From Sphingopyxis sp. MSC1_008 (GTDB lineage: Bacteria > Pseudomonadota > Alphaproteobacteria > Sphingomonadales > Sphingomonadaceae): a stretch of DNA of 64,000 nt. Numbering within the stretch: the first letter of the stretch is position 1; each line of letters starts with the position of its first letter. The stretch is taken from positions 186,001-250,000 of the forward strand of contig NZ_JALPRD010000006.1 in NCBI RefSeq assembly GCF_023197165.1. Direction: 5' to 3'. Shown here one piece after another: positions 1-64,000 of this stretch. Made by a program: the position numbers and the translations under genes. The notes beneath the pieces are model-generated. The model was not told the DNA's origin. It made no database searches and saw nothing but the letters and a program-made list of their open reading frames with translations.

Positions 1-80
1 CGATTTCGAAGCTGAAGACGTGGAAGGTGCTCGACAAGGTCGACACCCACAGCAAGCCCAAAACGGCTGCTGACGCCTGA
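1..80 (+). CDS. rpsQ: 30S ribosomal protein S17, C-terminal end only
   Basis: The window opens inside this gene. The reading frame starts at base 3 and gives 25 residues, beginning ISKLKTWKVLDKV and ending KTAADA before a TGA at 78-80. The ISKLKTW stretch is the conserved C-terminal part of bacterial S17, a primary 16S rRNA-binding protein. The position just ahead of rplN is the usual spc-operon order and supports the call. Only the tail is visible. Confidence 0.88.
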   Translation, partial: ISKLKTWKVLDKVDTHSKPKTAADA

Positions 81-141
81 AGCTGAGTTTCACGGAACCG
101 CCGGGGCATCCCGGTAGGCCAAAAAAGAAGGAAATGCATCG

Positions 142-510
142 ATGATCCAGATGCAGTCACAATTGGAAGTCGCTGACAACAGCGGTGCCAAGCGCGTCCA
201 GTGCATCAAGGTGCTGGGCGGGTCGAAGCGTCGTACTGCCGGCGTTGGCGACGTGATCGTCGTGTCGATCAAGGAAGCTCAGCCCCGCGGCAAGGTGAAG
301 AAGGGTGATGTGCATCGCGCCGTCATCGTCCGCACCGCCAAGGACGTGCGCCGCGCCGATGGCTCGGTCATCCGTTTCGACAGCAACGCCGCCGTGCTCG
401 TCAACAAGAACGAGGAGCCGATCGGCACCCGTATCTTCGGCCCCGTCGTCCGCGAACTGCGCGGCCGCGGCTATATGAAGATCATCAGCCTGGCACCGGA
501 GGTTCTCTGA
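142..510 (+). CDS. rplN: 50S ribosomal protein L14
   Basis: A 122-residue protein of normal family length. It begins [18 protein letters not shown] and carries the L14 signature near residues 60-80, where IVRT is followed by basic residues and DGS. L14 sits at the subunit interface and contacts 16S rRNA and L19. The AAGGAA at about 129-134 precedes the ATG. It follows rpsQ by 61 bp and is followed 2 bp later by rplX, so it is cotranscribed in the spc operon. Confidence 0.97.
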
Positions 511-512
511 CC

Positions 513-833
513 ATGAGCATGGCAAAGATCAAGAAGGGCGACACGGTTGTCATCCTGTCCGGCAAGGACAAGGGCAAGACCGGTGAAGTGACGCAGAGCC
601 TGCCGAAAGACGGCAAGGTCGTCGTCGCTGGCGTCAATGTCATCACGCGCCACCGCAAGCCGAGCCAGACCAACCCGCAGGGTGGCCTGGAACGCAAGGA
701 AGCGCCGCTGTACGCGAGCAAGGTTGCGATTGCCGATCCCAAGACCGGCAAGCCGACCCGCGTTCGTTTTGAAACCAAGGACGGCAAGAAGGTCCGCGTG
801 GCCGTGAAGTCCGGGGAGACGCTCAATGGCTGA
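513..833 (+). CDS. rplX: 50S ribosomal protein L24
   Basis: 106 residues from the first ATG, or 104 from the ATG two codons later (MAKIKKGD), which matches the family N-terminus. The KOW motif, [19 protein letters not shown], lies near residues 8-26. L24 is an assembly-initiator protein that binds the 5' end of 23S rRNA. A GGAGG inside the end of rplN serves as ribosome-binding site. The last 8 bp overlap the start of rplE, which suggests translational coupling. Confidence 0.96.
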
Positions 834-1404
834 CAATTACACCCCGCGCATGCGCACCCGCTATGACGATGTGATCGTCAAGGCGATGACCGAGAAGTTC
901 GGTTACAAGAATGCGATGGAAGTGCCGAAGATCGAAAAGATCGTGCTCAACATGGGCGTCGGCGAAGCCACGCAGGACAAGAAAAAGGTCGAATCGGCAG
1001 CTGCAGAAATGGAGCTTATCGCCGGCCAGAAGCCTGTCGTGACCAAGGCGAAGAAGTCGATCGCACAGTTCAAGCTGCGCGAAGGCATGCCGATCGGCTG
1101 CAAGGTAACCCTGCGCCGCGAACGCATGTATGAATTCCTCGATCGCCTGATCACGATCGCAATGCCGCGCATCCGCGATTTTCGCGGCGTGTCGGCGACC
1201 AGCTTCGACGGCCGTGGCAACTATGCCATGGGTCTGAAAGAGCAGATCATCTTCCCCGAGATCAACTATGACCGCATCGACCAGGTGCGCGGCATGGACG
1301 TGATCGTCACCACCACCGCCCGTACGGACGATGAAGCCCGCGAACTGCTCAAGCTGTTCGGCTTCCCCTTCCCGATCGAAGCGCAGGAAAAGGAAGCCGC
1401 CTGA
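826..1404 (+). CDS. rplE: 50S ribosomal protein L5
   Basis: 192 residues, slightly longer than the 179 of E. coli, as is common in alphaproteobacteria. It has the L5 core: [11 protein letters not shown] near residue 40, [14 protein letters not shown] near 85-98, and FPEINYD near 145. L5 binds 5S rRNA and contacts the P-site tRNA. Its ATG lies inside the end of rplX. A 50-bp gap with AAGAAGGAAAGA leads to rpsN. Confidence 0.97.
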
Positions 1405-1454
1405 TCCCCCTGGGATCTGGCAGGCTCTTTCAAGAAGGAAAGAGAACTTAAGTC

Positions 1455-1760
1455 ATGGCGAAACTGAGTTCGGTAAACAAGAACGAGCGTCGCAAGCAGC
1501 TGGTAAAGAAATACGCCGGCCGTTATGCGAAGCTGAAGGCGATTGCAGCGGACAGCTCGCTCGACGATGGCGAGCGTCTGATCGCGCGCCTCAAGATGGC
1601 GGAAATCCCGCGCAATGGTAACCCGACCCGCATCCGTAACCGGTGCGAGCTGACGGGGCGCCCGCGCGCTTATTATCGCAAATTCCGGCTGTGCCGTATC
1701 CAGCTCCGCGATCTGGCCAACAAGGGCCTGATCCCCGGTGTTGTGAAGTCGAGCTGGTAA
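1455..1760 (+). CDS. rpsN: 30S ribosomal protein S14, zinc-free type
   Basis: 101 residues, the long form of S14 found in proteobacteria. The short zinc-binding form carries two CxxC pairs; here there are only two isolated cysteines (near residues 64 and 80), so it is the zinc-independent type. [16 protein letters not shown] is the conserved C-terminal signature. S14 is needed for assembly of the 30S head. The ribosome-binding site AAGGAAAGAG stands at 1435-1444. Confidence 0.97.
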
Positions 1761-1772
1761 GGGACTGACAAG

Positions 1773-2177
1773 ATGGCAATGACCGATCCCCTGGGTGATA
1801 TGCTCACCCGCATCCGCAACGGCCAGACGGCGAAGAAGGACAGCGTCCTGACGCCGGCTTCGACCCTGCGTGTCCGCGTTCTCGATGTTCTCCAGCGCGA
1901 AGGCTATATCCGCGGCTACAGCGAAGAAGCGCTGGGTGCCAAGGGTCAGCACAAGGGCATCCGCATCGAACTGAAATATTTCGAAGGGCAGCCGGCGATC
2001 CGCCATGTGGCGCGCGTTTCGAAGCCGGGCCGCCGCGTCTATTCGGGTTCGAAAGAACTTCCGATCATTCGCAACGGCCTTGGTATCACCATCGTGTCGA
2101 CCCCGCGCGGCGTTCTCTCGGACGCCGAAGCACGCGAACATAATGTCGGCGGCGAAGTGCTGGCGGAGGTGTTCTGA
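1773..2177 (+). CDS. rpsH: 30S ribosomal protein S8
   Basis: 134 residues. The N-terminus [16 protein letters not shown] and the C-terminal [14 protein letters not shown] are diagnostic for S8, which binds 16S rRNA helix 21. In enterobacteria S8 represses the spc operon at the rplE leader; no such site was tested here. An in-frame second ATG two codons in (1779) is an equally good start. The final base of its TGA is shared with the first base of rplF's neighbourhood, giving a tight junction. Confidence 0.97.
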
Positions 2178-2710
2178 TGTCGCGCATTGGTAAAAAGGCA
2201 GTACCGATTCCGGGCGGCGTCACCGCCGCGATCGATGGCGGCCAGCTGTCGGTCAAGGGACCGAAGGGCACGCTCGCGATGCCGCTTTCCGACCTCATCA
2301 ACTATGAAGTCGGCGAAGGCAGCATCTCGGTTCAGCCCGCGAACGGCACCCGCGAAGCTCGCGCTTTCTGGGGCATGCAGCGGACGCTGGTGCAGAACCT
2401 GATCACGGGTGTGACCGAAGGCTTCACCAAGGTCCTCGAAATCACCGGTGTCGGCTATCGCGCCAACTCGCAGGGCAAGAATCTGAAGCTGCAGCTCGGC
2501 TACAGCCACGATGTCGATTTCGCGGTGCCCGAAGGCATCGAGATCAAGACGCCGGACAACACGACGATCGAGATCAGCGGCATCGACAAGCAGCAGGTCG
2601 GCCAGGTCGCGGCGGAAATCCGCCGTTGGCGTAAGCCCGAACCCTATAAGGGCAAGGGCATCAAATATCGCGGCGAGTACATCTTCCGCAAAGAAGGCAA
2701 GAAGAAGTAA
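2177..2710 (+). CDS. rplF: 50S ribosomal protein L6
   Basis: 177 residues, normal length. It starts [15 protein letters not shown] and ends with the L6 signature [16 protein letters not shown] near residues 150-165. L6 lies near the sarcin-ricin loop and GTPase centre. The ATG overlaps the preceding rpsH stop by one base (TGATG), typical of coupled translation. rplR follows after 3 bp. Confidence 0.97.
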
Positions 2711-2713
2711 GCC

Positions 2714-3067
2714 ATGGCACATCTTACCCCTTTCCAAAAACGCCGTCAGCGCGTCCGTACCGCCCTCCGTCAGCGCGCGGGTGGCCGCGCTCGCCTGTCG
2801 GTGCACCGTTCGGGCCGCCACATCTATGCACAGCTCATCGATGACGCTGCCGGGCAGACGCTCGCTTCGGCCTCGACGCTGGACAAGGATGTCCGCGGCA
2901 AGACCGGCGCGACCACGGCAGCTGCGGCTGACGTTGGCAAGCGCCTCGCCGCAGCTGCGAAAAAGGCGGGCGTGACGCAGGTCGTGTTCGACCGCGGCGG
3001 TTTCCTGTTCCACGGGCGCATCAAGGCGCTGGCCGACGCGGCTCGCGAAGGCGGATTGGAGTTCTAA
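2714..3067 (+). CDS. rplR: 50S ribosomal protein L18
   Basis: 117 residues, the normal length. The basic N-terminus ([15 protein letters not shown]) and the sequence [14 protein letters not shown] followed by [20 protein letters not shown] identify L18. It binds 5S rRNA together with L5 and L25. It is packed between rplF and rpsE with only 2-3 bp on either side. Confidence 0.97.
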
Positions 3068-3069
3068 TC

Positions 3070-3768
3070 ATGGCAGACGAAGTACAGAACGTCGAAGGCG
3101 CTCCCGAAGCAGCCCCTACCGATGGCCAGGCTCCGCGCCGCGGCCGTGGCGGCGGCCGCGATGGTGGCCGTGGCGGTCGTGACGGTGGCCGTGGCCGCCG
3201 CGACGATCGTCGCCCGCGCGACGAAGATGGCGGCGAAGAGCTGATCGAAAAGCTCGTCCACATCAACCGCGTCTCGAAGACCGTGAAGGGCGGCAAGCGC
3301 TTCGGTTTCGCCGCGCTCGTCGTCGTCGGTGACGGCAAGGGCCGCGCCGGTTTCGGTCATGGCAAGGCGCGCGAAGTGCCCGAAGCCATTTCGAAGGCAA
3401 CCGCTGCCGCGAAGAAGGCGATGATTCGCGTTCCGCTGCGTGATGGCCGCACGCTGCACCATGATGGCCGTGGCCATTTCGGTGCCGGCAATGTGACGCT
3501 GCGTTCGGCACCCGCCGGTACGGGCATCATCGCCGGTGGCCCGATGCGCGCCGTGTTCGAATCGCTGGGCGTGGCCGATGTGGTGACCAAGTCGGTCGGC
3601 ACCTCGAACCCCTACAACATGATCCGTGCGACCTTCGAAGCGCTCGGCGAGCAGACCAGCCCGAAGTCGGTCGCGCAGCGCCGCGGCAAGAAGGTTTCGG
3701 ACCTGATCAAGCGTGGCGGTGCATCCGACCGCGCAGCCGAGGCGGAAGCCGCGGCGGTGACGGAGTAA
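3070..3768 (+). CDS. rpsE: 30S ribosomal protein S5 with RG-rich N-terminal extension
   Basis: 232 residues against 167 in E. coli. The S5 core starts near residue 57 ([20 protein letters not shown]) and contains [20 protein letters not shown] and the [12 protein letters not shown] region. S5 helps maintain decoding accuracy at the mRNA entry site. Ahead of the core is an acidic start, then a low-complexity arginine-glycine tract (about residues 23-50). The C-terminus also carries about 20 extra Ala/Glu-rich residues. The only RBS-supported start is this ATG, just after GGAG at the end of rplR. Confidence 0.97.
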
Positions 3769-3772
3769 GACG

Positions 3773-3958
3773 ATGGCTGACAAGAAGATCAAGATCCGCC
3801 AGATCGGTTCGCCGATCCGTCGTCCCAAGAGCCAGCGTGCGATCCTGACCGGCCTCGGCCTGGGCAAGATGCGCCGCGAGGTCGAACTGGTCGACACCCC
3901 GGAAGTTCGCGGCATGATCCGCAAGCTGCCGCACATGGTCGAAGTCGTCGAGGGCTGA
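3773..3958 (+). CDS. rpmD: 50S ribosomal protein L30
   Basis: 61 residues, the normal length of bacterial L30. [20 protein letters not shown] and [22 protein letters not shown] are family signatures. It starts 4 bp after rpsE and is followed by a 56-bp gap before rplO. Confidence 0.97.
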
Positions 3959-4014
3959 GCCCCTCGCGACCCGACCTTACACCTATCAGCGCGATAAAAG
4001 CGAAAGCGAGTGCA

Positions 4015-4542
4015 ATGACGATCAAGCTTAATGAACTTCGTGACAATGATGGCGCCCGCAAGGGCCGTATGCGCGTCGGACGCGGCATCGGTTCGGGCAA
4101 GGGCAAGACCGCCGGCCGCGGCCAGAAGGGCCAGAAGGCTCGCAGCGGCGTCGCGATCAACGGCTTCGAAGGCGGCCAGATGCCGCTCCACATGCGTATC
4201 CCGAAGCGTGGCTTCAACAACATCTTCGGCAAGGATTTCGCGATCGTGAATCTGGGCATGATCCAGAAGCTGGTCGACGAGAAGAAGCTCGACGCCAAGG
4301 CTGTCATCGATCACGCCGCGCTAAAGGCCGCTGGCGTTGCCCGCGGCGGCAAGGACGGCGTCCGCCTCCTCGCCAAGGGTGAAATCACCGCGAAGCTGAA
4401 CTTCGCCGTTGCCGGCGCGTCGAAGGGCGCGATCGAAGCGGTCGAAAAGGCTGGCGGCAAGGTCGAACTGCCCGAGCCGAAGGCCGAAGGCGAAGGCAAG
4501 AAAGCCAAGCGCAAGGCCGAAGCGGCCGCCAAAAAGGCTTGA
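4015..4542 (+). CDS. rplO: 50S ribosomal protein L15
   Basis: 175 residues, about 30 longer than E. coli L15. The glycine-rich N-terminus ([21 protein letters not shown]) and the [18 protein letters not shown] block near residues 45-62 define the family. The added length is a Lys/Ala/Glu-rich C-terminal tail after about residue 150. L15 is a late 50S assembly protein. The gene is followed by 142 bp before secY, the largest gap in the operon. Confidence 0.97.
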
Positions 4543-4549
4543 TGCACCT

Positions 4550-4581
4550 GGGGGCGGGTCGGCACAGGTCGATCCGCCCCC
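4550..4581 (+). promoter_or_regulatory. GC-rich stem-loop between rplO and secY
   Basis: A 12-bp stem (GGGGGCGGGTCG pairing with CGATCCGCCCCC, one G-U pair on the plus strand) closes an 8-nt loop. It starts 7 bp after the rplO stop and is not followed by a T run. It may cause partial termination or protect the 3' end of the ribosomal message from decay before secY. The pairing is seen directly; the role is inferred. Confidence 0.4.
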
Positions 4582-4684
4582 GACGCATCTGAATTCGGGC
4601 CTTTGCCCTTGCGCTTCGTGACTGGCGAACGCACATAGGCGCCGGGTCGCGGGGGCGCGGTCCGCCACTCGAGGAAAGATCACC

Positions 4685-6058
4685 ATGGCCTCTCGCGCCG
4701 ACCAGCTTGCTTCCAACCTGAACTTTTCGAAGTTCGGTCAGGCGACCGAACTCAAGAACCGTATCTGGTTCACGATCGGCGCTCTGATCGTCTTCCGTTT
4801 CCTGTCGTTCGTGCCGCTGCCGGGTGTCGACCCCGTTGCGCTGGCGTCGCTCTACAGCCAGGCGGCGTCGGGCGGTGTGCTCGACATCTTCAACACCTTC
4901 TCGGGCGGCAGCCTGGAGCGCATGAGCATCATCGCGCTCGGCGTCATGCCCTATATCACGGCGTCGATCGTCGTGCAGCTGGCGGCGGCTTTGTCGCCCA
5001 GCCTCGCCGCGCTCAAGAAAGAGGGCGAAAGCGGGCGCAAGAAACTCAACCAGTATACGCGCTACGGCACGGTTTTCCTGACCGCGATCCAGGGCTATTT
5101 CATCGCCGTCGGGCTCGAATCGCTCGGCGCGACGCAGGGCATCGCCGCGGTCGTCGACCCCGGCATGATGTTCCGCATCGGCGCGGTCATCAGCATCGTC
5201 GGCGGTACGCTCTTCCTGATGTGGCTCGGCGAACAGATCACCAGCCGCGGGATCGGCAACGGCGTGTCGCTGATCATCATGGCGGGCATTCTCGCGCAGC
5301 TGCCGCGCAGCTTTGCGCAGATGTTCACGCAGGTGCGCGAAGGCTCGATGGGCGGCGGCACGATCCTCGCGGTCGTTGGCGGCGCGATCGTCATCATCGC
5401 GTTCATCAGCTTCATGGAGCGCGCGCAGCGCCGCGTCCTCGTCCAGTATCCGAAGCGCGCGACGCAGCGTGGCGGGATGCAGGCCGACCGCAGCCACCTG
5501 CCGCTCAAGGTCAACACCGCGGGCGTGATCCCGCCGATCTTCGCCTCGTCGCTGCTGCTGATGCCGCTGACGGTCACCCAGATGATGGGCCAGAACGTTC
5601 AGGGCGACACCGCGACCGGCGATTTCCTGATCACGCTCAACCAGTATCTCGCGCACGGCCAGCCGCTCTATATGGCGCTCTATGCCGCGGGCATCATCTT
5701 CTTCTGCTTCTTCTACGTCGCCGTCGTCTTCAACCCCGAAGAAACCGCCGACAATCTGAAGCGCCAGAACGGTTTCATTCCCGGCATCCGCCCGGGCAAG
5801 AACACCGCCGCCTATCTCGATCATGTGCTGACGCGCATCACCGTGCTCGGTGCGGCCTATCTGGCGGCGATCTGTCTGATCCCCGAATATTTCATTGCCG
5901 GATCGGGTCTGCCGTTCCAGCTCGGCGGCACCAGCCTGCTGATCATCGTCAACGTGACGATCGACACGATCAGCCAGATCCAGAGCCACATGCTCGCGCA
6001 TCAATATGGCGACCTCATCAAAAAGGCCAAATTGAAGGGGGGCGTTGCGCGGCGCTAA
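4685..6058 (+). CDS. secY: Preprotein translocase subunit SecY
   Basis: 457 residues with about ten predicted membrane helices. SecY forms the protein-conducting channel with SecE and SecG. Family motifs include FVPLPGVDP (about residues 38-46), the cytosolic KEGESGRKKLNQYTRYGT loop, the C5 loop with YPKRATQRGG, and GIRPGKNTAAYLDHVLTRIT. The GAGGAAAG at 4671-4678 is a good ribosome-binding site. Placement after rplO and before adk is the standard spc-operon layout. Confidence 0.98.
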   Translation: MASRADQLASNLNFSKFGQATELKNRIWFTIGALIVFRFLSFVPLPGVDPVALASLYSQAASGGVLDIFNTFSGGSLERMSIIALGVMPYITASIVVQLAAALSPSLAALKKEGESGRKKLNQYTRYGTVFLTAIQGYFIAVGLESLGATQGIAAVVDPGMMFRIGAVISIVGGTLFLMWLGEQITSRGIGNGVSLIIMAGILAQLPRSFAQMFTQVREGSMGGGTILAVVGGAIVIIAFISFMERAQRRVLVQYPKRATQRGGMQADRSHLPLKVNTAGVIPPIFASSLLLMPLTVTQMMGQNVQGDTATGDFLITLNQYLAHGQPLYMALYAAGIIFFCFFYVAVVFNPEETADNLKRQNGFIPGIRPGKNTAAYLDHVLTRITVLGAAYLAAICLIPEYFIAGSGLPFQLGGTSLLIIVNVTIDTISQIQSHMLAHQYGDLIKKAKLKGGVARR

Positions 6059-6106
6059 AGCGCCCGCTACGCCAACCGCGACACGGTAGGGCAAACAGGG
6101 GTCCCC

Positions 6107-6760
6107 ATGACGCTGAATATCATTTTGCTGGGTCCGCCGGGTGCGGGCAAGGGAACGCAGGCGGTGCGCCTGGAAGACGAGCATGGCATGGTCCAGCTCT
6201 CGACCGGCGACATGCTGCGTGCCGCGGTCAAGGCGGGCACGCCGATCGGCGTGCAGGCGAAGGCCGTGATGGACGCGGGCGAGCTCGTCTCTGACGAGAT
6301 CGTATCGGGCCTGATCGGCGAACGGCTCGACCAGCTCGGCAGCGACGTCTCGGTGATCTTCGACGGCTATCCGCGCACCGCGGCGCAGGCCGAGGCGCTC
6401 GACACCATCCTGTTGGCGCGTAGCCGCAAGCTCGACCATGTGATCGAGCTGCAGGTCGAGGAAGACGCGCTCGTCGACCGCATAACCGGCCGCTTCAGCT
6501 GCGCCAAATGCGGCGCGGGCTATCATGATCGCTACAAGCTGCCCAAGGTGGACAATGTTTGCGACGTTTGCGGCAGCGACGAATTTAAACGCCGTCCCGA
6601 CGACAATGAGGAAACGGTGCGCACGCGCATGGCCGAATATCGCGCCAAGACCGCGCCGATCCTGCCGATTTACGAAGCGCGCGGGATCGTCACCCACGTC
6701 GACGGCATGGCGCCGATCGATCAGGTAAACGACGCGATCGAAACCATCCTCGCGGGCTGA
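6107..6760 (+). CDS. adk: Adenylate kinase, zinc-lid type
   Basis: 217 residues. The P-loop GPPGAGKGTQ is at residues 9-18. The LID domain has four cysteines at positions 132, 135, 152 and 155 (CAKC and CDVC), so it probably binds zinc like Gram-positive adenylate kinases rather than using the polar network of E. coli Adk. It interconverts ATP + AMP and 2 ADP. It follows secY by 48 bp. The usual next genes rpsM, rpsK, rpoA and rplQ do not follow here. Confidence 0.97.
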   Translation: MTLNIILLGPPGAGKGTQAVRLEDEHGMVQLSTGDMLRAAVKAGTPIGVQAKAVMDAGELVSDEIVSGLIGERLDQLGSDVSVIFDGYPRTAAQAEALDTILLARSRKLDHVIELQVEEDALVDRITGRFSCAKCGAGYHDRYKLPKVDNVCDVCGSDEFKRRPDDNEETVRTRMAEYRAKTAPILPIYEARGIVTHVDGMAPIDQVNDAIETILAG

Positions 6761-6771
6761 GGCTAGTCAGT

Positions 6772-6805
6772 CCCCCCGGCGCCGGTTATTGAGGCGCCAA
6801 GGGGG
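6772..6805 (+). promoter_or_regulatory. Hairpin between adk and the SRPBCC gene
   Basis: An inner perfect stem GGCGCC/GGCGCC with a 9-nt loop is extended by outer CCCCC/GGGGG arms across a two-base bulge. It ends 8 bp before the next start codon, so it overlaps that gene's ribosome-binding region. There is no T run, so it looks more like a translational or decay barrier at the end of the ribosomal operon than a terminator. Function is inferred. Confidence 0.35.
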
Positions 6806-6813
6806 ACAGGCTG

Positions 6814-7509
6814 ATGGCAATTTCCAGATATTTCGCAGGTGCGGCGGTGATCGCGGCGCTCGCTTTTGCGCCGGCTGCAAACGCCAAAGTCGTCGACCAG
6901 AGCGAAATCGGCTTCACCGTCGCGCATACGGCGCAGGTCGCCGCGACCCCCGCCGACGTCTGGAAAATGCTCCGCATGCCGCAAAGCTGGTGGTCAAAGG
7001 ATCATAGCTGGTCGGGCGATGCCGCAAATTTCTGGCTCGATCAGCAGGCGGGCGGCTGTTTCTGCGAAAAATTGCCCGACTCCGGGTCGGGCGTTGGCAG
7101 CGTCCAGCACGCGCGCATCCTCTTTTCGAAACCGAACCAGATGCTGCGCCTGTCGGGCGCATTCGGGCCGCTGCAGGGCGAGGCGCTCGATGGCACGCTG
7201 ACGATCCAGATCAAGGAAACCCCGACGGGCAGCGCGTTGCGCTTCGACTATGTCGTCGGCGGCTATATGCGCTTCAAGGTCGCCGACATCGCGCCCGCGG
7301 TCGACAAGGTGATTGGCGAGCAATTGCTCGGCCTCGCGAATGCGCTCGGCGGGGCGCTTCCCCCGACGCGCGACGAAAAGGCAGCGGAAGAAGCGGCCGA
7401 GAAGCCGAAGGGCGAAATCTTGCCCGCGAAGGAAGAGCCGGGACTGGACGCCGCGGTCGCCGATCTGGTCGAGGACGAAGCGAAACCCGCCCCCGACGAA
7501 AGCCGCTAG
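6814..7509 (+). CDS. Secreted SRPBCC-fold protein
   Basis: 231 residues with a signal peptide (AVIAALAFAPAANA, likely cut after residue 24). The rest resembles the SRPBCC / polyketide-cyclase-like fold: AATPADVWKMLRMPQSWWS is the usual first strand-helix segment and the region to about residue 180 continues the domain. Such folds bind hydrophobic ligands; no ligand can be named. The C-terminal 50 residues are Glu/Ala/Pro-rich and probably disordered. Its stop overlaps the convergent DUF177 gene by 4 bp. Confidence 0.75.
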   Translation: MAISRYFAGAAVIAALAFAPAANAKVVDQSEIGFTVAHTAQVAATPADVWKMLRMPQSWWSKDHSWSGDAANFWLDQQAGGCFCEKLPDSGSGVGSVQHARILFSKPNQMLRLSGAFGPLQGEALDGTLTIQIKETPTGSALRFDYVVGGYMRFKVADIAPAVDKVIGEQLLGLANALGGALPPTRDEKAAEEAAEKPKGEILPAKEEPGLDAAVADLVEDEAKPAPDESR

Positions 7510-8036
7510 GCGTCGGGCTTTCCGCGCAGCTTCGCGAGCGCCGCAAACGGCCCCGCGGCCCCTTCGCTGAGCACGCCCTTTTCGGCGAGGATGCGGTCGG
7601 CGTCGGGATGGCGCGGGAAGGGATCGAGCGCGAGTGAGAGGGTCTGCACCGCCGCTTCGCCGAGATCGGCCCGGTCGCCTTCGAGCGGCAAAAGGTCAAG
7701 ATCCTCGCTGCCGATCTCGATCTCTTCATCCTCGCCAACCGGCGCATCGACGTCGCGCAGGAACCGCAGGTCGAAGGGTTCGACGATCGTCGCCGGAACG
7801 GGCAGGTCGGTCGCAGCGCATGCCTGCACCACCTTGGCCTGCACCTCGCCCTTCGCGCCGATGCCGCCGGCGATCGCGCGCACTTCGCCGGTGACGACGA
7901 AGCGGTCGAGCGCGACCAGTGCCAGCCGCCTGGCGATCCGCGCGCGCGTCTCGGTATCGGCCTCGACCGAAAGGGTGCGGCCATGTGCGGCGTCGGCCAG
8001 CGTCACGACGAGCGAGAATTCGGGCGGCGTGCTCAA
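7506..8036 (-). CDS. DUF177 (YceD family) protein
   Basis: 176 residues. The family pattern is visible: VQACAATDLPVPATI near residue 70, then an acidic stretch with DLLPLEGDRADLGEAAVQTLSLALDPFPR near 110-145, then a C-terminal PFAALAKLRGK. YceD proteins are linked to 23S rRNA and L32 biology, and plants need a homologue for plastid 23S rRNA. Here there is no rpmF next door. The start overlaps the stop of the upstream chaperone gene by ATGA, so the two form a coupled unit. Confidence 0.85.
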   Translation of the reverse strand: MSTPPEFSLVVTLADAAHGRTLSVEADTETRARIARRLALVALDRFVVTGEVRAIAGGIGAKGEVQAKVVQACAATDLPVPATIVEPFDLRFLRDVDAPVGEDEEIEIGSEDLDLLPLEGDRADLGEAAVQTLSLALDPFPRHPDADRILAEKGVLSEGAAGPFAALAKLRGKPDA

Positions 8037-8563
8037 CGTGCCGCTCCGCCCAGATGATCCGCAACAATAAGATCAGAGACCGGGGTCGCCGCGAGCGCGG
8101 CCCGTAGAACAGCGACTTCTGCCATCACATGCGCGAGCCCCGCTTCGGCAGGCTCTTGACCGCGCCACAGATTGCGGACCAGCGCGCCGCGCAATTCGCC
8201 CGATCCATCGGCGGCGCGATAGGCGCCAAGCCGTCCTCCAAGCGCGCTCATCATCCGGCCGACCTGCTTGCCGACGACCATGTCGCCAAAGCCGATCTGG
8301 CGCATCTGCCCGTCCATGTCGTTCACGAACAATTCGGTGAGCTGGACGCCCGCGAGTCCGTGCGCCGGCTCGTCGTCGATCCGGTGCAGCACGAGCGCCA
8401 GCACGAGGCTGATCATGTCGAAGCGCCCATCGAGCGTGTCGGGGACGGTGCCCCCCGCATACCAGTGCGGTGCGCGCGCGGTGGCAACGACGGCGTTCCA
8501 CAGCGGGCGGCGCGCCTCGCGCGGGTCGGGCTCGGATTTGAAGAATTTGCGAAGTGAGAACAT
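8033..8563 (-). CDS. Ubiquinol-cytochrome c chaperone (CBP3-like)
   Basis: 176 residues. The region RFDMISLVLALVLHRI near residue 45-60, the ELFVNDMDGQMRQIGFGD segment near 80-98 and VGKQVGRMMSALGGRLGAY near 100-118 are typical of the ubiquinol-cytochrome c chaperone domain. The mitochondrial relative CBP3 aids assembly of the cytochrome bc1 complex. The gene is divergent from bamE, with 171 bp between, and is coupled to DUF177 downstream. Confidence 0.88.
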   Translation of the reverse strand: MFSLRKFFKSEPDPREARRPLWNAVVATARAPHWYAGGTVPDTLDGRFDMISLVLALVLHRIDDEPAHGLAGVQLTELFVNDMDGQMRQIGFGDMVVGKQVGRMMSALGGRLGAYRAADGSGELRGALVRNLWRGQEPAEAGLAHVMAEVAVLRAALAATPVSDLIVADHLGGAAR

Positions 8564-8734
8564 GGCAGCTGCTTAGGCGCATTCGGGCCGCCCGAAAAGG
8601 GCCGCCGGTCAGCTTGTGGCAAGCTTTGCCGCGGCACAAGCAGCTTGTGTGCGCTGTCCGCTTGCGGTTAAGAGGCGCGAGAGCCAGCGCCGACCGCCCG
8701 GACAAGCGGCGGACAGGCGCAACGGAGATTTTTG

Positions 8735-9217
8735 ATGCCGAATTCGATCCTTTCGCTTCCTGCCCCGCGCGCGCGCCTCGTCGTGCTCGGCCTCGCCGTC
8801 GCCTTGACCGTTAGTGGTTGCGCGCAGCTCAAGGGCCGGCAGGGCTATGTCGTCGATCCGTTGCTGACCGAGGCGATCACGCCGGGCGTCGACAACCGCG
8901 AATCGGTCGAAAAGACGCTCGGCCGCCCGACCTTCGTCGGCCAGTTCAGCGACAATGAATATTATTATGTGTCGCGCGAAACGCGTCAGCTCGCCTTCGC
9001 CAAGCCGCGTCCGGTCGATCAGCAGGTGCTGCGCGTTCGCTTCGACGCCGCGGGCAACGTCGCCGCGGTCGATCGTACCGGGCTCGAACTGGTGAGCAAG
9101 ATCAGCCCCGAAGGCGACAAGACGCCGACGCTCGGCCGTCATCGCAGCTTCTTCGAAGATATCTTCGGCAATATCGGCGCGGTCGGCGCGCCGGGTGCGG
9201 GTGCTCCGGGACAATAA
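8735..9217 (+). CDS. bamE: Outer membrane assembly lipoprotein BamE
   Basis: 160 residues from the ATG at 8735; the GGAG at 8724-8727 is well spaced for it, and better than the TTG one codon earlier. It has a lipoprotein signal peptide with lipobox VSGC (Cys29). The SmpA/OmlA domain contains GVDNRESVEKTLGRPTFVG and the EYYYVSRE strand. BamE is an accessory of the beta-barrel assembly machine in the outer membrane. It ends with a Gly/Ala/Pro tail. A bidirectional terminator follows. Confidence 0.92.
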   Translation: MPNSILSLPAPRARLVVLGLAVALTVSGCAQLKGRQGYVVDPLLTEAITPGVDNRESVEKTLGRPTFVGQFSDNEYYYVSRETRQLAFAKPRPVDQQVLRVRFDAAGNVAAVDRTGLELVSKISPEGDKTPTLGRHRSFFEDIFGNIGAVGAPGAGAPGQ

Positions 9218-9243
9218 GCCCGAAGACACGGCAACGGACAGGA

Positions 9244-9276
9244 AAGCGGCGGCGCCCCGGGGCACCGCCGCTTTTT
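9244..9276 (+). terminator. bamE: Terminator between convergent bamE and maeB
   Basis: A 13-bp stem with one internal mismatch and a CCGG loop is followed by TTTCTTATT on the plus strand. The mismatch is C-A on the plus strand but G-U on the minus strand, so the stem works in both directions. It ends 2 bp before the maeB stop. It is a Rho-independent terminator for bamE and may also serve maeB. Confidence 0.85.
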
Positions 9277-9277
9277 C

Positions 9278-11545
9278 TTATTGCGCGATCCCACCCGCCG
9301 CGAGCACCGCGAGGGTGACGAGGTCCGACGCGGTCGACGCCATCGTCGCGACCTGCACCGGGTTCTCCATGCCGACGAGCATCGGGCCGATCACCGCGCC
9401 GCCGCCGAGTTCGCGCAGCAGCTTCGCCGACAGGTTCGCCGACTGCAGGCCCGGCATGATCAATACGTTCGCAGGCCCCGACAGACGGCAGAAGGGATAA
9501 TTTTTCATCACCTTCTCGTTGAGCGCGACGTCGGGCGCCATTTCGCCTTCATATTCGAAGCCGGGTTTCCGCTGGTCGAGGATCGCCACCGCCTCGCGGA
9601 TGCTGTCGAGCCAGCTTCCCTCGGGATTGCCGAAGGTCGAGTAGGAGAGGAAGGCAACGCGCGGTTCGTGACCCATGCGCCGCGCGACCTGCGCCGTGCG
9701 CTCGGCGATATCGGCGAGCATCTCGGCGGTCGGGCGTTCGTTCACCGTCGTATCGGACATGAAGATCGTGTGATGCTGATCGACGAGAATGTGGATGCCG
9801 AACGGTGTCTTGCCCTCGGCATGGTCGATCACGCGCCGGATTTCGCGCATCGACTGCGAATAGGTGCGCGTCGTGCCCGTGATCATCGCATCGCCAAGAC
9901 CCATTTTGAGGAGCAGCGAGCCGAAGATGTTGCGGTCGCGATTGACCATGCGTTCGACATCGCGGCGGAGGTATCCGCGGCGCTGCAGCCGTTCGTAAAG
10001 CATGTCGACCATCTGCGGCACATGCGGCGAATTGACGCTGTTGTGGACCTCGAAGCTTTCGGCGTCAGCGACGCCCATCGCGCGGAGCTTGTCGTGCAGC
10101 CCCTCGCGCCCGACGAGCACCGGGATCCCGTAGCCGCCGTCGCGGAACTGGATCGCGGCGCGCAGCACGACTTCTTCTTCGCCTTCGGCAAAGACGACGC
10201 GCTTCGGATTGTTGCGCGCGGCTTCATAGGCGAGCGTGAGGACCGAGGTGGTCGGATTGAGCCGGGCGCGGAGCTGGGTGCGATATTCGTCGAGATTGTC
10301 GATCGGGCGTTGCGCGACACCGCTCTTCATCGCCGCTTCGGCGACCGCCGCCGGCACGATTTCCATCAGCCGCGGATCGAAGGGCGAGGGGATGATATAT
10401 TCGGGACCGAAGCTCGACGCGCGCCCGCCATAGGCCGCGGCGACTTCCTCGGGCACCTGCTGGCGCGCAAGGTCGGCAATAGCGTACGCAGCCGCTATCT
10501 TCATCTCCTCGTTGATCGCGGTCGCATGGACGTCGAGCGCGCCGCGGAAGATGAACGGGAAGCACAGCACATTGTTGACCTGGTTCGGATAGTCCGAGCG
10601 TCCGGTCGCGATGATCGCGTCGGGCCGCGCCGCGCGCGCATCCGGCGGCGAGATTTCCGGATCGGGGTTCGCCATCGCGAAGATGATCGGCGCCGGCGCC
10701 ATGTCCTTCACCATCTCGGGCTTCAACGCGCCCGCGGCCGACAGGCCAAGGAACACGTCGGCGCCGACGAGCGCTTCGGTCAGATTCCGCGCTTCGGTCG
10801 GCACCGCATGCGCCGACTTCCACTGGTCCATGCTTTCGGTGCGGCCCTGATAGATCGTGCCCTTGCGGTCGCACATGATGACATTTTCATGCCGCACGCC
10901 CATCGCCTTGATCAGCGCGGTGCAGGCGATCGCCGCGGCGCCGGCGCCGTTGACGACGACCTTCACCGTCGCAAGATCGCGGCCCGTCAAGTAGCAGGCG
11001 TTGATCAGGCCCGCGGCGGTGATGATCGCGGTGCCATGCTGGTCGTCATGGAACACCGGGATGTTCATGCGTTCTTTGAGCGCCGCCTCGATGATGAAGC
11101 AGTTGGGCGCGGCAATATCTTCCAGGTTGATGCCGCCGAAGCTCGGCGCGAGCAGTTCGACCGCTTCGATGAAGCGCTGGGGATCTTCGGTATCGACCTC
11201 GAGGTCGATCGAATCGACGTCGGCGAAGCGCTTGAACAGCACCGCCTTGCCTTCCATCACCGGCTTCGATGCGAGCGCGCCGAGGTTGCCGAGCCCGAGG
11301 ATCGCGGTGCCGTTCGAGATCACCGCGACCAGATTGCCCTTGATCGTATAATCATAGGCTTTCGCCGGATCCTCGGCGATTGCGAGCACGGGAACCGCAA
11401 CGCCGGGCGAATAGGCAAGGCTGAGGTCGCGCTGCGTCGCCATCGGCTTCGACGCGACGATCTCGATTTTCCCGGGCCGGCCATAGGCGTGGTAAAGCAG
11501 GGCCTCGCGGTCCGAAAACTGTACCTTGCTGCCGCTGTCCATCAT
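9278..11545 (-). CDS. maeB: NADP-dependent malic enzyme fused to phosphotransacetylase-like domain
   Basis: 755 residues, the usual length of the MaeB class. The N-terminal half holds the malic enzyme domains: [10 protein letters not shown] near residue 48, [10 protein letters not shown] near 166, and the NAD(P)-binding [12 protein letters not shown] near 195. The second half (from about residue 430) resembles phosphate acetyltransferase, which in this class is regulatory and senses acetyl-CoA. It converts malate to pyruvate plus CO2 and NADPH. Two adjacent ATGs (11545 and 11542) both fit the AGAGGA upstream. It is divergent from mutS. Confidence 0.97.
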
Positions 11546-11636
11546 TTATCCTCTCAACTGATCCACAAGCTGCGCGCCCGAGCCCATTCCCTAGCGTCGC
11601 CAAGCGGAAATGGAACCCGCGAATCGCGCGCGCGTC

Positions 11637-11665
11637 TTGCCACGGCCCCATATCCATCCCTAAGC
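11637..11665 (+). promoter_or_regulatory. mutS: Candidate mutS promoter
   Basis: TTGCCA at 11637-11642 and CTAAGC at 11660-11665 are separated by 17 bp. Transcription would start within a few bases of the first mutS ATG (11673), so the message would be leaderless or nearly so. The same CTAAGC-type element occurs upstream of rpmI. The motif is read by eye and unproven. Confidence 0.4.
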
Positions 11666-11672
11666 ATGTCGC

Positions 11673-14336
11673 ATGCCTGTCACCGCCCGCTCCGCCGCCA
11701 ATATGAACAACCCCGCGCCCGCGGCGACGCCGATGATGGCGCAATATTGGTCGCTGAAAGACAAGGCGGGCGATTGCCTGCTCTTCTATCGCATGGGCGA
11801 TTTTTTCGAGCTGTTCTTCGACGATGCGAAGGCCGCCGCGTCGACGCTCGACATCGCGCTCACGTCGCGCGGTGAGCATGACGGGCAGCCGGTGGCGATG
11901 TGCGGGGTGCCCGTGCACGCCGCCGAATCCTATCTCGCGCGGCTGATCCGCGCTGGCCACCGCGTGGCGATCGCCGAGCAGATCGAGACGCCCGCCGAGG
12001 CGAAAGCGCGCGGCGGGTCGAAGGCGCTCGTCGCGCGCGACATCGTGCGCTTCGTCACCGCGGGCACGCTGACCGAGGAGAGCCTGCTCGAGGGACGCAG
12101 CGCGAACCGGCTTGCGGCGCTCGCGCAGATCGGCAGCGATGGCGAGGTCGCGATCGCTGCCGCCGATATTTCGACGGGGCGCTTCGAGGTCGTCGCGGTG
12201 CGCAGCGAGCAGGTCGATGCCGAGCTCGCCCGGCTCGCGCCATCCGAATTGCTGCTCAGCGAAAGCGCCGACGAGCTGCCGATCTCGTCGGCACGGCAGA
12301 TCGTGCGGCGACCGTCCGCGGACTTTTCGAGCACGAGCGCGCAGAAACGCCTTGAAACCTTCTTCAGTGTCCAGACGCTCGACGGCTTCGGACAGTTCGG
12401 TCGCGGCGAGATTGCCGCGATGGGCGCGCTCGTCGCCTATCTCGACCATGTCGGCACCGGCGGCCCGACCTTCCTCCAGCCGCCGCTGCGCCACCTCGCA
12501 TCGGGGCGCATGGCGATCGACGCCGCGACGCGCGAGAGCCTCGAGCTCGTCCGCACGATGGCGGGCGCACGCGAAGGCAGCCTGCTCGGTACGATCGACC
12601 GCACCGTTACGGCGGCGGGTGCGCGATTACTCGCTGACGATCTTGCAAGCCCGCTCACCGACAAGGACGCGATCCTTGACCGGCTCGATCTCGTCGATGG
12701 CCTCGCGCGCGATGCTTTGTGGCGCGGCGAGCTGCGCGCGGCGCTGCGCGCGCTCCCCGATGCCGGACGTGCGCTCGGGCGTCTTGTCGCGGGGCGCGGC
12801 GGGCCGCGCGACCTCGCGCAGCTGCGCGATGCGCTCGGCGGCGCACGGCTCTTGCGCGAACGGCTTGCGCGCCGGCCCGACCTGCCGCCTTTGCTCACGC
12901 GGCTGCTTCCGGGGCTCGACGGCCATGGCACGCTCGTCGACGAACTCAGCCGCGCGCTGATCGAAACTCCGCCGGTCGACGCCGGACAGGGCGGCTATGT
13001 CGCCGAAGGCTATGACCATGCGCTCGACGCACTGCGCGAAACCGCGCGCGATGGGCGCAAGGCCATCGCCGGGCTCGAAGCCGACTATCGCGACCGCACC
13101 GGGATCGCGTCGCTCAAGATCCGCCACAATGGCGTGCTCGGCTATCATGTCGAAGTGCCCGCGAAGCATGCTGATGCGCTGATGGCGCCCGAATCGGGCT
13201 TCACGCACCGCCAGACGCTTGCGGGGGTCGTGCGTTTCAATTCTTCGGACCTCCACGAAGCCGCGAGCCGGGTGACGCAGGCGGGCGTCCACGCGATCGC
13301 CGCCGAGGCCGCGCACCTCGAATCGCTGACCGACGCCGCGATCGCGCGGCGTGAGGCGATTGCTGCATCTTGCGACGTGCTCGCGCGCATCGACGTCGCC
13401 GCGGCGCTTGCCGACCATGCGATGAGCCATAATTGGTGCCGCCCCGACCTAGCCGACGAGCCGTGCCTCGACGTCAGCGGCGGGCGGCATCCGGTGGTCG
13501 AGGCGGCACTCGCTAAATCGGGCGAACGCTTTGTCCCCAACGACGTGTCTTTGTCGGAACGCGATCGCCTCTGGCTCGTCACCGGCCCGAACATGGGCGG
13601 TAAATCGACCTTCCTCCGCCAGAACGCGCTGATCGTCGTGCTCGCGCAGGCGGGCGGGTTCGTGCCCGCGGGTGCGGCGAAGCTCGGGCTCGTCGACCGC
13701 TTGTTCAGCCGCGTCGGCGCGAGCGACAATCTCGCGCGCGGGCGCTCGACCTTCATGGTCGAGATGGTCGAAACCGCGGCGATCCTCGCGCAGGCGACCC
13801 CGCAAAGCTTCGTCATTCTCGACGAGGTCGGGCGCGGCACCTCGACCTACGACGGGCTCGCGCTTGCCTGGTCGGTGGTCGAGGCGGTCCACGAGGTGAA
13901 CAAGTGCCGCTGCCTCTTCGCGACGCACTATCACGAACTCACGCGCCTCGCCGAGACGCTGAACGCGCTGTCGCTCCATCATGTCCGCGCGCGCGAATGG
14001 CAGGGCGATCTGGTGCTGCTCCACGAACTCGCCGAGGGCCCCGCCGACCGCAGCTATGGCCTTGCGGTCGCGCGCCTCGCGGGTGTCCCTGCGGGCGTCG
14101 TCAAGCGCGCCGAGGCCGTGCTCGCGAAGCTCGAGGCGGGGCGCGAGAAGACCGGCGGGCTCGCCGCGGGGCTCGACGATCTGCCGCTCTTTGCCGCGAC
14201 GCTCGCCGAAGCCCCCGCCGCGGTGAAGGATGCGCTGCGCGAGGCGCTTGGGGCGATCGATCCCGACGCGCTTGCCCCGCGCGAGGCGCTCGACGCGCTC
14301 TATACGCTCAAGCGGCTGATGGCGGACGAGCGATGA
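11673..14336 (+). CDS. mutS: DNA mismatch repair protein MutS
   Basis: 887 residues. The mismatch-binding F-x-E is in YRMGDFFELFFDDA near residue 40. The ATPase has Walker A GPNMGGKST (about 638-646) and DEVGRGTST near 722. MutS detects mispairs and hands them to MutL. The start is uncertain: ATG at 11673 or the in-frame ATG at 11703, as neither has a clear Shine-Dalgarno sequence. Its stop overlaps the glnD start (ATGA), so the two are coupled. Confidence 0.97.
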   Translation: MPVTARSAANMNNPAPAATPMMAQYWSLKDKAGDCLLFYRMGDFFELFFDDAKAAASTLDIALTSRGEHDGQPVAMCGVPVHAAESYLARLIRAGHRVAIAEQIETPAEAKARGGSKALVARDIVRFVTAGTLTEESLLEGRSANRLAALAQIGSDGEVAIAAADISTGRFEVVAVRSEQVDAELARLAPSELLLSESADELPISSARQIVRRPSADFSSTSAQKRLETFFSVQTLDGFGQFGRGEIAAMGALVAYLDHVGTGGPTFLQPPLRHLASGRMAIDAATRESLELVRTMAGAREGSLLGTIDRTVTAAGARLLADDLASPLTDKDAILDRLDLVDGLARDALWRGELRAALRALPDAGRALGRLVAGRGGPRDLAQLRDALGGARLLRERLARRPDLPPLLTRLLPGLDGHGTLVDELSRALIETPPVDAGQGGYVAEGYDHALDALRETARDGRKAIAGLEADYRDRTGIASLKIRHNGVLGYHVEVPAKHADALMAPESGFTHRQTLAGVVRFNSSDLHEAASRVTQAGVHAIAAEAAHLESLTDAAIARREAIAASCDVLARIDVAAALADHAMSHNWCRPDLADEPCLDVSGGRHPVVEAALAKSGERFVPNDVSLSERDRLWLVTGPNMGGKSTFLRQNALIVVLAQAGGFVPAGAAKLGLVDRLFSRVGASDNLARGRSTFMVEMVETAAILAQATPQSFVILDEVGRGTSTYDGLALAWSVVEAVHEVNKCRCLFATHYHELTRLAETLNALSLHHVRAREWQGDLVLLHELAEGPADRSYGLAVARLAGVPAGVVKRAEAVLAKLEAGREKTGGLAAGLDDLPLFAATLAEAPAAVKDALREALGAIDPDALAPREALDALYTLKRLMADER

Positions 14337-17092
14337 GCGACCTGTTCGACAATCTCGACCAGCGCCGCGCGATCATCGACCGCCGCGCGCTGTCGGGGCG
14401 GCTCGAAGAGATTGCCGGCGAAACGAGCGACACGGGCAAACGCCGCCGCGCGATGGTCGACCTGCTCAAGGGCGCGCTCGAGGATGGCCGCGCCGAGATC
14501 GAGCGCCGGTTGCTCGAACGCCCCTCGTCGGGGCGCGTCGCCGCCAATGCGACGGCGTTCCTGATCGACCAGATCATCCGTCTCAGCCATGATTTCACCA
14601 CCGGCCATCTCTATCCGTCGGCGAACCGCTCGGCGGGCGAGCGCATCACGCTGATCGCGGTCGGCGGCTACGGCCGCGGCGAAATGGCGCCGCACAGCGA
14701 TATCGACATCGGCTTCCTGACCCCGTTCAAGCAGACGAGCTGGACCGAGCAGGTGATCGAGGCGCAGCTCTACACTTTGTGGGACCTCGGGCTGAAGGTC
14801 GGTCATTCGAGCCGCTCGCTCGACGAGATGGTGCGCGCCGCGAAGGAGGACCTCACGATCCGCACCGCGCTGCTCGAAGGGCGCTTCATCTGGGGCGACC
14901 GCGACTTGTACGACCAGGCGTCGGCCCGCTTCGATGCCGAGGTTGTCGCGGGCAACGCGCGGGCGTTTGTCGCCGAAAAACTAGCCGAACGCGACGAGCG
15001 CCACAAAAGGATGGGCGATTCGCGCTATGTCGTCGAACCCAATGTGAAGGAAGGGAAGGGCGGCTTACGCGACCTCCACACGCTTTTCTGGATCGGCAAG
15101 TTCATCCACCGCGTGCGCACCGTTCCCGAACTGGTCAGCGCGGGGCTTCTCTCGGGCCGCGAGCTTCGCCAGTTCGAGCGCGCCGAAAATTTCCTGCTCG
15201 CGGTGCGCTGCCACCTCCACACGCTCGCCGGGCGCGCCGAAGACCGGTTGACCTTCGATTTCCAGCCCGAGATCGCGCGGCGGATGCACTTCGCCGACCG
15301 GCCGGGCAAGAGCGCGGTCGAGCGCTTCATGCAGCTCTATTTCCTCCACGCGAAAAGCGTCGGCGACGTCACCGGCACCTTCCTCGCGCATCTCGACGAC
15401 CAGATGGCGGCGCGCGGGCGGCGCTTCCTGCCGACGATCCGGCGGCGGCCGGGCAAGCTCCATGGCTTCGTGCTCGACCGCGGCCGGCTCGCATTGCCCA
15501 GCGACGATTTCTTTCAGGCGGACCCGGTGCGGTTGATCGAGATTTTCGCGCTCGCCGACAAGCACGGTCTCGAAATCCATCCGCAGGCGATGCGTCAGGC
15601 GCGCCACGATGCGAAGCTGATCGACGCGCGCGGGGTGCGCCGCATCGCGCGCGCGAACGAGCTGTTCCTCGATGTGCTGACGAGCCCGCGCGATCCCGAA
15701 ACGGTGCTGCGCTGGATGAACGAGGCGGGGGTGTTCGGCCGCTTCGTGCCCGACTTCGGCCGCGTCGTCGCACAGATGCAGTTCGACATGTATCATCATT
15801 ATACCGTCGACGAGCATACGATCCGTGCGATCGGCCTCTTGGCGGACATCGAGCAGAACCGGCTCAAGGACGATCATCCGCTGTCGACCGCGATCATGGA
15901 CCAGATCCATTCGCGGCGCGTCGTCTATGTCGCGGTGCTGCTCCACGACATCGCCAAGGGGCGCGGCGGCGACCATAGTGTGCTCGGCGCCGAACTCGCG
16001 CTGCGCGTCTGCCCGCGACTCGGGCTGAACGACGCCGAGACCGAAACCGTCTCATGGCTCGTGCGCTATCATCTCCTCATGTCGGCGACCGCGTTCAAGC
16101 GCGACCTCGCTGACTTCAAAACGATCCTCGATTTCGCACAAATCGTTCAGTCGCCCGAACGCCTGCGCCTGTTGCTCGTGCTTACCGTCGTCGACATCCG
16201 AGCGGTCGGGCCCGGGGTGTGGAACGGCTGGAAACGCCAGCTGCTCACCGAATTATACGACGCTGCGGAGGAAGTGCTGCGCCTCGGCCACAAGCAACGT
16301 GGTCGAGAACAACGTATCGCGAGCAAGAAGGAAGCGGTTGCGGCGCAGTTCGGTTTCGACCGCAAGACCTTCGACAAGGTCGCGAAGCGTCTTCCCGAAA
16401 GCTATTGGATCGCCGAACCGGTCGAGGTCATCGCGGCGAACCTCGTCCACATCCGGCAGGCGGGCGATGCGCCGCTGCATATCGCGGCGGTTCCCGATGA
16501 CGATCGCGGCGCGACGCTGGTGATGGTGCTCGCCGCCGACCATCCGGGCCTCTTCTACCGCATCGCGGGCGGCATCCACCTCGCCGGGGGCAATATCATC
16601 GACGCGCGCATTCACACGACGCGCGACGGGCTCGCGCTCGACAATTTTCTCGTCCAGGATCCGTTGGGGCGCCCATTCGCCGAGGCGGGGCAGATCGGCC
16701 GGCTGACGCGCGCGATCGAGGATGCGCTCGCCAACCGGCATAAATTGCTGCCCAAACTCGAAGCGCGGGCGCTCCCGCGCACGCGCGCCGAGGCATTCCG
16801 CGTCGCGCCAAACGTCTTCGTCGACAACAAGGCGTCGAATCGTTTCACGGTGATCGAGGTCAATGCGCAGGACCGGCCCGCGCTGCTCAACCAACTCGCC
16901 TATGCGCTCTTCCAGTCGAAGGTCACGGTGCATAGCGCACATGTCGCGACCTATGGCGAGCGCGCGGTCGACACCTTCTATGTCACCGATCTGATCGGCG
17001 ACAAGATCGACAGCGCCGCGCGCGTGAAGAGCCTCGAGAAACGCCTGCTCGAAGCGGCGACGAGCCATAGCGAGGACGCCGTCGCGGCCTAA
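14333..17092 (+). CDS. glnD: Bifunctional uridylyltransferase/uridylyl-removing enzyme GlnD
   Basis: 919 residues. The nucleotidyltransferase signature GGYGRGEMAPHSDIDIG is near residues 111-127, the HD domain LLHDIAKGRGGDHS near 538, and two ACT domains lie at about 730-810 and 838-910. GlnD senses glutamine and modifies PII proteins. The open frame runs further upstream, but ATG at 14333 is the true start: it gives the family N-terminus and overlaps the mutS stop. The 3' end overlaps the convergent ogt gene by 4 bp. Confidence 0.97.
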   Translation: MSDLFDNLDQRRAIIDRRALSGRLEEIAGETSDTGKRRRAMVDLLKGALEDGRAEIERRLLERPSSGRVAANATAFLIDQIIRLSHDFTTGHLYPSANRSAGERITLIAVGGYGRGEMAPHSDIDIGFLTPFKQTSWTEQVIEAQLYTLWDLGLKVGHSSRSLDEMVRAAKEDLTIRTALLEGRFIWGDRDLYDQASARFDAEVVAGNARAFVAEKLAERDERHKRMGDSRYVVEPNVKEGKGGLRDLHTLFWIGKFIHRVRTVPELVSAGLLSGRELRQFERAENFLLAVRCHLHTLAGRAEDRLTFDFQPEIARRMHFADRPGKSAVERFMQLYFLHAKSVGDVTGTFLAHLDDQMAARGRRFLPTIRRRPGKLHGFVLDRGRLALPSDDFFQADPVRLIEIFALADKHGLEIHPQAMRQARHDAKLIDARGVRRIARANELFLDVLTSPRDPETVLRWMNEAGVFGRFVPDFGRVVAQMQFDMYHHYTVDEHTIRAIGLLADIEQNRLKDDHPLSTAIMDQIHSRRVVYVAVLLHDIAKGRGGDHSVLGAELALRVCPRLGLNDAETETVSWLVRYHLLMSATAFKRDLADFKTILDFAQIVQSPERLRLLLVLTVVDIRAVGPGVWNGWKRQLLTELYDAAEEVLRLGHKQRGREQRIASKKEAVAAQFGFDRKTFDKVAKRLPESYWIAEPVEVIAANLVHIRQAGDAPLHIAAVPDDDRGATLVMVLAADHPGLFYRIAGGIHLAGGNIIDARIHTTRDGLALDNFLVQDPLGRPFAEAGQIGRLTRAIEDALANRHKLLPKLEARALPRTRAEAFRVAPNVFVDNKASNRFTVIEVNAQDRPALLNQLAYALFQSKVTVHSAHVATYGERAVDTFYVTDLIGDKIDSAARVKSLEKRLLEAATSHSEDAVAA

Positions 17093-17646
17093 AAGTCGAA
17101 CCCCTGCTGAACCGGGGCGACGGCGACGGGCACACCTTCGAGTTCGAGCATCCGCGCCTTGGACGTCGACCCGCCGGGCGCAGAGAAACCGCCGATCTTG
17201 CCGCCCGCGGCCAGGACGCGGTGGCAGGGGACGATCAGCGGGACAGGATTCGTCGCCATCGCCTGTCCGACCGCGCGGGCATGTTCGGGGCCCGCGTCCA
17301 GCGCCCGCGCGACCGCGCCATAGGTGGTCGTTTCGCCCCAGCCGAGCTTGCGTACCAGAGCATAGACCTGTGCGAAGAAGGGCGGCTGCTCGCCCAGATC
17401 GATCGGCGCGTCGAAAAACTCGATCCGCTCGCCTTCGAAATAACGGATCGCGGCGTCGATGACGGCCGCTATTTCGGCCGGGGGCTCGGTACGCACCGCG
17501 CCGGACAGGCGGCGCAAAATGGCGCGTTCGGCTTCGGCCGCGGTCGGCGCGGGCAGGCGAAAACTTACGATGCCGGTGCTCGTCCAGCCGATGGCCGCGA
17601 TGCCGGCGGCGGTTTCGATAAGTTGATAATGGCTATGGCCGGGCAT
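17089..17646 (-). CDS. ogt: Methylated-DNA--protein-cysteine methyltransferase
   Basis: 185 residues. The active-site motif PCHRV has its acceptor Cys at residue 141, preceded by the DNA-binding wing and the GETTTYGAVARALDAGP helix-turn-helix near 104-120. It removes alkyl groups from O6-alkylguanine by suicide transfer. The length and the absence of an AdaA domain fit Ogt rather than Ada. The gene is convergent with glnD. Confidence 0.92.
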   Translation of the reverse strand: MPGHSHYQLIETAAGIAAIGWTSTGIVSFRLPAPTAAEAERAILRRLSGAVRTEPPAEIAAVIDAAIRYFEGERIEFFDAPIDLGEQPPFFAQVYALVRKLGWGETTTYGAVARALDAGPEHARAVGQAMATNPVPLIVPCHRVLAAGGKIGGFSAPGGSTSKARMLELEGVPVAVAPVQQGFDF

Positions 17647-17718
17647 GTCCGTCCCTCATCTTGGGTCCGATATAGGGCAATATTTCGCCAAAACCATATC
17701 GCCGGCGATGCTTGCCCT

Positions 17719-18678
17719 TCAGTCGCTTGCCGGTCCCGCCATGATCGCCGCCGCCGTCAGCAGCCCGCCGTTGAAGCGCTGCGACAGCGCGGCGTCGGGG
17801 ATCGCGTTGAAGGCATGGATCGCGCCGGCATAGCTGCGCAGGTCGACGGGCACCCCAGCCGCGACGAGCCGCCGTGCATAGTCGAGATTTTCGTCGAAGA
17901 AGAGGTCGAGGCTGCCGGTCGCGATATAGGCGGGGGGCAGGTTCGACAGATCCTCGGCCAGACTCGGCGAAAACCAGCCGCGCCGGTCGTCGTCGGCCTT
18001 GTAATCGCCCTGTAGCGCGCGCCAGCCGAAGCGGTTGCTCGCGCGCGTCCAGATGAATTCGCCGGTCGTCGGATTCTTGTACGGACAGGCATCGCCGCCG
18101 GTGCGGTGATCGAGCATCGGATAGGTCAGGAGCTGACCGGCGATTGCCGGGCCGCCAAGATCGCGCGCCATGATCGCGAGCGCCGCGGCAAGCCCGCCGC
18201 CCGCGCTCTCGCCCGCGACGATGATCCGGCCCGCGTCGAAGCCGAGCGCCTCGGCCTGGCCCGCGAGCCAGACCAGCGCCGAATGGCAATCCTGCTGCGG
18301 CGCGGGAAAAGGATGTTCGGGGGCAAGACGATATTCGACCGACACGACCGGCACCCCGGCCGTGGCGGCGAGCAGCGCGGGTCCGGCCTGCATCTGTTCG
18401 ACCGACCCCATCACCATGCCGCCGCCATGGATGTGCAGGATCGCGCCGCCGCCCGCGCGCGTGTCCGCCGGACGGAATAGAAAGACCGGGATGTCGGGTC
18501 CGCCATGGACCGACGGCACGACCAGCCTTTCGGGGACGATCACCGGCGGCGGCAGGATCGAATAGGTCTCCGCCGCCTTGGCGCGAAGCTCGGCGATCGG
18601 CGCCGCTTCGAGATCGACGCGCGGAAACAGGTCGATCAGCGGCGCAATCTCGCGGTCGACGAGGTGGCGGGTGTCCAT
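17719..18678 (-). CDS. Alpha/beta hydrolase of the hormone-sensitive lipase family
   Basis: 319 residues. The oxyanion-hole motif HGGGM is at 84-88 and the nucleophile elbow GESAGG at 156-161 (Ser158). EYRLAPEHPFPA near 115-126 is characteristic of the HSL/esterase family IV. A DGLD-like acid and terminal His region are compatible (FDE near 260; SYAGAIHAFN near 285-294). Substrate unknown, probably a short-chain ester. It follows pheT in the same direction after a 36-bp gap. Confidence 0.88.
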   Translation of the reverse strand: MDTRHLVDREIAPLIDLFPRVDLEAAPIAELRAKAAETYSILPPPVIVPERLVVPSVHGGPDIPVFLFRPADTRAGGGAILHIHGGGMVMGSVEQMQAGPALLAATAGVPVVSVEYRLAPEHPFPAPQQDCHSALVWLAGQAEALGFDAGRIIVAGESAGGGLAAALAIMARDLGGPAIAGQLLTYPMLDHRTGGDACPYKNPTTGEFIWTRASNRFGWRALQGDYKADDDRRGWFSPSLAEDLSNLPPAYIATGSLDLFFDENLDYARRLVAAGVPVDLRSYAGAIHAFNAIPDAALSQRFNGGLLTAAAIMAGPASD

Positions 18679-18714
18679 ATCAAACTCTCCCTTTCTTCCT
18701 CGCCGCCGCGAAGA

Positions 18715-21114
18715 TCAGCCGCGCAGTGTTGCTCCGGCCTTCGCCGCCGCGGCGACGACCTTGTCGGCGATCGCCTTCAGCTCGGCGTCGGTGAAGCTCT
18801 TCTCGAGCGGTTGCAGCTCGACCTCGACCGCGAGGCTTACCTGACCCTCGGGCACGCCCTGGCCGGTGAAGCGGTCGAACAGACGCGCGTCGACGATGCT
18901 CGCCTTGTCGGCGCTGCGGATCGCGCGCACCAGATCGGCCGCAGTCAGGCTGGTCGGCGCGAGGAAGGCGAAGTCGCGGCGCACCGATTGCAGCGCGGGC
19001 GGCGTGAACGCCGCGCGCGCGGGTCCGCTCGCGCGCTTGGCGGGGACCGCATCGAGGAAGATCTGCACCGCCATCACCGGGCCGTCGACATCGAAGGCGC
19101 GCGTCAGCAACGGGTGGAGCGCGCCGAACTCGGCGAGCACCGCCTTCGGGCCGAGCCGCAGCGTCGCCGACTGGCCGGGGTGCCAGATGCTGCCCGGCGT
19201 GACCGCTTCCATCACCTGCAGCCGGTCGGCGGGCGCGCCCGCGGCTTTGAGCAGGGCCAGCGCCGCCGCCTTGGCGTCGAAAGCCTCGAATGGCGCCGCC
19301 TTGCCCGCCTGCCAACCGCGCGCGCTTTTGTCGCCCGCCATCAGGATGGCGAGTGTCGGATGCTCGGCGTCGGACAGATAGCGTCGGCCGATCTCGAACA
19401 GGCGGATGCTGTTCGCGCCGCGATTCTGGTTGCGCTGCGCCGCGGCGAGCAGGCCGGGGAGCAGCGACGGGCGCATGACTTTCAGGTCTTCGCTGATCGG
19501 GTTGGCGAGCGACCAGGTGCCGCCGCCGAACGGCGCGGCGTCGCTTTCGCTGATGAACGACCAGGTCACCGCTTCGTCGAAACCCGCTGCGGCCGCGGCG
19601 CGGCGCACGCGGCGTTCGAGCAGCTGTTCTGCGGTCGCGGTCGGCTTCGCGACGCCATCGGTGCGCGGCAGCGGGACCGATGCCACGGCGTCGAAGCCGA
19701 TGATGCGCGTGACTTCCTCGACGATATCGGGCGCGGCGTCGACATCGCGGCGCCAGCTCGGCACCGCGACCTGCCAGCGGCCGCCCCCTCCATTTGCTGC
19801 GTCGATGACGCTGAAGCCGAGTGCGGCGAGAATTTCTTTCTGCCGCTCGGGGGCGATCGCTATGCCGCCGAGAGTCGCCGACAGCGCCGGGTCGTAATCG
19901 ACCGTCTTCACCTCGGCCGGCGGCACGCCCGCGCGCGTGACGGCCGAGGGTGTGCCGCCGCAGATCGCGAGTACATGCGCGGTGACGATCGCCGTCGCAT
20001 CGTCGAGGAACGCGGGATCGACCCCGCGCTCGAAGCGGCTGCGCGCGTCGCTGGTCAGCGCGAGCGCCTGGCCCGTCAGCGCGATGCGCTCGGGGGTGAA
20101 ATAGGCGACCTCGATCAGCACGTCGGTCGTCGTCTCGCTGCACCCGCTATGCTCGCCGCCCATGATGCCCGCGATATCGTGGACGCCATGATCGTCGGCG
20201 ATCACTGTCATCGTGTCGGTGAGGCTATAGTCCTTGCCGTTCAATGCAGTGACCGTCTCGCCGTCTTTCGCGCGGCGCGCGGCGAGCGCGCCGGTCAGCT
20301 GGGCGCGGTCATAAATGTGACTCGGGCGGCCGAGGTCGAACATCACATAATTGCTGATGTCGACGAGCGCCGAGATCGAGCGCTGCCCAACCGCTTCCAG
20401 CCGACGCCGCATCCATTCGGGGGCGGTGCCGTTTGTGACGCCGCTGATCGTCCGGCCGTAAAAGGCGGGACAGCCCTCGGGGTCGTCGGTACGGATTTCG
20501 GTTGCGGGCGCGCCTTCCCCGGCGATTGTCGGGATATCGAGCGGCTTCAGCGTGCCGAGCCCCGCGGCGGCGAGGTCGCGTGCGATGCCGCGCACGCCCA
20601 TGCAGTCCTGCCGGTTCGGGGTGATCGAAATGTCGATCACCGGATCGCCCGCACCGCTGTAATCGGCGAAGGGCGTGCCGATCGGCGCGTCGGCGGGCAG
20701 TTCGATGATCCCGTCATGGTCGTCGCCCAGCTCGAGCTCGCGCGTCGAACACATCATGCCGTTCGATTCGACGCCGCGCACTGCCGCGACCTTCAGTTCC
20801 ATGCCGTTCGCCGGCACGACCGCGCCGGGCAAGCCGAGCACGCCGATCAGGCCCGCGCGCGCGTTGGGCGCGCCGCACACGACGGTCAGCGGCGCGCCGC
20901 CGTCGCCGGTGTCGACCGTCAGCACCTGCAGCTTGTCGGCCTGCGGATGGCGTTCGGCGGTCAGCACCTTGGCGACGCGGAAGCCCGCGAGCTTTTCGGC
21001 GGGGTTCTCGACGCCTTCGACCTCGTGGCCGATGCGGTTGAGCGTCGCGACGACGTCGTCGACGCTCGCGCTCGTGTCGAGATGCTCTTTCAGCCAGTCG
21101 AGGGTGATCTTCAT
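18715..21114 (-). CDS. pheT: Phenylalanyl-tRNA synthetase beta subunit
   Basis: 799 residues starting [15 protein letters not shown]; the open frame extends upstream through pheS but that part is an artefact. Domains in order: EMAP-II-like tRNA-binding domain (about 40-150), B3/B4 editing domain (210-370), B5 domain (400-475), catalytic-like core and the C-terminal FDX-ACB domain (from about 700). It pairs with PheS as an alpha2beta2 enzyme that charges and proofreads tRNA-Phe. Its ATG overlaps the pheS stop (ATGA). Confidence 0.97.
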
Positions 21115-22211
21115 GCCGAAATCCCCCCGCTCAGCGTTGGGACACTCAGTGCGCCGAACCCGTAATGCGACAGCCAGCGCAGGTCGCCGTCGAAGAAGGC
21201 GCGCAGGTCGTCCATGCCATATTTGAGCATCGCGAGCCGGTCGACCCCGACGCCGAAGGCGAAGCCTTGCCACTCGTCGGGGTCGAGCCCGCAATTCGCG
21301 ATCACGCGGCGGTTGACCATGCCGCTGCCGAGCAGTTCCATCCACGCATGGCCTTCGTCGTCGCCATTGCCGCCGACGATGCGGCGGCCCTTTTCCTGTT
21401 TATAGCCGACATCGACCTCGGCCGAGGGCTCGGTGAAGGGGAAATAGCTGGGGCGCAGCCGCAGCACGATGTCGTCGCGCTCGAAATAGGCTTTGAGGAA
21501 GGTTTCGAGCGTCCATTTGAGATGGCCCATATGGATGCCGCGGTCGATCACAAGGCCCTCGACCTGATGGAACATCGGGGTGTGCGTCGCGTCGCTGTCG
21601 CTGCGATAGACGCGGCCGGGCGCGATGATACGGATCGGCGGTTCCTGGCTCATCATCGTCCGGATCTGCACCGGCGAGGTGTGCGTGCGCAGCAACATCG
21701 CCCGGCCCTCGGCATCGTTCATCTGCGATGGGAAATAGAAGGTGTCGTGCATCGCGCGCGCGGGATGCGTCTCGGGAATATTGAGCGCGGTGAAGTTGCG
21801 CCAGTCGTCCTCGATCTCGGGACCCGTCGCGACGGCGAAACCCATGTCGGCGAAGATTTCGGCGAGTTCGTCCATCACCTGGCTGACCGGATGGACGCTA
21901 CCGCGTGGGCCTGCATCGGCGGGCAGCGACATGTCGATCGCCTCAGCGGCGAGTTTCACGTCGAGCGCCGCGGCATCGAGCGCCGCCTTGCGCGCGCCGA
22001 GCGCGGCGGTGACCGTTTCGCGCAGCGCGTGGATTTCGGGGCCCTTCGCCTGCCGCTCGTCGGGGGTCATGCCGCCCAGCGTCTTGAGAAGCGCGGTGAT
22101 GGCGCCGGCCTTGCCGAGCGCCGACACGCGCAGCGCCTCGACCGCGCCCACGTCGGCCGCTGCTTCGATGTCGCCCAACAACTGGGTCTGGATGGCCTCG
22201 ATATCGCTCAT
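21111..22211 (-). CDS. pheS: Phenylalanyl-tRNA synthetase alpha subunit
   Basis: 366 residues from [10 protein letters not shown]; an ATG two codons upstream (22217) is possible, but AGGA spacing favours 22211. An N-terminal coiled coil (about 1-90) precedes the class II catalytic core with DTFYFP near 158, motif 2 around [11 protein letters not shown] and motif 3 near [17 protein letters not shown]. It forms the catalytic half of PheRS. pheT follows with a 4-bp overlap. Confidence 0.97.
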
Positions 22212-22366
22212 CGTCATTCGTCCTGTTCCGGCGGCGCTGGCGCTGCCGGCCTGCATTTCTGTCTTTCATGGATACGGCGGCTGCCCGCGCGTCCGTCGCT
22301 TGCCGCTTGCACCGAACACGCGGCGTGGGTCAAGTCTGGCGACGCCCGGCGCCGCGCAAAACGAGG

Positions 22367-23269
22367 CTATTCGGCGGGCTTGTGCAGGCCTTGCACCGCG
22401 GCGCCCGCGGCGGCGGCGCGCGCGAACGCCGCAGCGCCGAGGATCGGCTTGGGCATGGCCGCATAATCGCGCGGGCTCATCCCCATGAAGCGCTGGAAGT
22501 CGCGGGTGAATTGCGCCTGATCGTAATAATGATGGTCCATCGTATCGATCCACGTCATCGATGGATCGAGCATGAAGCGCGCGAGGCTGCGCAGGAAGCG
22601 CTGGCGCAGCAACAGCAATTTGGGCGAAAAGCCGAAGGCGCGGTGGCTGAGGCGCTCGATCGATCGTTCGGAGAGCGACAGCTTCGCAGACAGATCGGCG
22701 ACGCTCGTCACCTCGTCGTCGACCAGCGCTTGATGCGCGGCGAGGATGGCCGGATCGTCGGGGGGCGCATCGGCGAGCAAGGCGCAGACATGGGCGTCGA
22801 TCAGCGCCGCGGCGGCGTCGACGTCATTCACTTGGCGTAGGGCGTCGAGCAATGGCGCGAAGGGGGTGAAGGCCGGATGGGTGCTGCCGTCGGTCATCCG
22901 GTCGGCCAGCTCCTCGGCGGGCAGTGGAATGAATTTGGCCCAGCCCATCGGCAGGATGCCGATCCCCCAGGTGCGCATATTGCCCGCCGCGAAATAGGTG
23001 GCGGTGCTCGTCGGTCCGGTGGCGATGAAGCGCGGCGTTTCGACCACCGGGGTGGCGCCAATCGCTGCGCGCGGCGGGTCACCCTCAACAAATCGCAGGT
23101 TCGCCCATTCGGGATGCAGGTAATCCTCGACCCGTGCGCTGCCGGAAACCGCGACTTCGCTGAGGTAGATGGTGCTGACATAGGGGCGCAGAGCGGGCGA
23201 CAGCGGGAAGAAGCGCGTGGCGACACGCGCGCCGGCGGGAAGGTCATGAGATGCGTCGCGTTGCGCCAT
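22367..23269 (-). CDS. AraC-family transcriptional regulator
   Basis: 300 residues from the ATG at 23269. The C-terminal third has the double helix-turn-helix: SVADLSAKLSLSERSIERL near 200 and YYDQAQFTRDFQRFMGMSPRDY near 255-276, the classic AraC signature. The N-terminal 190 residues are probably the sensing domain, with no recognised ligand. No obvious target lies beside it, since pheST upstream is a housekeeping unit. Confidence 0.87.
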   Translation of the reverse strand: MAQRDASHDLPAGARVATRFFPLSPALRPYVSTIYLSEVAVSGSARVEDYLHPEWANLRFVEGDPPRAAIGATPVVETPRFIATGPTSTATYFAAGNMRTWGIGILPMGWAKFIPLPAEELADRMTDGSTHPAFTPFAPLLDALRQVNDVDAAAALIDAHVCALLADAPPDDPAILAAHQALVDDEVTSVADLSAKLSLSERSIERLSHRAFGFSPKLLLLRQRFLRSLARFMLDPSMTWIDTMDHHYYDQAQFTRDFQRFMGMSPRDYAAMPKPILGAAAFARAAAAGAAVQGLHKPAE

Positions 23270-23369
23270 GCTGTCCCGTTTTGAGCTAAAAGAGCATGAA
23301 TAACAATGCCCCGACGCCACTCGCTGTCGGGTTCTTACAATTTTATATGCTGTGACTGCGTCATAGTTG

Positions 23370-23508
23370 CGTGGCCCGCTCCGAAAGGGGCGTGCGAGGA
23401 GAATCGTGACGCGACGCCAACAGGGTGGGGCCTGGCGGGGACCTGAAATAGACGACTGATTTTCCGAGCTTCGTCCCGGCCGGCAGCTTTCTGCGACCCA
23501 CGGCTTTT
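23370..23508 (+). ncRNA. Candidate structured RNA with a 6S-like fold
   Basis: The plus strand folds into a rod. CGTGG (23370-23374) pairs with CCACG (23498-23502). GGGGCG (23387-23392) pairs with CGTCCC (23472-23477). GGAGAATC (23398-23405) pairs with GATTTTCC (23458-23465), and CGCCA with TGGCG closes the end. The outer bubble carries a small GCAG/CTGC hairpin on its 3' side, and CGGCTTTT follows. This shape recalls 6S RNA. CATAGTTGCG at 23362-23371 is identical to the -10 region of the rpmJ promoter. Against it, no zapA or ygfA gene, the usual 6S neighbours, is nearby. Confidence 0.35.
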
Positions 23509-23552
23509 CGGAACGGGCGGGGGGGGCGATGGTTTCCACTGGAACCATTGTC

Positions 23553-23586
23553 GAGGCGGTGCGGAGCGCGAGCTCCGCGCCGCCTC
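23553..23586 (+). terminator. GNRA-capped stem-loop, plus-strand terminator
   Basis: A 15-bp stem with one U-G pair, capped by a GCGA tetraloop, followed by TTCGTTT. The U-G pair forms only if the plus strand is transcribed; the minus-strand RNA would have a C-A mismatch. No plus-strand protein gene lies upstream within 2 kb, which supports a non-coding transcript from this stretch. Confidence 0.5.
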
Positions 23587-23607
23587 TTCGTTTGGGCCCG
23601 TGGCGAT

Positions 23608-23678
23608 AGATGTCCGCTTCGGGTGGTAGCGGACGGCGCTTCATTTTTCTTCGTCATCCCGGACTTGATCCGGGATCC
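23608..23678 (+). repeat. Composite dispersed repeat, copy 1
   Basis: Two modules: ATGTCCGCTTCGGGTGG with TAGCGGACGGC at about 23609-23638, then the 28-bp core at 23651-23678 that begins TCGTCATCCCGGACTTGATC. The same two modules in the same order recur at about 32192-32263. The core holds an internal palindrome (CCCGGA..TCCGGG). It is a non-coding intergenic repeat of the kind common in sphingomonad genomes. Confidence 0.7.
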
Positions 23679-23731
23679 CGCTTTTTGAAGCACACGACCG
23701 GTCGCTTCTAGCCATTGCGACCCCAAAGAAA

Positions 23732-23761
23732 AAGGGCGGCCCCAACGGGACCGCCCTTGTT
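23732..23761 (-). terminator. rplT: rplT terminator
   Basis: On the minus strand a 12-bp stem (AAGGGCGGTCCC with GGGGCCGCCCTT, one U-G pair) and a 3-nt loop are followed by TTTCTTT. It lies 24 bp beyond the rplT stop. The U-G pair makes the stem complete only in the rplT direction. Confidence 0.88.
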
Positions 23762-23784
23762 TCGTTTCGCTTGGCTGAAAAGCG

Positions 23785-24150
23785 TCAGGCTGCCTTGGGC
23801 AGCGCCGCTTTCGCCTGGGCGATGATCGCCCCGAAGACATTGCCTTCGTTCATCGCGAGGTCGGCCATGACCTTGCGGTCGAGCTCGATCCCGGCCAGCT
23901 TCACGCCGTGCATGAACTGCGAATAGGTCAGGCCCTCGGCGCGGACCGCGGCGTTGATGCGCTGGATCCACAGACCGCGGAAATTCCGCTTCTTAACCTT
24001 GCGGTCGCGATAGGCGTATTGGCCGGCCTTTTCGACCGCCTGCTTGGCGACGCGGATGGTGTTCTTGCGACGGCCATAATAGCCCTTCGCTTGTTCCAAT
24101 ACGCGTTTATGCTTGGCGCGCGTGGTGACGCCGCGTTTGATGCGTGACAT
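23785..24150 (-). CDS. rplT: 50S ribosomal protein L20
   Basis: 121 residues, normal length. It starts [26 protein letters not shown] and has the [15 protein letters not shown] signature near residues 57-71. L20 is essential for early 50S assembly, and in many bacteria represses its own operon. It follows rpmI by 13 bp. infC is not adjacent in this window. Confidence 0.97.
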
Positions 24151-24163
24151 GCTCTAGCGCTCC

Positions 24164-24367
24164 TTACTTCAGGCCGTAGGGCGCCCAGAGGCGCACATGG
24201 GCCACATCCGAATCGCTCAGCACGCTGGTGCCGCGGTTGGTGCGGATATATTTCGCATTGTGGCTGCTCAGGCGGTGACGCTTGCCGACGACGCCGTGCT
24301 TCACCTTGCCGGAGGCGGTGAATTTGAAGCGTTTCTTCACACCGCTCTTGGTCTTCATTTTGGGCAT
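24164..24367 (-). CDS. rpmI: 50S ribosomal protein L35
   Basis: 67 residues starting MPKMKTKSGVKKRFKFTASGKV, the L35 signature; the frame is open further upstream but the AAAGGAG 7 nt before this ATG fixes the start. The length is typical. It is the first gene of the rpmI-rplT unit. Confidence 0.96.
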   Translation of the reverse strand: MPKMKTKSGVKKRFKFTASGKVKHGVVGKRHRLSSHNAKYIRTNRGTSVLSDSDVAHVRLWAPYGLK

Positions 24368-24443
24368 TTTGGTCTCCTTTGGAAGTCCGTTTGCGTATCG
24401 GCCTGGCAGCCCTTTCAGCCAGCCGACACAATCGGAAGCGGGG

Positions 24444-24472
24444 CGCTTAGGGGGATTCGCCCGGAAATGCAA
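24444..24472 (-). promoter_or_regulatory. rpmI: Candidate rpmI-rplT promoter
   Basis: On the minus strand TTGCAT (24472-24467) is followed 16-17 bp later by CTAAGCG (24450-24444). The leader to the rpmI ATG would be about 70 nt. The -10-like CTAAGC matches the one upstream of mutS. Read by eye only. Confidence 0.4.
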
Positions 24473-24484
24473 GCGATTCGGGGA

Positions 24485-24835
24485 CTAAAAACTGGCGCCG
24501 TCGACCTTCTGGATCGTGAGGGTATCAAGGTCGGCGTCGGGGACACAACGCAGGTTCACCGCGGCCATCTTCGATCCATCGGGACCGGTGCCGACCGAGA
24601 AGCCCTGGCACCCGCATTCGGTGCAGAATTGATGGTCGATATTATGCTTGTTGAACTTGTAGCTTCCGAGCTTGTCGGCGCCGCTCTCCAGCCGGAACTG
24701 GTCGATGGGCACGAAGGCGAGCAAGAAGCCCTTGCGCCGGCAGTGTGAGCAGTTGCAGCTCATCGCCGTCCCCGGAATATCGCCCTCGACCGTAAAACTT
24801 ACCGTGCCGCAGTGGCAGCTGCCGTCAAAAGCCAT
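24485..24835 (-). CDS. GFA / CENP-V family zinc protein
   Basis: 116 residues. The zinc-binding cysteines of the family are present: C7 and C9 (CHCG), C27, C29 and C32 (CNCSHC), C71, C74 and C76 (CTECGC). This family is named for glutathione-dependent formaldehyde-activating enzyme, but most members have unknown substrates. It follows the phosphatase gene on the same strand by 16 bp. A second family member lies at 52154. Confidence 0.87.
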   Translation of the reverse strand: MAFDGSCHCGTVSFTVEGDIPGTAMSCNCSHCRRKGFLLAFVPIDQFRLESGADKLGSYKFNKHNIDHQFCTECGCQGFSVGTGPDGSKMAAVNLRCVPDADLDTLTIQKVDGASF

Positions 24836-24851
24836 GCTTCATTCCCTTCTT

Positions 24852-25634
24852 TCAATGGTGGCAGGCGAGCCCCTGGATCACATCCTCAAGACGCGCAGGA
24901 TCGCCCAATGCGATGACATGACCCGCGCTGTCGGCGTTGAGCGGATCGCCGTTCCAGTCGCACATCGTCCCGCCCGCGCCCTCGACGATCGGCACCAGCG
25001 CGGCGAAGTCGTGGAGCTTCAGCCCCGCCTCGACGACGAGGTCGATATGCCCGCTCGCAAGCAGGCCATAATTATAACAGTCGCCGCCGAAGACCATGCG
25101 CTTGTGCGACGTCTTCGCCGCGAGCGCCATGAAATGCTCGGCGTCATGGTCGGCGAAATATTGCGGGCCGGTGGTCGCGAGCACCGCGTCGCCCAGCTCG
25201 CGGCAGGTTCGCGTGCGCGCGGGCGTGCCGTTGAACAAGGTCGGCTGACCGAGCGCGCCGACCCAGCGTTCGCCATTGATCGGCTGGTCGATGATCCCGA
25301 GGATGGGCCAGCCGTCCTGGAGCAGCGCGATCAGCGTGCCGAAAATCGGGCGCCCTGCCATGAAGCTGACGGTGCCGTCGATCGGGTCGAGCACCCATTG
25401 GCGCGACGCGTCGGGGCGCTCGGCGCCATATTCCTCGCCGATGATCCCGTCGCGCGGCGCCTCGGCATCGAGCAGGCGGCGCATCGCGGCCTCGGCGGTG
25501 CGGTCGGCCTCGGTCACGGGCGAGGCGTCGGCCTTGGCCTCATGCGCGAAGGCGGCGCGGAAGAGCGGACGGATCGCTTCGCCAGCGGCGTCGGCGAGGC
25601 GATTGGCGAGGGTAAGGTCTGATGTGATCGACAT
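24852..25634 (-). CDS. hisN: Inositol-monophosphatase-family phosphatase, probable histidinol-phosphatase
   Basis: 260 residues. The metal-binding motifs are GEEYG (Glu67/Glu68), DPIDGT (83-88) and the C-terminal KLHDFAALVPIVEGAGG. The GDCYNYGLLASGHIDLVVE segment matches the HisN-type histidinol-phosphate phosphatases of actinobacteria and alphaproteobacteria better than SuhB. Its substrate is inferred, not shown; inositol phosphates are an alternative. It is divergent from the TetR gene across 115 bp. Confidence 0.8.
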   Translation of the reverse strand: MSITSDLTLANRLADAAGEAIRPLFRAAFAHEAKADASPVTEADRTAEAAMRRLLDAEAPRDGIIGEEYGAERPDASRQWVLDPIDGTVSFMAGRPIFGTLIALLQDGWPILGIIDQPINGERWVGALGQPTLFNGTPARTRTCRELGDAVLATTGPQYFADHDAEHFMALAAKTSHKRMVFGGDCYNYGLLASGHIDLVVEAGLKLHDFAALVPIVEGAGGTMCDWNGDPLNADSAGHVIALGDPARLEDVIQGLACHH

Positions 25635-25712
25635 GGCCCTGCGCTAGCCCAGCGGGGCTCCGGCCGCCAGTCCATGCAAACCTATTGTACCAGCCGAGAC
25701 CTGATTTTATCA

Positions 25713-25742
25713 ATTTTACAATTTTGATATAAATTGTAAAAT
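25713..25742. promoter_or_regulatory. Perfect 12-bp inverted repeat, probable TetR operator
   Basis: ATTTTACAATTT, a 6-bp spacer and AAATTGTAAAAT form a perfect dyad ending 7 bp before the TetR start codon. It lies in a very AT-rich patch in otherwise GC-rich DNA. Its position and symmetry fit autoregulation, and it could also act on the divergent phosphatase gene. Confidence 0.7.
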
Positions 25743-25749
25743 CACTCGC

Positions 25750-26292
25750 ATGCCGGGCGATTTTCCTCTCGATCCGATTGTCGCGACCTTCGCGCGCTAT
25801 GGCCTGCGCAAGACGTCGATGGAGGATGTTGCCATCGCGCTCGGCGTCTCGCGGCAAGCGCTCTATAACCGGCATGGATCGAAGGGGGCATTGATCGGCT
25901 GGGCGACCAAAAGCTTGGTCGACAGCTCGCTGGTCTCTGCGCTCGCCAGCATCGACCAGCCTGCAAAGACGCTCGTCGAACGTTTGACCGATGCGCTCGA
26001 CGCATGGGTCGGCCGGCATATGGACGCGCTGCACGCGTCGCCGCACGGCGCCGAGATCGTGGCGACGCTCCAGCGCGATCCGCCCGAGACGGTCCGTGTG
26101 GCCGAGCGCCGGCTCGTCGCCGCGATGGCAGAGGCGATCCGGTTCAGCGGGCCGGGCGCGGCGGTCGCGCGCGCGGGCAGCATGGCGCAGGCTCTCTGCT
26201 GGACGGCACGCGGACTGGTGTATGCCGTGCCCGATCACGCGACCTTCCGGCGGCAGCTCGATCATATCGTCGGCGCGCTCGTCGCACGCTGA
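25750..26292 (+). CDS. TetR-family transcriptional regulator
   Basis: 180 residues. The N-terminal helix-turn-helix is KTSMEDVAIALGVSRQALYNRHGSKGALIGW at about residues 22-52. The rest is the all-alpha ligand and dimer region with no recognised specificity. The ATG is directly downstream of a long dyad. The neighbour VOC gene is convergent, so the regulated gene may be the phosphatase or lie elsewhere. Confidence 0.9.
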   Translation: MPGDFPLDPIVATFARYGLRKTSMEDVAIALGVSRQALYNRHGSKGALIGWATKSLVDSSLVSALASIDQPAKTLVERLTDALDAWVGRHMDALHASPHGAEIVATLQRDPPETVRVAERRLVAAMAEAIRFSGPGAAVARAGSMAQALCWTARGLVYAVPDHATFRRQLDHIVGALVAR

Positions 26293-26301
26293 GCGACCGG
26301 G

Positions 26302-26709
26302 TCAGGGCTGGTAGCGATAGTCCCACTGGTGGGCGTTGGCGCCGATACCTTTGCCGAAATTGACCAGATTGCCGTCGGGATCGCGCACCCAAAATTCACG
26401 TTGCCCATAAGGCTGGTCCTTCGGGCTCCCCCAGCGATCGGCGGGCAGAGTCTTCAGCGCTGGTTCCATCTCGGTGAATAGCGCATCGACATCGCCGACA
26501 TCGATATAGGCATGGCCAGAACCCGGCGGATTATAGGACGCCGCCTCGAGGGCGAGCAGGCGAAAGGCGATGCGATCGCGTTCGACATAGGCATAGCCGC
26601 CTTCGTCCACATGGACGGCAAAACCCAGAATGTCGCGATAGAAGGCCAGCGCAACCTCCATCGCGGCGACCCCGAAGAACGGCGTCACCTGGATGAAGGA
26701 GCGAACCAC
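26302..26709 (-). CDS. VOC-superfamily (glyoxalase/bleomycin-resistance fold) protein
   Basis: 135 residues forming two beta-alpha-beta-beta-beta units. VTPFFGVAAMEVALAFYRDILGF and the C-terminal QREFWVRDPDGNLVNFGKG are typical of the superfamily. The metal ligands cannot be assigned with certainty and no substrate is known. It is 7 bp downstream of the prs stop... reading leftwards it follows prs on the same strand. Confidence 0.82.
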   Translation of the reverse strand: MVRSFIQVTPFFGVAAMEVALAFYRDILGFAVHVDEGGYAYVERDRIAFRLLALEAASYNPPGSGHAYIDVGDVDALFTEMEPALKTLPADRWGSPKDQPYGQREFWVRDPDGNLVNFGKGIGANAHQWDYRYQP

Positions 26710-26716
26710 GCTCGGG

Positions 26717-27652
26717 TCAGTCGAAAAGTGAGGAAACGCTCGATTCGTCGGCGATGCGCTTGATCGCTTCGCCGAGCAGCGGCGCGACGGTGAGCGCGCG
26801 GACCTTGCTGCTGTCGTTCACCGCATCGGTCGGCTGGATCGAATCGGTGATGACGAGTTCGGTCAGCTCGCTCGCATCGACGCGCGCAACCGCACCGCCC
26901 GACAAGACGCCGTGCGTACAATAAGCGACGACGCCTTCGGCGCCCGCGGCCTTCAGCGCTGCGGCGGCGTTGCAGAGCGTGCCCGCCGAATCGACGATGT
27001 CGTCGATCAGGATGCAGAAGCGGCCCTTCACGTCGCCGATGATATTCATCACTTCGGATTCGCCGGCGCGTTCGCGGCGCTTGTCGACGATCGCGAGCGG
27101 AGCGTTGTCGAGCCGCTTGGCGAGCGCGCGTGCGCGCACCACACCGCCGACGTCGGGCGAGACGACCATCAGATTCTTGCCGGCAAAGCGCGCCTGGATG
27201 TCGGCGCTCATCACCGGCGCGGCATAAAGATTGTCGGTCGGGATATCGAAGAAGCCCTGGATCTGCCCAGCGTGGAGGTCGATCGCGAGCACGCGGTCGG
27301 CGCCCGAGGTAGTGATCAGGTTCGCAACGAGCTTCGCCGAGATCGGGGTGCGCGGTCCGGGTTTCCGGTCCTGGCGGGCATAGCCGAAATAGGGGACAAC
27401 CGCGGTGATGCGCTTGGCTGAGGCGCGGCGCAGCGCGTCGTTGATGATCAGCAATTCCATCAGATTGTCATTCGCGGGGAAGTTCGTCGGCTGAACGACG
27501 AAGACGTCCTGACCGCGGACATTCTCATGGATCTCGACGAAGACCTCTTCGTCGGCGAAGCGGCGCACGCTGGTATCGGTCAGCGGCAGTTCCAGATAGT
27601 CCGCGATCGCGCGGGCGAGGGGAAGATTGCTGTTGCCGGAGATCAGTTTCAT
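26717..27652 (-). CDS. prs: Ribose-phosphate pyrophosphokinase
   Basis: 311 residues starting [20 protein letters not shown]; upstream open frame is an artefact of nadE. Motifs include [18 protein letters not shown] near 97-114, the catalytic flexible loop KRRERAGES near 192-200 and the PRPP-binding [10 protein letters not shown] near 217-226. The enzyme makes PRPP for nucleotide, His, Trp and NAD synthesis. It is divergent from nadE, which uses the same cofactor economy. Confidence 0.97.
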
Positions 27653-27762
27653 GGGGTGCGATGCCCTTTCGCGGCGGACGGGATTGCGCGCCCCCTTAGC
27701 CAGCGCGGGCGGATAGGGGAAGGGGTTAAAGCCCGATCCGCGCGATCGCCTTGGTCGGAGTG

Positions 27763-27798
27763 CGATTTCAATTGCTCCCGCGGCCGCAGTTGAAATCG
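27763..27798 (+). promoter_or_regulatory. Stem-loop in the prs-nadE intergenic region
   Basis: CGATTTCAATTG and CAGTTGAAATCG pair over 12 bp (one U-G on the plus strand) around a 12-nt GC-rich loop. It ends 25 bp before the nadE start codon, so it would be in the nadE leader or form an operator. No T run follows, so it is not a simple terminator. Confidence 0.4.
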
Positions 27799-27823
27799 GC
27801 GCGCGTCGGCCTAAACCACCGGC

Positions 27824-29482
27824 ATGACACAAAAGCTCACCATCGTTCTTTCCCAGATGACGCAGGTCGTCGGCGACCTCGCCGCCAACGCCGCGGCGAT
27901 GCGCGCGGTGCGCGCGCGGCATCCGGACGCCGATCTGATCCTCTATCCCGAACTCCAGCTGATCGGTTATCCGCCCGAGGATCTGGTGCTGAAACCCGCG
28001 CTCGCGGCGCGCGCCGCGACGCTGCTCGCCGAGCTTGCCGCCGACACCGCCGATGGCGGCCCTGCTATGCTCGTCGGTTCGGTCGAGTGGGAGGAGGGCA
28101 GCCTCTATAATATCGTCGCGCTGCTCGACGGCGGCCGGATCGTCGCGACGCGGCGCAAGCACGAACTCCCCAATTACGGCACCTTCGACGAAAAGCGCGT
28201 GTTCGTTCCCGGGCCGCTCCCCGATGTGGTCGAATGGCGCGGGGTGAAGCTGGGGCTGCCGATCTGCGAGGATGGGTGGCTGCCCAAGGTGTGCCAGCAT
28301 CTGGTGGGGCAGGGCGCCGAACTGCTCATCTCGGTCAACGGCAGCCCGTATGAGATCGACAAGGACGAGCGGCGCCTGACGCAGGTGTTCGCGAGCCGCG
28401 TCGCCGAAACAAGGCTGCCGGTGATTTTCCTCAACCGCGTCGGCGGGCAGGACGAGATCGTGTTCGACGGCTGCTCGTTCGTGCTGAACCGCGACGGGAC
28501 GACGGCGCATCGGCTGACCGACTGGGAGTCTGAGGAGCGCGTGACGCACTGGACGAAGGGTGCCGAAGGCTGGCGCTGCGAAGCGGGCGCAATCGCCGAG
28601 TGGGAGGCGCATCCGGCCGACATCTATAGCGCGATGATCATATCCTTACGCGACTATGTCGAGCGCAACCGTTTCCCCGGCGTCGTGCTCGGCCTGTCGG
28701 GCGGGATCGATTCGGCGATCTGCGCCGCGATCGCCGCCGATGCGCTCGGTCCCGACAAGGTGTGGTGCGTGATGATGCCGAGCCGCTTCACGAGCGAGGC
28801 GAGCCTCGACGATGCCGCGGGCTGCGCGGCGATGATCGGGTGCAGGCTCGACACCATTTCGATCGTCCCCGCGGTCGAGGCGTTCGATGCGATGCTCAGC
28901 GGAACCTTCGCCGACAAGGACGTCGATATCACCGAGGAAAATGTCCAGTCGCGTATCCGCGGCGTGACCTTGATGGCGCTCAGCAACAAATTCGGACCGA
29001 TGCTGCTCACGACGGGAAACAAGAGCGAGATGAGCGTCGGTTATGCGACGATCTATGGCGACATGGCGGGCGGCTATAATCCGCTGAAGGACGCGTATAA
29101 GATGACCGTCTTCGCGGTCGCGAAATGGCGCAACGAGAATGTGCCCCGCCTGTCGCGCAATCCGGTGACGCCGGTGATGCCCGATACGATCATCACCAAG
29201 CCGCCGAGCGCCGAGCTGCGCCCCGACCAGAAGGACGAGGATAGCCTGCCGCCCTATGCCGATCTCGACCGCATGCTGCATATGCTCGTCGAGGAAGAGG
29301 CGAGCGTCGACGATGTTGTAGCGAAATATGGCTTCGATCGCGACGCCGTGGCGCGGATCGAGCGATTGCTGATGCTCGCCGAGTATAAACGCCGTCAGGC
29401 GCCGCCGGGGGTCAAGCTGTCGACGCGCAATTTCGGGCGCGACCGGCGTTATCCGATCACGCATGGGTTTCGGACAGCCTGA
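27824..29482 (+). CDS. nadE: Glutamine-dependent NAD+ synthetase
   Basis: 552 residues. The N-terminal nitrilase-type amidase (about 1-260) carries the Glu-Lys-Cys triad: Glu in [15 protein letters not shown], Lys in [10 protein letters not shown], Cys in LPICEDGW. The C-terminal synthetase has the ATP-pyrophosphatase loop LSGGIDSA near residue 290. It converts deamido-NAD to NAD with glutamine as nitrogen donor. gltX follows in the same direction. Confidence 0.96.
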
Positions 29483-29518
29483 CTCGCGTCGCGCGCGAAA
29501 CAGGCTATAGGCGCGACC

Positions 29519-30829
29519 ATGACCGTCGTGACCCGCTTCGCTCCCTCGCCGACCGGCACCCTGCATGTCGGCAATGTCCGCACCGCGCTCCACAATTGGC
29601 TGTGGGCGCGCAAGCATGGCGGGCGCTTCCTGCTGCGCATCGACGACACCGACCTCGAGCGGTCGAAAGAGGAATATGTCGATGCGATTCGCGCCGACCT
29701 CGCGTGGCTCGGTTTCGATATCGACGGCGAGGAACGGCAGTCGGCGCGCTTCGCGCTTTATGAGGCCGAGTTCGAAAAGCTGAAGGCGGCGGGGCGCGTC
29801 TACGCCTGTTACGAGACGCCCGAAGAACTCGATATCCGCCGCAAGATATTGCTCTCGCGCGGTCTCCCGCCGGTTTACGAACGTAAGCTCGAAGGCGCGC
29901 CGGTCCCCGAGGGCGTGGCGCCGCACTGGCGCTTCCGGCTCGATCATGATGCAGCGATCGAGTGGACCGACATGGTCCGCGGTCCGCAGCACTTCGAACC
30001 GAAGACGATGTCCGACCCGGTGGTGCGCCGCGCCGATGGAAGCTGGCTCTATCTGCTGCCGAGCGTCATCGACGATATCGCGATGGGCATCACGCATGTC
30101 GTGCGCGGCGAGGATCATGTGTCGAACACCGCGTCGCAGGTCCAGATGTTCGCCGCGCTCGGCGCGATGCCGCCCGCCTTTGCGCACGAGGCGCTGCTCG
30201 TCGGGACCGAGGGAAAATTGTCGAAGCGGCTGGGCTCGCTCGGCATGGCCAGCCTGCGCGATGAAGGCATCGAGCCGATCGCGCTCGTCGCTTTGCTCGC
30301 CCGATTGGGGACAAGCGATCCGGTCGAGCCGGTGACGCTTGTCGCGCCGCTGATCGAAAGCATCGATTTCGCGCGCTTCGGCCGCGCCCCCGCGCGCTTC
30401 GACGAAGCCGAACTCGCGTTGCTCAACCAGAAGATATTGCACCACACCGATCATTCCGCGGTTGCGGACCGCCTGCCCGCCGTGATCACCGAAGCGCGCT
30501 GGAATGCGATTCGGCCCAATGTGATGACGGTGGCAGAGGCGGCCGAGTGGGTGCCCGTGTTCGATGGCCCCTTCGCCCCGCCGCCCGCCGAAGCGGCTGA
30601 CCGGCCGGTGCTCGCCGCGGCGGCACAGGCCGCACCCGCGATCGACTGGGGCGCCGATCCCTGGCACGCGCTAACCTCGGCCGTAAAAGAGGCGACGGGG
30701 GCAAAGGGCCGCGCGCTCTTCCTGCCGCTACGCCGCGCGCTCACCGCCCGCGACCATGGTCCCGACATGGCCGAACTGTTGCCGCTGATCGACAAGGATC
30801 AGGCGGTGGCGCGGCTTTCCGCTCGCTGA
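29519..30829 (+). CDS. gltX: Glutamate--tRNA ligase (short, 436 residues)
   Basis: The class I HIGH motif appears as HVGN in APSPTGTLHVGN, and the KMSKS-type loop as GKLSKR near residue 232. 436 residues is shorter than the roughly 470 of most GltX proteins. Alphaproteobacteria often carry two GluRS paralogues, one of which may favour tRNA-Gln for transamidation; which this is cannot be told from sequence alone. A CTATAG element 9 bp before the ATG suggests a very short leader. Confidence 0.93.
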   Translation: MTVVTRFAPSPTGTLHVGNVRTALHNWLWARKHGGRFLLRIDDTDLERSKEEYVDAIRADLAWLGFDIDGEERQSARFALYEAEFEKLKAAGRVYACYETPEELDIRRKILLSRGLPPVYERKLEGAPVPEGVAPHWRFRLDHDAAIEWTDMVRGPQHFEPKTMSDPVVRRADGSWLYLLPSVIDDIAMGITHVVRGEDHVSNTASQVQMFAALGAMPPAFAHEALLVGTEGKLSKRLGSLGMASLRDEGIEPIALVALLARLGTSDPVEPVTLVAPLIESIDFARFGRAPARFDEAELALLNQKILHHTDHSAVADRLPAVITEARWNAIRPNVMTVAEAAEWVPVFDGPFAPPPAEAADRPVLAAAAQAAPAIDWGADPWHALTSAVKEATGAKGRALFLPLRRALTARDHGPDMAELLPLIDKDQAVARLSAR

Positions 30830-30859
30830 CGACGCTGCGCGGCTTGCCTACCAATCCGC

Positions 30860-30889
30860 TTGACATGTGACGTAATGTTATAATATCAC
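30860..30889 (+). promoter_or_regulatory. AT-rich dyad and promoter-like motifs upstream of tonB
   Basis: TTGACA at 30860-30865 is followed by GTGACGTAAT...ATATCAC, an imperfect dyad with GTGA/TCAC ends (30867-30889) that includes TATAAT at 30879. The TTGACA-TATAAT spacing of 13 bp is too short, so the real -10 may be TAATAT (15 bp). It probably holds the tonB promoter and an overlapping operator. Confidence 0.4.
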
Positions 30890-30961
30890 GTTGATCTGAC
30901 CTGGCCGATAGCAACGGTCGGAACGCGGCGGGGCCGGGTCATACAGGCAAGGAGAGATGCC

Positions 30962-31699
30962 ATGACCCTGATACCCTTGATTTCAGCCATTATGGCGGCG
31001 CCCGAAACCACCACTGCGCCCGCCGGCGCGTCGGCGGCTTTGCCCCGTAACAGCTATGGAAGCGATGCCCGCCACCACCCGGTTGCCGCGCTGTTCGCGG
31101 TGGGGCTGCCCGCCGCGCTGGTCGTCGCGGTCGCATTGTCGCCGATGATTATTGAAATGGTGCCGAAGAGCGAGCCGATGACCGGCACGTTGATCAAACT
31201 GCAGCAACCGCCACCCCCCGAACCGCAACCCGATGCCAAGCCGCAGCACCAGCCGACCAAGACGGTTATCGCTGCGACCGATTCGCCGCTGCCGCCGGTA
31301 AGTCAGGATCCGCCCGTCGGCTGGATCAACGAGCCCTATGTTCCGCCGGCGGGCACCGGCACGGGAACGACCGTGCCCCAAGTCATAGATCCGCCCGCGC
31401 AGCCCCCCAAGCTGGCGCTCGCGCGGCTCGACGAGCGTTATGCGGGTCTTTTTCAGCCCGATTATCCGGCGCGCGAACAGCGCGCGGGGATCCAGGGCGT
31501 CGCGGTCGTCCGTGTGCTGATCGGCACCGACGGACGGGTGAAGGCGGTCGAGCTGGTCAGCACCGACGATCCGGCGTTTTTTGAGGCGACGAAACGGCGG
31601 GCGCTTGCCAAGTGGCGCTTCAAACCCGCGACGCGCGGCGGGGTGGCCGAGGAAAGCTGGAAGGAAATGCGCGTCCGTTTCGAGATCAAGAACGCTTAA
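30962..31699 (+). CDS. TonB-family energy transducer
   Basis: 245 residues. A single membrane anchor (about residues 40-62) follows a 40-residue cytoplasmic start. A proline-rich periplasmic spacer (75-150) comes next, then the C-terminal TonB domain with YPAREQRAGIQGVAVVRVLI near 165-184 and WRFKPATRGG near 219. TonB proteins pass proton-motive energy to outer-membrane receptors. No exbB/exbD lies next to it. It has its own promoter region and terminator. Confidence 0.9.
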   Translation: MTLIPLISAIMAAPETTTAPAGASAALPRNSYGSDARHHPVAALFAVGLPAALVVAVALSPMIIEMVPKSEPMTGTLIKLQQPPPPEPQPDAKPQHQPTKTVIAATDSPLPPVSQDPPVGWINEPYVPPAGTGTGTTVPQVIDPPAQPPKLALARLDERYAGLFQPDYPAREQRAGIQGVAVVRVLIGTDGRVKAVELVSTDDPAFFEATKRRALAKWRFKPATRGGVAEESWKEMRVRFEIKNA

Positions 31700-31720
31700 G
31701 GTCACAATCCGACCCCTCCC

Positions 31721-31756
31721 GGACGGGCGGCCGATGTGCCGCCCGTCCTTCCTTTC
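31721..31756 (+). terminator. Terminator after tonB-like gene
   Basis: A perfect 11-bp stem GGACGGGCGGC/GCCGCCCGTCC with a 6-nt loop, followed by TTCCTTTC. It lies 22 bp beyond the stop codon. Confidence 0.85.
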
Positions 31757-31916
31757 GCTTGACAGAAAGGCCGAATCCCGCCAAAGGCGCCCGGATATTG
31801 AGGGGCGGCGCGGCGTCGCGCGGCCCTTTCATGTTTTTCACACCACGTCGGGGCCCTAGTCCCGCCGCATCCCTCGGACCTCCGGTGGATGTGCAGTTAT
31901 TTCGAGGAACAGGGCC

Positions 31917-32084
31917 ATGGCCAAGCCGACGACCGTCAAGATCAAGCTGGTGAGCACCGCCGACACGGGCTTTTTCTATGTCACGAAAAAGAACCCGCGC
32001 ACGATGACCGAAAAAATGACGGTGCGGAAGTATGACCCGCGTGTCCGCAAGCACGTCGAGTTCAAGGAAGCCAAGATCAAGTGA
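31917..32084 (+). CDS. rpmG: 50S ribosomal protein L33
   Basis: A 55-residue protein starting [20 protein letters not shown] and ending [22 protein letters not shown] and [14 protein letters not shown] are the L33 signature. There are no cysteine pairs, so it is the zinc-free form. A GAGGAAC at 31903-31909 is the ribosome-binding site. The TGA stop is built into a long hairpin. Confidence 0.95.
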
Positions 32085-32129
32085 CGCATTTTCCCGCGCG
32101 GCATCGCCGCGCGGTTTGAAAATGCGTCA
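32082..32129 (+). terminator. rpmG: Long hairpin starting at the rpmG stop codon
   Basis: TGACGCATTTTC + CCGCGCGGC, loop ATC, GCCGCGCGG + TTT + GAAAATGCGTCA. All 21 base pairs match, with a single TTT bulge. The inner 9-bp GC stem followed by TTTG resembles a terminator. The outer arm includes the rpmG stop codon itself. Confidence 0.7.
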
Positions 32130-32152
32130 TCCCCGCGGAGGCGGGGATCCAG
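32127..32152 (+). repeat. Short palindromic repeat unit
   Basis: TCATCCCCGC-GGAG-GCGGGGAT with following CCAG forms an 8-bp hairpin. It resembles the core of the neighbouring TCATCCCGGACTT repeat (TCATCCC ... GGGAT) and the wider family of intergenic palindromes in alphaproteobacteria. Confidence 0.5.
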
Positions 32153-32191
32153 AAGGGTGGCCGCGTGCCGCCCTTTTTCTTGCCCGGAGAA

Positions 32192-32309
32192 TGTCGGCTT
32201 TGGGGTGGTGAGCGGACGGCAAACCACTCCCGCTTCGTCATCCCGGACTTGATCCGGGATCCATAGCTGCGCCGTCGTCGTGGATCTCGGATCAAGTCCG
32301 GGATGACGA
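32192..32309 (+). repeat. Composite dispersed repeat, copy 2, with inverted third core
   Basis: A degenerate first module (ATGTCGGCTTTGGGG with GAGCGGACGGC, about 32192-32220) is followed by the core at 32235-32263. An inverted copy of the core at 32281-32309 matches in 28 of 29 positions, with 17 bp between the two. The pair would form a large cruciform or RNA hairpin. The same module order occurs at 23608-23678. Confidence 0.75.
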
Positions 32310-32382
32310 TGAAAGGAAGGTCAACTTCCGGTCGCTAACGGCCGCCCACCCGGCGGCGCCCCGTCCCCGGCCGCGGCCATCC

Positions 32383-32859
32383 TCACCAATCGCGCAGCGG
32401 CCGGCGCGCTACCTCATTCTCGATGATGTGTCGGATCGTGATCAGCGTCTTGAACGAATGCACGCCCTTGTCCTCGCCCAGCGCGCGGCGGGTGAAGGCG
32501 TCATATTCCTCCATCGAGCCGATCTGCACCTTGAGCAGGAAATCATCGTCGCCGGTCACGTCCCATGCTCCCGTGATTTCGGGATGGCGGGCGATCTCGC
32601 GTGCGAAAGCGTCCATGGTCTGCGGCCCCGCCTGTTGCATTTGGACGAGGATATGCATGGTGAGTGCCGATCCGGTCAGCGCCGGATCAACCACCGCGAT
32701 GTCGGCAATGATCACCTTTTCGTCGCGCAGCCTGCGCAGGCGGCGAAGCACCGCCGACAGCGACAGGCCGACCTTGTCGGCGAGGATTCGCGCGGGCTGG
32801 AGATTGTCGTGCCGCACCAGCGTGAGCAGCCGGCGGTCGAAATCGTCGAGGTCGATCAT
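32383..32859 (-). CDS. Lrp/AsnC-family transcriptional regulator
   Basis: 158 residues from MIDLDDFDRRLL. An ATG three codons earlier (32868) is possible but lies inside an inverted repeat. The N-terminal helix-turn-helix is ADKVGLSLSAVLRRLRRLRDEKVI, and the C-terminal RAM domain contains GAWDVTGDDDFLLKVQI. Such regulators usually sense amino acids. Divergent from it is a 52-codon open frame, which may be the regulated gene. Confidence 0.9.
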   Translation of the reverse strand: MIDLDDFDRRLLTLVRHDNLQPARILADKVGLSLSAVLRRLRRLRDEKVIIADIAVVDPALTGSALTMHILVQMQQAGPQTMDAFAREIARHPEITGAWDVTGDDDFLLKVQIGSMEEYDAFTRRALGEDKGVHSFKTLITIRHIIENEVARRPLRDW

Positions 32860-32890
32860 TTTTCGCATGAATTTATCAATAATGCGAAAA
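32860..32890. promoter_or_regulatory. Inverted repeat over the Lrp start region
   Basis: TTTTCGCAT (32860-32868) and ATGCGAAAA (32882-32890) form a perfect 9-bp dyad with a 13-bp AT-rich spacer. It abuts the preferred start codon and lies between the regulator and the divergent micro-ORF. It is a good candidate for an Lrp-type autoregulatory site. Confidence 0.6.
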
Positions 32891-33001
32891 TTGGTCGCGT
32901 GCACGATCAATTTTGGCGCCGATTGCCGCATTTGCCGGGGTAAATAGGACTCGTCCGGGCCGCCTCCCATCTTCCGCGGTTCCGGGTGAAGGAGACATTA
33001 G

Positions 33002-33160
33002 ATGACCCGTAACACGTCTGAAACGCGCTGGATCAGCCGCATCTGGACCGCCGCCGTCACGGCCTCGGAGGCCGCCGTCGCTATCCATTATTCGGCGCCG
33101 TGGCAGCGCACCGCCCCGCGGCTTTCGGAACGGACCGCCCGCGACGCTTGCGCCGCCTGA
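33002..33160 (+). CDS. Candidate 52-residue protein, divergent from the Lrp gene
   Basis: Starts ATG at 33002 right after a strong GAAGGAGA Shine-Dalgarno sequence (spacing about 7 nt). The product begins MTRNTSETRWISRIWTAAV and is rich in Ala, Thr, Arg and Trp. I do not recognise it. The strong ribosome-binding site and the divergent placement next to a local regulator support a real gene; the short length and lack of homology argue caution. It ends 23 bp before the convergent glycine-zipper gene. Confidence 0.45.
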   Translation: MTRNTSETRWISRIWTAAVTASEAAVAIHYSAPWQRTAPRLSERTARDACAA

Positions 33161-33182
33161 CGGTCCGCCCTGCCCGCAGCGG

Positions 33183-33530
33183 TCAGCAGCGACGCTTGCG
33201 GTCGATCTCGCGGCCGAGCAGCGCGCCGCCGGCGGCGCCGAGGATCGTGCCCGTGGCGCGGTCGCCACGCCGGTCGACTTCGCGGCCGAGCAAGGCGCCC
33301 GCGGCGCCGCCGACGATCAGCCCGGTCGTACCGCTCGTGCGGCAGTTCCGATAATAGCGTTTATCGCGATGGTGCCGGTAATCGCGGCGATCGTGCCAGC
33401 GATCGTGGCCGCGGTCGCTATAGTATGAATTGCGATGATGGCGGTGGCGCGCCTCGGCTTCGGTCGGTATCGCAGCCAGCGTGGTCGCGCCGATCAAGGC
33501 GGTCAGCGCTAGCCTCTTCATCAAAAACAT
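33183..33530 (-). CDS. Glycine-zipper 2TM-domain protein
   Basis: 115 residues from the ATG at 33530, chosen because AAGGA lies 6 nt upstream. A signal peptide (about residues 1-27, ending AEA) is followed by a stretch very rich in His, Arg, Tyr and Asp (28-65). Two glycine-zipper repeats, GLIVGGAAGALLGREVDRRG and GTILGAAGGALLGREIDRK, make up the end. Proteins of this type insert in or associate with the outer membrane. Function is unknown. Confidence 0.85.
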   Translation of the reverse strand: MFLMKRLALTALIGATTLAAIPTEAEARHRHHRNSYYSDRGHDRWHDRRDYRHHRDKRYYRNCRTSGTTGLIVGGAAGALLGREVDRRGDRATGTILGAAGGALLGREIDRKRRC

Positions 33531-33679
33531 CTTATATCCTTCCATCCTGAACCCCCGCGATCGGGATTAGGAACTGAAAGCTGGCCGGTGGCTGAACCCG
33601 GCGGTGCGCTCGCGCCGCGGGCCAGCGATTCGCCGATGATTTTGGGCGGTCCGTCGCAATCGGTGCCGCGCGACCCCCG

Positions 33680-34042
33680 CTAGGCGAAGGCGCCGACGCT
33701 CTCGATGAATTTGATCACCGAAATCGGTTTCGAGACATAGGCTTCGGCCCCCGCCGCCTTGATCTGCTCCTCGTCGCCCTTCCCCGCATAGGCGGTCACC
33801 GCCATGATCGGGACCGCGCGCAAGGTCAGGTCGGCCTTCATTTGGCCGATCAGGTCGAGCCCGCTGACATGCGGCAACTGGATGTCCATGATGATCAGGT
33901 CGGGCGAGACTTCGCGCGCCTTCGCCAGCGCGTCGCGTCCGTCGCGCACCGGATGCGCGCTATAGCCATGGGCGTTGAGCAGGTCGCAGAAGAGACGCAG
34001 GTTGAGCTCATTATCTTCGACGACCAGGATGGTCTTGCCCAT
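33680..34042 (-). CDS. divK: Single-domain response regulator, DivK-like
   Basis: 120 residues, receiver domain only. Acidic pocket Glu9-Asp10, phosphoacceptor Asp53 in IIMDIQLP, Thr83 and Lys105 in VSKPI are all present. DivK controls DivJ/PleC and CckA signalling in Caulobacter and relatives. The ATG at 34042 gives the family N-terminus; a GTG 18 bp upstream is also in frame. No output domain is attached. It is divergent from the DUF3572 operon. Confidence 0.87.
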   Translation of the reverse strand: MGKTILVVEDNELNLRLFCDLLNAHGYSAHPVRDGRDALAKAREVSPDLIIMDIQLPHVSGLDLIGQMKADLTLRAVPIMAVTAYAGKGDEEQIKAAGAEAYVSKPISVIKFIESVGAFA

Positions 34043-34119
34043 GTTACTTATGTTCCCCACCTTGCATCCGCGGTCCGTTTAGGCGAATCGGCGGCACGAC
34101 ACAATTAGGGACACACGAC

Positions 34120-34383
34120 TTGCACGATGGCGATGCCGCGCTGGCGCTTCAGGCGCTCGGCTGGATTTTGAGCGACGAACCGCGCGCCGAACGGCTGCTT
34201 GGCCTGACCGGGCTTGCCCCCGACGAACTGCGCGCCTCGCTCGGCGAGCAGGCGACGCTCGCGGCGATCCTGTCGTTCCTCACCGCGCACGAGAACGACC
34301 TTGTCGCCTGCGCCGATGCGTTGCAGGTGCCGCCCGCCAGCCTCGCCGCCGCCGCCCAGCGACTCGAAGGAACCGCCGCATGA
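34120..34383 (+). CDS. DUF3572 family protein, TTG start
   Basis: 87 residues. DAALALQALGWILSDEPRAERLLGLTGLAPDELR matches the alphaproteobacterial DUF3572 family, function unknown. No ATG or GTG is available in frame, and AGGGA lies 8 nt before the TTG, so TTG is the likely start. The stop overlaps the next start as ATGA. It opens the small operon that continues with a HAD protein, RidA and a FemAB-like protein. Confidence 0.8.
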   Translation: MHDGDAALALQALGWILSDEPRAERLLGLTGLAPDELRASLGEQATLAAILSFLTAHENDLVACADALQVPPASLAAAAQRLEGTAA

Positions 34384-35021
34384 ACCGCCCGCTCGTCATC
34401 ACCGATTGCGACGAGGTGCTGATGCACATGGTCGTGCCCTTCGCCGAATGGGTCGACGCCGAACATGGCGTGATCTTTCGCATCGAGGATGCGAGCTTCG
34501 CGAGCGCGTTGAAGCGCAAGGAATGCGGCACGCCGCTCGAGGCGGCCGAGGTGTGGCCTTTGCTCGACGGTTTCTTCCGCAAGGAAATGACGCGGCAATA
34601 TCCGATTCCCGGGGCGCTCGCGGCGATGGCGGCGATCGCCGCCGAGGCCGATATCGTCGTCCTCACCAACGTCGGTCCCGAACATCAGCAGGCGCGCATC
34701 GAACAGCTCGCGCTCCACGATTTCCACGCGCCCGTCATCGGCAGCCGCGGCGGCAAGGGCGAACCGGTGCGCCGCCTGATCGAAGAATATAAGCCTTCGG
34801 TCGCGGTCTTCATCGATGATCTGGCCGGCCATCATCAATCGGTCGCGCACGAAGCACCCGACGTGTGGCGCCTCCACCTCGTCGGCGAGCCCGCGATCGC
34901 GGACAAGATTGCGCCGTCACCCTTCGCCCATGCGCGAATCGACGATTGGACTGCGGCGCGCGACTGGATATTGGCGCGCCTTGCCGAAAACATCCCCGCC
35001 CCGGCCCCCGAACCGGTTTAA
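34380..35021 (+). CDS. HAD-superfamily hydrolase
   Basis: 213 residues. Motif I is TDCDEVLMH (Asp9, Asp11), motif II VVLTNVG near residue 97 and motif III/IV KPSVAVFIDDLAGH near 138-152. All catalytic aspartates of HAD phosphatases are present. The substrate is unknown. It is coupled to DUF3572 and followed by RidA after a 14-bp gap. Confidence 0.83.
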   Translation: MNRPLVITDCDEVLMHMVVPFAEWVDAEHGVIFRIEDASFASALKRKECGTPLEAAEVWPLLDGFFRKEMTRQYPIPGALAAMAAIAAEADIVVLTNVGPEHQQARIEQLALHDFHAPVIGSRGGKGEPVRRLIEEYKPSVAVFIDDLAGHHQSVAHEAPDVWRLHLVGEPAIADKIAPSPFAHARIDDWTAARDWILARLAENIPAPAPEPV

Positions 35022-35035
35022 TCAAGGAACTCGCC

Positions 35036-35500
35036 ATGGATATCGCCGCCAAAATTGCCGAACTCGGCCTCGAACTCCCCAAGCCCGCCGCGCCGGTTGC
35101 CGCCTATGTCCCGGTCGTCGAACATGGCGGCCTGCTCTATGTCAGCGGCCAGCTGCCGTTCCGTGACGGGCAGGTCGTCACCGGCCGCCTGGGCGAAGAC
35201 GTCGACGTCGCGGGCGGGCAGGATGCCGCGCAGCGCGTCGCGCTGATGCTTGTCGCGCAGATCGGACAGGCGCTCGGTGGTGACTGGTCGCGCGTCGAGC
35301 GCGTCGTCAAGCTTGGCGTGTTCGTCAACAGCACCCCCGGCTTCACCGATCAGGCGAAGGTCGCCAATGGCGCGTCGGAGCTGTTCGAGACGCTGTTCGG
35401 CGAAGCGGGCCGCCACGCGCGCGCCGCGGTCGGCGTCGCAGTGCTGCCGCTCGGCGCCGCGGTCGAGGCCGACGTGATCGTCGCGGTGAAGCCCGCCTAG
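35036..35500 (+). CDS. RidA-family protein (YjgF/YER057c/UK114)
   Basis: 154 residues from the ATG at 35036 (AAGGA 7 nt upstream). GGLLYVSGQLPFRDG, VNSTPGFTDQAKVANGASEL and HARAAVGVAVLPLGAAVEADVIV are the family blocks, including the conserved Arg before AAVG. RidA proteins hydrolyse reactive enamine/imine intermediates from PLP enzymes. This longer subgroup is common in alphaproteobacteria. Confidence 0.9.
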   Translation: MDIAAKIAELGLELPKPAAPVAAYVPVVEHGGLLYVSGQLPFRDGQVVTGRLGEDVDVAGGQDAAQRVALMLVAQIGQALGGDWSRVERVVKLGVFVNSTPGFTDQAKVANGASELFETLFGEAGRHARAAVGVAVLPLGAAVEADVIVAVKPA

Positions 35501-35508
35501 GAATTCCG

Positions 35509-36660
35509 GTGGCAGAGGCCGACCCACCCGCGCGCACGATATCGCTCGGAACCGGCGTCGCCGCCATCGACGCCGCGGCATGGGATGCCTTGCACGATGG
35601 CGGCAATCCGTTCGTCGGCCACGCCTTCCTGACGCTGCTTGAACAATCGGGCAGCGTCGGACCGGGGACCGGCTGGCAGGCGGCGCCCTTGCTGGTCGAG
35701 GATGCCGGCGGGACGCTCGTTGCCGCCGCGCCCGCGTACCTCAAATCGCACAGCCAGGGCGAATATGTATTCGACCATGCCTGGGCCGATGCCTGGGCAC
35801 GCGCGGGCGGCGACTATTACCCGAAACTGCAGATCGCGGCGCCCTTCACCCCGGTGCCGGGGCCGCGTCTGCTCGCGAAAGACAGCGGCGACGCCTTGCT
35901 GTTGCTTCGCGCGGCCGAAGCAGTGGTGCGGCAGAACCAGCTGTCGTCGGCGCACGCCACTTTTGTGGCGCCCGACCAGATGCCCTTGTTCGAGGAAGCA
36001 GGCTGGCTCGTCCGCCGCGATATCCAGTTCCATTTCGCGAACGCGGGTTATCGCAGCTTCGACGATTTCCTTGGCACGCTGAATTCGGCGAAGCGCAAGC
36101 AGCTCCGCAAGGAGCGGCGGCGCGCGGTCGAGGGTCTGCGGATCGAGGAACTGACCGGAGCCGCGATCGATCCCGAACATTGGGACGCGATGTGGCTTTT
36201 CTATCAGGACACCGGCGCGCGCAAATGGGGGCATCCGTATCTGACGCGCGAAGCGTTCGACCTGATGGGCCGGGCGATGGCGGAGCAGATCATCCTGCTG
36301 ATTGCCTATGACAGCGAGGAGCGCCCGGTCGCTGGCGCGCTCCATTTCGTCGGCGCCGACACGCTCTACGGCCGCTACTGGGGCTGCCTCACCGAGATCC
36401 CCTATCTGCATTTCGAGCTATGCTATTACCGCGCGATCGACATTGCGATCGAACGCGGCCTGCGGCGCGTCGAAGCCGGCGCGCAGGGCGGGCACAAGCT
36501 CGCGCGCGGCTATGGCCCCGTCGCGACCTGGTCGGCGCATTTCATCGCCGATCCGGGCTTTCGCCGCGCAGTCGCGGACTATCTCGAACAGGAACGCCGC
36601 GCCGAAGAATCTGAGATGGAGTGGCTGGAAGGGCAAACGCCCTTCAAGCGGAAAGATTAA
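35509..36660 (+). CDS. FemAB-like GNAT-fold protein (PF04339 type)
   Basis: 383 residues with a GTG start supported by AGGA 7 nt upstream. FVGHAFLTLLEQSGSVGPGTGW near 35-57 and the C-terminal GRYWGCLTEIPYLHFELCYYRAIDIAIERG match the alphaproteobacterial family annotated as peptidogalycan biosynthesis/GNAT acyltransferase. It may transfer an acyl or aminoacyl group, but no substrate is established. It is the last gene of the operon that starts at 34120. Confidence 0.85.
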   Translation: MAEADPPARTISLGTGVAAIDAAAWDALHDGGNPFVGHAFLTLLEQSGSVGPGTGWQAAPLLVEDAGGTLVAAAPAYLKSHSQGEYVFDHAWADAWARAGGDYYPKLQIAAPFTPVPGPRLLAKDSGDALLLLRAAEAVVRQNQLSSAHATFVAPDQMPLFEEAGWLVRRDIQFHFANAGYRSFDDFLGTLNSAKRKQLRKERRRAVEGLRIEELTGAAIDPEHWDAMWLFYQDTGARKWGHPYLTREAFDLMGRAMAEQIILLIAYDSEERPVAGALHFVGADTLYGRYWGCLTEIPYLHFELCYYRAIDIAIERGLRRVEAGAQGGHKLARGYGPVATWSAHFIADPGFRRAVADYLEQERRAEESEMEWLEGQTPFKRKD

Positions 36661-36971
36661 GCGGCGAAGCGGCGGGCGGCGGGACGGCGGGCGGTCTCGT
36701 CGAGCCAGGCGCGCGCCTGGCGCTGTGCCTCGGCGATTTCGTCGCGGCTCATTTCGTCCGACAGGTCGGCGCGGCATTGCTGGCCTTCGATGTTGCCGCC
36801 GAGCGCGGCAAGATTGAACCATTTATGCGCCTGGATCAGGTCGACATCGACCCCGCCGGTGCCGGTCGAAAATGCGATGCCGAGATCGAAATAAGCGTTG
36901 GCGTCGCCGCGGGCGGCGTCGAGCAGACGGCTCTCGATCAGATATTGGGCAGACTTCAGACTATTCGCCAT
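36657..36971 (-). CDS. Sel1-like repeat protein
   Basis: 104 residues from the ATG at 36971, preceded by AGGGGG with 6-nt spacing. The middle (DANAYFDLGIAFSTGTGGVDVDLIQAHKWFNLAALGG) is one complete Sel1/TPR-like helix pair, followed by a long helix. Such small proteins usually mediate protein contacts. The stop overlaps the convergent FemAB-like gene by 4 bp. Confidence 0.8.
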   Translation of the reverse strand: MANSLKSAQYLIESRLLDAARGDANAYFDLGIAFSTGTGGVDVDLIQAHKWFNLAALGGNIEGQQCRADLSDEMSRDEIAEAQRQARAWLDETARRPAARRFAA

Positions 36972-37108
36972 GATAACCCCCTTTGCCTCCACCCCACATG
37001 GAGACCTCGGGGCCCAAAGTTGCGGTTTATAGTCAACAAAGCGTTAACGGCGATCCGACTTTTTTGTGGATATCGTCTGAGGGCCCCGGAAATCGGTGGG
37101 TTTTGGCG

Positions 37109-37951
37109 TTAATCGCCGACCGGAAGATTGTCGATCAGCCGCGTTTTTCCGATCCGTGCCGCCGCCAGAAGCCGCGCGGGCTTCCGAAAAGCGTCCAGTC
37201 TCTCGAGGCTGACGGCATCGGCGAGCGCGACATAGTCGACGCTGTCGAAGCCCCCCCCGACGATCACTGTCTCGGCCTTGGCGAGCGCTTCGCCGACATC
37301 GGTGCCGCCCGCGATCGCTTTCGCCGCGGTGTTAAGCGCACGCGGAAAGATGGTTGCCGCCGTGCGCTGTTCGGGGGAGAGATAGGCGTTGCGCGACGAC
37401 AGCGCGAGCCCGTCGTCATCGCGCGCGATCGGCGCCCCCAAAATGTCGATGCCGAAATCGAGGTCGCGCGCCATGCGGCGGATGATCGCGAGCTGCTGCC
37501 AATCCTTTTCGCCGAAGATCGCCACGTCGGGCCGCACCTGGTTGAACAATTTGGCGACGACGGTCGCGACGCCGTCGAAATGGCCGGGACGCGCGGCGCC
37601 GCAATAATCGGCGCCGAGTTCGGCGACCTCGATATGCGTGCTGTGCCCGCCGGGATACATGACGCTGACATCGGGTGCCCAGAGCAGGCTGGTGCCTTCG
37701 TCGACGAGCATCGCGGCATCGCGCGCCTCGTCGCGCGGATAGGCGGCGAAATCCTCGTTCGGGCCGAACTGCGTCGGATTGACGAAAATCGACACGACCG
37801 CGTGGTCGGCGACGCGCTTCGCCATGCGCACGAGCGAGAGGTGGCCGTCGTGCAGCGACCCCATCGTCGGAACCAGCGCGACGCTCTTGCCCCCCTGCTT
37901 TAGTGCAGTAACGGCACGGTGCAGCATTGCGATGTCACGGATGATTTGCAC
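37109..37951 (-). CDS. panC: Pantoate--beta-alanine ligase
   Basis: 280 residues with a GTG start; GGAGGG lies 9 nt upstream. PTMGSLHDGHLSLVR (27-41), FVNPTQFGPNEDFAAYPRD near 56, GEKDWQQL near 145 and DGLALSSRNAYLS near 180 are all present. The enzyme forms pantothenate for CoA synthesis. Divergent from mipZ, with 87 bp between. Confidence 0.97.
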   Translation of the reverse strand: MQIIRDIAMLHRAVTALKQGGKSVALVPTMGSLHDGHLSLVRMAKRVADHAVVSIFVNPTQFGPNEDFAAYPRDEARDAAMLVDEGTSLLWAPDVSVMYPGGHSTHIEVAELGADYCGAARPGHFDGVATVVAKLFNQVRPDVAIFGEKDWQQLAIIRRMARDLDFGIDILGAPIARDDDGLALSSRNAYLSPEQRTAATIFPRALNTAAKAIAGGTDVGEALAKAETVIVGGGFDSVDYVALADAVSLERLDAFRKPARLLAAARIGKTRLIDNLPVGD

Positions 37952-38038
37952 GCCCGGTCGCCCTCCGATATTGGCGCGACTATATCACTTCGCGCGCCGG
38001 CCGCCCATGCCGCGCAAACAGGAAAATCGCAACGCCCC

Positions 38039-38860
38039 ATGACGACCTCAGCGACGAAGCCCGCACCGCACCGCATCATCTTTGCCAATGAAAAGGGTGG
38101 GACCGGCAAATCGACTTGTGCCGTGCATTTCGCGGTCGCGCTGGCGAGCCAGGGCTGGCGCGTCGCGGGGATAGATCTCGACCCCCGTCAGCGCACCTTC
38201 CACCGCTATCTCGAAAATCGCGAGCAGACCGCAAAGCGCCGCGAGATCGCGCTGCCGACGCCGCGCTTCGAAGTGTTCACCGGCTCGACGATCGAGGAAC
38301 TCGACGAGCAGGTCGCGGCGCTGAGCGAAGACGTCGATTATCTGATCGCCGACACCCCGGGCCGCGACGACGTCTTTGCACGCCACCTCGCGACGAGCGC
38401 CGATACGCTCGTCACGCCGATCAACGACAGCTTTATCGACTTCGACCTGATCGGACAGGTCGACCCCGAAACCTTCCAGGTCACGCGGCCGAGCTTCTAT
38501 TCCGAACTGATCTGGGATGCGCGCAAGACGCGCGCGAAGACCGACGGGCGGACGATGGACTGGATCATCCTGCGCAACCGCCTCCAGCATGTCGATGCGC
38601 ACAATATGCGCCGTGTCGGCGAGGCGTTGACCCAATTGTCGCGGCGCGTCGGGTTCCGCGTCATCCCGGGGCTCGGCGAGCGCGTCATCTATCGCGAGCT
38701 TTTCCCGGCTGGCCTCACGCTGCTCGACAAGGCGCACCTTGGCGGCATGGGGATTGGCCACGTCGTCGCGCGGCAGGAACTCCGCGAGGCGATGGGCGGA
38801 CTGAACCTGCCGGTGCGCGAAAGATTGCATCCGGACGGGGATTTGTTCGCCGCCGCCTAG
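38039..38860 (+). CDS. mipZ: Division-plane positioning ATPase MipZ
   Basis: 273 residues; the frame extends upstream but the natural start is ATG 38039. Deviant Walker [11 protein letters not shown] at about 18-27, [17 protein letters not shown] near 47-63 and DTPGRDD near 105. These match alphaproteobacterial MipZ, a ParA relative that forms polar gradients and inhibits FtsZ away from mid-cell. A ParA plasmid-type protein is less likely as there is no parB beside it. Confidence 0.92.
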
Positions 38861-38898
38861 TACGGACCCTAGCCCTTCTCTCCCCAAGAGGATCCAAG

Positions 38899-40281
38899 AT
38901 GACGCACAATTTCCACCCGACGCTGCTGCGCGAATATGACATCCGTGGGGTCGTTGGCGACACGCTGTCCGACAAGGACGCCCATGCCATCGGCCGCAGC
39001 TTTGCGACGCTGGTCCGCCGCGCGGGCGGCAAGCGCGTTGCCGTCGGCTACGACGGCCGCCTGTCGTCGCCGATGCTCGCCGACGCGCTGATCGCCGGGA
39101 TCAACGCCGCGGGCGTCGACGCGCTCAACGTCGGGCTCGGCCCGACGCCGATGCTCTATTATGCCGCATCAACCGAGGATGTGGAGGGCGGCATACAGAT
39201 AACCGGCAGCCACAACCCCCCCGACTATAATGGCTTCAAATTTGTGATGCAGGGGCGTCCCTTCTACGGCGCCGATATTCTCGGCATCGGCGAAATGGCC
39301 GCCGCGGGCGACTGGGATAGCGGCGAAGGCACGTCTGAGAGCATCGACATCGTCGACGCCTATGTCGACCGGCTGGTCGAAGGATTCGCGGGCGGCGCCT
39401 TCCGTATCGGCTGGGACGCCGGCAACGGCGCCGCGGGCACCGTCATCGAGAAACTCACCGCGCGCCTTCCGGGCGAGCATCACCTGCTGTTTACCGACAT
39501 CGACGGCCATTTCCCGAACCACCATCCCGATCCCACCGAAGAGAAGAATCTCGCCGATCTCAGGAAGCTCGTCGCGGAGAAGAGCCTCGACTTCGGCGTC
39601 GCTTTCGATGGAGACGGCGACCGCATCGGCGCGATCGACGGCGAGGGCCGCGTGATCTGGGGTGATCAGCTACTGCAAATCTATGCCGCGGCGGTGCTGC
39701 AGGACCTGCCCGGCGCGACGGTCATTGCCGACGTGAAGGCCAGCCAGGCGCTGTTCGACCGCGTTGCCGAACTCGGCGGAAAGCCGATGATGTGGAAGAC
39801 CGGCCACAGCCTGATCAAGGCGAAGATGAAGGAAACCGGCAGTCCGCTGGCGGGCGAGATGAGCGGGCATATCTTCTTCGCCGATCGCTATTATGGCTAT
39901 GACGACGCGCCCTATGCCGCGGTGCGGCTGATCGAGGCGGCGACGAAGCTCGGGCAGAGCGTCACCGAACTCCGCGGCAACATGGCGCCGATGGTCAACA
40001 CCCCCGAAATGCGCTTCCAGGTCGACGAGAGCCGCAAATTCGCCATTGTGGATGAAGTCCTCGACCGGCTCGCGGCATCGGGCGCACAGGTCGACCGCAC
40101 CGACGGCGCGCGCGTGCTCACCGACGACGGCTGGTGGCTGCTCCGCGCCTCGAACACACAGGACGTGCTCGTCGCGCGCGCCGAGGCAAAGGACGAGGCG
40201 GCGCTAACGCGGCTGCTCGCGGCGATCGACGAACAGCTCGCTTTGTCGGGGATCGTGCGCGGACCGCAGGCGGCGCATTGA
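38899..40281 (+). CDS. Phosphomannomutase/phosphoglucomutase
   Basis: 460 residues from the ATG at 38899 (AGAGGA upstream). The catalytic phosphoserine loop [11 protein letters not shown] has Ser104, the metal loop is DGDGDR near 237, the sugar-binding loop GEMSGHIFF near 320, and the phosphate loop RASNTQD near 417. This is the AlgC/ManB class that supplies mannose-1-P and glucose-1-P for polysaccharide and LPS synthesis. It follows mipZ by 38 bp. Confidence 0.93.
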
Positions 40282-40288
40282 TAAAACC

Positions 40289-40420
40289 AAAATCCCTCTC
40301 CTTCAGGGGAGGGCAGCGAGACTTGTCAGCTTGCTGGCTTAGTCGCAGCGGGTGGGGACCAGCGACCTTGCGCCAGATTTCGATCCCCACCCCAACCCCT
40401 CCCCTGAAGGGAGGGATTTT
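40289..40420. repeat. Nested inverted-repeat element
   Basis: Outer arms at 40289-40313 and 40398-40420 (AAAATCCCTCTCC.. and ..GGGAGGGATTTT) match with one inserted base. Inner arms GGTGGGGA (40351-40358) and TCCCCACC (40384-40391) are perfect. No open frame lies inside. It looks like a non-coding mobile palindrome or a large RNA hairpin between the phosphomannomutase and lptB. Confidence 0.65.
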
Positions 40421-40507
40421 GAGGGATGCAAAAATCTTGCCAGATTGACGTTTGCCGCGTCGCTGGGGTAACGCCGCCCGGGGGCTAGAAACGGAACCGA
40501 CCGACCT

Positions 40508-41323
40508 ATGACCGACGACGAATCCAATGCGGGCACGCTGACCGAGGGCGATCATGGCGTCACCGAGCACAAGGCGCATGTCCGCGAGGACGCCGCCGCG
40601 GGCAACGGTCTCGCGGTCATCTCGATCGCCAAAAGCTATGACAAGCGCGTCGTGCTGTCGGATGTGTCGCTGTCGGTCGGCAAGGGCGAGGTCGTCGGCC
40701 TGCTCGGCCCGAACGGCGCGGGTAAGACGACCTGCTTCTATTCGATCATGGGGCTGGTGAAGCCTGACGCCGGGCGCATCATGCTCGATGGCGCCGACAT
40801 CACCGCGCTGCCGATGTACCGGCGCGCTATCCTCGGTCTCGGCTATCTGCCGCAGGAAACTTCGATCTTTCGCGGGATGACGGTCGAACAGAATATCGGC
40901 GCGGTGCTCGAACTCAGCGAGCCCGACAAGATCGCGCGCGAGCGGCGCATGGAAGAATTGCTCGACGAATTCGGCCTCACGCGCCTTCGCGATTCGGCGG
41001 CGATGGCGCTGTCGGGCGGCGAACGGCGCCGCGCCGAAATCGCGCGCGCGCTCGCGGCCAACCCGTCGATCATGCTGCTCGACGAGCCTTTCGCCGGCAT
41101 CGATCCGCTGTCGATCAGCGACATCCGCGATCTGGTCGTGGACCTCAAGACGCGCGGCATCGGCGTGCTGATCACCGACCATAATGTGCGCGAAACGCTC
41201 GACCTCGTCGACCGCGCCTGCATCATCTACGACGGCAAGGTCCTGCTTGCCGGCTCCCCCGAAGAGCTCGTCGCCGACCCCGAGGTGCGCCGCCTCTATC
41301 TCGGCGAGGGCTTCTCTTTGTGA
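40508..41323 (+). CDS. lptB: LPS export ABC transporter ATP-binding protein LptB
   Basis: 271 residues. Walker A GPNGAGKTT at 67-75, LGYLPQETSIFRGMTVEQNI near 116-135, signature LSGGERRR near 165, Walker B IMLLDEPFAGIDP near 187. The PQETSIFRGMTVE stretch is typical of LptB. An N-terminal extension of about 35 polar residues is unlike E. coli LptB. rpoN follows after 14 bp, as in many proteobacteria; lptA and lptC are not next to it. Confidence 0.94.
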   Translation: MTDDESNAGTLTEGDHGVTEHKAHVREDAAAGNGLAVISIAKSYDKRVVLSDVSLSVGKGEVVGLLGPNGAGKTTCFYSIMGLVKPDAGRIMLDGADITALPMYRRAILGLGYLPQETSIFRGMTVEQNIGAVLELSEPDKIARERRMEELLDEFGLTRLRDSAAMALSGGERRRAEIARALAANPSIMLLDEPFAGIDPLSISDIRDLVVDLKTRGIGVLITDHNVRETLDLVDRACIIYDGKVLLAGSPEELVADPEVRRLYLGEGFSL

Positions 41324-41337
41324 TCGATTAGCCACCG

Positions 41338-42804
41338 ATGGCGTTGGGTCCGCGCCTCGATCTCCGCCAGTCGCAATCGCTGGTGATGACGCCGCAGCTG
41401 CAGCAAGCGATCAAGCTGCTGGCACTGTCGAATCTCGAACTCGAAGCCTATCTGGCCGAAGCGCTCGAAGGTAATCCGCTGCTCGATACGGCGTCCGCCG
41501 ATAGCGACGGCAGCGCGGGCGATCCCGATAGCGTGCCCGGCGGCGACGCACCGGCGGCCGAGGCCGCCTCGCTCGACGCCGATCAGGCGCTGTCTGCCGA
41601 CGGCGGCACCGCGAACGACCTCGACGTCGATCTCACCGCCGACAGCTTTCATCACGATAGCGCGAGCGACAATATCGGGCTGTCGGGGTCGGGCGAGGAC
41701 ATCGATTTCGACAGCTTCGCCGACCATGACGGCACACTCCACGACCATTTGCTCGCGCAGGTCGGCGAGCGCTTCAGTGGGATCGAGGCGATCGTCGCGG
41801 GCCAGCTCGTCGCGTTGATCGACGAGGCAGGGTATCTGCGCGCCGATCTCAACGAACTGGCCGCCCAGCTTGGTGTCCCACTCGCCTTGCTCGAAGATGT
41901 GCTGGCGGGCATCCAATGTTTCGACCCGTCGGGCGTCGGCGGGCGCGACCTTGCCGAATGCATCGCGATCCAGGCGCGCGAGGCCGATCGCTACGATCCC
42001 GCGATGGCGACGATGATCGCGCATCTCGAACTCGTCGCCAAGGGCGCCTTTCCGCAACTGAAGCGCATCTGCGGGGTCGACGACGAGGACCTCGCCGACA
42101 TGATTCGCGAACTGCGCGGCTACGATCCCAAGCCCGGCCTCAAATTCGGCGGCGACGGTGCGCCGGCGGTCGTTCCCGATCTCTATATCCGCCAGACCGC
42201 GAAGGGCTGGGCGGTCGAGATCAACAGCGGCACCCTGCCGCGGCTGCTCGTCAATCGCCGCTATTACACCGAACTGGCGCAGGGCGCGGCGGCGAAGAGC
42301 AAGGCCTGGCTGTCCGAACAGCTTGCGGGCGCCAACTGGCTCGTTCGCGCGCTCGACCAGCGGCAGCGCACGATCGTCAAGGTCGCGAGCGCGATCGTGA
42401 AGCAGCAGGAAGGCTTTTTCCTCCACGGCGTCGCGCATATGCGCCCGCTGACCTTGCGCCAGGTCGCCGAGGAAATCGGCATGCACGAATCGACCGTCAG
42501 CCGCGTCACGAGCAACAAATATCTGAGCTGCGCGCGCGGGCTGTTCGAGCTCAAATATTTCTTCTCGAGCGGCATTTCGGCGGTCGAGGGCGAAGGCGCG
42601 GTGTCGGCCGAGGCGGTGAAGAGCCGGATCAAGGCGATGATCGAGGCCGAGGATGGCAAGGCGATTCTCTCGGACGAGACGATCGCGCAAAAGCTGTCGG
42701 CCGAGGGCCATGACATCGCGCGGCGCACCGTCGTCAAATATCGCGAGGCGATGGGATATGGCTCGTCGGTGCAGCGCCGCCGGCAAAAGGCGCTGGCGGG
42801 CTGA
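41338..42804 (+). CDS. rpoN: RNA polymerase sigma-54 factor
   Basis: 488 residues. Region I is QSQSLVMTPQLQQAIKLLALSNLEL near 12-36, region II is acidic (about 50-150), and the C-terminal DNA-binding part has the HTH ESTVSRVTSNKYL near 383 and the RpoN box ARRTVVKYREAMGY near 461-474 (family consensus ARRTVAKYRE). It directs transcription from -24/-12 promoters with enhancer-binding activators. Confidence 0.96.
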   Translation: MALGPRLDLRQSQSLVMTPQLQQAIKLLALSNLELEAYLAEALEGNPLLDTASADSDGSAGDPDSVPGGDAPAAEAASLDADQALSADGGTANDLDVDLTADSFHHDSASDNIGLSGSGEDIDFDSFADHDGTLHDHLLAQVGERFSGIEAIVAGQLVALIDEAGYLRADLNELAAQLGVPLALLEDVLAGIQCFDPSGVGGRDLAECIAIQAREADRYDPAMATMIAHLELVAKGAFPQLKRICGVDDEDLADMIRELRGYDPKPGLKFGGDGAPAVVPDLYIRQTAKGWAVEINSGTLPRLLVNRRYYTELAQGAAAKSKAWLSEQLAGANWLVRALDQRQRTIVKVASAIVKQQEGFFLHGVAHMRPLTLRQVAEEIGMHESTVSRVTSNKYLSCARGLFELKYFFSSGISAVEGEGAVSAEAVKSRIKAMIEAEDGKAILSDETIAQKLSAEGHDIARRTVVKYREAMGYGSSVQRRRQKALAG

Positions 42805-42822
42805 AATCGGCCGGAAAGGCGG

Positions 42823-42849
42823 TTGACTTTCGGACCGCTTCCCCATAGT
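42823..42849 (+). promoter_or_regulatory. rpmJ: Candidate rpmJ promoter
   Basis: TTGACT at 42823-42828 and CATAGT at 42844-42849 with a 15-bp spacer (16 if ATAGTT is used). The leader would be about 38 nt. CATAGTTGCG here is identical to a 10-bp stretch at 23362-23371. Confidence 0.5.
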
Positions 42850-42893
42850 TGCGCCGCTTCGCGTCAATACGCCAAGATTTACGGACAGAGATC

Positions 42894-43019
42894 ATGAAGA
42901 TTCGCAACAGCCTGAAGTCGCTGAAGGACCGCCACCGGGATAACCGCGTTATCCGCCGCCGTGGCCGCACCTATGTGATCAACAAGACCAACCGCCGCTT
43001 CAAGGCGCGCCAGGGCTAA
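42894..43019 (+). CDS. rpmJ: 50S ribosomal protein L36, zinc-free type
   Basis: 41 residues starting [20 protein letters not shown] and ending NRRFKARQG. It lacks the four zinc ligands of the classical 37-residue L36 and matches the alternative form usual in alphaproteobacteria. It has its own promoter-like sequence, separated from rpoN by 89 bp, and a small terminator-like hairpin follows. Confidence 0.95.
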
Positions 43020-43028
43020 TGCCCCTGC

Positions 43029-43056
43029 GCGGGGTGATTTCGCCCCGTTTGCTTTT
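43029..43056 (+). terminator. rpmJ: Weak terminator after rpmJ
   Basis: A short stem, CGGGG/CCCCG extended by one G-U pair, with an 8-nt loop, followed by TTTGCTTTT. Ten bases beyond the rpmJ stop. The stem is short, so it may be leaky. Confidence 0.5.
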
Positions 43057-43116
43057 GGTGAACAGCGTTACGCCGTCGGATGCTTCCGGCGGCGCTTTCG
43101 CGTGTGTGGAGGCCGC

Positions 43117-43725
43117 ATGATTCGCCGTAGCGTGATTTTCGACGTCGGCCGTGTCCTCTTCGACTGGGACCTGCGTTATCTCTTCGCCAAGCTGATCGCC
43201 GAAAAGGACGAGCTCGAATGGTTCGTCGCCAACGTCGTCACGCCCGGGTGGCATTTCCAGCACGACGCCGGCCGCCCGCTCGCCGAGATGGTGCCCGAGC
43301 TGAAAGCTGAGTTTCCCGATCATGCGCCGCTGATCGACGCCTATGCGGCGCGCTTCAACGAGACGATACCCGGCCCGATGCCTGGCAGCCTCGAACTCGT
43401 CGAACGCCTCGACGCCGCGGGCGTGCCGCTGTTCGCGATCACCAACTTCGGCCATGAATTCTGGGAAGCTTTCCGCCCGACCCAGCCGGTGTTCGACCGC
43501 TTCCGTGATATCATCGTGTCGGGCACCGAAAAGCTGATGAAGCCCGACCCCGCGATCTACGCCCTGGCGATCGAGCGATTCGGCATCGATCCTGCGGGCG
43601 CGCTGTTCATCGACGATGTCGCGGCAAATGTCGCGGGTGCCGAATCGGCAGGCATCGCCGGGCATCGGTTCGTCGATGCGGCGACGCTGGAGCGCGACCT
43701 TATCGCACGTGCTTATTTGCCCTGA
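43117..43725 (+). CDS. HAD-superfamily phosphatase, YihX-like
   Basis: 202 residues from the ATG at 43117 (GGAGG 6 nt before). Motif I is FDVGRVLFDWD: the second Asp is replaced by Gly as in YihX-type HAD subfamily IA proteins. Motif II is AITNFGHEF near 107, motif III KPDPAIYALA near 143 and motif IV FIDDVAAN near 167. YihX of E. coli acts on glucose-1-phosphate; substrate here is unknown. The end overlaps the convergent S41 peptidase by 13 bp. Confidence 0.85.
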   Translation: MIRRSVIFDVGRVLFDWDLRYLFAKLIAEKDELEWFVANVVTPGWHFQHDAGRPLAEMVPELKAEFPDHAPLIDAYAARFNETIPGPMPGSLELVERLDAAGVPLFAITNFGHEFWEAFRPTQPVFDRFRDIIVSGTEKLMKPDPAIYALAIERFGIDPAGALFIDDVAANVAGAESAGIAGHRFVDAATLERDLIARAYLP

Positions 43726-44696
43726 TCGCCGCGCGATGTTTTGCCGAGCGCTTCCCAGGCAAGCGACAGGGCGGTTTCCAGCGCCTGGTCGGCCGGCACC
43801 GCGACATCGGGTTTAACGCCGACATCCTGCCAGTTGGTTCCGGTAATCGGGTTGACCGACCGTTTTTCAGGCAGGCTCAGGGCAAAATGTGGATGAACGC
43901 GACGATATTCGAATGGGTTGGCGCCGCCCCCCGTAACTTCGCCGACGATCGTCGCGCGTTTCAGGGCTTGAAGATCGTAAGCTAACGCTTCGGCGGCGGA
44001 GAAGGTGCGATTGCTGGTCAGGATATAGACTGGCTTCGTATCGCCGAACCGGCGCCCTTCGGGCGGCGCAGGCGAGACATGGGCCGTTGTCTTGCCGCTC
44101 GGGCGGTCGAAACTTCCGCTGAGCGGCGATCCTCCGGGAACGAGCTGGCCGACGATCATATCGACTGTCTCCATGCCGCCGCCATTCTTGCGCAAGTCGA
44201 TGATGAGTGCGTCGCCCTGCGCGGCGACGGTCATCATCGCGGCAATGACGTCGCCGCCAAGCGCCGGAGGCGGGAAGACGCGAAGGTCGATCAGCATGAT
44301 ATTGCCGTCGAGGCGTTCGATCTTCTGCACGCCATGATTGACCTGGGCGCCGTAATATCGCGCTATTTCGGCCTCCAGAAAAGCATCTTCGCCGCCATCG
44401 GCCGGAATTGGATCGGCGCTGTAATCGACCGCGAAATGGCCATCGCCCGAAGCCTGGCGCAGCCAGCCGGTGAGCGCTTTGGCAAGCATCGGCCCGTCGG
44501 CAACGTCTTGCCACTGTCCTTTTGCCCGGCGGAACTCGGCAGCGAGGCGGCGCCCCTTATCGGGATCGACATAGCGGGCTTCCAGCAGGCGGGCGATTTC
44601 GTCGATCGTCTCCCGCCGATCGGCCGTGCTGACGGGCTGAGCCCAGGCGGGCAGCGCAAGGCAGGCGAGGCATAGCGACAACATCGCACGTTTCAT
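43713..44696 (-). CDS. Secreted S41-family (C-terminal processing) peptidase
   Basis: 327 residues with a signal peptide ending about ALPAWA (residue 19). The catalytic part has ALIIDLRKNGGGMETVDM near 166-183, the serine in SNRTFSAAEALAYDL near 231 and the lysine in QALKRATIVGE about 23 residues later. No PDZ domain is evident, so it resembles the short S41 proteases rather than CtpA. Its ATG overlaps the MarR stop (ATGA), so the two are one operon under that regulator. Confidence 0.88.
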   Translation of the reverse strand: MKRAMLSLCLACLALPAWAQPVSTADRRETIDEIARLLEARYVDPDKGRRLAAEFRRAKGQWQDVADGPMLAKALTGWLRQASGDGHFAVDYSADPIPADGGEDAFLEAEIARYYGAQVNHGVQKIERLDGNIMLIDLRVFPPPALGGDVIAAMMTVAAQGDALIIDLRKNGGGMETVDMIVGQLVPGGSPLSGSFDRPSGKTTAHVSPAPPEGRRFGDTKPVYILTSNRTFSAAEALAYDLQALKRATIVGEVTGGGANPFEYRRVHPHFALSLPEKRSVNPITGTNWQDVGVKPDVAVPADQALETALSLAWEALGKTSRGDQGK

Positions 44697-45154
44697 TCGG
44701 AGCGTTCCTTATCGATGAGTTCGCCGAACGACTGGCGCTCGAGCTGTTCGAGCGCGGCGTCGATGGTCGTCCCCAGCGGTTGAGGCAGCGCGGCGTCGAG
44801 CGCTCGCGCCGCATTGGTGGTCGCGTCCCAGACCTTTTCGAGGTCGGGTATCATTGCGCGCCCCGCGACGGTCAGGGCGAAGCGCCGTTCGCGCCGGTCG
44901 CGGCCCGGGATCGATTCGATCAGTCCTTCGCGAACCATTGTTTGCAGCGTCTGTGTAGCGGCGGGCTGGGTAAAGCCGAGCGCCGTCACGCATTCGCCCA
45001 CCGAAGCCGAATCGCGGGCCATAAACAGCCGGAAATAGGGATAGAAGCGCGGCCGGAAATTCAGGCCCGCATCGCGGTAGGCCTGCTCGACGGCGTCATC
45101 GAGCGCTGCCAGCAGCAGGCGCAGACGCGTTCCAAGGCCCGGACGGAAGTTCAT
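44693..45154 (-). CDS. MarR-family transcriptional regulator
   Basis: 153 residues starting MNFRPGLGTRLRLLL at 45154, the first residue after a perfect palindrome. The winged helix is SVGECVTALGFTQPAATQTLQTMVREGLIESIPGRDRRERRFALT, with the typical DRRERR wing. Translation couples to the S41 peptidase downstream. Likely autoregulated through the palindrome. Confidence 0.88.
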   Translation of the reverse strand: MNFRPGLGTRLRLLLAALDDAVEQAYRDAGLNFRPRFYPYFRLFMARDSASVGECVTALGFTQPAATQTLQTMVREGLIESIPGRDRRERRFALTVAGRAMIPDLEKVWDATTNAARALDAALPQPLGTTIDAALEQLERQSFGELIDKERSE

Positions 45155-45171
45155 ATATAAGCGCTTATATA
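45154..45171. promoter_or_regulatory. Perfect 18-bp palindrome at the MarR start codon
   Basis: TATATAAGCGCTTATATA is fully symmetric, and its first base is the first base of the MarR ATG on the minus strand. It probably overlaps a -10 region. This is a strong candidate autoregulatory operator for the MarR protein and its downstream peptidase. Confidence 0.75.
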
Positions 45172-45243
45172 ATTGGATGCGCCGATGCAATAGCAATGAG
45201 GGGCAACGCCAACGGTTTTGCCGCCAGCGTTAATCCTGGATGG

Positions 45244-47406
45244 CTATTTCTCCACCCCGAGCTGCGTCAGTACGAACGCGAATTCCTCGGCGTCCTCGCG
45301 CAGTGCGCCCCAGCGGCCCGATTTGCCGGCGTGGCCCGCACCCATGTTGGTGCGCAGCAGCAAGGTTGCGTCGTTGGTCCGCGTCGCGCGGAGCTTGGCG
45401 ACCCATTTGGCGGGTTCCCAATAAGTCACGCGCGGGTCGTTGAGCCCCGCCGATACCAGCATCGGCGGATAGGCTTTCGCGGTCACATTGTCGTAGGGGC
45501 TGTAGCTCAGCATATAATCGAACGCCGCCTTGTCGGTGATCGGATTGCCCCATTCGGGCCATTCGCCGGGGGTCAGCGGCAGTTTTTCATCGACCATCGT
45601 GTTGATCACATCGACGAAGGGCACGCCCGCGAGCACCGCGCCCCACAGCTCGGGCGCCTGATTATAAACCGCGCCCATCACCTGCCCGCCCGCCGAGCGG
45701 CCCTCGATCGAGATTTTTCCCGCGCTCGTATATTTCGCCGCGATCAGGCCCTTGGCGACGTCGATGAAGTCGTTGAACGTGTTCTTGCGCTCTGTCGTCT
45801 TGCCCGCGAGATACCAAGCGCGGCCGAGGTCGTCGCCGCCGCGGACATGCGCGATCGCATAGATCATGCCGCGATCCACGAGGCTCAAACGCGTCGTCGA
45901 GAACCCCGGCGGAACGCGATATCCATAGCTGCCATAAACATAGAGATGCATCGGCGCGCTGCCGTCGCGCGGGGTGCCCTTTTTATAGACGAGCGACACC
46001 GGAACCGGGGTGCCGTCGCGCGAAGGCATATTTACCAATTCGGTTACATAATCGTCGTGATTATAACCGGAGGGAATTTCCTGCACCTTCAGCGTTTCGA
46101 GCTTGCCGCTCGCCAAATCATAATCGAACACCGTGTCGGGGGTGACCATCGATTCATAGTCGAGCCGCAGCTTGTCCTGATGATATTCGGGATTGTCGCC
46201 GAGCCCCGCGACATAAGTCGCTTCGGGGAACTGGATCCGGCCGGGGGTCTGCGGCGCGTCATATTGGCGAATATCGACCTGATCGACGCCCTTCTCGCGC
46301 GTTTCGAGTACGAAATAGTCGCGGAACACCGACAGGCCGGTGATGTAGCTCGCATCCGATCCGGGGATCAGCGTCTTCCATTCGTCGGGCTTTTTCACGC
46401 TCGCGGTCGCGACGCGGAAATTGGGGTGCTCGTCGTTGGTGTAGACGTAGAGCGTGCCGCCCCGCTCATCGACGCTATACTCGCGGCCCTTCTTGCGCGC
46501 CGACACGAGCTGCATCTTCGCCTCGGGATTGTCGGCGGGGAGCAGGTAAACCTCGCTCGTCTCGTTATCGCCCGTCGCGATCACGATATAATTGTCGGCG
46601 GCGGTCTTCCCGATCCCGACGCCGAAGCCGATGTCGGCTTCCTTGTAGAGCAATTTATCCGCGCTCAGCGGGGTGCCGAGCTTGTGCAGCCGGACATTGT
46701 CGGTGCGCCAGTTCTCGTTCGCGAGACCGTACAGCAACGCGTCGTTCTTCGCGGTCCACACCAGCGACGACAGCGTGCCGGGGATGACGTCGGGCAGCGC
46801 CTCGCCGGTCGCCAGATTCTTGAAGCGCACCTCGAAGCGTTCGGAGCCATTGTCGTCGACCGCATAGGCCATCAGCTTGCCGTCGGGCGACACCGACACG
46901 TCCGACAGGCGGAAATACTCCTTGCCCGCGGCCATTGCGACCTCGTCGAGGATCAGCACCGGTTCGCCCCCCGCGACGGGTTTGCGATACCATTTCTTAT
47001 ATTCGGCGCCTTCCTCATATTCGACCCAGTAGACCCAGTCGCCGTCCTTCTGCGGAACGCTCGAATCGGCTTCCTTGATCCGGCCCTTCATCTCCTGGAA
47101 CAGCGTTTCGACCAGCGCGGCGTGCGGTTTCATTGCCGCGTCGAAATAGGCGTTTTCGGCCTTCACATAGTCGAGCACATCCTTGTCATCGATCACCGGA
47201 TAGCTCTCGTCCTTCAGCCAGTGATAGGGGTCGGAGAGTTTTTTGCCGTGCAGCGTCACTTCGTGCGGGCGCTTTTCCGCGACGGGGGCGGCGGGCAGGG
47301 CAGGGATCGAGCTGGTCAATGCGGCATCTTTCTCTTTGGCGAACAGGGCAGGCGATGCGACAAGCGGGGTGGCAATTGCTGCCAGAAACATCCAAATAGC
47401 GCGCAT
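45244..47406 (-). CDS. ptrB: Oligopeptidase B-like S9 peptidase with signal peptide
   Basis: 720 residues. An N-terminal signal peptide (MRAIWMFLAAIATPLVASPALFA) is followed by the beta-propeller (about 90-430) and the alpha/beta hydrolase domain. The nucleophile is in EGRSAGGQVMG near 558, the Asp near NDPRVTYWEP and the His in NMGAGHAGKSG near 682. RGGDDLGRAWY and the propeller SDPYHWLKDESYP fit S9A oligopeptidase B, which cuts after Lys/Arg. A signal peptide implies periplasmic action. Confidence 0.9.
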   Translation of the reverse strand: MRAIWMFLAAIATPLVASPALFAKEKDAALTSSIPALPAAPVAEKRPHEVTLHGKKLSDPYHWLKDESYPVIDDKDVLDYVKAENAYFDAAMKPHAALVETLFQEMKGRIKEADSSVPQKDGDWVYWVEYEEGAEYKKWYRKPVAGGEPVLILDEVAMAAGKEYFRLSDVSVSPDGKLMAYAVDDNGSERFEVRFKNLATGEALPDVIPGTLSSLVWTAKNDALLYGLANENWRTDNVRLHKLGTPLSADKLLYKEADIGFGVGIGKTAADNYIVIATGDNETSEVYLLPADNPEAKMQLVSARKKGREYSVDERGGTLYVYTNDEHPNFRVATASVKKPDEWKTLIPGSDASYITGLSVFRDYFVLETREKGVDQVDIRQYDAPQTPGRIQFPEATYVAGLGDNPEYHQDKLRLDYESMVTPDTVFDYDLASGKLETLKVQEIPSGYNHDDYVTELVNMPSRDGTPVPVSLVYKKGTPRDGSAPMHLYVYGSYGYRVPPGFSTTRLSLVDRGMIYAIAHVRGGDDLGRAWYLAGKTTERKNTFNDFIDVAKGLIAAKYTSAGKISIEGRSAGGQVMGAVYNQAPELWGAVLAGVPFVDVINTMVDEKLPLTPGEWPEWGNPITDKAAFDYMLSYSPYDNVTAKAYPPMLVSAGLNDPRVTYWEPAKWVAKLRATRTNDATLLLRTNMGAGHAGKSGRWGALREDAEEFAFVLTQLGVEK

Positions 47407-47473
47407 CGAAAAATCCCCCGCGGTGTCGCCCGAGTGGGCGGGATCGCTGCGATGTAGGAATAAGGAACGTCTG

Positions 47474-49312
47474 ATGTCCAGCCCCGTCCCCCAATCGCCA
47501 TATGCAGAGCGTCTCGCCCGCGTCCGCGCCGCCCTTGCCGCGCGCGGCCTCGACGGCTTTGTCGTGCCGATCAGCGACGAGCATATGAGCGAATATGTCG
47601 GCGACTATGCGCAGCGTATGGCGTGGCTGACGGGCTTCGGCGGCTCGGCCGGCACCGCGGCGGTGCTGCCCGAAAGCGCGGCGGTGTTCGTCGACGGGCG
47701 CTATACGGTGCAGGTGCGCGACCAGGTCGACGGATCGCTGTTCGATTATGTCGGTGTGCCGCAGTCGAGCGTCGCCGAATGGCTCGGCGGACATGTCAGC
47801 GCGGGGCAGAAAATCGGCTTCGACCCCTGGCTCCACGGCATCGACTGGGCGCGGGGCCTGGGCAAGGCGCTGGCGGACAAGGGCGCGCAGTTGGTGGCGG
47901 TCGACATCAACCCGATCGATGCTGCGTGGGACGACCGGCCGGCGCCGAGCGCGGCGGCGGTTACCGTCTATGACACGAAGCTTGCAGGGCAGGCGGCGAC
48001 CGACAAGCGCGCCGTGATCGCCGACTGGCTGAAGGCCAAGGGTCTCGACACGACGGTGATGACCGCGCTCGATTCGGTCGCATGGACCTTCAACATCCGC
48101 GGGTCGGACGTCAGCCACACGCCGGTCGGGCTCGCCTTCGCATTGCTCCACGCCGACGCGACCGCCGACCTGTTCATCGCGCCCGAAAAGGTCACCGACG
48201 CGGTGCGCGTGCATCTGGGCAACAGTGTGCGCATCCACGACCGCGACGCGTTCGAGGCCGCGCTCGCCGATCTCAAGGACAAGAAGGTCGCGGTCGATCC
48301 CGACCGCGCGGTCGCGGCGATCTTTACCGCGCTCGAAGCCGCCGGCGCGAAGATCGAGCGCCACCGCGACCCTGCGGTGCTGCCCAAGGCGATCAAGAAT
48401 GCGACGGAACTCAACGGCACGCGCGCCGCGCATGTCCGCGACGGCGTCGCGGTATCACGCTTCCTGCAATGGATGGAGGATGTCGCGCCGCAGGGCGGGC
48501 TCGACGAACTCGGCGCCGCGGCGAAGCTGCGCGATTTTCGCGACGAGAATGGCGCGCTCGTCGATTTGAGCTTCGACACCATCTCGGCCGCCGGGCCGAA
48601 CGGCGCGCTGCCGCATTACAAGGTCGATGCGACCACGAACCGTGCGATCGAGACGGGCACGCTCTATCTCGTCGATTCGGGCGGGCAGTACGCCGACGGC
48701 ACCACCGACATCACGCGCACGATCGCGATCGGCGCGCCGACTGCCGAAATGCGCCGTCGTTTCACGCAGGTGCTGAAGGGGCATATCGCGCTCGCGACCG
48801 CGCGCTTCCCCAAGGGGACACGCGGCAGCCAGCTCGACATCCTCGCGCGCCAATATCTGTGGGCCGACGGGGTCGATTATGCGCATGGCACCGGCCACGG
48901 CGTCGGCGCCTATCTCGCGGTCCACGAAGGGCCGCAGCGCATCGCCAAGCCGTCGGGCGGGCAGGCGGGGACCGAGGAGCCGCTCCACGCGGGGATGATC
49001 CTCTCGAACGAGCCCGGTTACTACAAGGCGGGTGCGTTCGGCATCCGCATCGAAAATCTCGTCATCGTGGTGCCGCAAAGCATCGACGGCGCCGAGGAGG
49101 ATATGCTGGGGTTCGAGACGATCACCTTCGCTCCGATCGCGCAGAACCTCGTCGACGCCGCACTGCTGTCGGGTGCCGAGGCCGACTGGCTCGACGCCTA
49201 TCACGCCGCGGTGTTCGAGAAACTCGCGCCCGGAATGAGCGGCGACGATCGCGACTGGCTCGAAGCCGCGTGCGCGCCGCTCGACCGCGCGCCCGCCGCG
49301 CTCGCGGCCTGA
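47474..49312 (+). CDS. Xaa-Pro aminopeptidase (M24B)
   Basis: 612 residues from ATG 47474 (AAGGA 8 nt upstream); the frame runs on upstream as an artefact. Two creatinase-like N-terminal domains precede the pita-bread catalytic domain with metal ligands in LVDSGGQYADGTTDITRT (two Asp), AHGTGHGVG (His), SNEPGYYK (Glu) and GIRIENL (Glu). The size matches the three-domain aminopeptidase P class. Divergent from the S9 peptidase across 67 bp. Confidence 0.93.
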   Translation: MSSPVPQSPYAERLARVRAALAARGLDGFVVPISDEHMSEYVGDYAQRMAWLTGFGGSAGTAAVLPESAAVFVDGRYTVQVRDQVDGSLFDYVGVPQSSVAEWLGGHVSAGQKIGFDPWLHGIDWARGLGKALADKGAQLVAVDINPIDAAWDDRPAPSAAAVTVYDTKLAGQAATDKRAVIADWLKAKGLDTTVMTALDSVAWTFNIRGSDVSHTPVGLAFALLHADATADLFIAPEKVTDAVRVHLGNSVRIHDRDAFEAALADLKDKKVAVDPDRAVAAIFTALEAAGAKIERHRDPAVLPKAIKNATELNGTRAAHVRDGVAVSRFLQWMEDVAPQGGLDELGAAAKLRDFRDENGALVDLSFDTISAAGPNGALPHYKVDATTNRAIETGTLYLVDSGGQYADGTTDITRTIAIGAPTAEMRRRFTQVLKGHIALATARFPKGTRGSQLDILARQYLWADGVDYAHGTGHGVGAYLAVHEGPQRIAKPSGGQAGTEEPLHAGMILSNEPGYYKAGAFGIRIENLVIVVPQSIDGAEEDMLGFETITFAPIAQNLVDAALLSGAEADWLDAYHAAVFEKLAPGMSGDDRDWLEAACAPLDRAPAALAA

Positions 49313-49319
49313 TCCGCGC

Positions 49320-49781
49320 GTGACCGATATCCGCAGCGACGTCCCGCTCGCCGATTTCCGGGTGCAGGAGCGCGTCCGCGTCCGTTTCAACGAGATCGAC
49401 GGCCAGAATATCGTCTTCAATGCCAATTATCTCGTCTATGCCGACATCGGCGTAACCGAATATTTCCGGGCGCTCGGTGAGGGGCAGCCCGGGCCCTATT
49501 TTCACCAATATGGTACAGATATTCGCGAGACGCATTGCGAGATCGATTATCACGCCCCGGCGCGACTCGACGAGCTGATCACGATCGCGGCGCGAATCAG
49601 CCGCTTCGGGCGCACGAGCTTCACGGTCCATTGCGGTATTTTCCGCGCAAATGAGCGGCTCACCGATATCGAGATCAGCTATGCCCATCTCGACACCGAC
49701 AACGGGACGCCGACGCCGCTGCCGGGCAGCTTCATTGCCGAAGTCAGGCGATTCGAAGCAAGGACGCCCGTGCAGGACTGA
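49320..49781 (+). CDS. Acyl-CoA thioesterase of the 4HBT (hotdog) family
   Basis: 153 residues with a GTG start 5 bp after the previous stop. VRFNEIDGQNIVFNANYLVYADIGVTEYFR is the 4-hydroxybenzoyl-CoA-thioesterase fold with the active-site Asp in EIDGQ. Related to YbgC/FadM. Substrate not known. No tol genes follow. Confidence 0.87.
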   Translation: MTDIRSDVPLADFRVQERVRVRFNEIDGQNIVFNANYLVYADIGVTEYFRALGEGQPGPYFHQYGTDIRETHCEIDYHAPARLDELITIAARISRFGRTSFTVHCGIFRANERLTDIEISYAHLDTDNGTPTPLPGSFIAEVRRFEARTPVQD

Positions 49782-49821
49782 TTCGGATGTTCCGAATCGA
49801 CCCTCTCAACCAAAAAGGTCG

Positions 49822-49849
49822 AAAAAAAAGGGCCACCCGAGGGTGGCCC
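49822..49849 (-). terminator. Minus-strand Rho-independent terminator
   Basis: GGGCCACCC and GGGTGGCCC pair perfectly over 9 bp around a 2-nt loop (49830-49849). On the minus strand the stem is followed by eight T residues (49829-49822). In the plus direction there is only GTGAAAGTTTT, so the strong direction is leftwards, serving a transcript from 49995 and not the plus-strand thioesterase. Confidence 0.85.
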
Positions 49850-49872
49850 GTGAAAGTTTTGGGAGAGGATGC

Positions 49873-49995
49873 CTAAAAGGCGAGTTTGTTATTGCACTGC
49901 ACAATGATTGCTGCAACTGCGAAATGAACATCTGCTATTGCATTTTTTGCAATCGAGAACGTTTCCAGCGTCCATTTGGCGCAATCACCCGCCAT
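49873..49995 (-). CDS. Candidate 40-residue small protein
   Basis: ATG at 49995 is preceded by GAGGGGG with about 6-nt spacing. The product begins MAGDCAKWTLETFSIAKNAI and ends IIVQCNNKLAF. It looks like a single amphipathic to hydrophobic helix (about residues 16-34), with two cysteines. A strong terminator with eight Ts lies 23 bp after the stop. I do not recognise it. The region is less GC-rich than its surroundings. Confidence 0.5.
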   Translation of the reverse strand: MAGDCAKWTLETFSIAKNAIADVHFAVAAIIVQCNNKLAF

Positions 49996-50040
49996 TCGCG
50001 CCCCCTCGCAAATTGTCGCGACATCGCCTAAATTGGGGGG

Positions 50041-50508
50041 ATGGGAATGTTCAACAAAATGGATGTCGGCGGCGGGCTGTCCGATTTCTGGGCCTATGTC
50101 CGCGAACCGCGCCCGCATCGCTGGGCGGTCTGGGGCGTCGCACTGGCGCTGACCTGGCTGATTTTCACCGGGGTCGAGAAATATCTGATCCCTTATGAAA
50201 AGCCCAAGGAGCAGATCATCTATTTCGAGAATTGGACCGCGAACCGCAGCGCCGCCGAAATCCGCGCCGACTGGGTTGCGCGCGCCAAGGAGACGACGCT
50301 GCACAACGCGCAGAAGCGCGCTGAGTATCAGCGCTTCGCCGACAGCCTTGGCATCGAATATGATTCGGCCGAGGCCGACAAGGTGACGCGCGAGACGCTG
50401 GGCGAAGAAGCGGCCGCGGCGGCGAAGAAAAAGCCCGAGCCGGTGCAGATCCGCTCGACGCTCGCCGAACGCGCGGCGCGCGGCACGCAGCCCAAAGCCG
50501 CCGACTGA
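50041..50508 (+). CDS. Single-pass membrane protein of unknown function
   Basis: 155 residues. An N-terminal cytoplasmic part is followed by one membrane helix (about 29-47, WAVWGVALALTWLIFTG). The rest is charged and probably forms helices (60-125), with an Ala/Lys-rich end. I do not recognise it. It precedes ribD by 4 bp on the same strand, so ribD and ribE are probably read from its promoter. Confidence 0.8.
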   Translation: MGMFNKMDVGGGLSDFWAYVREPRPHRWAVWGVALALTWLIFTGVEKYLIPYEKPKEQIIYFENWTANRSAAEIRADWVARAKETTLHNAQKRAEYQRFADSLGIEYDSAEADKVTRETLGEEAAAAAKKKPEPVQIRSTLAERAARGTQPKAAD

Positions 50509-50512
50509 CCGG

Positions 50513-51487
50513 ATGCAGCGCGGCCCCGCCGATGCCGACTGGATGGCGGCCGCCGTCGCGCTCTCGCGCCGCGGCCGCTCGGCGTCGGCACCAAATCCCA
50601 ACGTTGGCTGCATCCTCGTCAAGGACGGCCGCGTCGTCGCGCGCGGCTGGACCCAGCCGGGCGGGCGGCCGCATGCCGAGGCGATCGCACTCGCTGCCGC
50701 AGGCGCCGCCGCGCGCGGCGCAACCGCTTATGTCACGCTCGAACCCTGCGCCCACGCGAGCCCACGCGGGCCGGCGTGCAGCGATTCGCTGATCGCGGCG
50801 GGCATCGCGCGCGTCGTGATCGCCGCGCAGGACCCCGATCCACGCACCGACGGCAAGGGCATCGCGCGGTTGCAGGCGGCGGGGATCGAGGTCGTCTTCA
50901 ATGTCCTGCCCGCCGCAGCACGCACCGCGATGGCGCCCTGGTGGACGCGGCACAGCGACGGGCGGCCGTTCGTGACGCTCAAGCTCGCGACGTCGCTCGA
51001 CGGTTGCATCGCCCGCGCCGACGGATCGAGCCGCTGGATCACCGGGACACGCGCCCGCGCGCACGGGCATCTGGAGCGCGCAAGCCATCAGGCGATCCTC
51101 GTCGGGCGCGGGACGCTCGAAACCGACGCACCGAAACTCGATGTGCGGCTGCCGGGGCTCGAAGATCGCAGCCCCCGCAAATTCCTGCTCACCCGCGGCG
51201 AAGCGCCCGCAGGCTGGACCGCCGTCGCCTCGCCCGAAGCGATCGACGATGTCGATTCGATCCTGGTCGAGGGCGGCGCGGGCGCGGCATCGGCCTTCCT
51301 CGCCGCCGACCGCGTCGACCGGCTTCTGCTCTATCGCGCGCCGATCCTGATCGGCGGCGGCAAGCCGGCGCTCGGCGACATCGGCCTCGCCGATCTCGCA
51401 CAAGCGCACGACCGCTGGCGCCTTACCGACAGCCGCCTGCTTGGCAGCGACCGACTCGACGTCTACGAGCGCGTCAGAGAAGGATAA
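50513..51487 (+). CDS. ribD: Bifunctional riboflavin deaminase/reductase RibD
   Basis: 324 residues. The N-terminal deaminase has the zinc ligands HAEAIAL near 59 and PCAHASPRGPACSDS near 83. The C-terminal reductase begins about residue 150 with FVTLKLATSLDGCIA and contains LVEGGAGAASAFL. It catalyses the second and third steps of riboflavin synthesis. ribE follows 8 bp later. Confidence 0.95.
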   Translation: MQRGPADADWMAAAVALSRRGRSASAPNPNVGCILVKDGRVVARGWTQPGGRPHAEAIALAAAGAAARGATAYVTLEPCAHASPRGPACSDSLIAAGIARVVIAAQDPDPRTDGKGIARLQAAGIEVVFNVLPAAARTAMAPWWTRHSDGRPFVTLKLATSLDGCIARADGSSRWITGTRARAHGHLERASHQAILVGRGTLETDAPKLDVRLPGLEDRSPRKFLLTRGEAPAGWTAVASPEAIDDVDSILVEGGAGAASAFLAADRVDRLLLYRAPILIGGGKPALGDIGLADLAQAHDRWRLTDSRLLGSDRLDVYERVREG

Positions 51488-51495
51488 CGCACCCC

Positions 51496-52122
51496 ATGTT
51501 CACCGGCATCATCACCGACATCGGCACCATCCGCAGCCGCGAAGACCGCGGCGATACACGGCTCGTCATCGACACCGCCTATGATGTCGGCAGCATCGAC
51601 ATCGGCGCGTCGATCGCCTGTTCGGGCGCGTGCCTCACCGTCGTCGACAAGGGCGTGTACGACGGCAGCAACGGACCCGCCGGCTGGTTCGCGATCGACG
51701 CGAGCGGTGAAACGCTCGCGCGGACCGCGCCCGGCATGTGGGATCAGGGGCGCCGCCTCAACCTGGAACGAGCGCTCAAGATCGGCGACGAGCTTGGCGG
51801 GCATATCGTCACCGGCCATGTCGACGACATCGGCCGCATCGTGTCGGCCGAACCCGTCGGCGACAGCGTGACGGTTACCGTCGCCGCGCCCGCGTCGCTC
51901 GCCCCGCATATCGCGCCCAAGGGTTCGATCACCGTCGACGGCGTGTCGCTGACCGTGAACGAAGTGACAGACCAGCCGGACGGCGAAGCGCATTTCACGC
52001 TCAACATCATCCCGCACACACAGGAAATGACGACGCTGAACGAGGCCGCGGCGGGGCGTCCGGTCAATCTTGAGATCGATATTCTCGCACGCTACCTCGC
52101 GCGGATGCAGGCGCGGGGATAA
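51496..52122 (+). CDS. ribE: Riboflavin synthase alpha chain
   Basis: 208 residues beginning MFTGIITDIGTI, with two tandem lumazine-binding barrels (about 1-95 and 96-195). GSIDIGASIACSGACLTVV and HIVTGHVDDIGRI are signatures, as is KGSITVDGVSLTVN. It dismutates two 6,7-dimethyl-8-ribityllumazine molecules into riboflavin. Partner RibH is encoded 7 kb away on the other strand. Confidence 0.96.
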   Translation: MFTGIITDIGTIRSREDRGDTRLVIDTAYDVGSIDIGASIACSGACLTVVDKGVYDGSNGPAGWFAIDASGETLARTAPGMWDQGRRLNLERALKIGDELGGHIVTGHVDDIGRIVSAEPVGDSVTVTVAAPASLAPHIAPKGSITVDGVSLTVNEVTDQPDGEAHFTLNIIPHTQEMTTLNEAAAGRPVNLEIDILARYLARMQARG

Positions 52123-52153
52123 GGGCACCGCAAACGGGGAAGGAAGGTCCGTG

Positions 52154-52588
52154 ATGACAGCGGCGATACGGGGTTCCTGTCTGTGCGGCGAAATCCGTTT
52201 CGAAATCGACGGAAAAATTGGCCCCGCCGGCCAATGTCATTGTTCCAAATGCCGCAAGGTATCGGGCACCGACGGCAATGCCGTCTTCTATGCGTCGGCC
52301 GCCGGTTTCCGCTGGCTGGCGGGCGAGGATTTAATCGAGCGTTTCGCCGTTCCCGATGGCGGCGGCTGGACGTCGCATTTCTGCCGGCGATGCGGCAGTC
52401 CGGCGCCGCTGAGCGACGCGAACGGCAAATTCTTCTTCGTCCCGGCGGGCCTGCTCGACGACGATCCGGGCTTTCGCGGCTATGCGGCCCATATTTTCGT
52501 CGGATCAAAGGCGCCTTGGGTCTGCATCAGCGATTCTGCGCCGCAATATGAAGCGGGCTTTGATTCGGTACGGGTCGACCGCAGCTAA
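52154..52588 (+). CDS. GFA family zinc protein (second copy)
   Basis: 144 residues from ATG 52154; a GTG one codon earlier is in frame. Cysteines: GSCLCGEIRF, GQCHCSKCRK and HFCRRCGSP, the zinc sites of the GFA/CENP-V family. Distinct from the shorter GFA protein at 24485. Substrate not known. The end overlaps the convergent mmcB gene by 4 bp. Confidence 0.87.
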   Translation: MTAAIRGSCLCGEIRFEIDGKIGPAGQCHCSKCRKVSGTDGNAVFYASAAGFRWLAGEDLIERFAVPDGGGWTSHFCRRCGSPAPLSDANGKFFFVPAGLLDDDPGFRGYAAHIFVGSKAPWVCISDSAPQYEAGFDSVRVDRS

Positions 52589-53052
52589 CCCTCGACCCAG
52601 CCCGCCGCCAGCTCGGGGTCGGCCGCCACCATCGACCGCCGCATCGCGAGCCGCCCGATGCGCAGCAGTTCGGCCTTACGCCGCGCGGGCGCGAGATTGC
52701 AGCTCGCGGCTTCGCGCACCACCGCCGCGCCATAACGATCTGCGACGATCAGCCCCGATGTTTCGCGGCGATAGCCCTCGGTCTCGAGGATCGCGGGGTC
52801 GAGCCCCGATGCGAGCGCCCAGTAGAAGCGGTCGCACCAGTCGCAATAGTCGGGCCATTTGCCGTCGCCGTGCAGGTCGGCGCGGCTGACCTTGATCTCG
52901 ACGATGGTGATATTGCCCTTGGCATCGATCGCCGTCAGATCGGTGCGCCGTCCGTTGGGCAGCGGCACCTCGGGGATCGCGACCAGCCCCGCCTGCGCGA
53001 ACAGCCGGCACACGCCGCGCGCGACATCCGCGGCGGTGATCATATCCGTCAT
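52585..53052 (-). CDS. mmcB: MmcB-family DNA repair protein
   Basis: 155 residues. VPLPNGRRTDLTAIDAKGNITIVEIKVSRADLHGDGKW is the PD-(D/E)XK-like nuclease core (Asp, EIK). This family, called MmcB, is required for mitomycin C resistance in Caulobacter. It stands beside ssb on the same strand, with 16 bp between, forming a small repair cluster. Confidence 0.9.
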   Translation of the reverse strand: MTDMITAADVARGVCRLFAQAGLVAIPEVPLPNGRRTDLTAIDAKGNITIVEIKVSRADLHGDGKWPDYCDWCDRFYWALASGLDPAILETEGYRRETSGLIVADRYGAAVVREAASCNLAPARRKAELLRIGRLAMRRSMVAADPELAAGWVEG

Positions 53053-53068
53053 CGCTTAGAATCCGTCC

Positions 53069-53629
53069 TCAGAACGGGACGTCGTCGTCCAGATCGTCGT
53101 CGAAGGGCGGGCGTCCGCCGCCGCTGCCCGAACCGCCGCCAAAGCCGCCGCCGGACGAACTGCCCGACGAACCGCCGCCGCCCTGGTTCCAACCGCCGCC
53201 CGAGCCACCGCCCGACGAACCACCGCTCCATTCGTCACCGCCGCCGCTGCCGCCGCGCGATCCGCCACCGCCGCCCGGGGCGCCGTCGAGCATGGTCAGC
53301 GTGCCGCCCATGCCCGCGATCACAATCTCGGTCGTATATTTGTCGTTGCCGTCGCGGTCCTGCCATTTGCGCGTGCGCAGGCTGCCCTCGATATAGACCT
53401 TCGAGCCTTTTTTAAGGAAGCGTTCGACAACCCCGATCAAGCCTTCGCCGTTGATCACGACCTGGTGCCACTCGGTGCGCTCCTTGCGCTCGCCGGTCAT
53501 CCGGTCCTTCCACTGCTCGGAGGTCGCGATGCGGAGATTCGCGACCTTACCGCCGTTCTGGAACGACTTGATTTCGGGATCGGCGCCGAGATTGCCGATC
53601 AAAATTACCTTGTTGACGCTGCCAGCCAT
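53069..53629 (-). CDS. ssb: Single-stranded DNA-binding protein
   Basis: 186 residues. The OB-fold (about 1-115) has [19 protein letters not shown] and [16 protein letters not shown] long Gly/Ser-rich linker (118-172) and the acidic tip [10 protein letters not shown] that recruits repair proteins follow. It binds ssDNA as a tetramer. Confidence 0.96.
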
Positions 53630-53661
53630 TGCCGCTCCGCTCCGCTAGAAAATGTGGAGGA

Positions 53662-55524
53662 TCAGCCTAGTCCAAAGGCGACGGCTGTCCAGTAAGTGAT
53701 TCCGGCAGCGGCATAGGCGAGCAGGAACAAATAGCCAACCATGAACATGGGCCATTTCCACCCATTGGTCTCGCGCCGGGTGATCGCGATCGTCGAAATG
53801 CACTGCGGCGCAAAGACGAACCAGGCGAGGAAGGCGAGCGCGGTGGCGAGGCTCCACTTGCCTTGCAGCCGTTCGCCGAGCGATTGCGCCATCGCATCCT
53901 CGTCGCCATCGGCGTCGATCGCATTTGCGGTCGCCATCGCCGACACCGCGACTTCGCGCGCCGCCATCGCGGGGATCAGCGCGAGCGCGATGTCGTGGTT
54001 GAAACCGATCGGTTTGACGACGACTTCCAGCCCGCTCGCGATGCGGCCGGCGACGCTATATTCGACCTGGCTTTCGCCTTCGGGCGCCTGCGGAAAGGTC
54101 AATAGCAGCCAGAGGACGACGGTGGTCATCGCGATGATCGTCCCCGCGCGGCGGAGGAAGATCCACGCCCGCTGCCACAGGCCGAGCGCGATGTCGCGCA
54201 GTTGCGGCATCTGATAGCGCGGCATTTCCATCATGAAGCCCGCGTTGGTGCCCTTCGCGACCGTGCGGCGGAGCGCCCATGCGACGACGAGCGCGCCGAC
54301 GATACCTGCGAGATAGAGGCCGAAGAGCACAAGTCCCTGCAGCCCGATGCCGGTGCCGCCGACGCCGCGATTCGGAATGAAGGCGGCAATGATCAGCGCA
54401 TAGACCGGAAGCCGCGCCGAACAGGTCATCAAGGGCGCGATCAGGATCGTGGTCAGCCGGTCCTTCTCGTCGGGGATCGCGCGCGTCGCCATAATCCCGG
54501 GGACCGCGCAGGCAAAGCTCGACAGCAGCGGGATGAAACCGCGCCCCGACAGGCCGACCTTGCCCATCAGCCCGTCCATCAGGAAGGCGGCGCGCGTCAT
54601 ATAGCCCGACGCTTCGAGGAGCAGGATGAAGAGGAAGAGGATCAAAATCTGCGGCAGGAAGACGACGACCGCGCCAACTCCCGCGAGCAGCCCCTCGACC
54701 ACCAGGTCGCGCAGGAAATTCTGCGGAATATTGTCGACGACCCAGCCCTGCAGCACCCCGACGAGCCCTTCGAGCGCGTCGGCGGGCGGGCCGGCCCAGG
54801 CATAGACCGCCTGGAACATCACGAACATCAGCGCGAGCAGGATGAGCATGCCCGCGACGGGGTGAAGCACGATATTGTCGACGCGCTGCGTCCAGCGGCG
54901 CACCGGCGTTTCGCTGAGGATCGCGGCGCGCGCGATCGTCCGGGCGCGCTGGTGGAGCGAGGCGTCATTCGCTTCGGCCGGAGCGGTGACGCCGCCCGCG
55001 GCATGCGACCCGATCGCGCCGTCGACCGCGGCGAGCAATTCGGTGAGCCCGCGCTTGCGCACCGCGACCGTTGGCACGACGGGGACGCCCAACTCTTTCG
55101 ACAGCCGCGCGGCGTCGAGCGTCAGCCCGTCGCGCGTCGCGAGATCGACCATATTGAGCGCGACCACGGTGGGCAGGTTCAGCGCGAGCAATTCGAGCGC
55201 GAAGCTGAGATGATTGTCGAGGTTCGCCGCGTCGAGCACGACGATCAGCGCGTCGGGGCGCTTTTCGCCGTCCTGCCGACCGAGGATGACGTCGCGCGTC
55301 ACCGCTTCGTCGAGGCTCGCGGGGGTCAGGCTATACGCGCCGGGCAGGTCGATCAGCGAGATCGGGCGGCCATCGGCAAAGCTTGCGTGCCCCGCCTTTC
55401 GCTCGACGGTGACGCCGGGATAGTTAGCGATCTTCTGCCGCGCGCCGGTCAGCGCGTTGAACAGGCTCGACTTGCCGGCGTTGGGATTGCCGACGAGGGC
55501 GATCGAGGGAATCGCGCCGGTCAT
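53662..55524 (-). CDS. feoB: Ferrous iron transporter FeoB
   Basis: 620 residues, the compact FeoB size. G1 GNPNAGKSS at 12-20, G2/G3 region DLPGAYSL near 58, G4 NMVDLATRDG near 124, then GTPase-to-membrane hinge and the Gate motifs with about ten membrane helices. ACAVPGIMATRAI near 371 and CSARLPVYALI near 405 are the conserved gate elements. It imports Fe2+. The ATG overlaps the feoA stop. Confidence 0.96.
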   Translation of the reverse strand: MTGAIPSIALVGNPNAGKSSLFNALTGARQKIANYPGVTVERKAGHASFADGRPISLIDLPGAYSLTPASLDEAVTRDVILGRQDGEKRPDALIVVLDAANLDNHLSFALELLALNLPTVVALNMVDLATRDGLTLDAARLSKELGVPVVPTVAVRKRGLTELLAAVDGAIGSHAAGGVTAPAEANDASLHQRARTIARAAILSETPVRRWTQRVDNIVLHPVAGMLILLALMFVMFQAVYAWAGPPADALEGLVGVLQGWVVDNIPQNFLRDLVVEGLLAGVGAVVVFLPQILILFLFILLLEASGYMTRAAFLMDGLMGKVGLSGRGFIPLLSSFACAVPGIMATRAIPDEKDRLTTILIAPLMTCSARLPVYALIIAAFIPNRGVGGTGIGLQGLVLFGLYLAGIVGALVVAWALRRTVAKGTNAGFMMEMPRYQMPQLRDIALGLWQRAWIFLRRAGTIIAMTTVVLWLLLTFPQAPEGESQVEYSVAGRIASGLEVVVKPIGFNHDIALALIPAMAAREVAVSAMATANAIDADGDEDAMAQSLGERLQGKWSLATALAFLAWFVFAPQCISTIAITRRETNGWKWPMFMVGYLFLLAYAAAGITYWTAVAFGLG

Positions 55525-55781
55525 GCGACGGGCTCGATTTCGATCGCGGCGGCCTGGCTCGCGCGGATGATCACCTTCATGCGTCCGACGGTGAGCGCCA
55601 GCGGATCGCGCGAAAAGATGCTGCCGCGGTGGAGCGGGGTAACTTCGCATCCTTCCATCAGGCCGAATTCGCGCAGGCGGCGGCCTTCGTCCTCGGACAT
55701 CGCGGTCCAGTCGATGCGGGCGATTCGCACCGCGACGCCCAGCGGCGCCCGATCCAGAATATTTTCGAGCAAAGCAGTCAT
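55521..55781 (-). CDS. feoA: Ferrous iron transport protein A
   Basis: 86 residues with an SH3-like fold; LREFGLMEGCEVTPLHRGSIFSRDPLALTVGRMKVIIR is typical of FeoA. It is a partner of FeoB, with which it overlaps by ATGA. There is no clear Shine-Dalgarno sequence; GCTCGCAA precedes the ATG. An AT-rich dyad stands just upstream. Confidence 0.93.
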   Translation of the reverse strand: MTALLENILDRAPLGVAVRIARIDWTAMSEDEGRRLREFGLMEGCEVTPLHRGSIFSRDPLALTVGRMKVIIRASQAAAIEIEPVA

Positions 55782-55787
55782 TTGCGA

Positions 55788-55808
55788 GCGATTATCAATA
55801 ACAGTCGC
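55788..55808 (-). promoter_or_regulatory. feoA: Candidate iron-responsive operator upstream of feoA
   Basis: Minus-strand GCGACTGTTATTGATAATCGC contains GATAAT and a GCGA/TCGC outer dyad with an AT-rich centre. It lies 7 bp before the feoA start. The pattern loosely resembles Fur-type boxes. It might also hold the -10 region, in which case the leader is very short. Confidence 0.4.
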
Positions 55809-55835
55809 TTCGCGCCAGTCCTTTATCGAAACGCG

Positions 55836-56513
55836 TCAGCGCCCTGGGTAACGCAGCCGCCCGACGAAGCGTGCGAGGCTCGGCCGTTCGACGCTGCGCG
55901 CGGCGCGGCGATGCTTCCAGCTTTCGAAACGCATCACCTGGTCGATCCGGCGCGCGAGGAAGGCGCGCGTATCGGCCAGATCCTCGCTCTCGTCGTTCAG
56001 AAACACCGCCATCGTCGAACCATAGACCGCGCCGAGAATCGCGCGCTTGCTATAGTGATTATAGTCGGTCGCAGTGTCGCCCGCGAGGCGCCACATATGG
56101 TCGGCGGCGCGCCAGCCGAGTTTCGCGGCGTGCGGCGCATTGGTTGGCAGCGCGAGCAGCGCCAGTGCGCGGCGCAGCGATTCGCGATTCGGTGCGAGCA
56201 GGTCGATGCGCGTTTCGACGAGCGTCGTGATGCGCTCGCGAATCTTGAGCGTCGCGAGTTTTTCGGCGGGCCAGCGCGCTTCCATCGCCGCGTCGATGTC
56301 GGCGAACCAGGCGTCGACCATGTCGCGGCCGCCGCCGGGAAAGGCAAGACGCGCGACATCGGGGTCAATACCTAACCGCGCCGCCGCATCGGCGAGCGCG
56401 GCGTCGCCAAAGCCGTCGAACGCCGCCGACGCCGCAATCAGCGGCGCCAGCGCGGCGCGAATCTCGTCGAGGGTCGGGTCGGCGGGAAGGGGGGCTGACG
56501 GGTTTTGGGCCAT
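55836..56513 (-). CDS. COQ9 family ubiquinone-biosynthesis protein
   Basis: 225 residues. An N-terminal TetR-like helical part with an LDEIRAALAPLIAASAAFDGFGDAALADAAARLGID pattern is followed by the COQ9 domain with GWRAADHMWRLAGDTATDYNHYSKRAILGAVYGST near 150-184. COQ9 is a lipid-binding partner for the C5-hydroxylation/methylation stage of ubiquinone synthesis, typical of alphaproteobacteria and mitochondria. Confidence 0.92.
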   Translation of the reverse strand: MAQNPSAPLPADPTLDEIRAALAPLIAASAAFDGFGDAALADAAARLGIDPDVARLAFPGGGRDMVDAWFADIDAAMEARWPAEKLATLKIRERITTLVETRIDLLAPNRESLRRALALLALPTNAPHAAKLGWRAADHMWRLAGDTATDYNHYSKRAILGAVYGSTMAVFLNDESEDLADTRAFLARRIDQVMRFESWKHRRAARSVERPSLARFVGRLRYPGR

Positions 56514-56517
56514 AGTG

Positions 56518-57429
56518 TCAGATAGGCCGCGCCGAACGGTTCGGCAACCGGATCAGCACCAGTGCCGCACCGACCATCATCCCGCCGAAAACATCGATCG
56601 CCGACAGCGTCTCGCCAAAACCGACCCAGCCGGTGAGCGCCGCGAAGGCGGGCTGGATCAGCAGGGTCAGCCCGATCACCAGCGGGGAGAAACGCGGCAG
56701 CGACCAGATCATCAGCCCCTGCCCGATCACCTGGCTGACCAAAGCGAGCAGGATCAGTGGGGTCCAGTTTTGCGGCATCACTGTTTCGCCGAGCGCGAGC
56801 GCGGTGCCGAGCAGGATGGGGACGCAGACCGCCGAGGCGATCGCGAGTGCTGTCCACGGCGCGAGCGTATCACGCACGCGCTGCATCAGGATGACATAGA
56901 CGGTGTAGAGCACCCCCGCGAGCAGGCTGAGCAGGTCGCCGACGAGATAGTCGGGCGACAGCTCGTAACTTTGCCCCATGAGCAGCGCCGATCCGGCAAA
57001 AGCGAGCAGGATCGCTGCCGCCTGCCAGCCGCGCGGCATTTCGCGGGTCAGGAAGATCGTCCAGAGGACGAGCAGCAGGCTGGCGCAATTGCCGAACAGC
57101 GTCGCATTGGCGACTTTCGTCTGCAGGATGCCGAGGTGCCACGCGGCAAGATCGAGCGCGAAGAAGATGCCAGCGGCGGAGGCGATCAGCAGCGCCGGAC
57201 GCGGCGGCATCCGTCCGCCGGTCTCGCGCCACGCGAAGATCAGCAGCAACGGCAGCGCGAGCGTCATGCGCCAGAAGGCCGAAGCGGTCGGGCCGGTGTC
57301 GGCCATCCGCACGAGCATCGCGCCGAGCGACAGCGCGATATTGCCGCCGATCAGCGCGGCGAACGCCCAGCGGCCGGCCGTGGTGCCGGCGCCGGGCGCC
57401 GCGTCGATACTGTCCATCTTCGCTGTCAT
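56518..57429 (-). CDS. DMT superfamily (EamA) transporter
   Basis: 303 residues, ten predicted membrane helices in two EamA repeats. GNIALSLGAMLVRMADTGPTASAFWRM in repeat one and SPLVIGLTLLIQPAFAALTGW in repeat two match the family. Substrate unknown. It sits 4 bp upstream of coq9 on the same strand. Confidence 0.85.
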   Translation of the reverse strand: MTAKMDSIDAAPGAGTTAGRWAFAALIGGNIALSLGAMLVRMADTGPTASAFWRMTLALPLLLIFAWRETGGRMPPRPALLIASAAGIFFALDLAAWHLGILQTKVANATLFGNCASLLLVLWTIFLTREMPRGWQAAAILLAFAGSALLMGQSYELSPDYLVGDLLSLLAGVLYTVYVILMQRVRDTLAPWTALAIASAVCVPILLGTALALGETVMPQNWTPLILLALVSQVIGQGLMIWSLPRFSPLVIGLTLLIQPAFAALTGWVGFGETLSAIDVFGGMMVGAALVLIRLPNRSARPI

Positions 57430-57496
57430 TTAGATTTTCTTTTGCTACGTACCATTGTGCCGGCACCGCTGCGTCCATAGCTTCGCGGGCCATAGC

Positions 57497-57515
57497 GGCG
57501 ACCGATGGGGTCGCC
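57497..57515. promoter_or_regulatory. Small hairpin between transporter and OYE gene
   Basis: GGCGACC and GGTCGCC pair around a 5-nt loop, 38 bp upstream of the alkene reductase ATG. It may be an operator or leader hairpin; no regulator is known. Confidence 0.3.
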
Positions 57516-57553
57516 ACTAAAAAACGAAACGCAAAGTGAAACGTGGAGGAAAC

Positions 57554-58639
57554 ATGGCCGTATCACTATTCGATCCGATCAAATTGGGCGCGATCGACGC
57601 CGCCAACCGCATCGTCATGGCGCCGCTGACGCGCGGCCGCGCCGGACCCGGCTTCGTGCCGAACGAACTCGCGCGCGAATACTATCGCCAGCGCGCGTCG
57701 GCGGGGCTGATCATTTCCGAAGCCACCGGCATTTCACAGGAAGGCCTCGGCTGGCCGAGTGCACCGGGCCTGTGGACCGATGCGCAGGTCGAAGGCTGGA
57801 AGCCGGTGACCGACGCCGTTCACGAGGCCGGTGGGCGCATCGTTGCGCAGCTCTGGCACATGGGCCGCGTCGTCCATTCGGTGTTCAACGACGGCAAGCC
57901 GCCGGTTTCGGCGTCGGCGACGCAGGCGCCGGGCAAGGCGCACACCCCTACCGGCCGCTTCGAATATGAAGTCGCGCGCCCGCTCGAACTCGGCGAAATC
58001 CCGCGCGTGATCGCCGATTATGTCAAGGCGGCCGAAAATGCGAAGCGCGCCGGTTTCGACGGCGTCCAGCTTCACGGCGCCAACGGCTATCTGATCGACC
58101 AGTTCCTGCGCGACGGGTCGAACCTGCGCGACGACGATTATGGCGGGTCGGTCGCGAATCGTATCCGCCTGCTCCGCGAAGTGACCGAGGCGCTGATCTC
58201 GGTATGGGGCGCCGACCACGTCGCGGTGCGCCTCTCGCCCAACGGCGATACGCAGGGCGTCGACGACAGCGCCCCCGAAAAACTGTTCCCGGCCGCCGCC
58301 GCGGCGCTGAATGCGCTCGGCATCGCCTTCCTCGAGCTGCGCGAGCCCGGCCCCGAGGGCACCTTCGGCCGCACCGACGTGCCCAAGCAATCGCCCGCGA
58401 TCCGCGCCGCCTTTAAGGGGCCGCTGATCCTCAACAGCGACTATGATGTCGCGCTGGCCGAAGGCGCGCTCGCGAATGGCACCGCCGACGCGATCGCATT
58501 CGGCCGGCCGTTCATCGGCAACCCCGACCTCGTCGAGCGGATCCGCCATGGCGCCGAATGGGCGGCCGACAATCCGCAGACCTGGTACGCGCCGGGACCC
58601 GTGGGCTATACCGACTATCCCGCGCTGCAAACGGCGTAA
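57554..58639 (+). CDS. Old yellow enzyme (alkene reductase)
   Basis: 361 residues from ATG 57554, after GGAGGA. NRIVMAPLTRGRAG near 18-31, GGRIVAQLWHMGRV near 97-110 with the substrate pair typical of OYE, HGANGYLIDQFL near 177-188 and FGRPFIGNPDL near 315 identify an FMN-dependent NADPH ene-reductase of the NemA/XenB type. It reduces activated C=C bonds or nitro groups. Confidence 0.92.
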   Translation: MAVSLFDPIKLGAIDAANRIVMAPLTRGRAGPGFVPNELAREYYRQRASAGLIISEATGISQEGLGWPSAPGLWTDAQVEGWKPVTDAVHEAGGRIVAQLWHMGRVVHSVFNDGKPPVSASATQAPGKAHTPTGRFEYEVARPLELGEIPRVIADYVKAAENAKRAGFDGVQLHGANGYLIDQFLRDGSNLRDDDYGGSVANRIRLLREVTEALISVWGADHVAVRLSPNGDTQGVDDSAPEKLFPAAAAALNALGIAFLELREPGPEGTFGRTDVPKQSPAIRAAFKGPLILNSDYDVALAEGALANGTADAIAFGRPFIGNPDLVERIRHGAEWAADNPQTWYAPGPVGYTDYPALQTA

Positions 58640-58647
58640 TATGTTCC

Positions 58648-58685
58648 TGATCCGGGCGGTTTTGGCCGTCCGGATCATCCCTTTT
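58648..58685 (+). terminator. Terminator after the OYE gene
   Basis: TGATCCGGGCGG and CCGTCCGGATCA pair over 12 bp with one G-U pair (plus strand) and a 6-nt loop, followed by TCCCTTTTC. The right arm overlaps the stop codon of the convergent membrane-protein gene. Confidence 0.8.
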
Positions 58686-59349
58686 CGGCAATCGCCTTGT
58701 CGATGATCCCCGCGCCGATCGGCCCGAGAACATTGCCGCCGAAGCGGAACAGCACAAAGGCGCCGACAAAGAGGATCAGCGGCTCGACAAAGGCCGCGAC
58801 GATCGCCGCGATCACCAATCCGAAAAACAGGAACATGAATCCGCCCGTCAGCTCGGCCTGACCTTTGGCGCCCAGCTCGATCGTGCGCGGTCCCTTGGCA
58901 TCCCACCATTTCGCGGTGACGATCGTCTTGCGGTCGCCGGCGTGCGGCGCGGCGCGGCTGGCGATTCGCGCGGGCGTGGGATTGGCGGCCGGAGCGGGCC
59001 GATCGTCCGGCTGCGCCTGGTTCCACGGCCGCTTGTTGCGCTCGGCGATGGCGGCGGCGATGCGGTCGCTGCCGCTGTTCGCTGCTGCAGGTGTCGCCTT
59101 TTGCTGCGCGGGCGCCGGCCGCGCGCTCAGCCCCGATTCGGCGCGCGCGGCGGCGGACGTATCGGGGGCGGCGACTGTCTTTGCCGATGTCTTTGCGGGC
59201 CGGATCGGCTCGACGCCCGCCTTGCGGTCGTGAAGTTCCATGCGTTCGGCCGCGCTCAGCGGGGTTCGCCCGGTTTCCTTGTCGATCACTACCAGCCGCC
59301 CGCCGCGCTCGACGACGGAAAAACGGCTGGGAGGCGGGCGATCAACCAA
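58675..59349 (-). CDS. Membrane protein of unknown function
   Basis: 224 residues, apparently a TTG start 8 bp inside the end of ribH (AAGGA 11 nt before). Residues 1-50 may form a small beta domain. An Ala/Pro/Thr-rich low-complexity section (50-140) follows, and two hydrophobic helices (about 170-186 and 189-203) end the protein. I do not recognise it. The overlap with ribH suggests cotranscription. Confidence 0.7.
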
Positions 59350-59767
59350 TACCGAATTGTTCCTTCAGCGCGAGCATGGCGAGCGCGGCCTTTGCCGCTT
59401 CGCCGCCTTTATCCTTGCGCGTCTTGTCGGCGCGCGCAAGCGCCTGTTCCTCATTCTCGACGGTGAGGATGCCGTTGCCGATCGCGAGGCCATCGAGCGT
59501 CAGCGCCATGATGCCGCGCGCGCTTTCATTCGACACAACCTCGAAATGATAGGTCTCGCCGCGGATCACCACGCCCAATGCGACATAGGCGTCATAGCGC
59601 CCGCTGTCGGCGGCGAGCGAGATCGCCGCGGGCACTTCGAGTGCGCCGGGGACGGTCACCGTGTCATGGCTATGCCCTGCGGCGTCGAGCGCGCTGCGCA
59701 CGCCGTCCAGCAGCATGTCGTTGAGGTGAGAATAAAAGCGGGCTTCGACGATCAGAACATGTGCCAT
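59342..59767 (-). CDS. ribH: 6,7-dimethyl-8-ribityllumazine synthase
   Basis: 141 residues from ATG 59767, preceded by AAGGAGG 6 nt upstream. [27 protein letters not shown] and [18 protein letters not shown] carry the substrate and catalytic residues. It condenses DHBP with the pyrimidine. The DMT transporter gene is 10 bp upstream. Confidence 0.95.
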
Positions 59768-59777
59768 GACGGCCTCC

Positions 59778-60629
59778 TTAGGTGGATGGGGGAAGATGCG
59801 AAAGCAGCAAAAGCAATGCCCCTGCGGCAATCAGGATGGCGGCCGTTAGACTGTGCGGCGTGATGCGCTCTTTCATGGCGATCCACGCTATCACTATGCT
59901 GACCAGGATACATGTTTCGCGCAGCGCGCTGACGACGGCAACGGGCGCGTATCGCAGGGCGACAAGCGTCGAACCGAAGCTGACAATAGCGAGCGAGCCA
60001 GCCGCCAAGCCCGGCCGCAGATTGTTGCGCATACGCTTGGCGGCGGCGGGTCCCGCCGACGCCCGGAACTGGATCACCAGCGCTATCCCGGTCGCGAAGA
60101 AGAACCAGCAGAGAAAGGGCAGGACACCCTCGCTCGCCCGCATTCCGCCCGCATCGACGATCGTATAGGCGGCGGTCAGGGTTCCTGCCGTCAGGGCGGC
60201 GACAAGCCCGGCGGTCCCGATACGACCGCCGGCCGATAGCGATAATATCCCGGCACAGATCGCAGCGACACCGGCAATCTCCCCGAAACTGGGAATTTCG
60301 CTGAACAACAATGCGCCGCCGACCGTTGCGATGAGCGGCGCTGTTCCGCGCGCGATCGGAAAGGCGATCGAAAAATCGTTGAGCTCATAGGAGCGCGTCA
60401 ACACGAGTGAATAGAGGCTGTGCAGGACGACCGCTCCGCCGAGCCATGGCAGCATAGCCGGAGTGGGCAAGCCTGTGAACATCAGCGGAATGGCGGCGGC
60501 GCCAGCCCATGTTGCGCCGCACAGCGCGCGAACCGCTGCTTGATCCTCGCCCGATTTCAACAGGGCGTGAGAAGAAGCGGTAGTCAGTGCGGCGACAAGC
60601 GCCAAGCCGATGCCCAGCGACTGGCTCAA
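59778..60629 (-). CDS. DMT/EamA transporter between ribB and ribH
   Basis: 283 residues from a TTG start at 60629, 7 bp after the ribB stop, with GAGAGG inside the ribB end. Ten membrane helices in two EamA repeats: [16 protein letters not shown] in the first helix and [20 protein letters not shown] near 84-103 are typical. Its place between ribB and ribH suggests riboflavin or flavin transport, as for the RibN branch of this superfamily. The substrate is inferred from context only. Confidence 0.8.
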
Positions 60630-60636
60630 TGCACGA

Positions 60637-61911
60637 TCACGCCTCTCCGGGAATGGGGCGTTCGCCGACGACCGACAGGCCATAGCCTTCGAGCCCGACG
60701 ATATTGCTGTGGGTGGGGGTGAGCAGTTCCATCGCATGGACGCCGAGGTCGGCGAGGATCTGCGCGCCGATCCCGTAGGTGCGAAGGTCCATCCCGCCGC
60801 TCGGCGCGGGGGTCGGGTCGGCCGAGGCCGACCCGGGAAGCGGGCGCATCAGCATCACGATCACGCCCGATCCGGCTTCGCCGATCGCGTCCATCGAACG
60901 TTGCAGGCGGCGCTTCTTCGGTCCGGGACGGCCCATGATATCGTCGAAGATCGACACGGGATGCATGCGCACCAGCGTCACGCCTTCGGGGTCGATCGCG
61001 CCCTTCTGGAGCACGAGATTGACCGTGCCGTCGATCTTGTTGCGATAGGATTTGAGGCGCCAGTCGCCGCCATAATCCGATTCGAACGGATCGTCGGATA
61101 CGCATTCGACCAGCCGGTCGTTGCGGTGGCGATAGGCGATCAGGTCGGCGATCGTGCCGATCTTGAGCCCGTGGCGGCGCGCGAAGGGGATGAGGTCGTC
61201 GAGCCGCGCCATCGTGCCGTCGTCGTTCATGATTTCGCAGATCACGCCCGAGGGGTTGAGCCCCGCCAGCCGGCTGATGTCGACCGCCGCCTCGGTATGG
61301 CCGGCGCGCACGAGCACGCCACCGTCGCGCGCGATCAGCGGGAAGATATGGCCCGGCGTGACGATGTCGTCGCGGGTCTTGCCGGCGTCGATCGCGACCG
61401 AAACGGTGCGCGCGCGGTCGCCCGCCGAAATGCCGGTGGTGACACCCTCGCGTGCCTCGATCGAGGTGGTGAAGGCGGTTTCGTGCCGCGTGCCGTTGTT
61501 GCGGCTCATCAGTTCGAGCCCGAGCGTGTCGACGCGCTCGCGGGTCAGCGTCAGGCAAACGAGACCGCGGCCATGGGTGACCATGAAATTGATCGCGTCG
61601 GGTGTCGCCATCTGCGCCGGGATGACAAGGTCGCCCTCATTTTCGCGGTCCTCGTCGTCGACGAGGATGAACATGCGGCCGTTGCGCGCCTCGGCGATGA
61701 TTTCCTCGGGCGTCGCCATCGGCGACAGGTCGCTGCCGTTCGCGAGCCAGTTTTCAAGCTTGCGCAGCGTTTCGGCGGTGGGGTTCCAGCCGGGCGAATC
61801 GAGGTCGCGCAGGCTGTTGGCGTGAAGACCCGCGGCACGGGCAAGACCCGAGCGGGACATCGTCCCGTCGTCGACGATGGCGCGGATGCGATCGATGAGC
61901 TGTGTAGACAT
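60637..61911 (-). CDS. ribB: HTH - DHBP synthase (RibB) - RibX fusion
   Basis: 424 residues from MSTQLIDRI (an ATG at 61920 adds three). Residues about 1-62 resemble a Cro/XRE helix-turn-helix: SRSGLARAAGLHANSLRD with WNPTAETLRKLENWL. Residues 65-275 are RibB: VDDEDRENEGDLVIPA, GRGLVCLTLT, TTGISAGDRARTV, and PGHIFPLIARDGGVLVRAGHTEA. The C-terminal 150 residues resemble GTP cyclohydrolase II (RTYGIGAQILADLGV), but HPVSIFDDIMG replaces the family's HSECxTGD...CDCG, so the zinc cysteines are missing. It should make DHBP but not open GTP. Confidence 0.92.
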   Translation of the reverse strand: MSTQLIDRIRAIVDDGTMSRSGLARAAGLHANSLRDLDSPGWNPTAETLRKLENWLANGSDLSPMATPEEIIAEARNGRMFILVDDEDRENEGDLVIPAQMATPDAINFMVTHGRGLVCLTLTRERVDTLGLELMSRNNGTRHETAFTTSIEAREGVTTGISAGDRARTVSVAIDAGKTRDDIVTPGHIFPLIARDGGVLVRAGHTEAAVDISRLAGLNPSGVICEIMNDDGTMARLDDLIPFARRHGLKIGTIADLIAYRHRNDRLVECVSDDPFESDYGGDWRLKSYRNKIDGTVNLVLQKGAIDPEGVTLVRMHPVSIFDDIMGRPGPKKRRLQRSMDAIGEAGSGVIVMLMRPLPGSASADPTPAPSGGMDLRTYGIGAQILADLGVHAMELLTPTHSNIVGLEGYGLSVVGERPIPGEA

Positions 61912-61923
61912 GACGACCATGTC

Positions 61924-61960
61924 TCACATCATAATGTGATTGTCAATCTAGATATCACAT
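61924..61960. promoter_or_regulatory. ribB: ribB operator candidate: three TCACAT half-sites
   Basis: TCACAT (61924-61929) and ATGTGA (61934-61939) form a palindrome with 4-bp spacing. A third TCACAT at 61955-61960 lies exactly 31 bp from the first, about three helical turns. On the minus strand TTGACA also lies between them (61947-61942). The array fills the gap before ribB, so the fused HTH is a likely binder. Confidence 0.6.
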
Positions 61961-61968
61961 TGCGTTGA

Positions 61969-62589
61969 TCAATTGGGTCCGAATGTCGGGCCGAGGTCGC
62001 GAACCGGGCCGTCGGGCTTGGCGTCGAGCAGCGCGACGATCTGACCGGTACGGTCGTCGCGTTTGGCATAGGCGCGCGCCGACATGCCGGCGACATGGTC
62101 GGCCTTGTCCGGGTTGGCGCCGCGCCTGACGAGCAGGCGGACCATGGCGACATTCTTTGACTGCACCGCCAGGATCAGCGCGGTTTCGCCGCGCCGGTTG
62201 GCCTGGTCGACGGGCGCCTTGTCCTTGAGCAGCTCTTCGGCGCCGTCGGTGAAATTGATCAGCGCGGCGTGCATCAGCGGGGTGACGCCCTGACGGTCGC
62301 CGATCGACGGATCGGCGTCCTTGGCGAGCAGGAAGCGCAGCCAGCTGATATCGCGGCGCTTGGTAACGATGATCAGCGCGGTTTGGCCGGTATCGGGGTT
62401 GCGCGTGTTGATGAACGACGGATCGTCCTTCAGCGCTTCGGTCGCCTTGGTCCCATCGCGGTTTTCGACCGCCTGCAAAAAGGCATAGCCGCCGCGGAAC
62501 TGCGCCTGCGCGGGGCTGAACGAAAGGCCGGTCGCCGCAACCAGTGCGATGAGGAAAGTGGCGAGGCGGAACTGCGCGCGTCGGAACAT
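61969..62589 (-). CDS. Secreted ankyrin-repeat protein
   Basis: 206 residues from ATG 62589. A signal peptide (to about SPAQA, residue 29) is followed by four ankyrin repeats: NPDTGQTALIIVTKRRDISWLRFLL, RQGVTPLMHAALINFTDGAEELL and NRRGETALILAVQSKNVAMVRLLV are clear. Such periplasmic ankyrin proteins are widespread in sphingomonads and have no assigned role. It is upstream of ribB with 48-57 bp between. Confidence 0.87.
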   Translation of the reverse strand: MFRRAQFRLATFLIALVAATGLSFSPAQAQFRGGYAFLQAVENRDGTKATEALKDDPSFINTRNPDTGQTALIIVTKRRDISWLRFLLAKDADPSIGDRQGVTPLMHAALINFTDGAEELLKDKAPVDQANRRGETALILAVQSKNVAMVRLLVRRGANPDKADHVAGMSARAYAKRDDRTGQIVALLDAKPDGPVRDLGPTFGPN

Positions 62590-62676
62590 GTCTGGGCGAC
62601 CCCTGGGGCAATTTGTCCGCCGCTGATGCGACGACAATGGTTGATTTTCCGAGGCTAGCCGATCAAGGCTGGCCAG

Positions 62677-63321
62677 ATGATGAATATCGCAAATATGGGA
62701 CAAGGGTTCGTCCGCGCAAGCCTGATGATCGCTTTCGGTGCCGCGCTCGCGGGTTGCAGCGGCGGCGGCGAAGCGCCGCCCGCGAAACCGCCGCTCGAAG
62801 GCGCACGCATCGGCGGCGCCTTCACCCTCACCGACCAGAATGGCAAGACCGTCCGAGATAGTGATTTTGCGGGCAAATATCGCCTCGTCTATTTCGGCTA
62901 CAGCTTCTGCCCCGACATTTGCCCGGTCGACCTGCAAAAGCTGATGCGCGGCCTGTCGCAGTTTGAAAAGGCCGACGCGGCGCGCGGCGCGAAGGTCCAG
63001 CCGCTCTTCATCACCGTCGATCCGGCGCGCGATACGCCCGAAGCGCTCAAGCCCTTCGTCGCGCGCTATCATCCGCGCCTGCTCGGCCTCACCGGCACCC
63101 CCGAACAGATCGCGGCGGTCGCGAAAGCCTATGTCGTGACGTACAACAAGGTCGAGGGGTCGGCGCCCGACCGATATCTGATGGCGCACAGTCAGCTCGC
63201 CTTCCTGATGGATCCCGCGGGGAAGCCGGTCGCGCTGCTGCCGCTCGACGATCCATCGTCCGACGTCGACGAGGGCGCGCCCGACAAGGTCGCGGCCGAG
63301 CTGGCGAAGTGGGTCAAGTGA
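62677..63321 (+). CDS. SCO1/SenC-family copper chaperone lipoprotein
   Basis: 214 residues with lipobox LAGC (Cys27). The thioredoxin-like fold has SFCPDICPVD (Cys78 and Cys82) and the third copper ligand His171 in LMAHSQLAF. Sco proteins deliver copper to cytochrome c oxidase subunit II. A second ATG follows directly. Its stop overlaps the next start (GTGA). Divergent from the ankyrin gene. Confidence 0.93.
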   Translation: MMNIANMGQGFVRASLMIAFGAALAGCSGGGEAPPAKPPLEGARIGGAFTLTDQNGKTVRDSDFAGKYRLVYFGYSFCPDICPVDLQKLMRGLSQFEKADAARGAKVQPLFITVDPARDTPEALKPFVARYHPRLLGLTGTPEQIAAVAKAYVVTYNKVEGSAPDRYLMAHSQLAFLMDPAGKPVALLPLDDPSSDVDEGAPDKVAAELAKWVK

Positions 63322-63758
63322 CGGCCGGCGGGCGCCCCTTCTGGGAAGCGCCGCTTGCCACTCTCGACGCGGGGCAATGGGAAGCTTTGTGCGACGGCTG
63401 CGGCAAATGCTGCCTCCACAAGCTCGAGGATGAGGATAGCGGCCGCATCTATCCGACCAATGTCGCGTGCCGCCTGCTCGACCTCAAAACCGCGCGCTGC
63501 GGCGATTACAAGCATCGCCGCCGTCACGTTCCCGACTGCCTGACGCTGACCAAGGGCAAGGTTTCCGACATCGAATGGCTGCCGCAGACCTGCGCCTATC
63601 GCCTGCGCGCCGAGGGCGAACCGCTGCCCGACTGGCATTATCTCGTCTGTGGCGACCGCGATGCGGTGCACCGCGCGGGCGAGTCGATCGTCGGATGGAC
63701 GGTCGGCGAGGATGTCGCGGGACCTTTAGAGAATCATCTTGTCGAACGCGTCGTTTGA
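63318..63758 (+). CDS. YcgN-family cysteine cluster protein (UPF0260)
   Basis: 146 residues from a GTG overlapping the preceding stop. Eight cysteines at residues 25, 28, 31, 32, 51, 61, 74 and 92 match the cluster of YcgN. FWEAPLATLDAGQWEALCDGCGKCC is diagnostic. Function unknown; a metal or iron-sulfur site is likely. It is coupled to both neighbours. Confidence 0.9.
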   Translation: MTAGGRPFWEAPLATLDAGQWEALCDGCGKCCLHKLEDEDSGRIYPTNVACRLLDLKTARCGDYKHRRRHVPDCLTLTKGKVSDIEWLPQTCAYRLRAEGEPLPDWHYLVCGDRDAVHRAGESIVGWTVGEDVAGPLENHLVERVV

Positions 63759-64000
63759 TCCTGCGGCCGAGGGGCCGCACATCTGGATCGGCGACGAAGC
63801 CTGGCCGGTGCGCGTCGTGCGGCACGCCCAGTCGCGCCGCTACCGCCTCGTTTTCGACGGCGCGCGCGGCGAGCTGCGGCTGACCGTTCCGCGCCGGACC
63901 AACGAGCGCGCGGCACTGAAATGGGCCGGCGAACAGCAGGCGTGGCTCGTCGAACAGGTCGGCAAGGCGGCGCTGCCGGTCATCGTCGGTCCCGGCACCT
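63739..64000 (+). CDS. SprT-like/M48 metallopeptidase (YgjP family), N-terminal part
   Basis: Runs off the end of the window. An in-frame TAG at 63727 and the absence of ATG/GTG make TTG at 63739 the likely start, inside the end of the YcgN gene. VRVVRHAQSRRYRLVFDGARGELRLTVPRR and AALKWAGEQQAWL match the N-terminal part of YgjP/DUF45 proteins; the catalytic HExxH would be beyond the window. Confidence 0.8.
   Translation, partial: MSNASFDPAAEGPHIWIGDEAWPVRVVRHAQSRRYRLVFDGARGELRLTVPRRTNERAALKWAGEQQAWLVEQVGKAALPVIVGPGT

Follow-up and report, generated by a model that had tools for sequence, protein, structure and literature searches.

One short stretch of the minus strand in a 64-kb window (the whole piece of Sphingopyxis DNA that was analysed) raises the question of whether the bacterium makes a new 40-codon membrane-type peptide there, or whether the signals that suggested such a gene belong to something else. 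The sequence-only reading of this DNA had proposed a small gene with its own Shine-Dalgarno sequence and terminator, and as a description of the letters it was accurate: on the minus strand an ATG lies at 49995-49993, preceded at a spacing of 5 nt by GAGGGGG at 50007-50001, the frame runs for 40 codons to a TAG at 49875-49873 (the whole ORF occupying 49873-49995), a terminator follows 23 nt past that stop, and the peptide, MAGDCAKWTLETFSIAKNAIADVHFAVAAIIVQCNNKLAF, does contain the two cysteines and the hydrophobic stretch that were claimed for it. The terminator had been said to point away from the plus-strand thioesterase gene, and only on the minus strand does the T run come 3' of the hairpin. 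An open frame of this length is nevertheless weak evidence by itself, because 72 ORFs of at least 30 aa overlap the same 6 kb around the locus, and a search of the peptide against Pfam returned no match.

The answer, in my opinion, is almost certainly that this locus is the gene for the trans-acting small RNA SuhB (Rfam RF00519, the alpha-r8/MmgR group) and not a peptide gene. The RF00519 (suhB/MmgR) covariance model matches positions 49815-49888 of the minus strand with 50.1 bits, compared to a gathering score of 41; the match spans the full model (positions 1-77 of 77) and, with 74 bases, covers more than the terminator hairpin alone. SuhB is an already known kind of regulator, and what is described here is a member of RF00519 in a new strain, with the family membership, the structure, the conservation and a promoter box shared with the phasin gene all established in this analysis. 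According to a review (PMC6563040), SuhB of Sphingopyxis granuli TFA is 61 nt long, represses thnR in an Hfq-dependent manner as part of carbon catabolite repression, and is expressed more strongly when growth is fast. S. granuli NBRC 100800 has this syntenic locus too (L084), and the stretch that opens with TGCC and closes with the last T measures 61 nt there, like 49882-49822 here; the 5' end of the RNA was placed from the TFA length together with conservation. Combined with the RF00519 match, this gives a putative 61-nt transcript at 49822-49882 on the minus strand, beginning ~113 nt below the ORF start, with the RF00519 match itself beginning at 49888. The fallback of the sequence-only reading, a small RNA of about 170 nt, thus stands in one respect and falls in another, since an RNA does end at that terminator but its length is ~61 nt; the longer form was rejected because of where the RF00519 match begins and ends and of how conservation varies along the locus. 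Among 80 genomes of the genus, 78 give an RF00519 match and 76 exceed the curated cut-off, as do 70/70 of those with a completeness of 90% or more and a contamination of 5% or less, while in a sample of the family it is present in 179 of 199 genomes, 161 of them over the cut-off, compared to two of 14 control genomes, one of them over the cut-off.

The predicted fold of the 61-nt RNA, with a z of -4.74 (200 shuffles), begins with a hairpin of 4 bp, leaves a C/U-rich stretch open and closes with the terminator; the RF00519 layout, in which a 5' hairpin and a terminator hairpin with its U tail flank an unpaired stretch rich in C and U, is complete. The predicted 5' hairpin, GCCU-UUU-AGGC at 49871-49881 on the minus strand, holds the TAG of the ORF, and its four pairs are invariant in 32/32 aligned RNAs; since it never varies, covariation speaks neither for nor against it and supports the terminator only. 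This intrinsic terminator (49822-49849, minus strand) is formed by GGGCCACCC-TC-GGGTGGCCC at 49849-49830 and then eight Ts at 49829-49822. It had been described as a perfect 9-bp stem with eight Ts, and the nine complementary positions and the T8 are indeed there, but nine pairs would leave a loop of 2 nt, and the predicted fold has eight pairs and a 4-nt loop. In 32 aligned RNAs, hand-chosen for spread from 58 collected by seed pattern, 95.5% of the terminator cells are paired and seven of the nine pairs are changed on both sides; 33 cells are double-changed compared to a shuffled mean of 10.2, the observed score being attained in 0/500 shuffles, 3/500 shuffles show as many further pair types, and sliding the partner strand destroys the pairing. 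Under lax criteria, sites resembling a terminator are unremarkable (two in 1.3 kb compared to 1.7 in shuffles); with a strict criterion that was chosen after seeing the hairpin (a perfect 8-bp stem, a loop of 3-8 and at least seven Ts) this is the only such hairpin in the window, and none occurs in 100 Markov-1 simulated windows.

Between the two hairpins lies the C/U-rich single strand AUCCUCUCCC (49861-49870, minus strand), complementary to the Shine-Dalgarno-like GGGAGAGGAU, and the analogy with related RNAs suggests that it acts as the seed. Agreement is 1.00 across 65 orthologues in the block 49872-49863, and AUCCUCUCC with C or U as the next letter occurs in 28/28 high-scoring and 20/20 lower-ranked RNAs from other genera of the family. 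These counts come from RNAs that were not collected by the seed pattern: the 28 loci are the best-scoring among the family matches listed, and the 20 were hand-picked, all over the cut-off, with one of them (L213) looking identical to the copy on plasmid pCAR3 discussed below.

The orthologous loci are also where the proposed peptide gene dissolves. Of 108 loci, all but L002, L004, L005 and L108 contain the RNA core, and 65 of these 104 were kept as distinct after duplicates, contained loci and those with less than 200 nt upstream were dropped; the genus loci are the best-scoring 30 of each list, with the most divergent members (such as G012, G059, G074 and G075) outside the 65, and among those found via the neighbouring 155-aa protein, 39 of the 44 named loci are Sphingopyxis. 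Contrary to what a 40-codon gene would lead one to expect, the ATG and the 40-codon frame occur together in only two of the 65, namely the window itself (L001) and L038, and the closest relative (L036, 95% DNA identity) has ACC in place of the ATG and a stop after 7 codons. The TAG, on the other hand, is at the aligned place in 64/65 loci because the RNA hairpin GCCUUUUAGGC includes it. Letter agreement, scored as the match to the window's letters per 10 bases with gaps counted as differences, is 0.37-0.66 per block from 50002 to 49953, the would-be coding region for the N-terminal half of the peptide, then 0.67-1.00 from 49952 to 49803, covering the promoter and the RNA, before it drops to 0.28-0.36 at 49792 and lower positions, past the RNA. 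The G-rich stretch is conserved (0.92, block 50012-50003) even where no ATG follows and is therefore not the ribosome site of the reported ORF; it perhaps comes from the promoter of the divergent plus-strand gene. A test proposed earlier had required that relatives both break the frame and lose the hairpin; they break the frame but retain the hairpin, which is the pattern expected of an RNA gene.

The genes on either side are a 4HBT thioesterase and the 155-aa protein, which has no Pfam match. Upstream of the plus-strand gene for the latter there are two strongly conserved blocks, with agreements of 0.95 (50032-50023) and 0.92 (50012-50003), and the region 50003-50032 is perhaps its promoter. 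Directly after the thioesterase stop, in a poorly conserved region, another hairpin, GATTCGGATGTTCCGAATC, is located at 49781-49799 and has no T run.

Considering these observations together, it is highly improbable that a peptide gene lies here: the ATG with its G-rich stretch at 5-nt spacing, the open frame, the terminator 23 nt after the stop and the frame retained in L038 do compose the picture of one, but a gene present in two of 65 loci and broken in the closest relative, with no Pfam match and a presumed ribosome site that is conserved independently of its ATG, is hardly a gene. A dual-function RNA of ~170 nt, starting upstream of 49995, translated in this strain and carrying SuhB at its 3' end, would reconcile both ideas, and the frame is open in this genome and in L038 while the 174-nt form folds with a z of -2.55. 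Such an RNA is nonetheless exceedingly unlikely, with a frame that is not conserved, an agreement that stays low over 50002-49953 and rises at 49952 as it would at a promoter, and a published length for SuhB of 61 nt (PMC6563040). One could also argue that the hairpin is merely the terminator of a neighbouring gene and that there is no RNA gene at all, given that the thioesterase gene ends ~40 nt away on the other strand; I give this practically no credence, as the T run is on the minus strand side only, RF00519 covers 74 bases, and the seed and the 5' hairpin upstream of the terminator are conserved. The identification as SuhB replaces a doubtful new protein and accounts for the signals that were first seen.

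What controls this RNA? A simple sigma-70 consensus scan found no promoter at the locus, and judging by position only, the presumed promoter occupies 49889-49917 on the minus strand, with GTTGCA as -35 (49917-49912), a spacing of 17 nt and CAATAA as -10 (49894-49889). The motif TTCGCA(C/G)TTGC is found upstream of the RNA in 64/65 genus loci, and TTCGCACTTGC is upstream in 23/28 and 11/20 loci from other genera and in four of six plasmid or second copies. Overlapping the presumed -10 is a predicted box for PhaR, TGCAGTGCA, at 49893-49901 on the minus strand (-19 to -11 of the inferred 5' end). A TGCRNYGCA box occupies the -10 place in 65/65 distinct Sphingopyxis SuhB promoters examined, and two such boxes, 46-49 bp apart, are present in 30/30 phasin loci, taken from 39 genomes with a phasin match. 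Paired boxes occur in two of 156 comparison loci, which are not independent since many represent one syntenic region, and both of the two are the same phasin promoter fetched again. It is this TGCRNYGCA box over the -10, common to the SuhB and phasin promoters, that is new in this work. Exact matches to TGCASTGCA number 20 in the 4.75-Mb genome compared to nine for the reversed control; two of the 20 precede the only Phasin_2 gene of the genome, and among the 15 that were fetched several lie inside coding-like sequence. The genome also has a PHB_acc_N (PhaR) gene. In other genera the box is near the -10 in 7/28 and 4/20 promoters, and anywhere within 60 nt in 8/28 and 5/20, where ~0.03 would be expected per 60 nt; because this is a minority of promoters, PhaR control, if real, is not family-wide.

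The published consensus for PhaR, derived from footprints and a promoter alignment, is TGCRNYGCASMA (PMC6201568), and a study on Sinorhizobium meliloti gives a palindrome with the core YGCRNYGCR, a clear shift by PhaR in EMSA of the promoter fragments tested, including that of mmgR, and the abolition of PhaR shifts when the palindrome was removed or mutated (PMC12542648). Because PhaR shifts the mmgR fragment in that work, I consider that PhaR probably controls the SuhB promoter here as well, a prediction made from sequence. It is less likely, although by no means far-fetched, that the RNA is SuhB and the box is bound by a different TGCA-reading regulator: the case for PhaR binding is built on a short motif, and a second palindrome, TTGCA-N5-TGCAA at 49938-49952, is upstream in 65/65 loci, the form present here, TTGCANNNNNTGCAA, being the sole occurrence in the 4.75-Mb genome. 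PhaR is favoured by a motif that fits two published consensus sequences as well as the phasin promoter, and by its binding to the S. meliloti mmgR promoter in vitro (PMC12542648).

If PhaR is indeed the regulator, one can envision a circuit in which RNA polymerase would start SuhB near 49882, and PhaR, a repressor that binds PHB granules, would sit on TGCAGTGCA over the -10 and hold SuhB down when PHB is low, while with plentiful carbon the granules would titrate PhaR away and SuhB would be made; Hfq would then hold SuhB, and the exposed seed AUCCUCUCCC would pair with the Shine-Dalgarno regions of target mRNAs and block their translation, keeping secondary catabolic genes off for as long as good carbon lasts. 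The boxes shared with the phasin gene suggest that PHB granules switch SuhB on through this titration of PhaR, and the S. meliloti data allow the same for MmgR. For this strain, I infer that PhaR occupies the box, where exactly the RNA starts, how the seed pairs and what it targets. If true, the circuit would connect PHB with carbon catabolite repression, a link that has been missing; no PhaR-SuhB link in Sphingopyxis was found in the literature searched, which was judged by title and did not extend to the primary SuhB paper.

The seed complement GGGAGAGGA is not enriched genome-wide (26 sites compared to 25 for the reversed control), and two of the 26 are the strands opposite the two RNA genes. 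Five lie 0-7 nt before the start of an ORF of at least 100 codons, and these provide weak leads to possible targets, with Pfam matches to Acyltransferase (L196), GST (L197), Cytochrom_C (L198) and OMP_b-brl (L212) and no match for the fifth (L192); a sixth start-proximal site (L206) lies on the strand that faces the second copy of the RNA. Direct pairing of SuhB with the phasin mRNA was a further candidate, and over all 30 loci taken together it is unsupported: pairing with the start region is not above shuffles (mean z +0.51), and one of the 30 loci has a z below -1. The published effect of MmgR on phasins is therefore unsupported here as direct pairing.

Among the other exact TGCASTGCA sites, one is followed after 33 nt by a gene that has COX2 and COX_ARM matches (L114, C2:351418), which is possibly a PhaR target by this prediction; Bradyrhizobium cyoA is listed as PhaR-repressed in PMC6201568. 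The ORFs near two further sites (the N-terminal part of L124, and L116) look by eye like glycosyltransferase or sugar-related genes, an idea that was dropped as neither has a Pfam match.

Placed beside the known systems, this RNA is closest to SuhB of S. granuli TFA, with which it shares the genus, the Rfam name and the inferred length, and nothing that was compared differs. MmgR (alpha-r8) of S. meliloti belongs to the same Rfam family and is alike in its 5' hairpin, C/U-rich single strand and terminator; its promoter has a PhaR-type box as here, with PhaR binding shown in S. meliloti, but MmgR has a published effect on phasins whereas no pairing with the phasin mRNA is predicted here. The seeds also differ, since AUCCUCUCCC does not exactly match the MmgR/alpha-r8 10-mer UUUCCUCCCU, while the present variant (with C or U as the last letter) is found in 48/48 RNAs from other genera of the family; it is because the 10-mer is not matched that the RNA is filed under RF00519/SuhB instead of being called a strict alpha-r8. 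SisA-D (alpha-R8) of Caulobacter crescentus exist as several genome copies with unlike promoters, as is the case here, and likewise carry a C/U-rich seed, although of a different variant, and SisA represses many mRNAs in nutrient-rich conditions. Furthermore, the alpha-r8 RNAs of Caulobacter and the rhizobia have a gene for N-formylglutamate amidohydrolase (FGase) adjacent in most species, whereas none is beside the RNA here, and the three FGase matches are on C8 and C1, with none on C6. The description of alpha-r8 used for this comparison is from PMC12559287.

The RNA is not confined to one place in the genome. A second RF00519 copy, also over the cut-off, is located at C14:34051-34125 (42.8 bits), and 14 of the 80 genus genomes have at least two copies over the cut-off. 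A third match, at C1:176177, scores 29.3 bits, is below the cut-off and lacks the CUCUCCC seed; it was not counted, and by my own reading it is a terminator that follows the end of an alanine-rich coding region. Plasmid records that match the C14 copy number 38, with 25 of them predicted to be conjugative, and the RNA of the window itself matches 25 plasmid records. Five plasmid copies were fetched (pSfKp5.2, pNL1, pDB-1, pCAR3 and Croceicoccus p2) and all pass RF00519 with 43.0-51.6 bits; no gene is listed at these copies in the table used, which contains no RNA genes. In three of the five (pNL1, pCAR3 and Croceicoccus p2) the RNA directly follows ssb, and on the two Sphingopyxis plasmids it is not beside ssb. 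Both pNL1 and pCAR3 I take to be catabolic plasmids. The PhaR box was found within 60 nt upstream in 0/6 when the five plasmid copies and the C14 copy were searched.

It is tempting to put these pieces together, and I would offer the following tentatively, rating it at slightly under an even chance: PhaR would read PHB, SuhB would relay the signal to catabolic mRNAs, and the plasmid copies, being uncoupled, could impose or buffer repression of the imported catabolic genes. Provided that these copies are transcribed and lie outside the control of PhaR, this would be a simple plasmid route to the carbon control of the host. As for the surroundings of the second copy, the C14 gene lies near an ORF that resembles an MFS transporter by eye.
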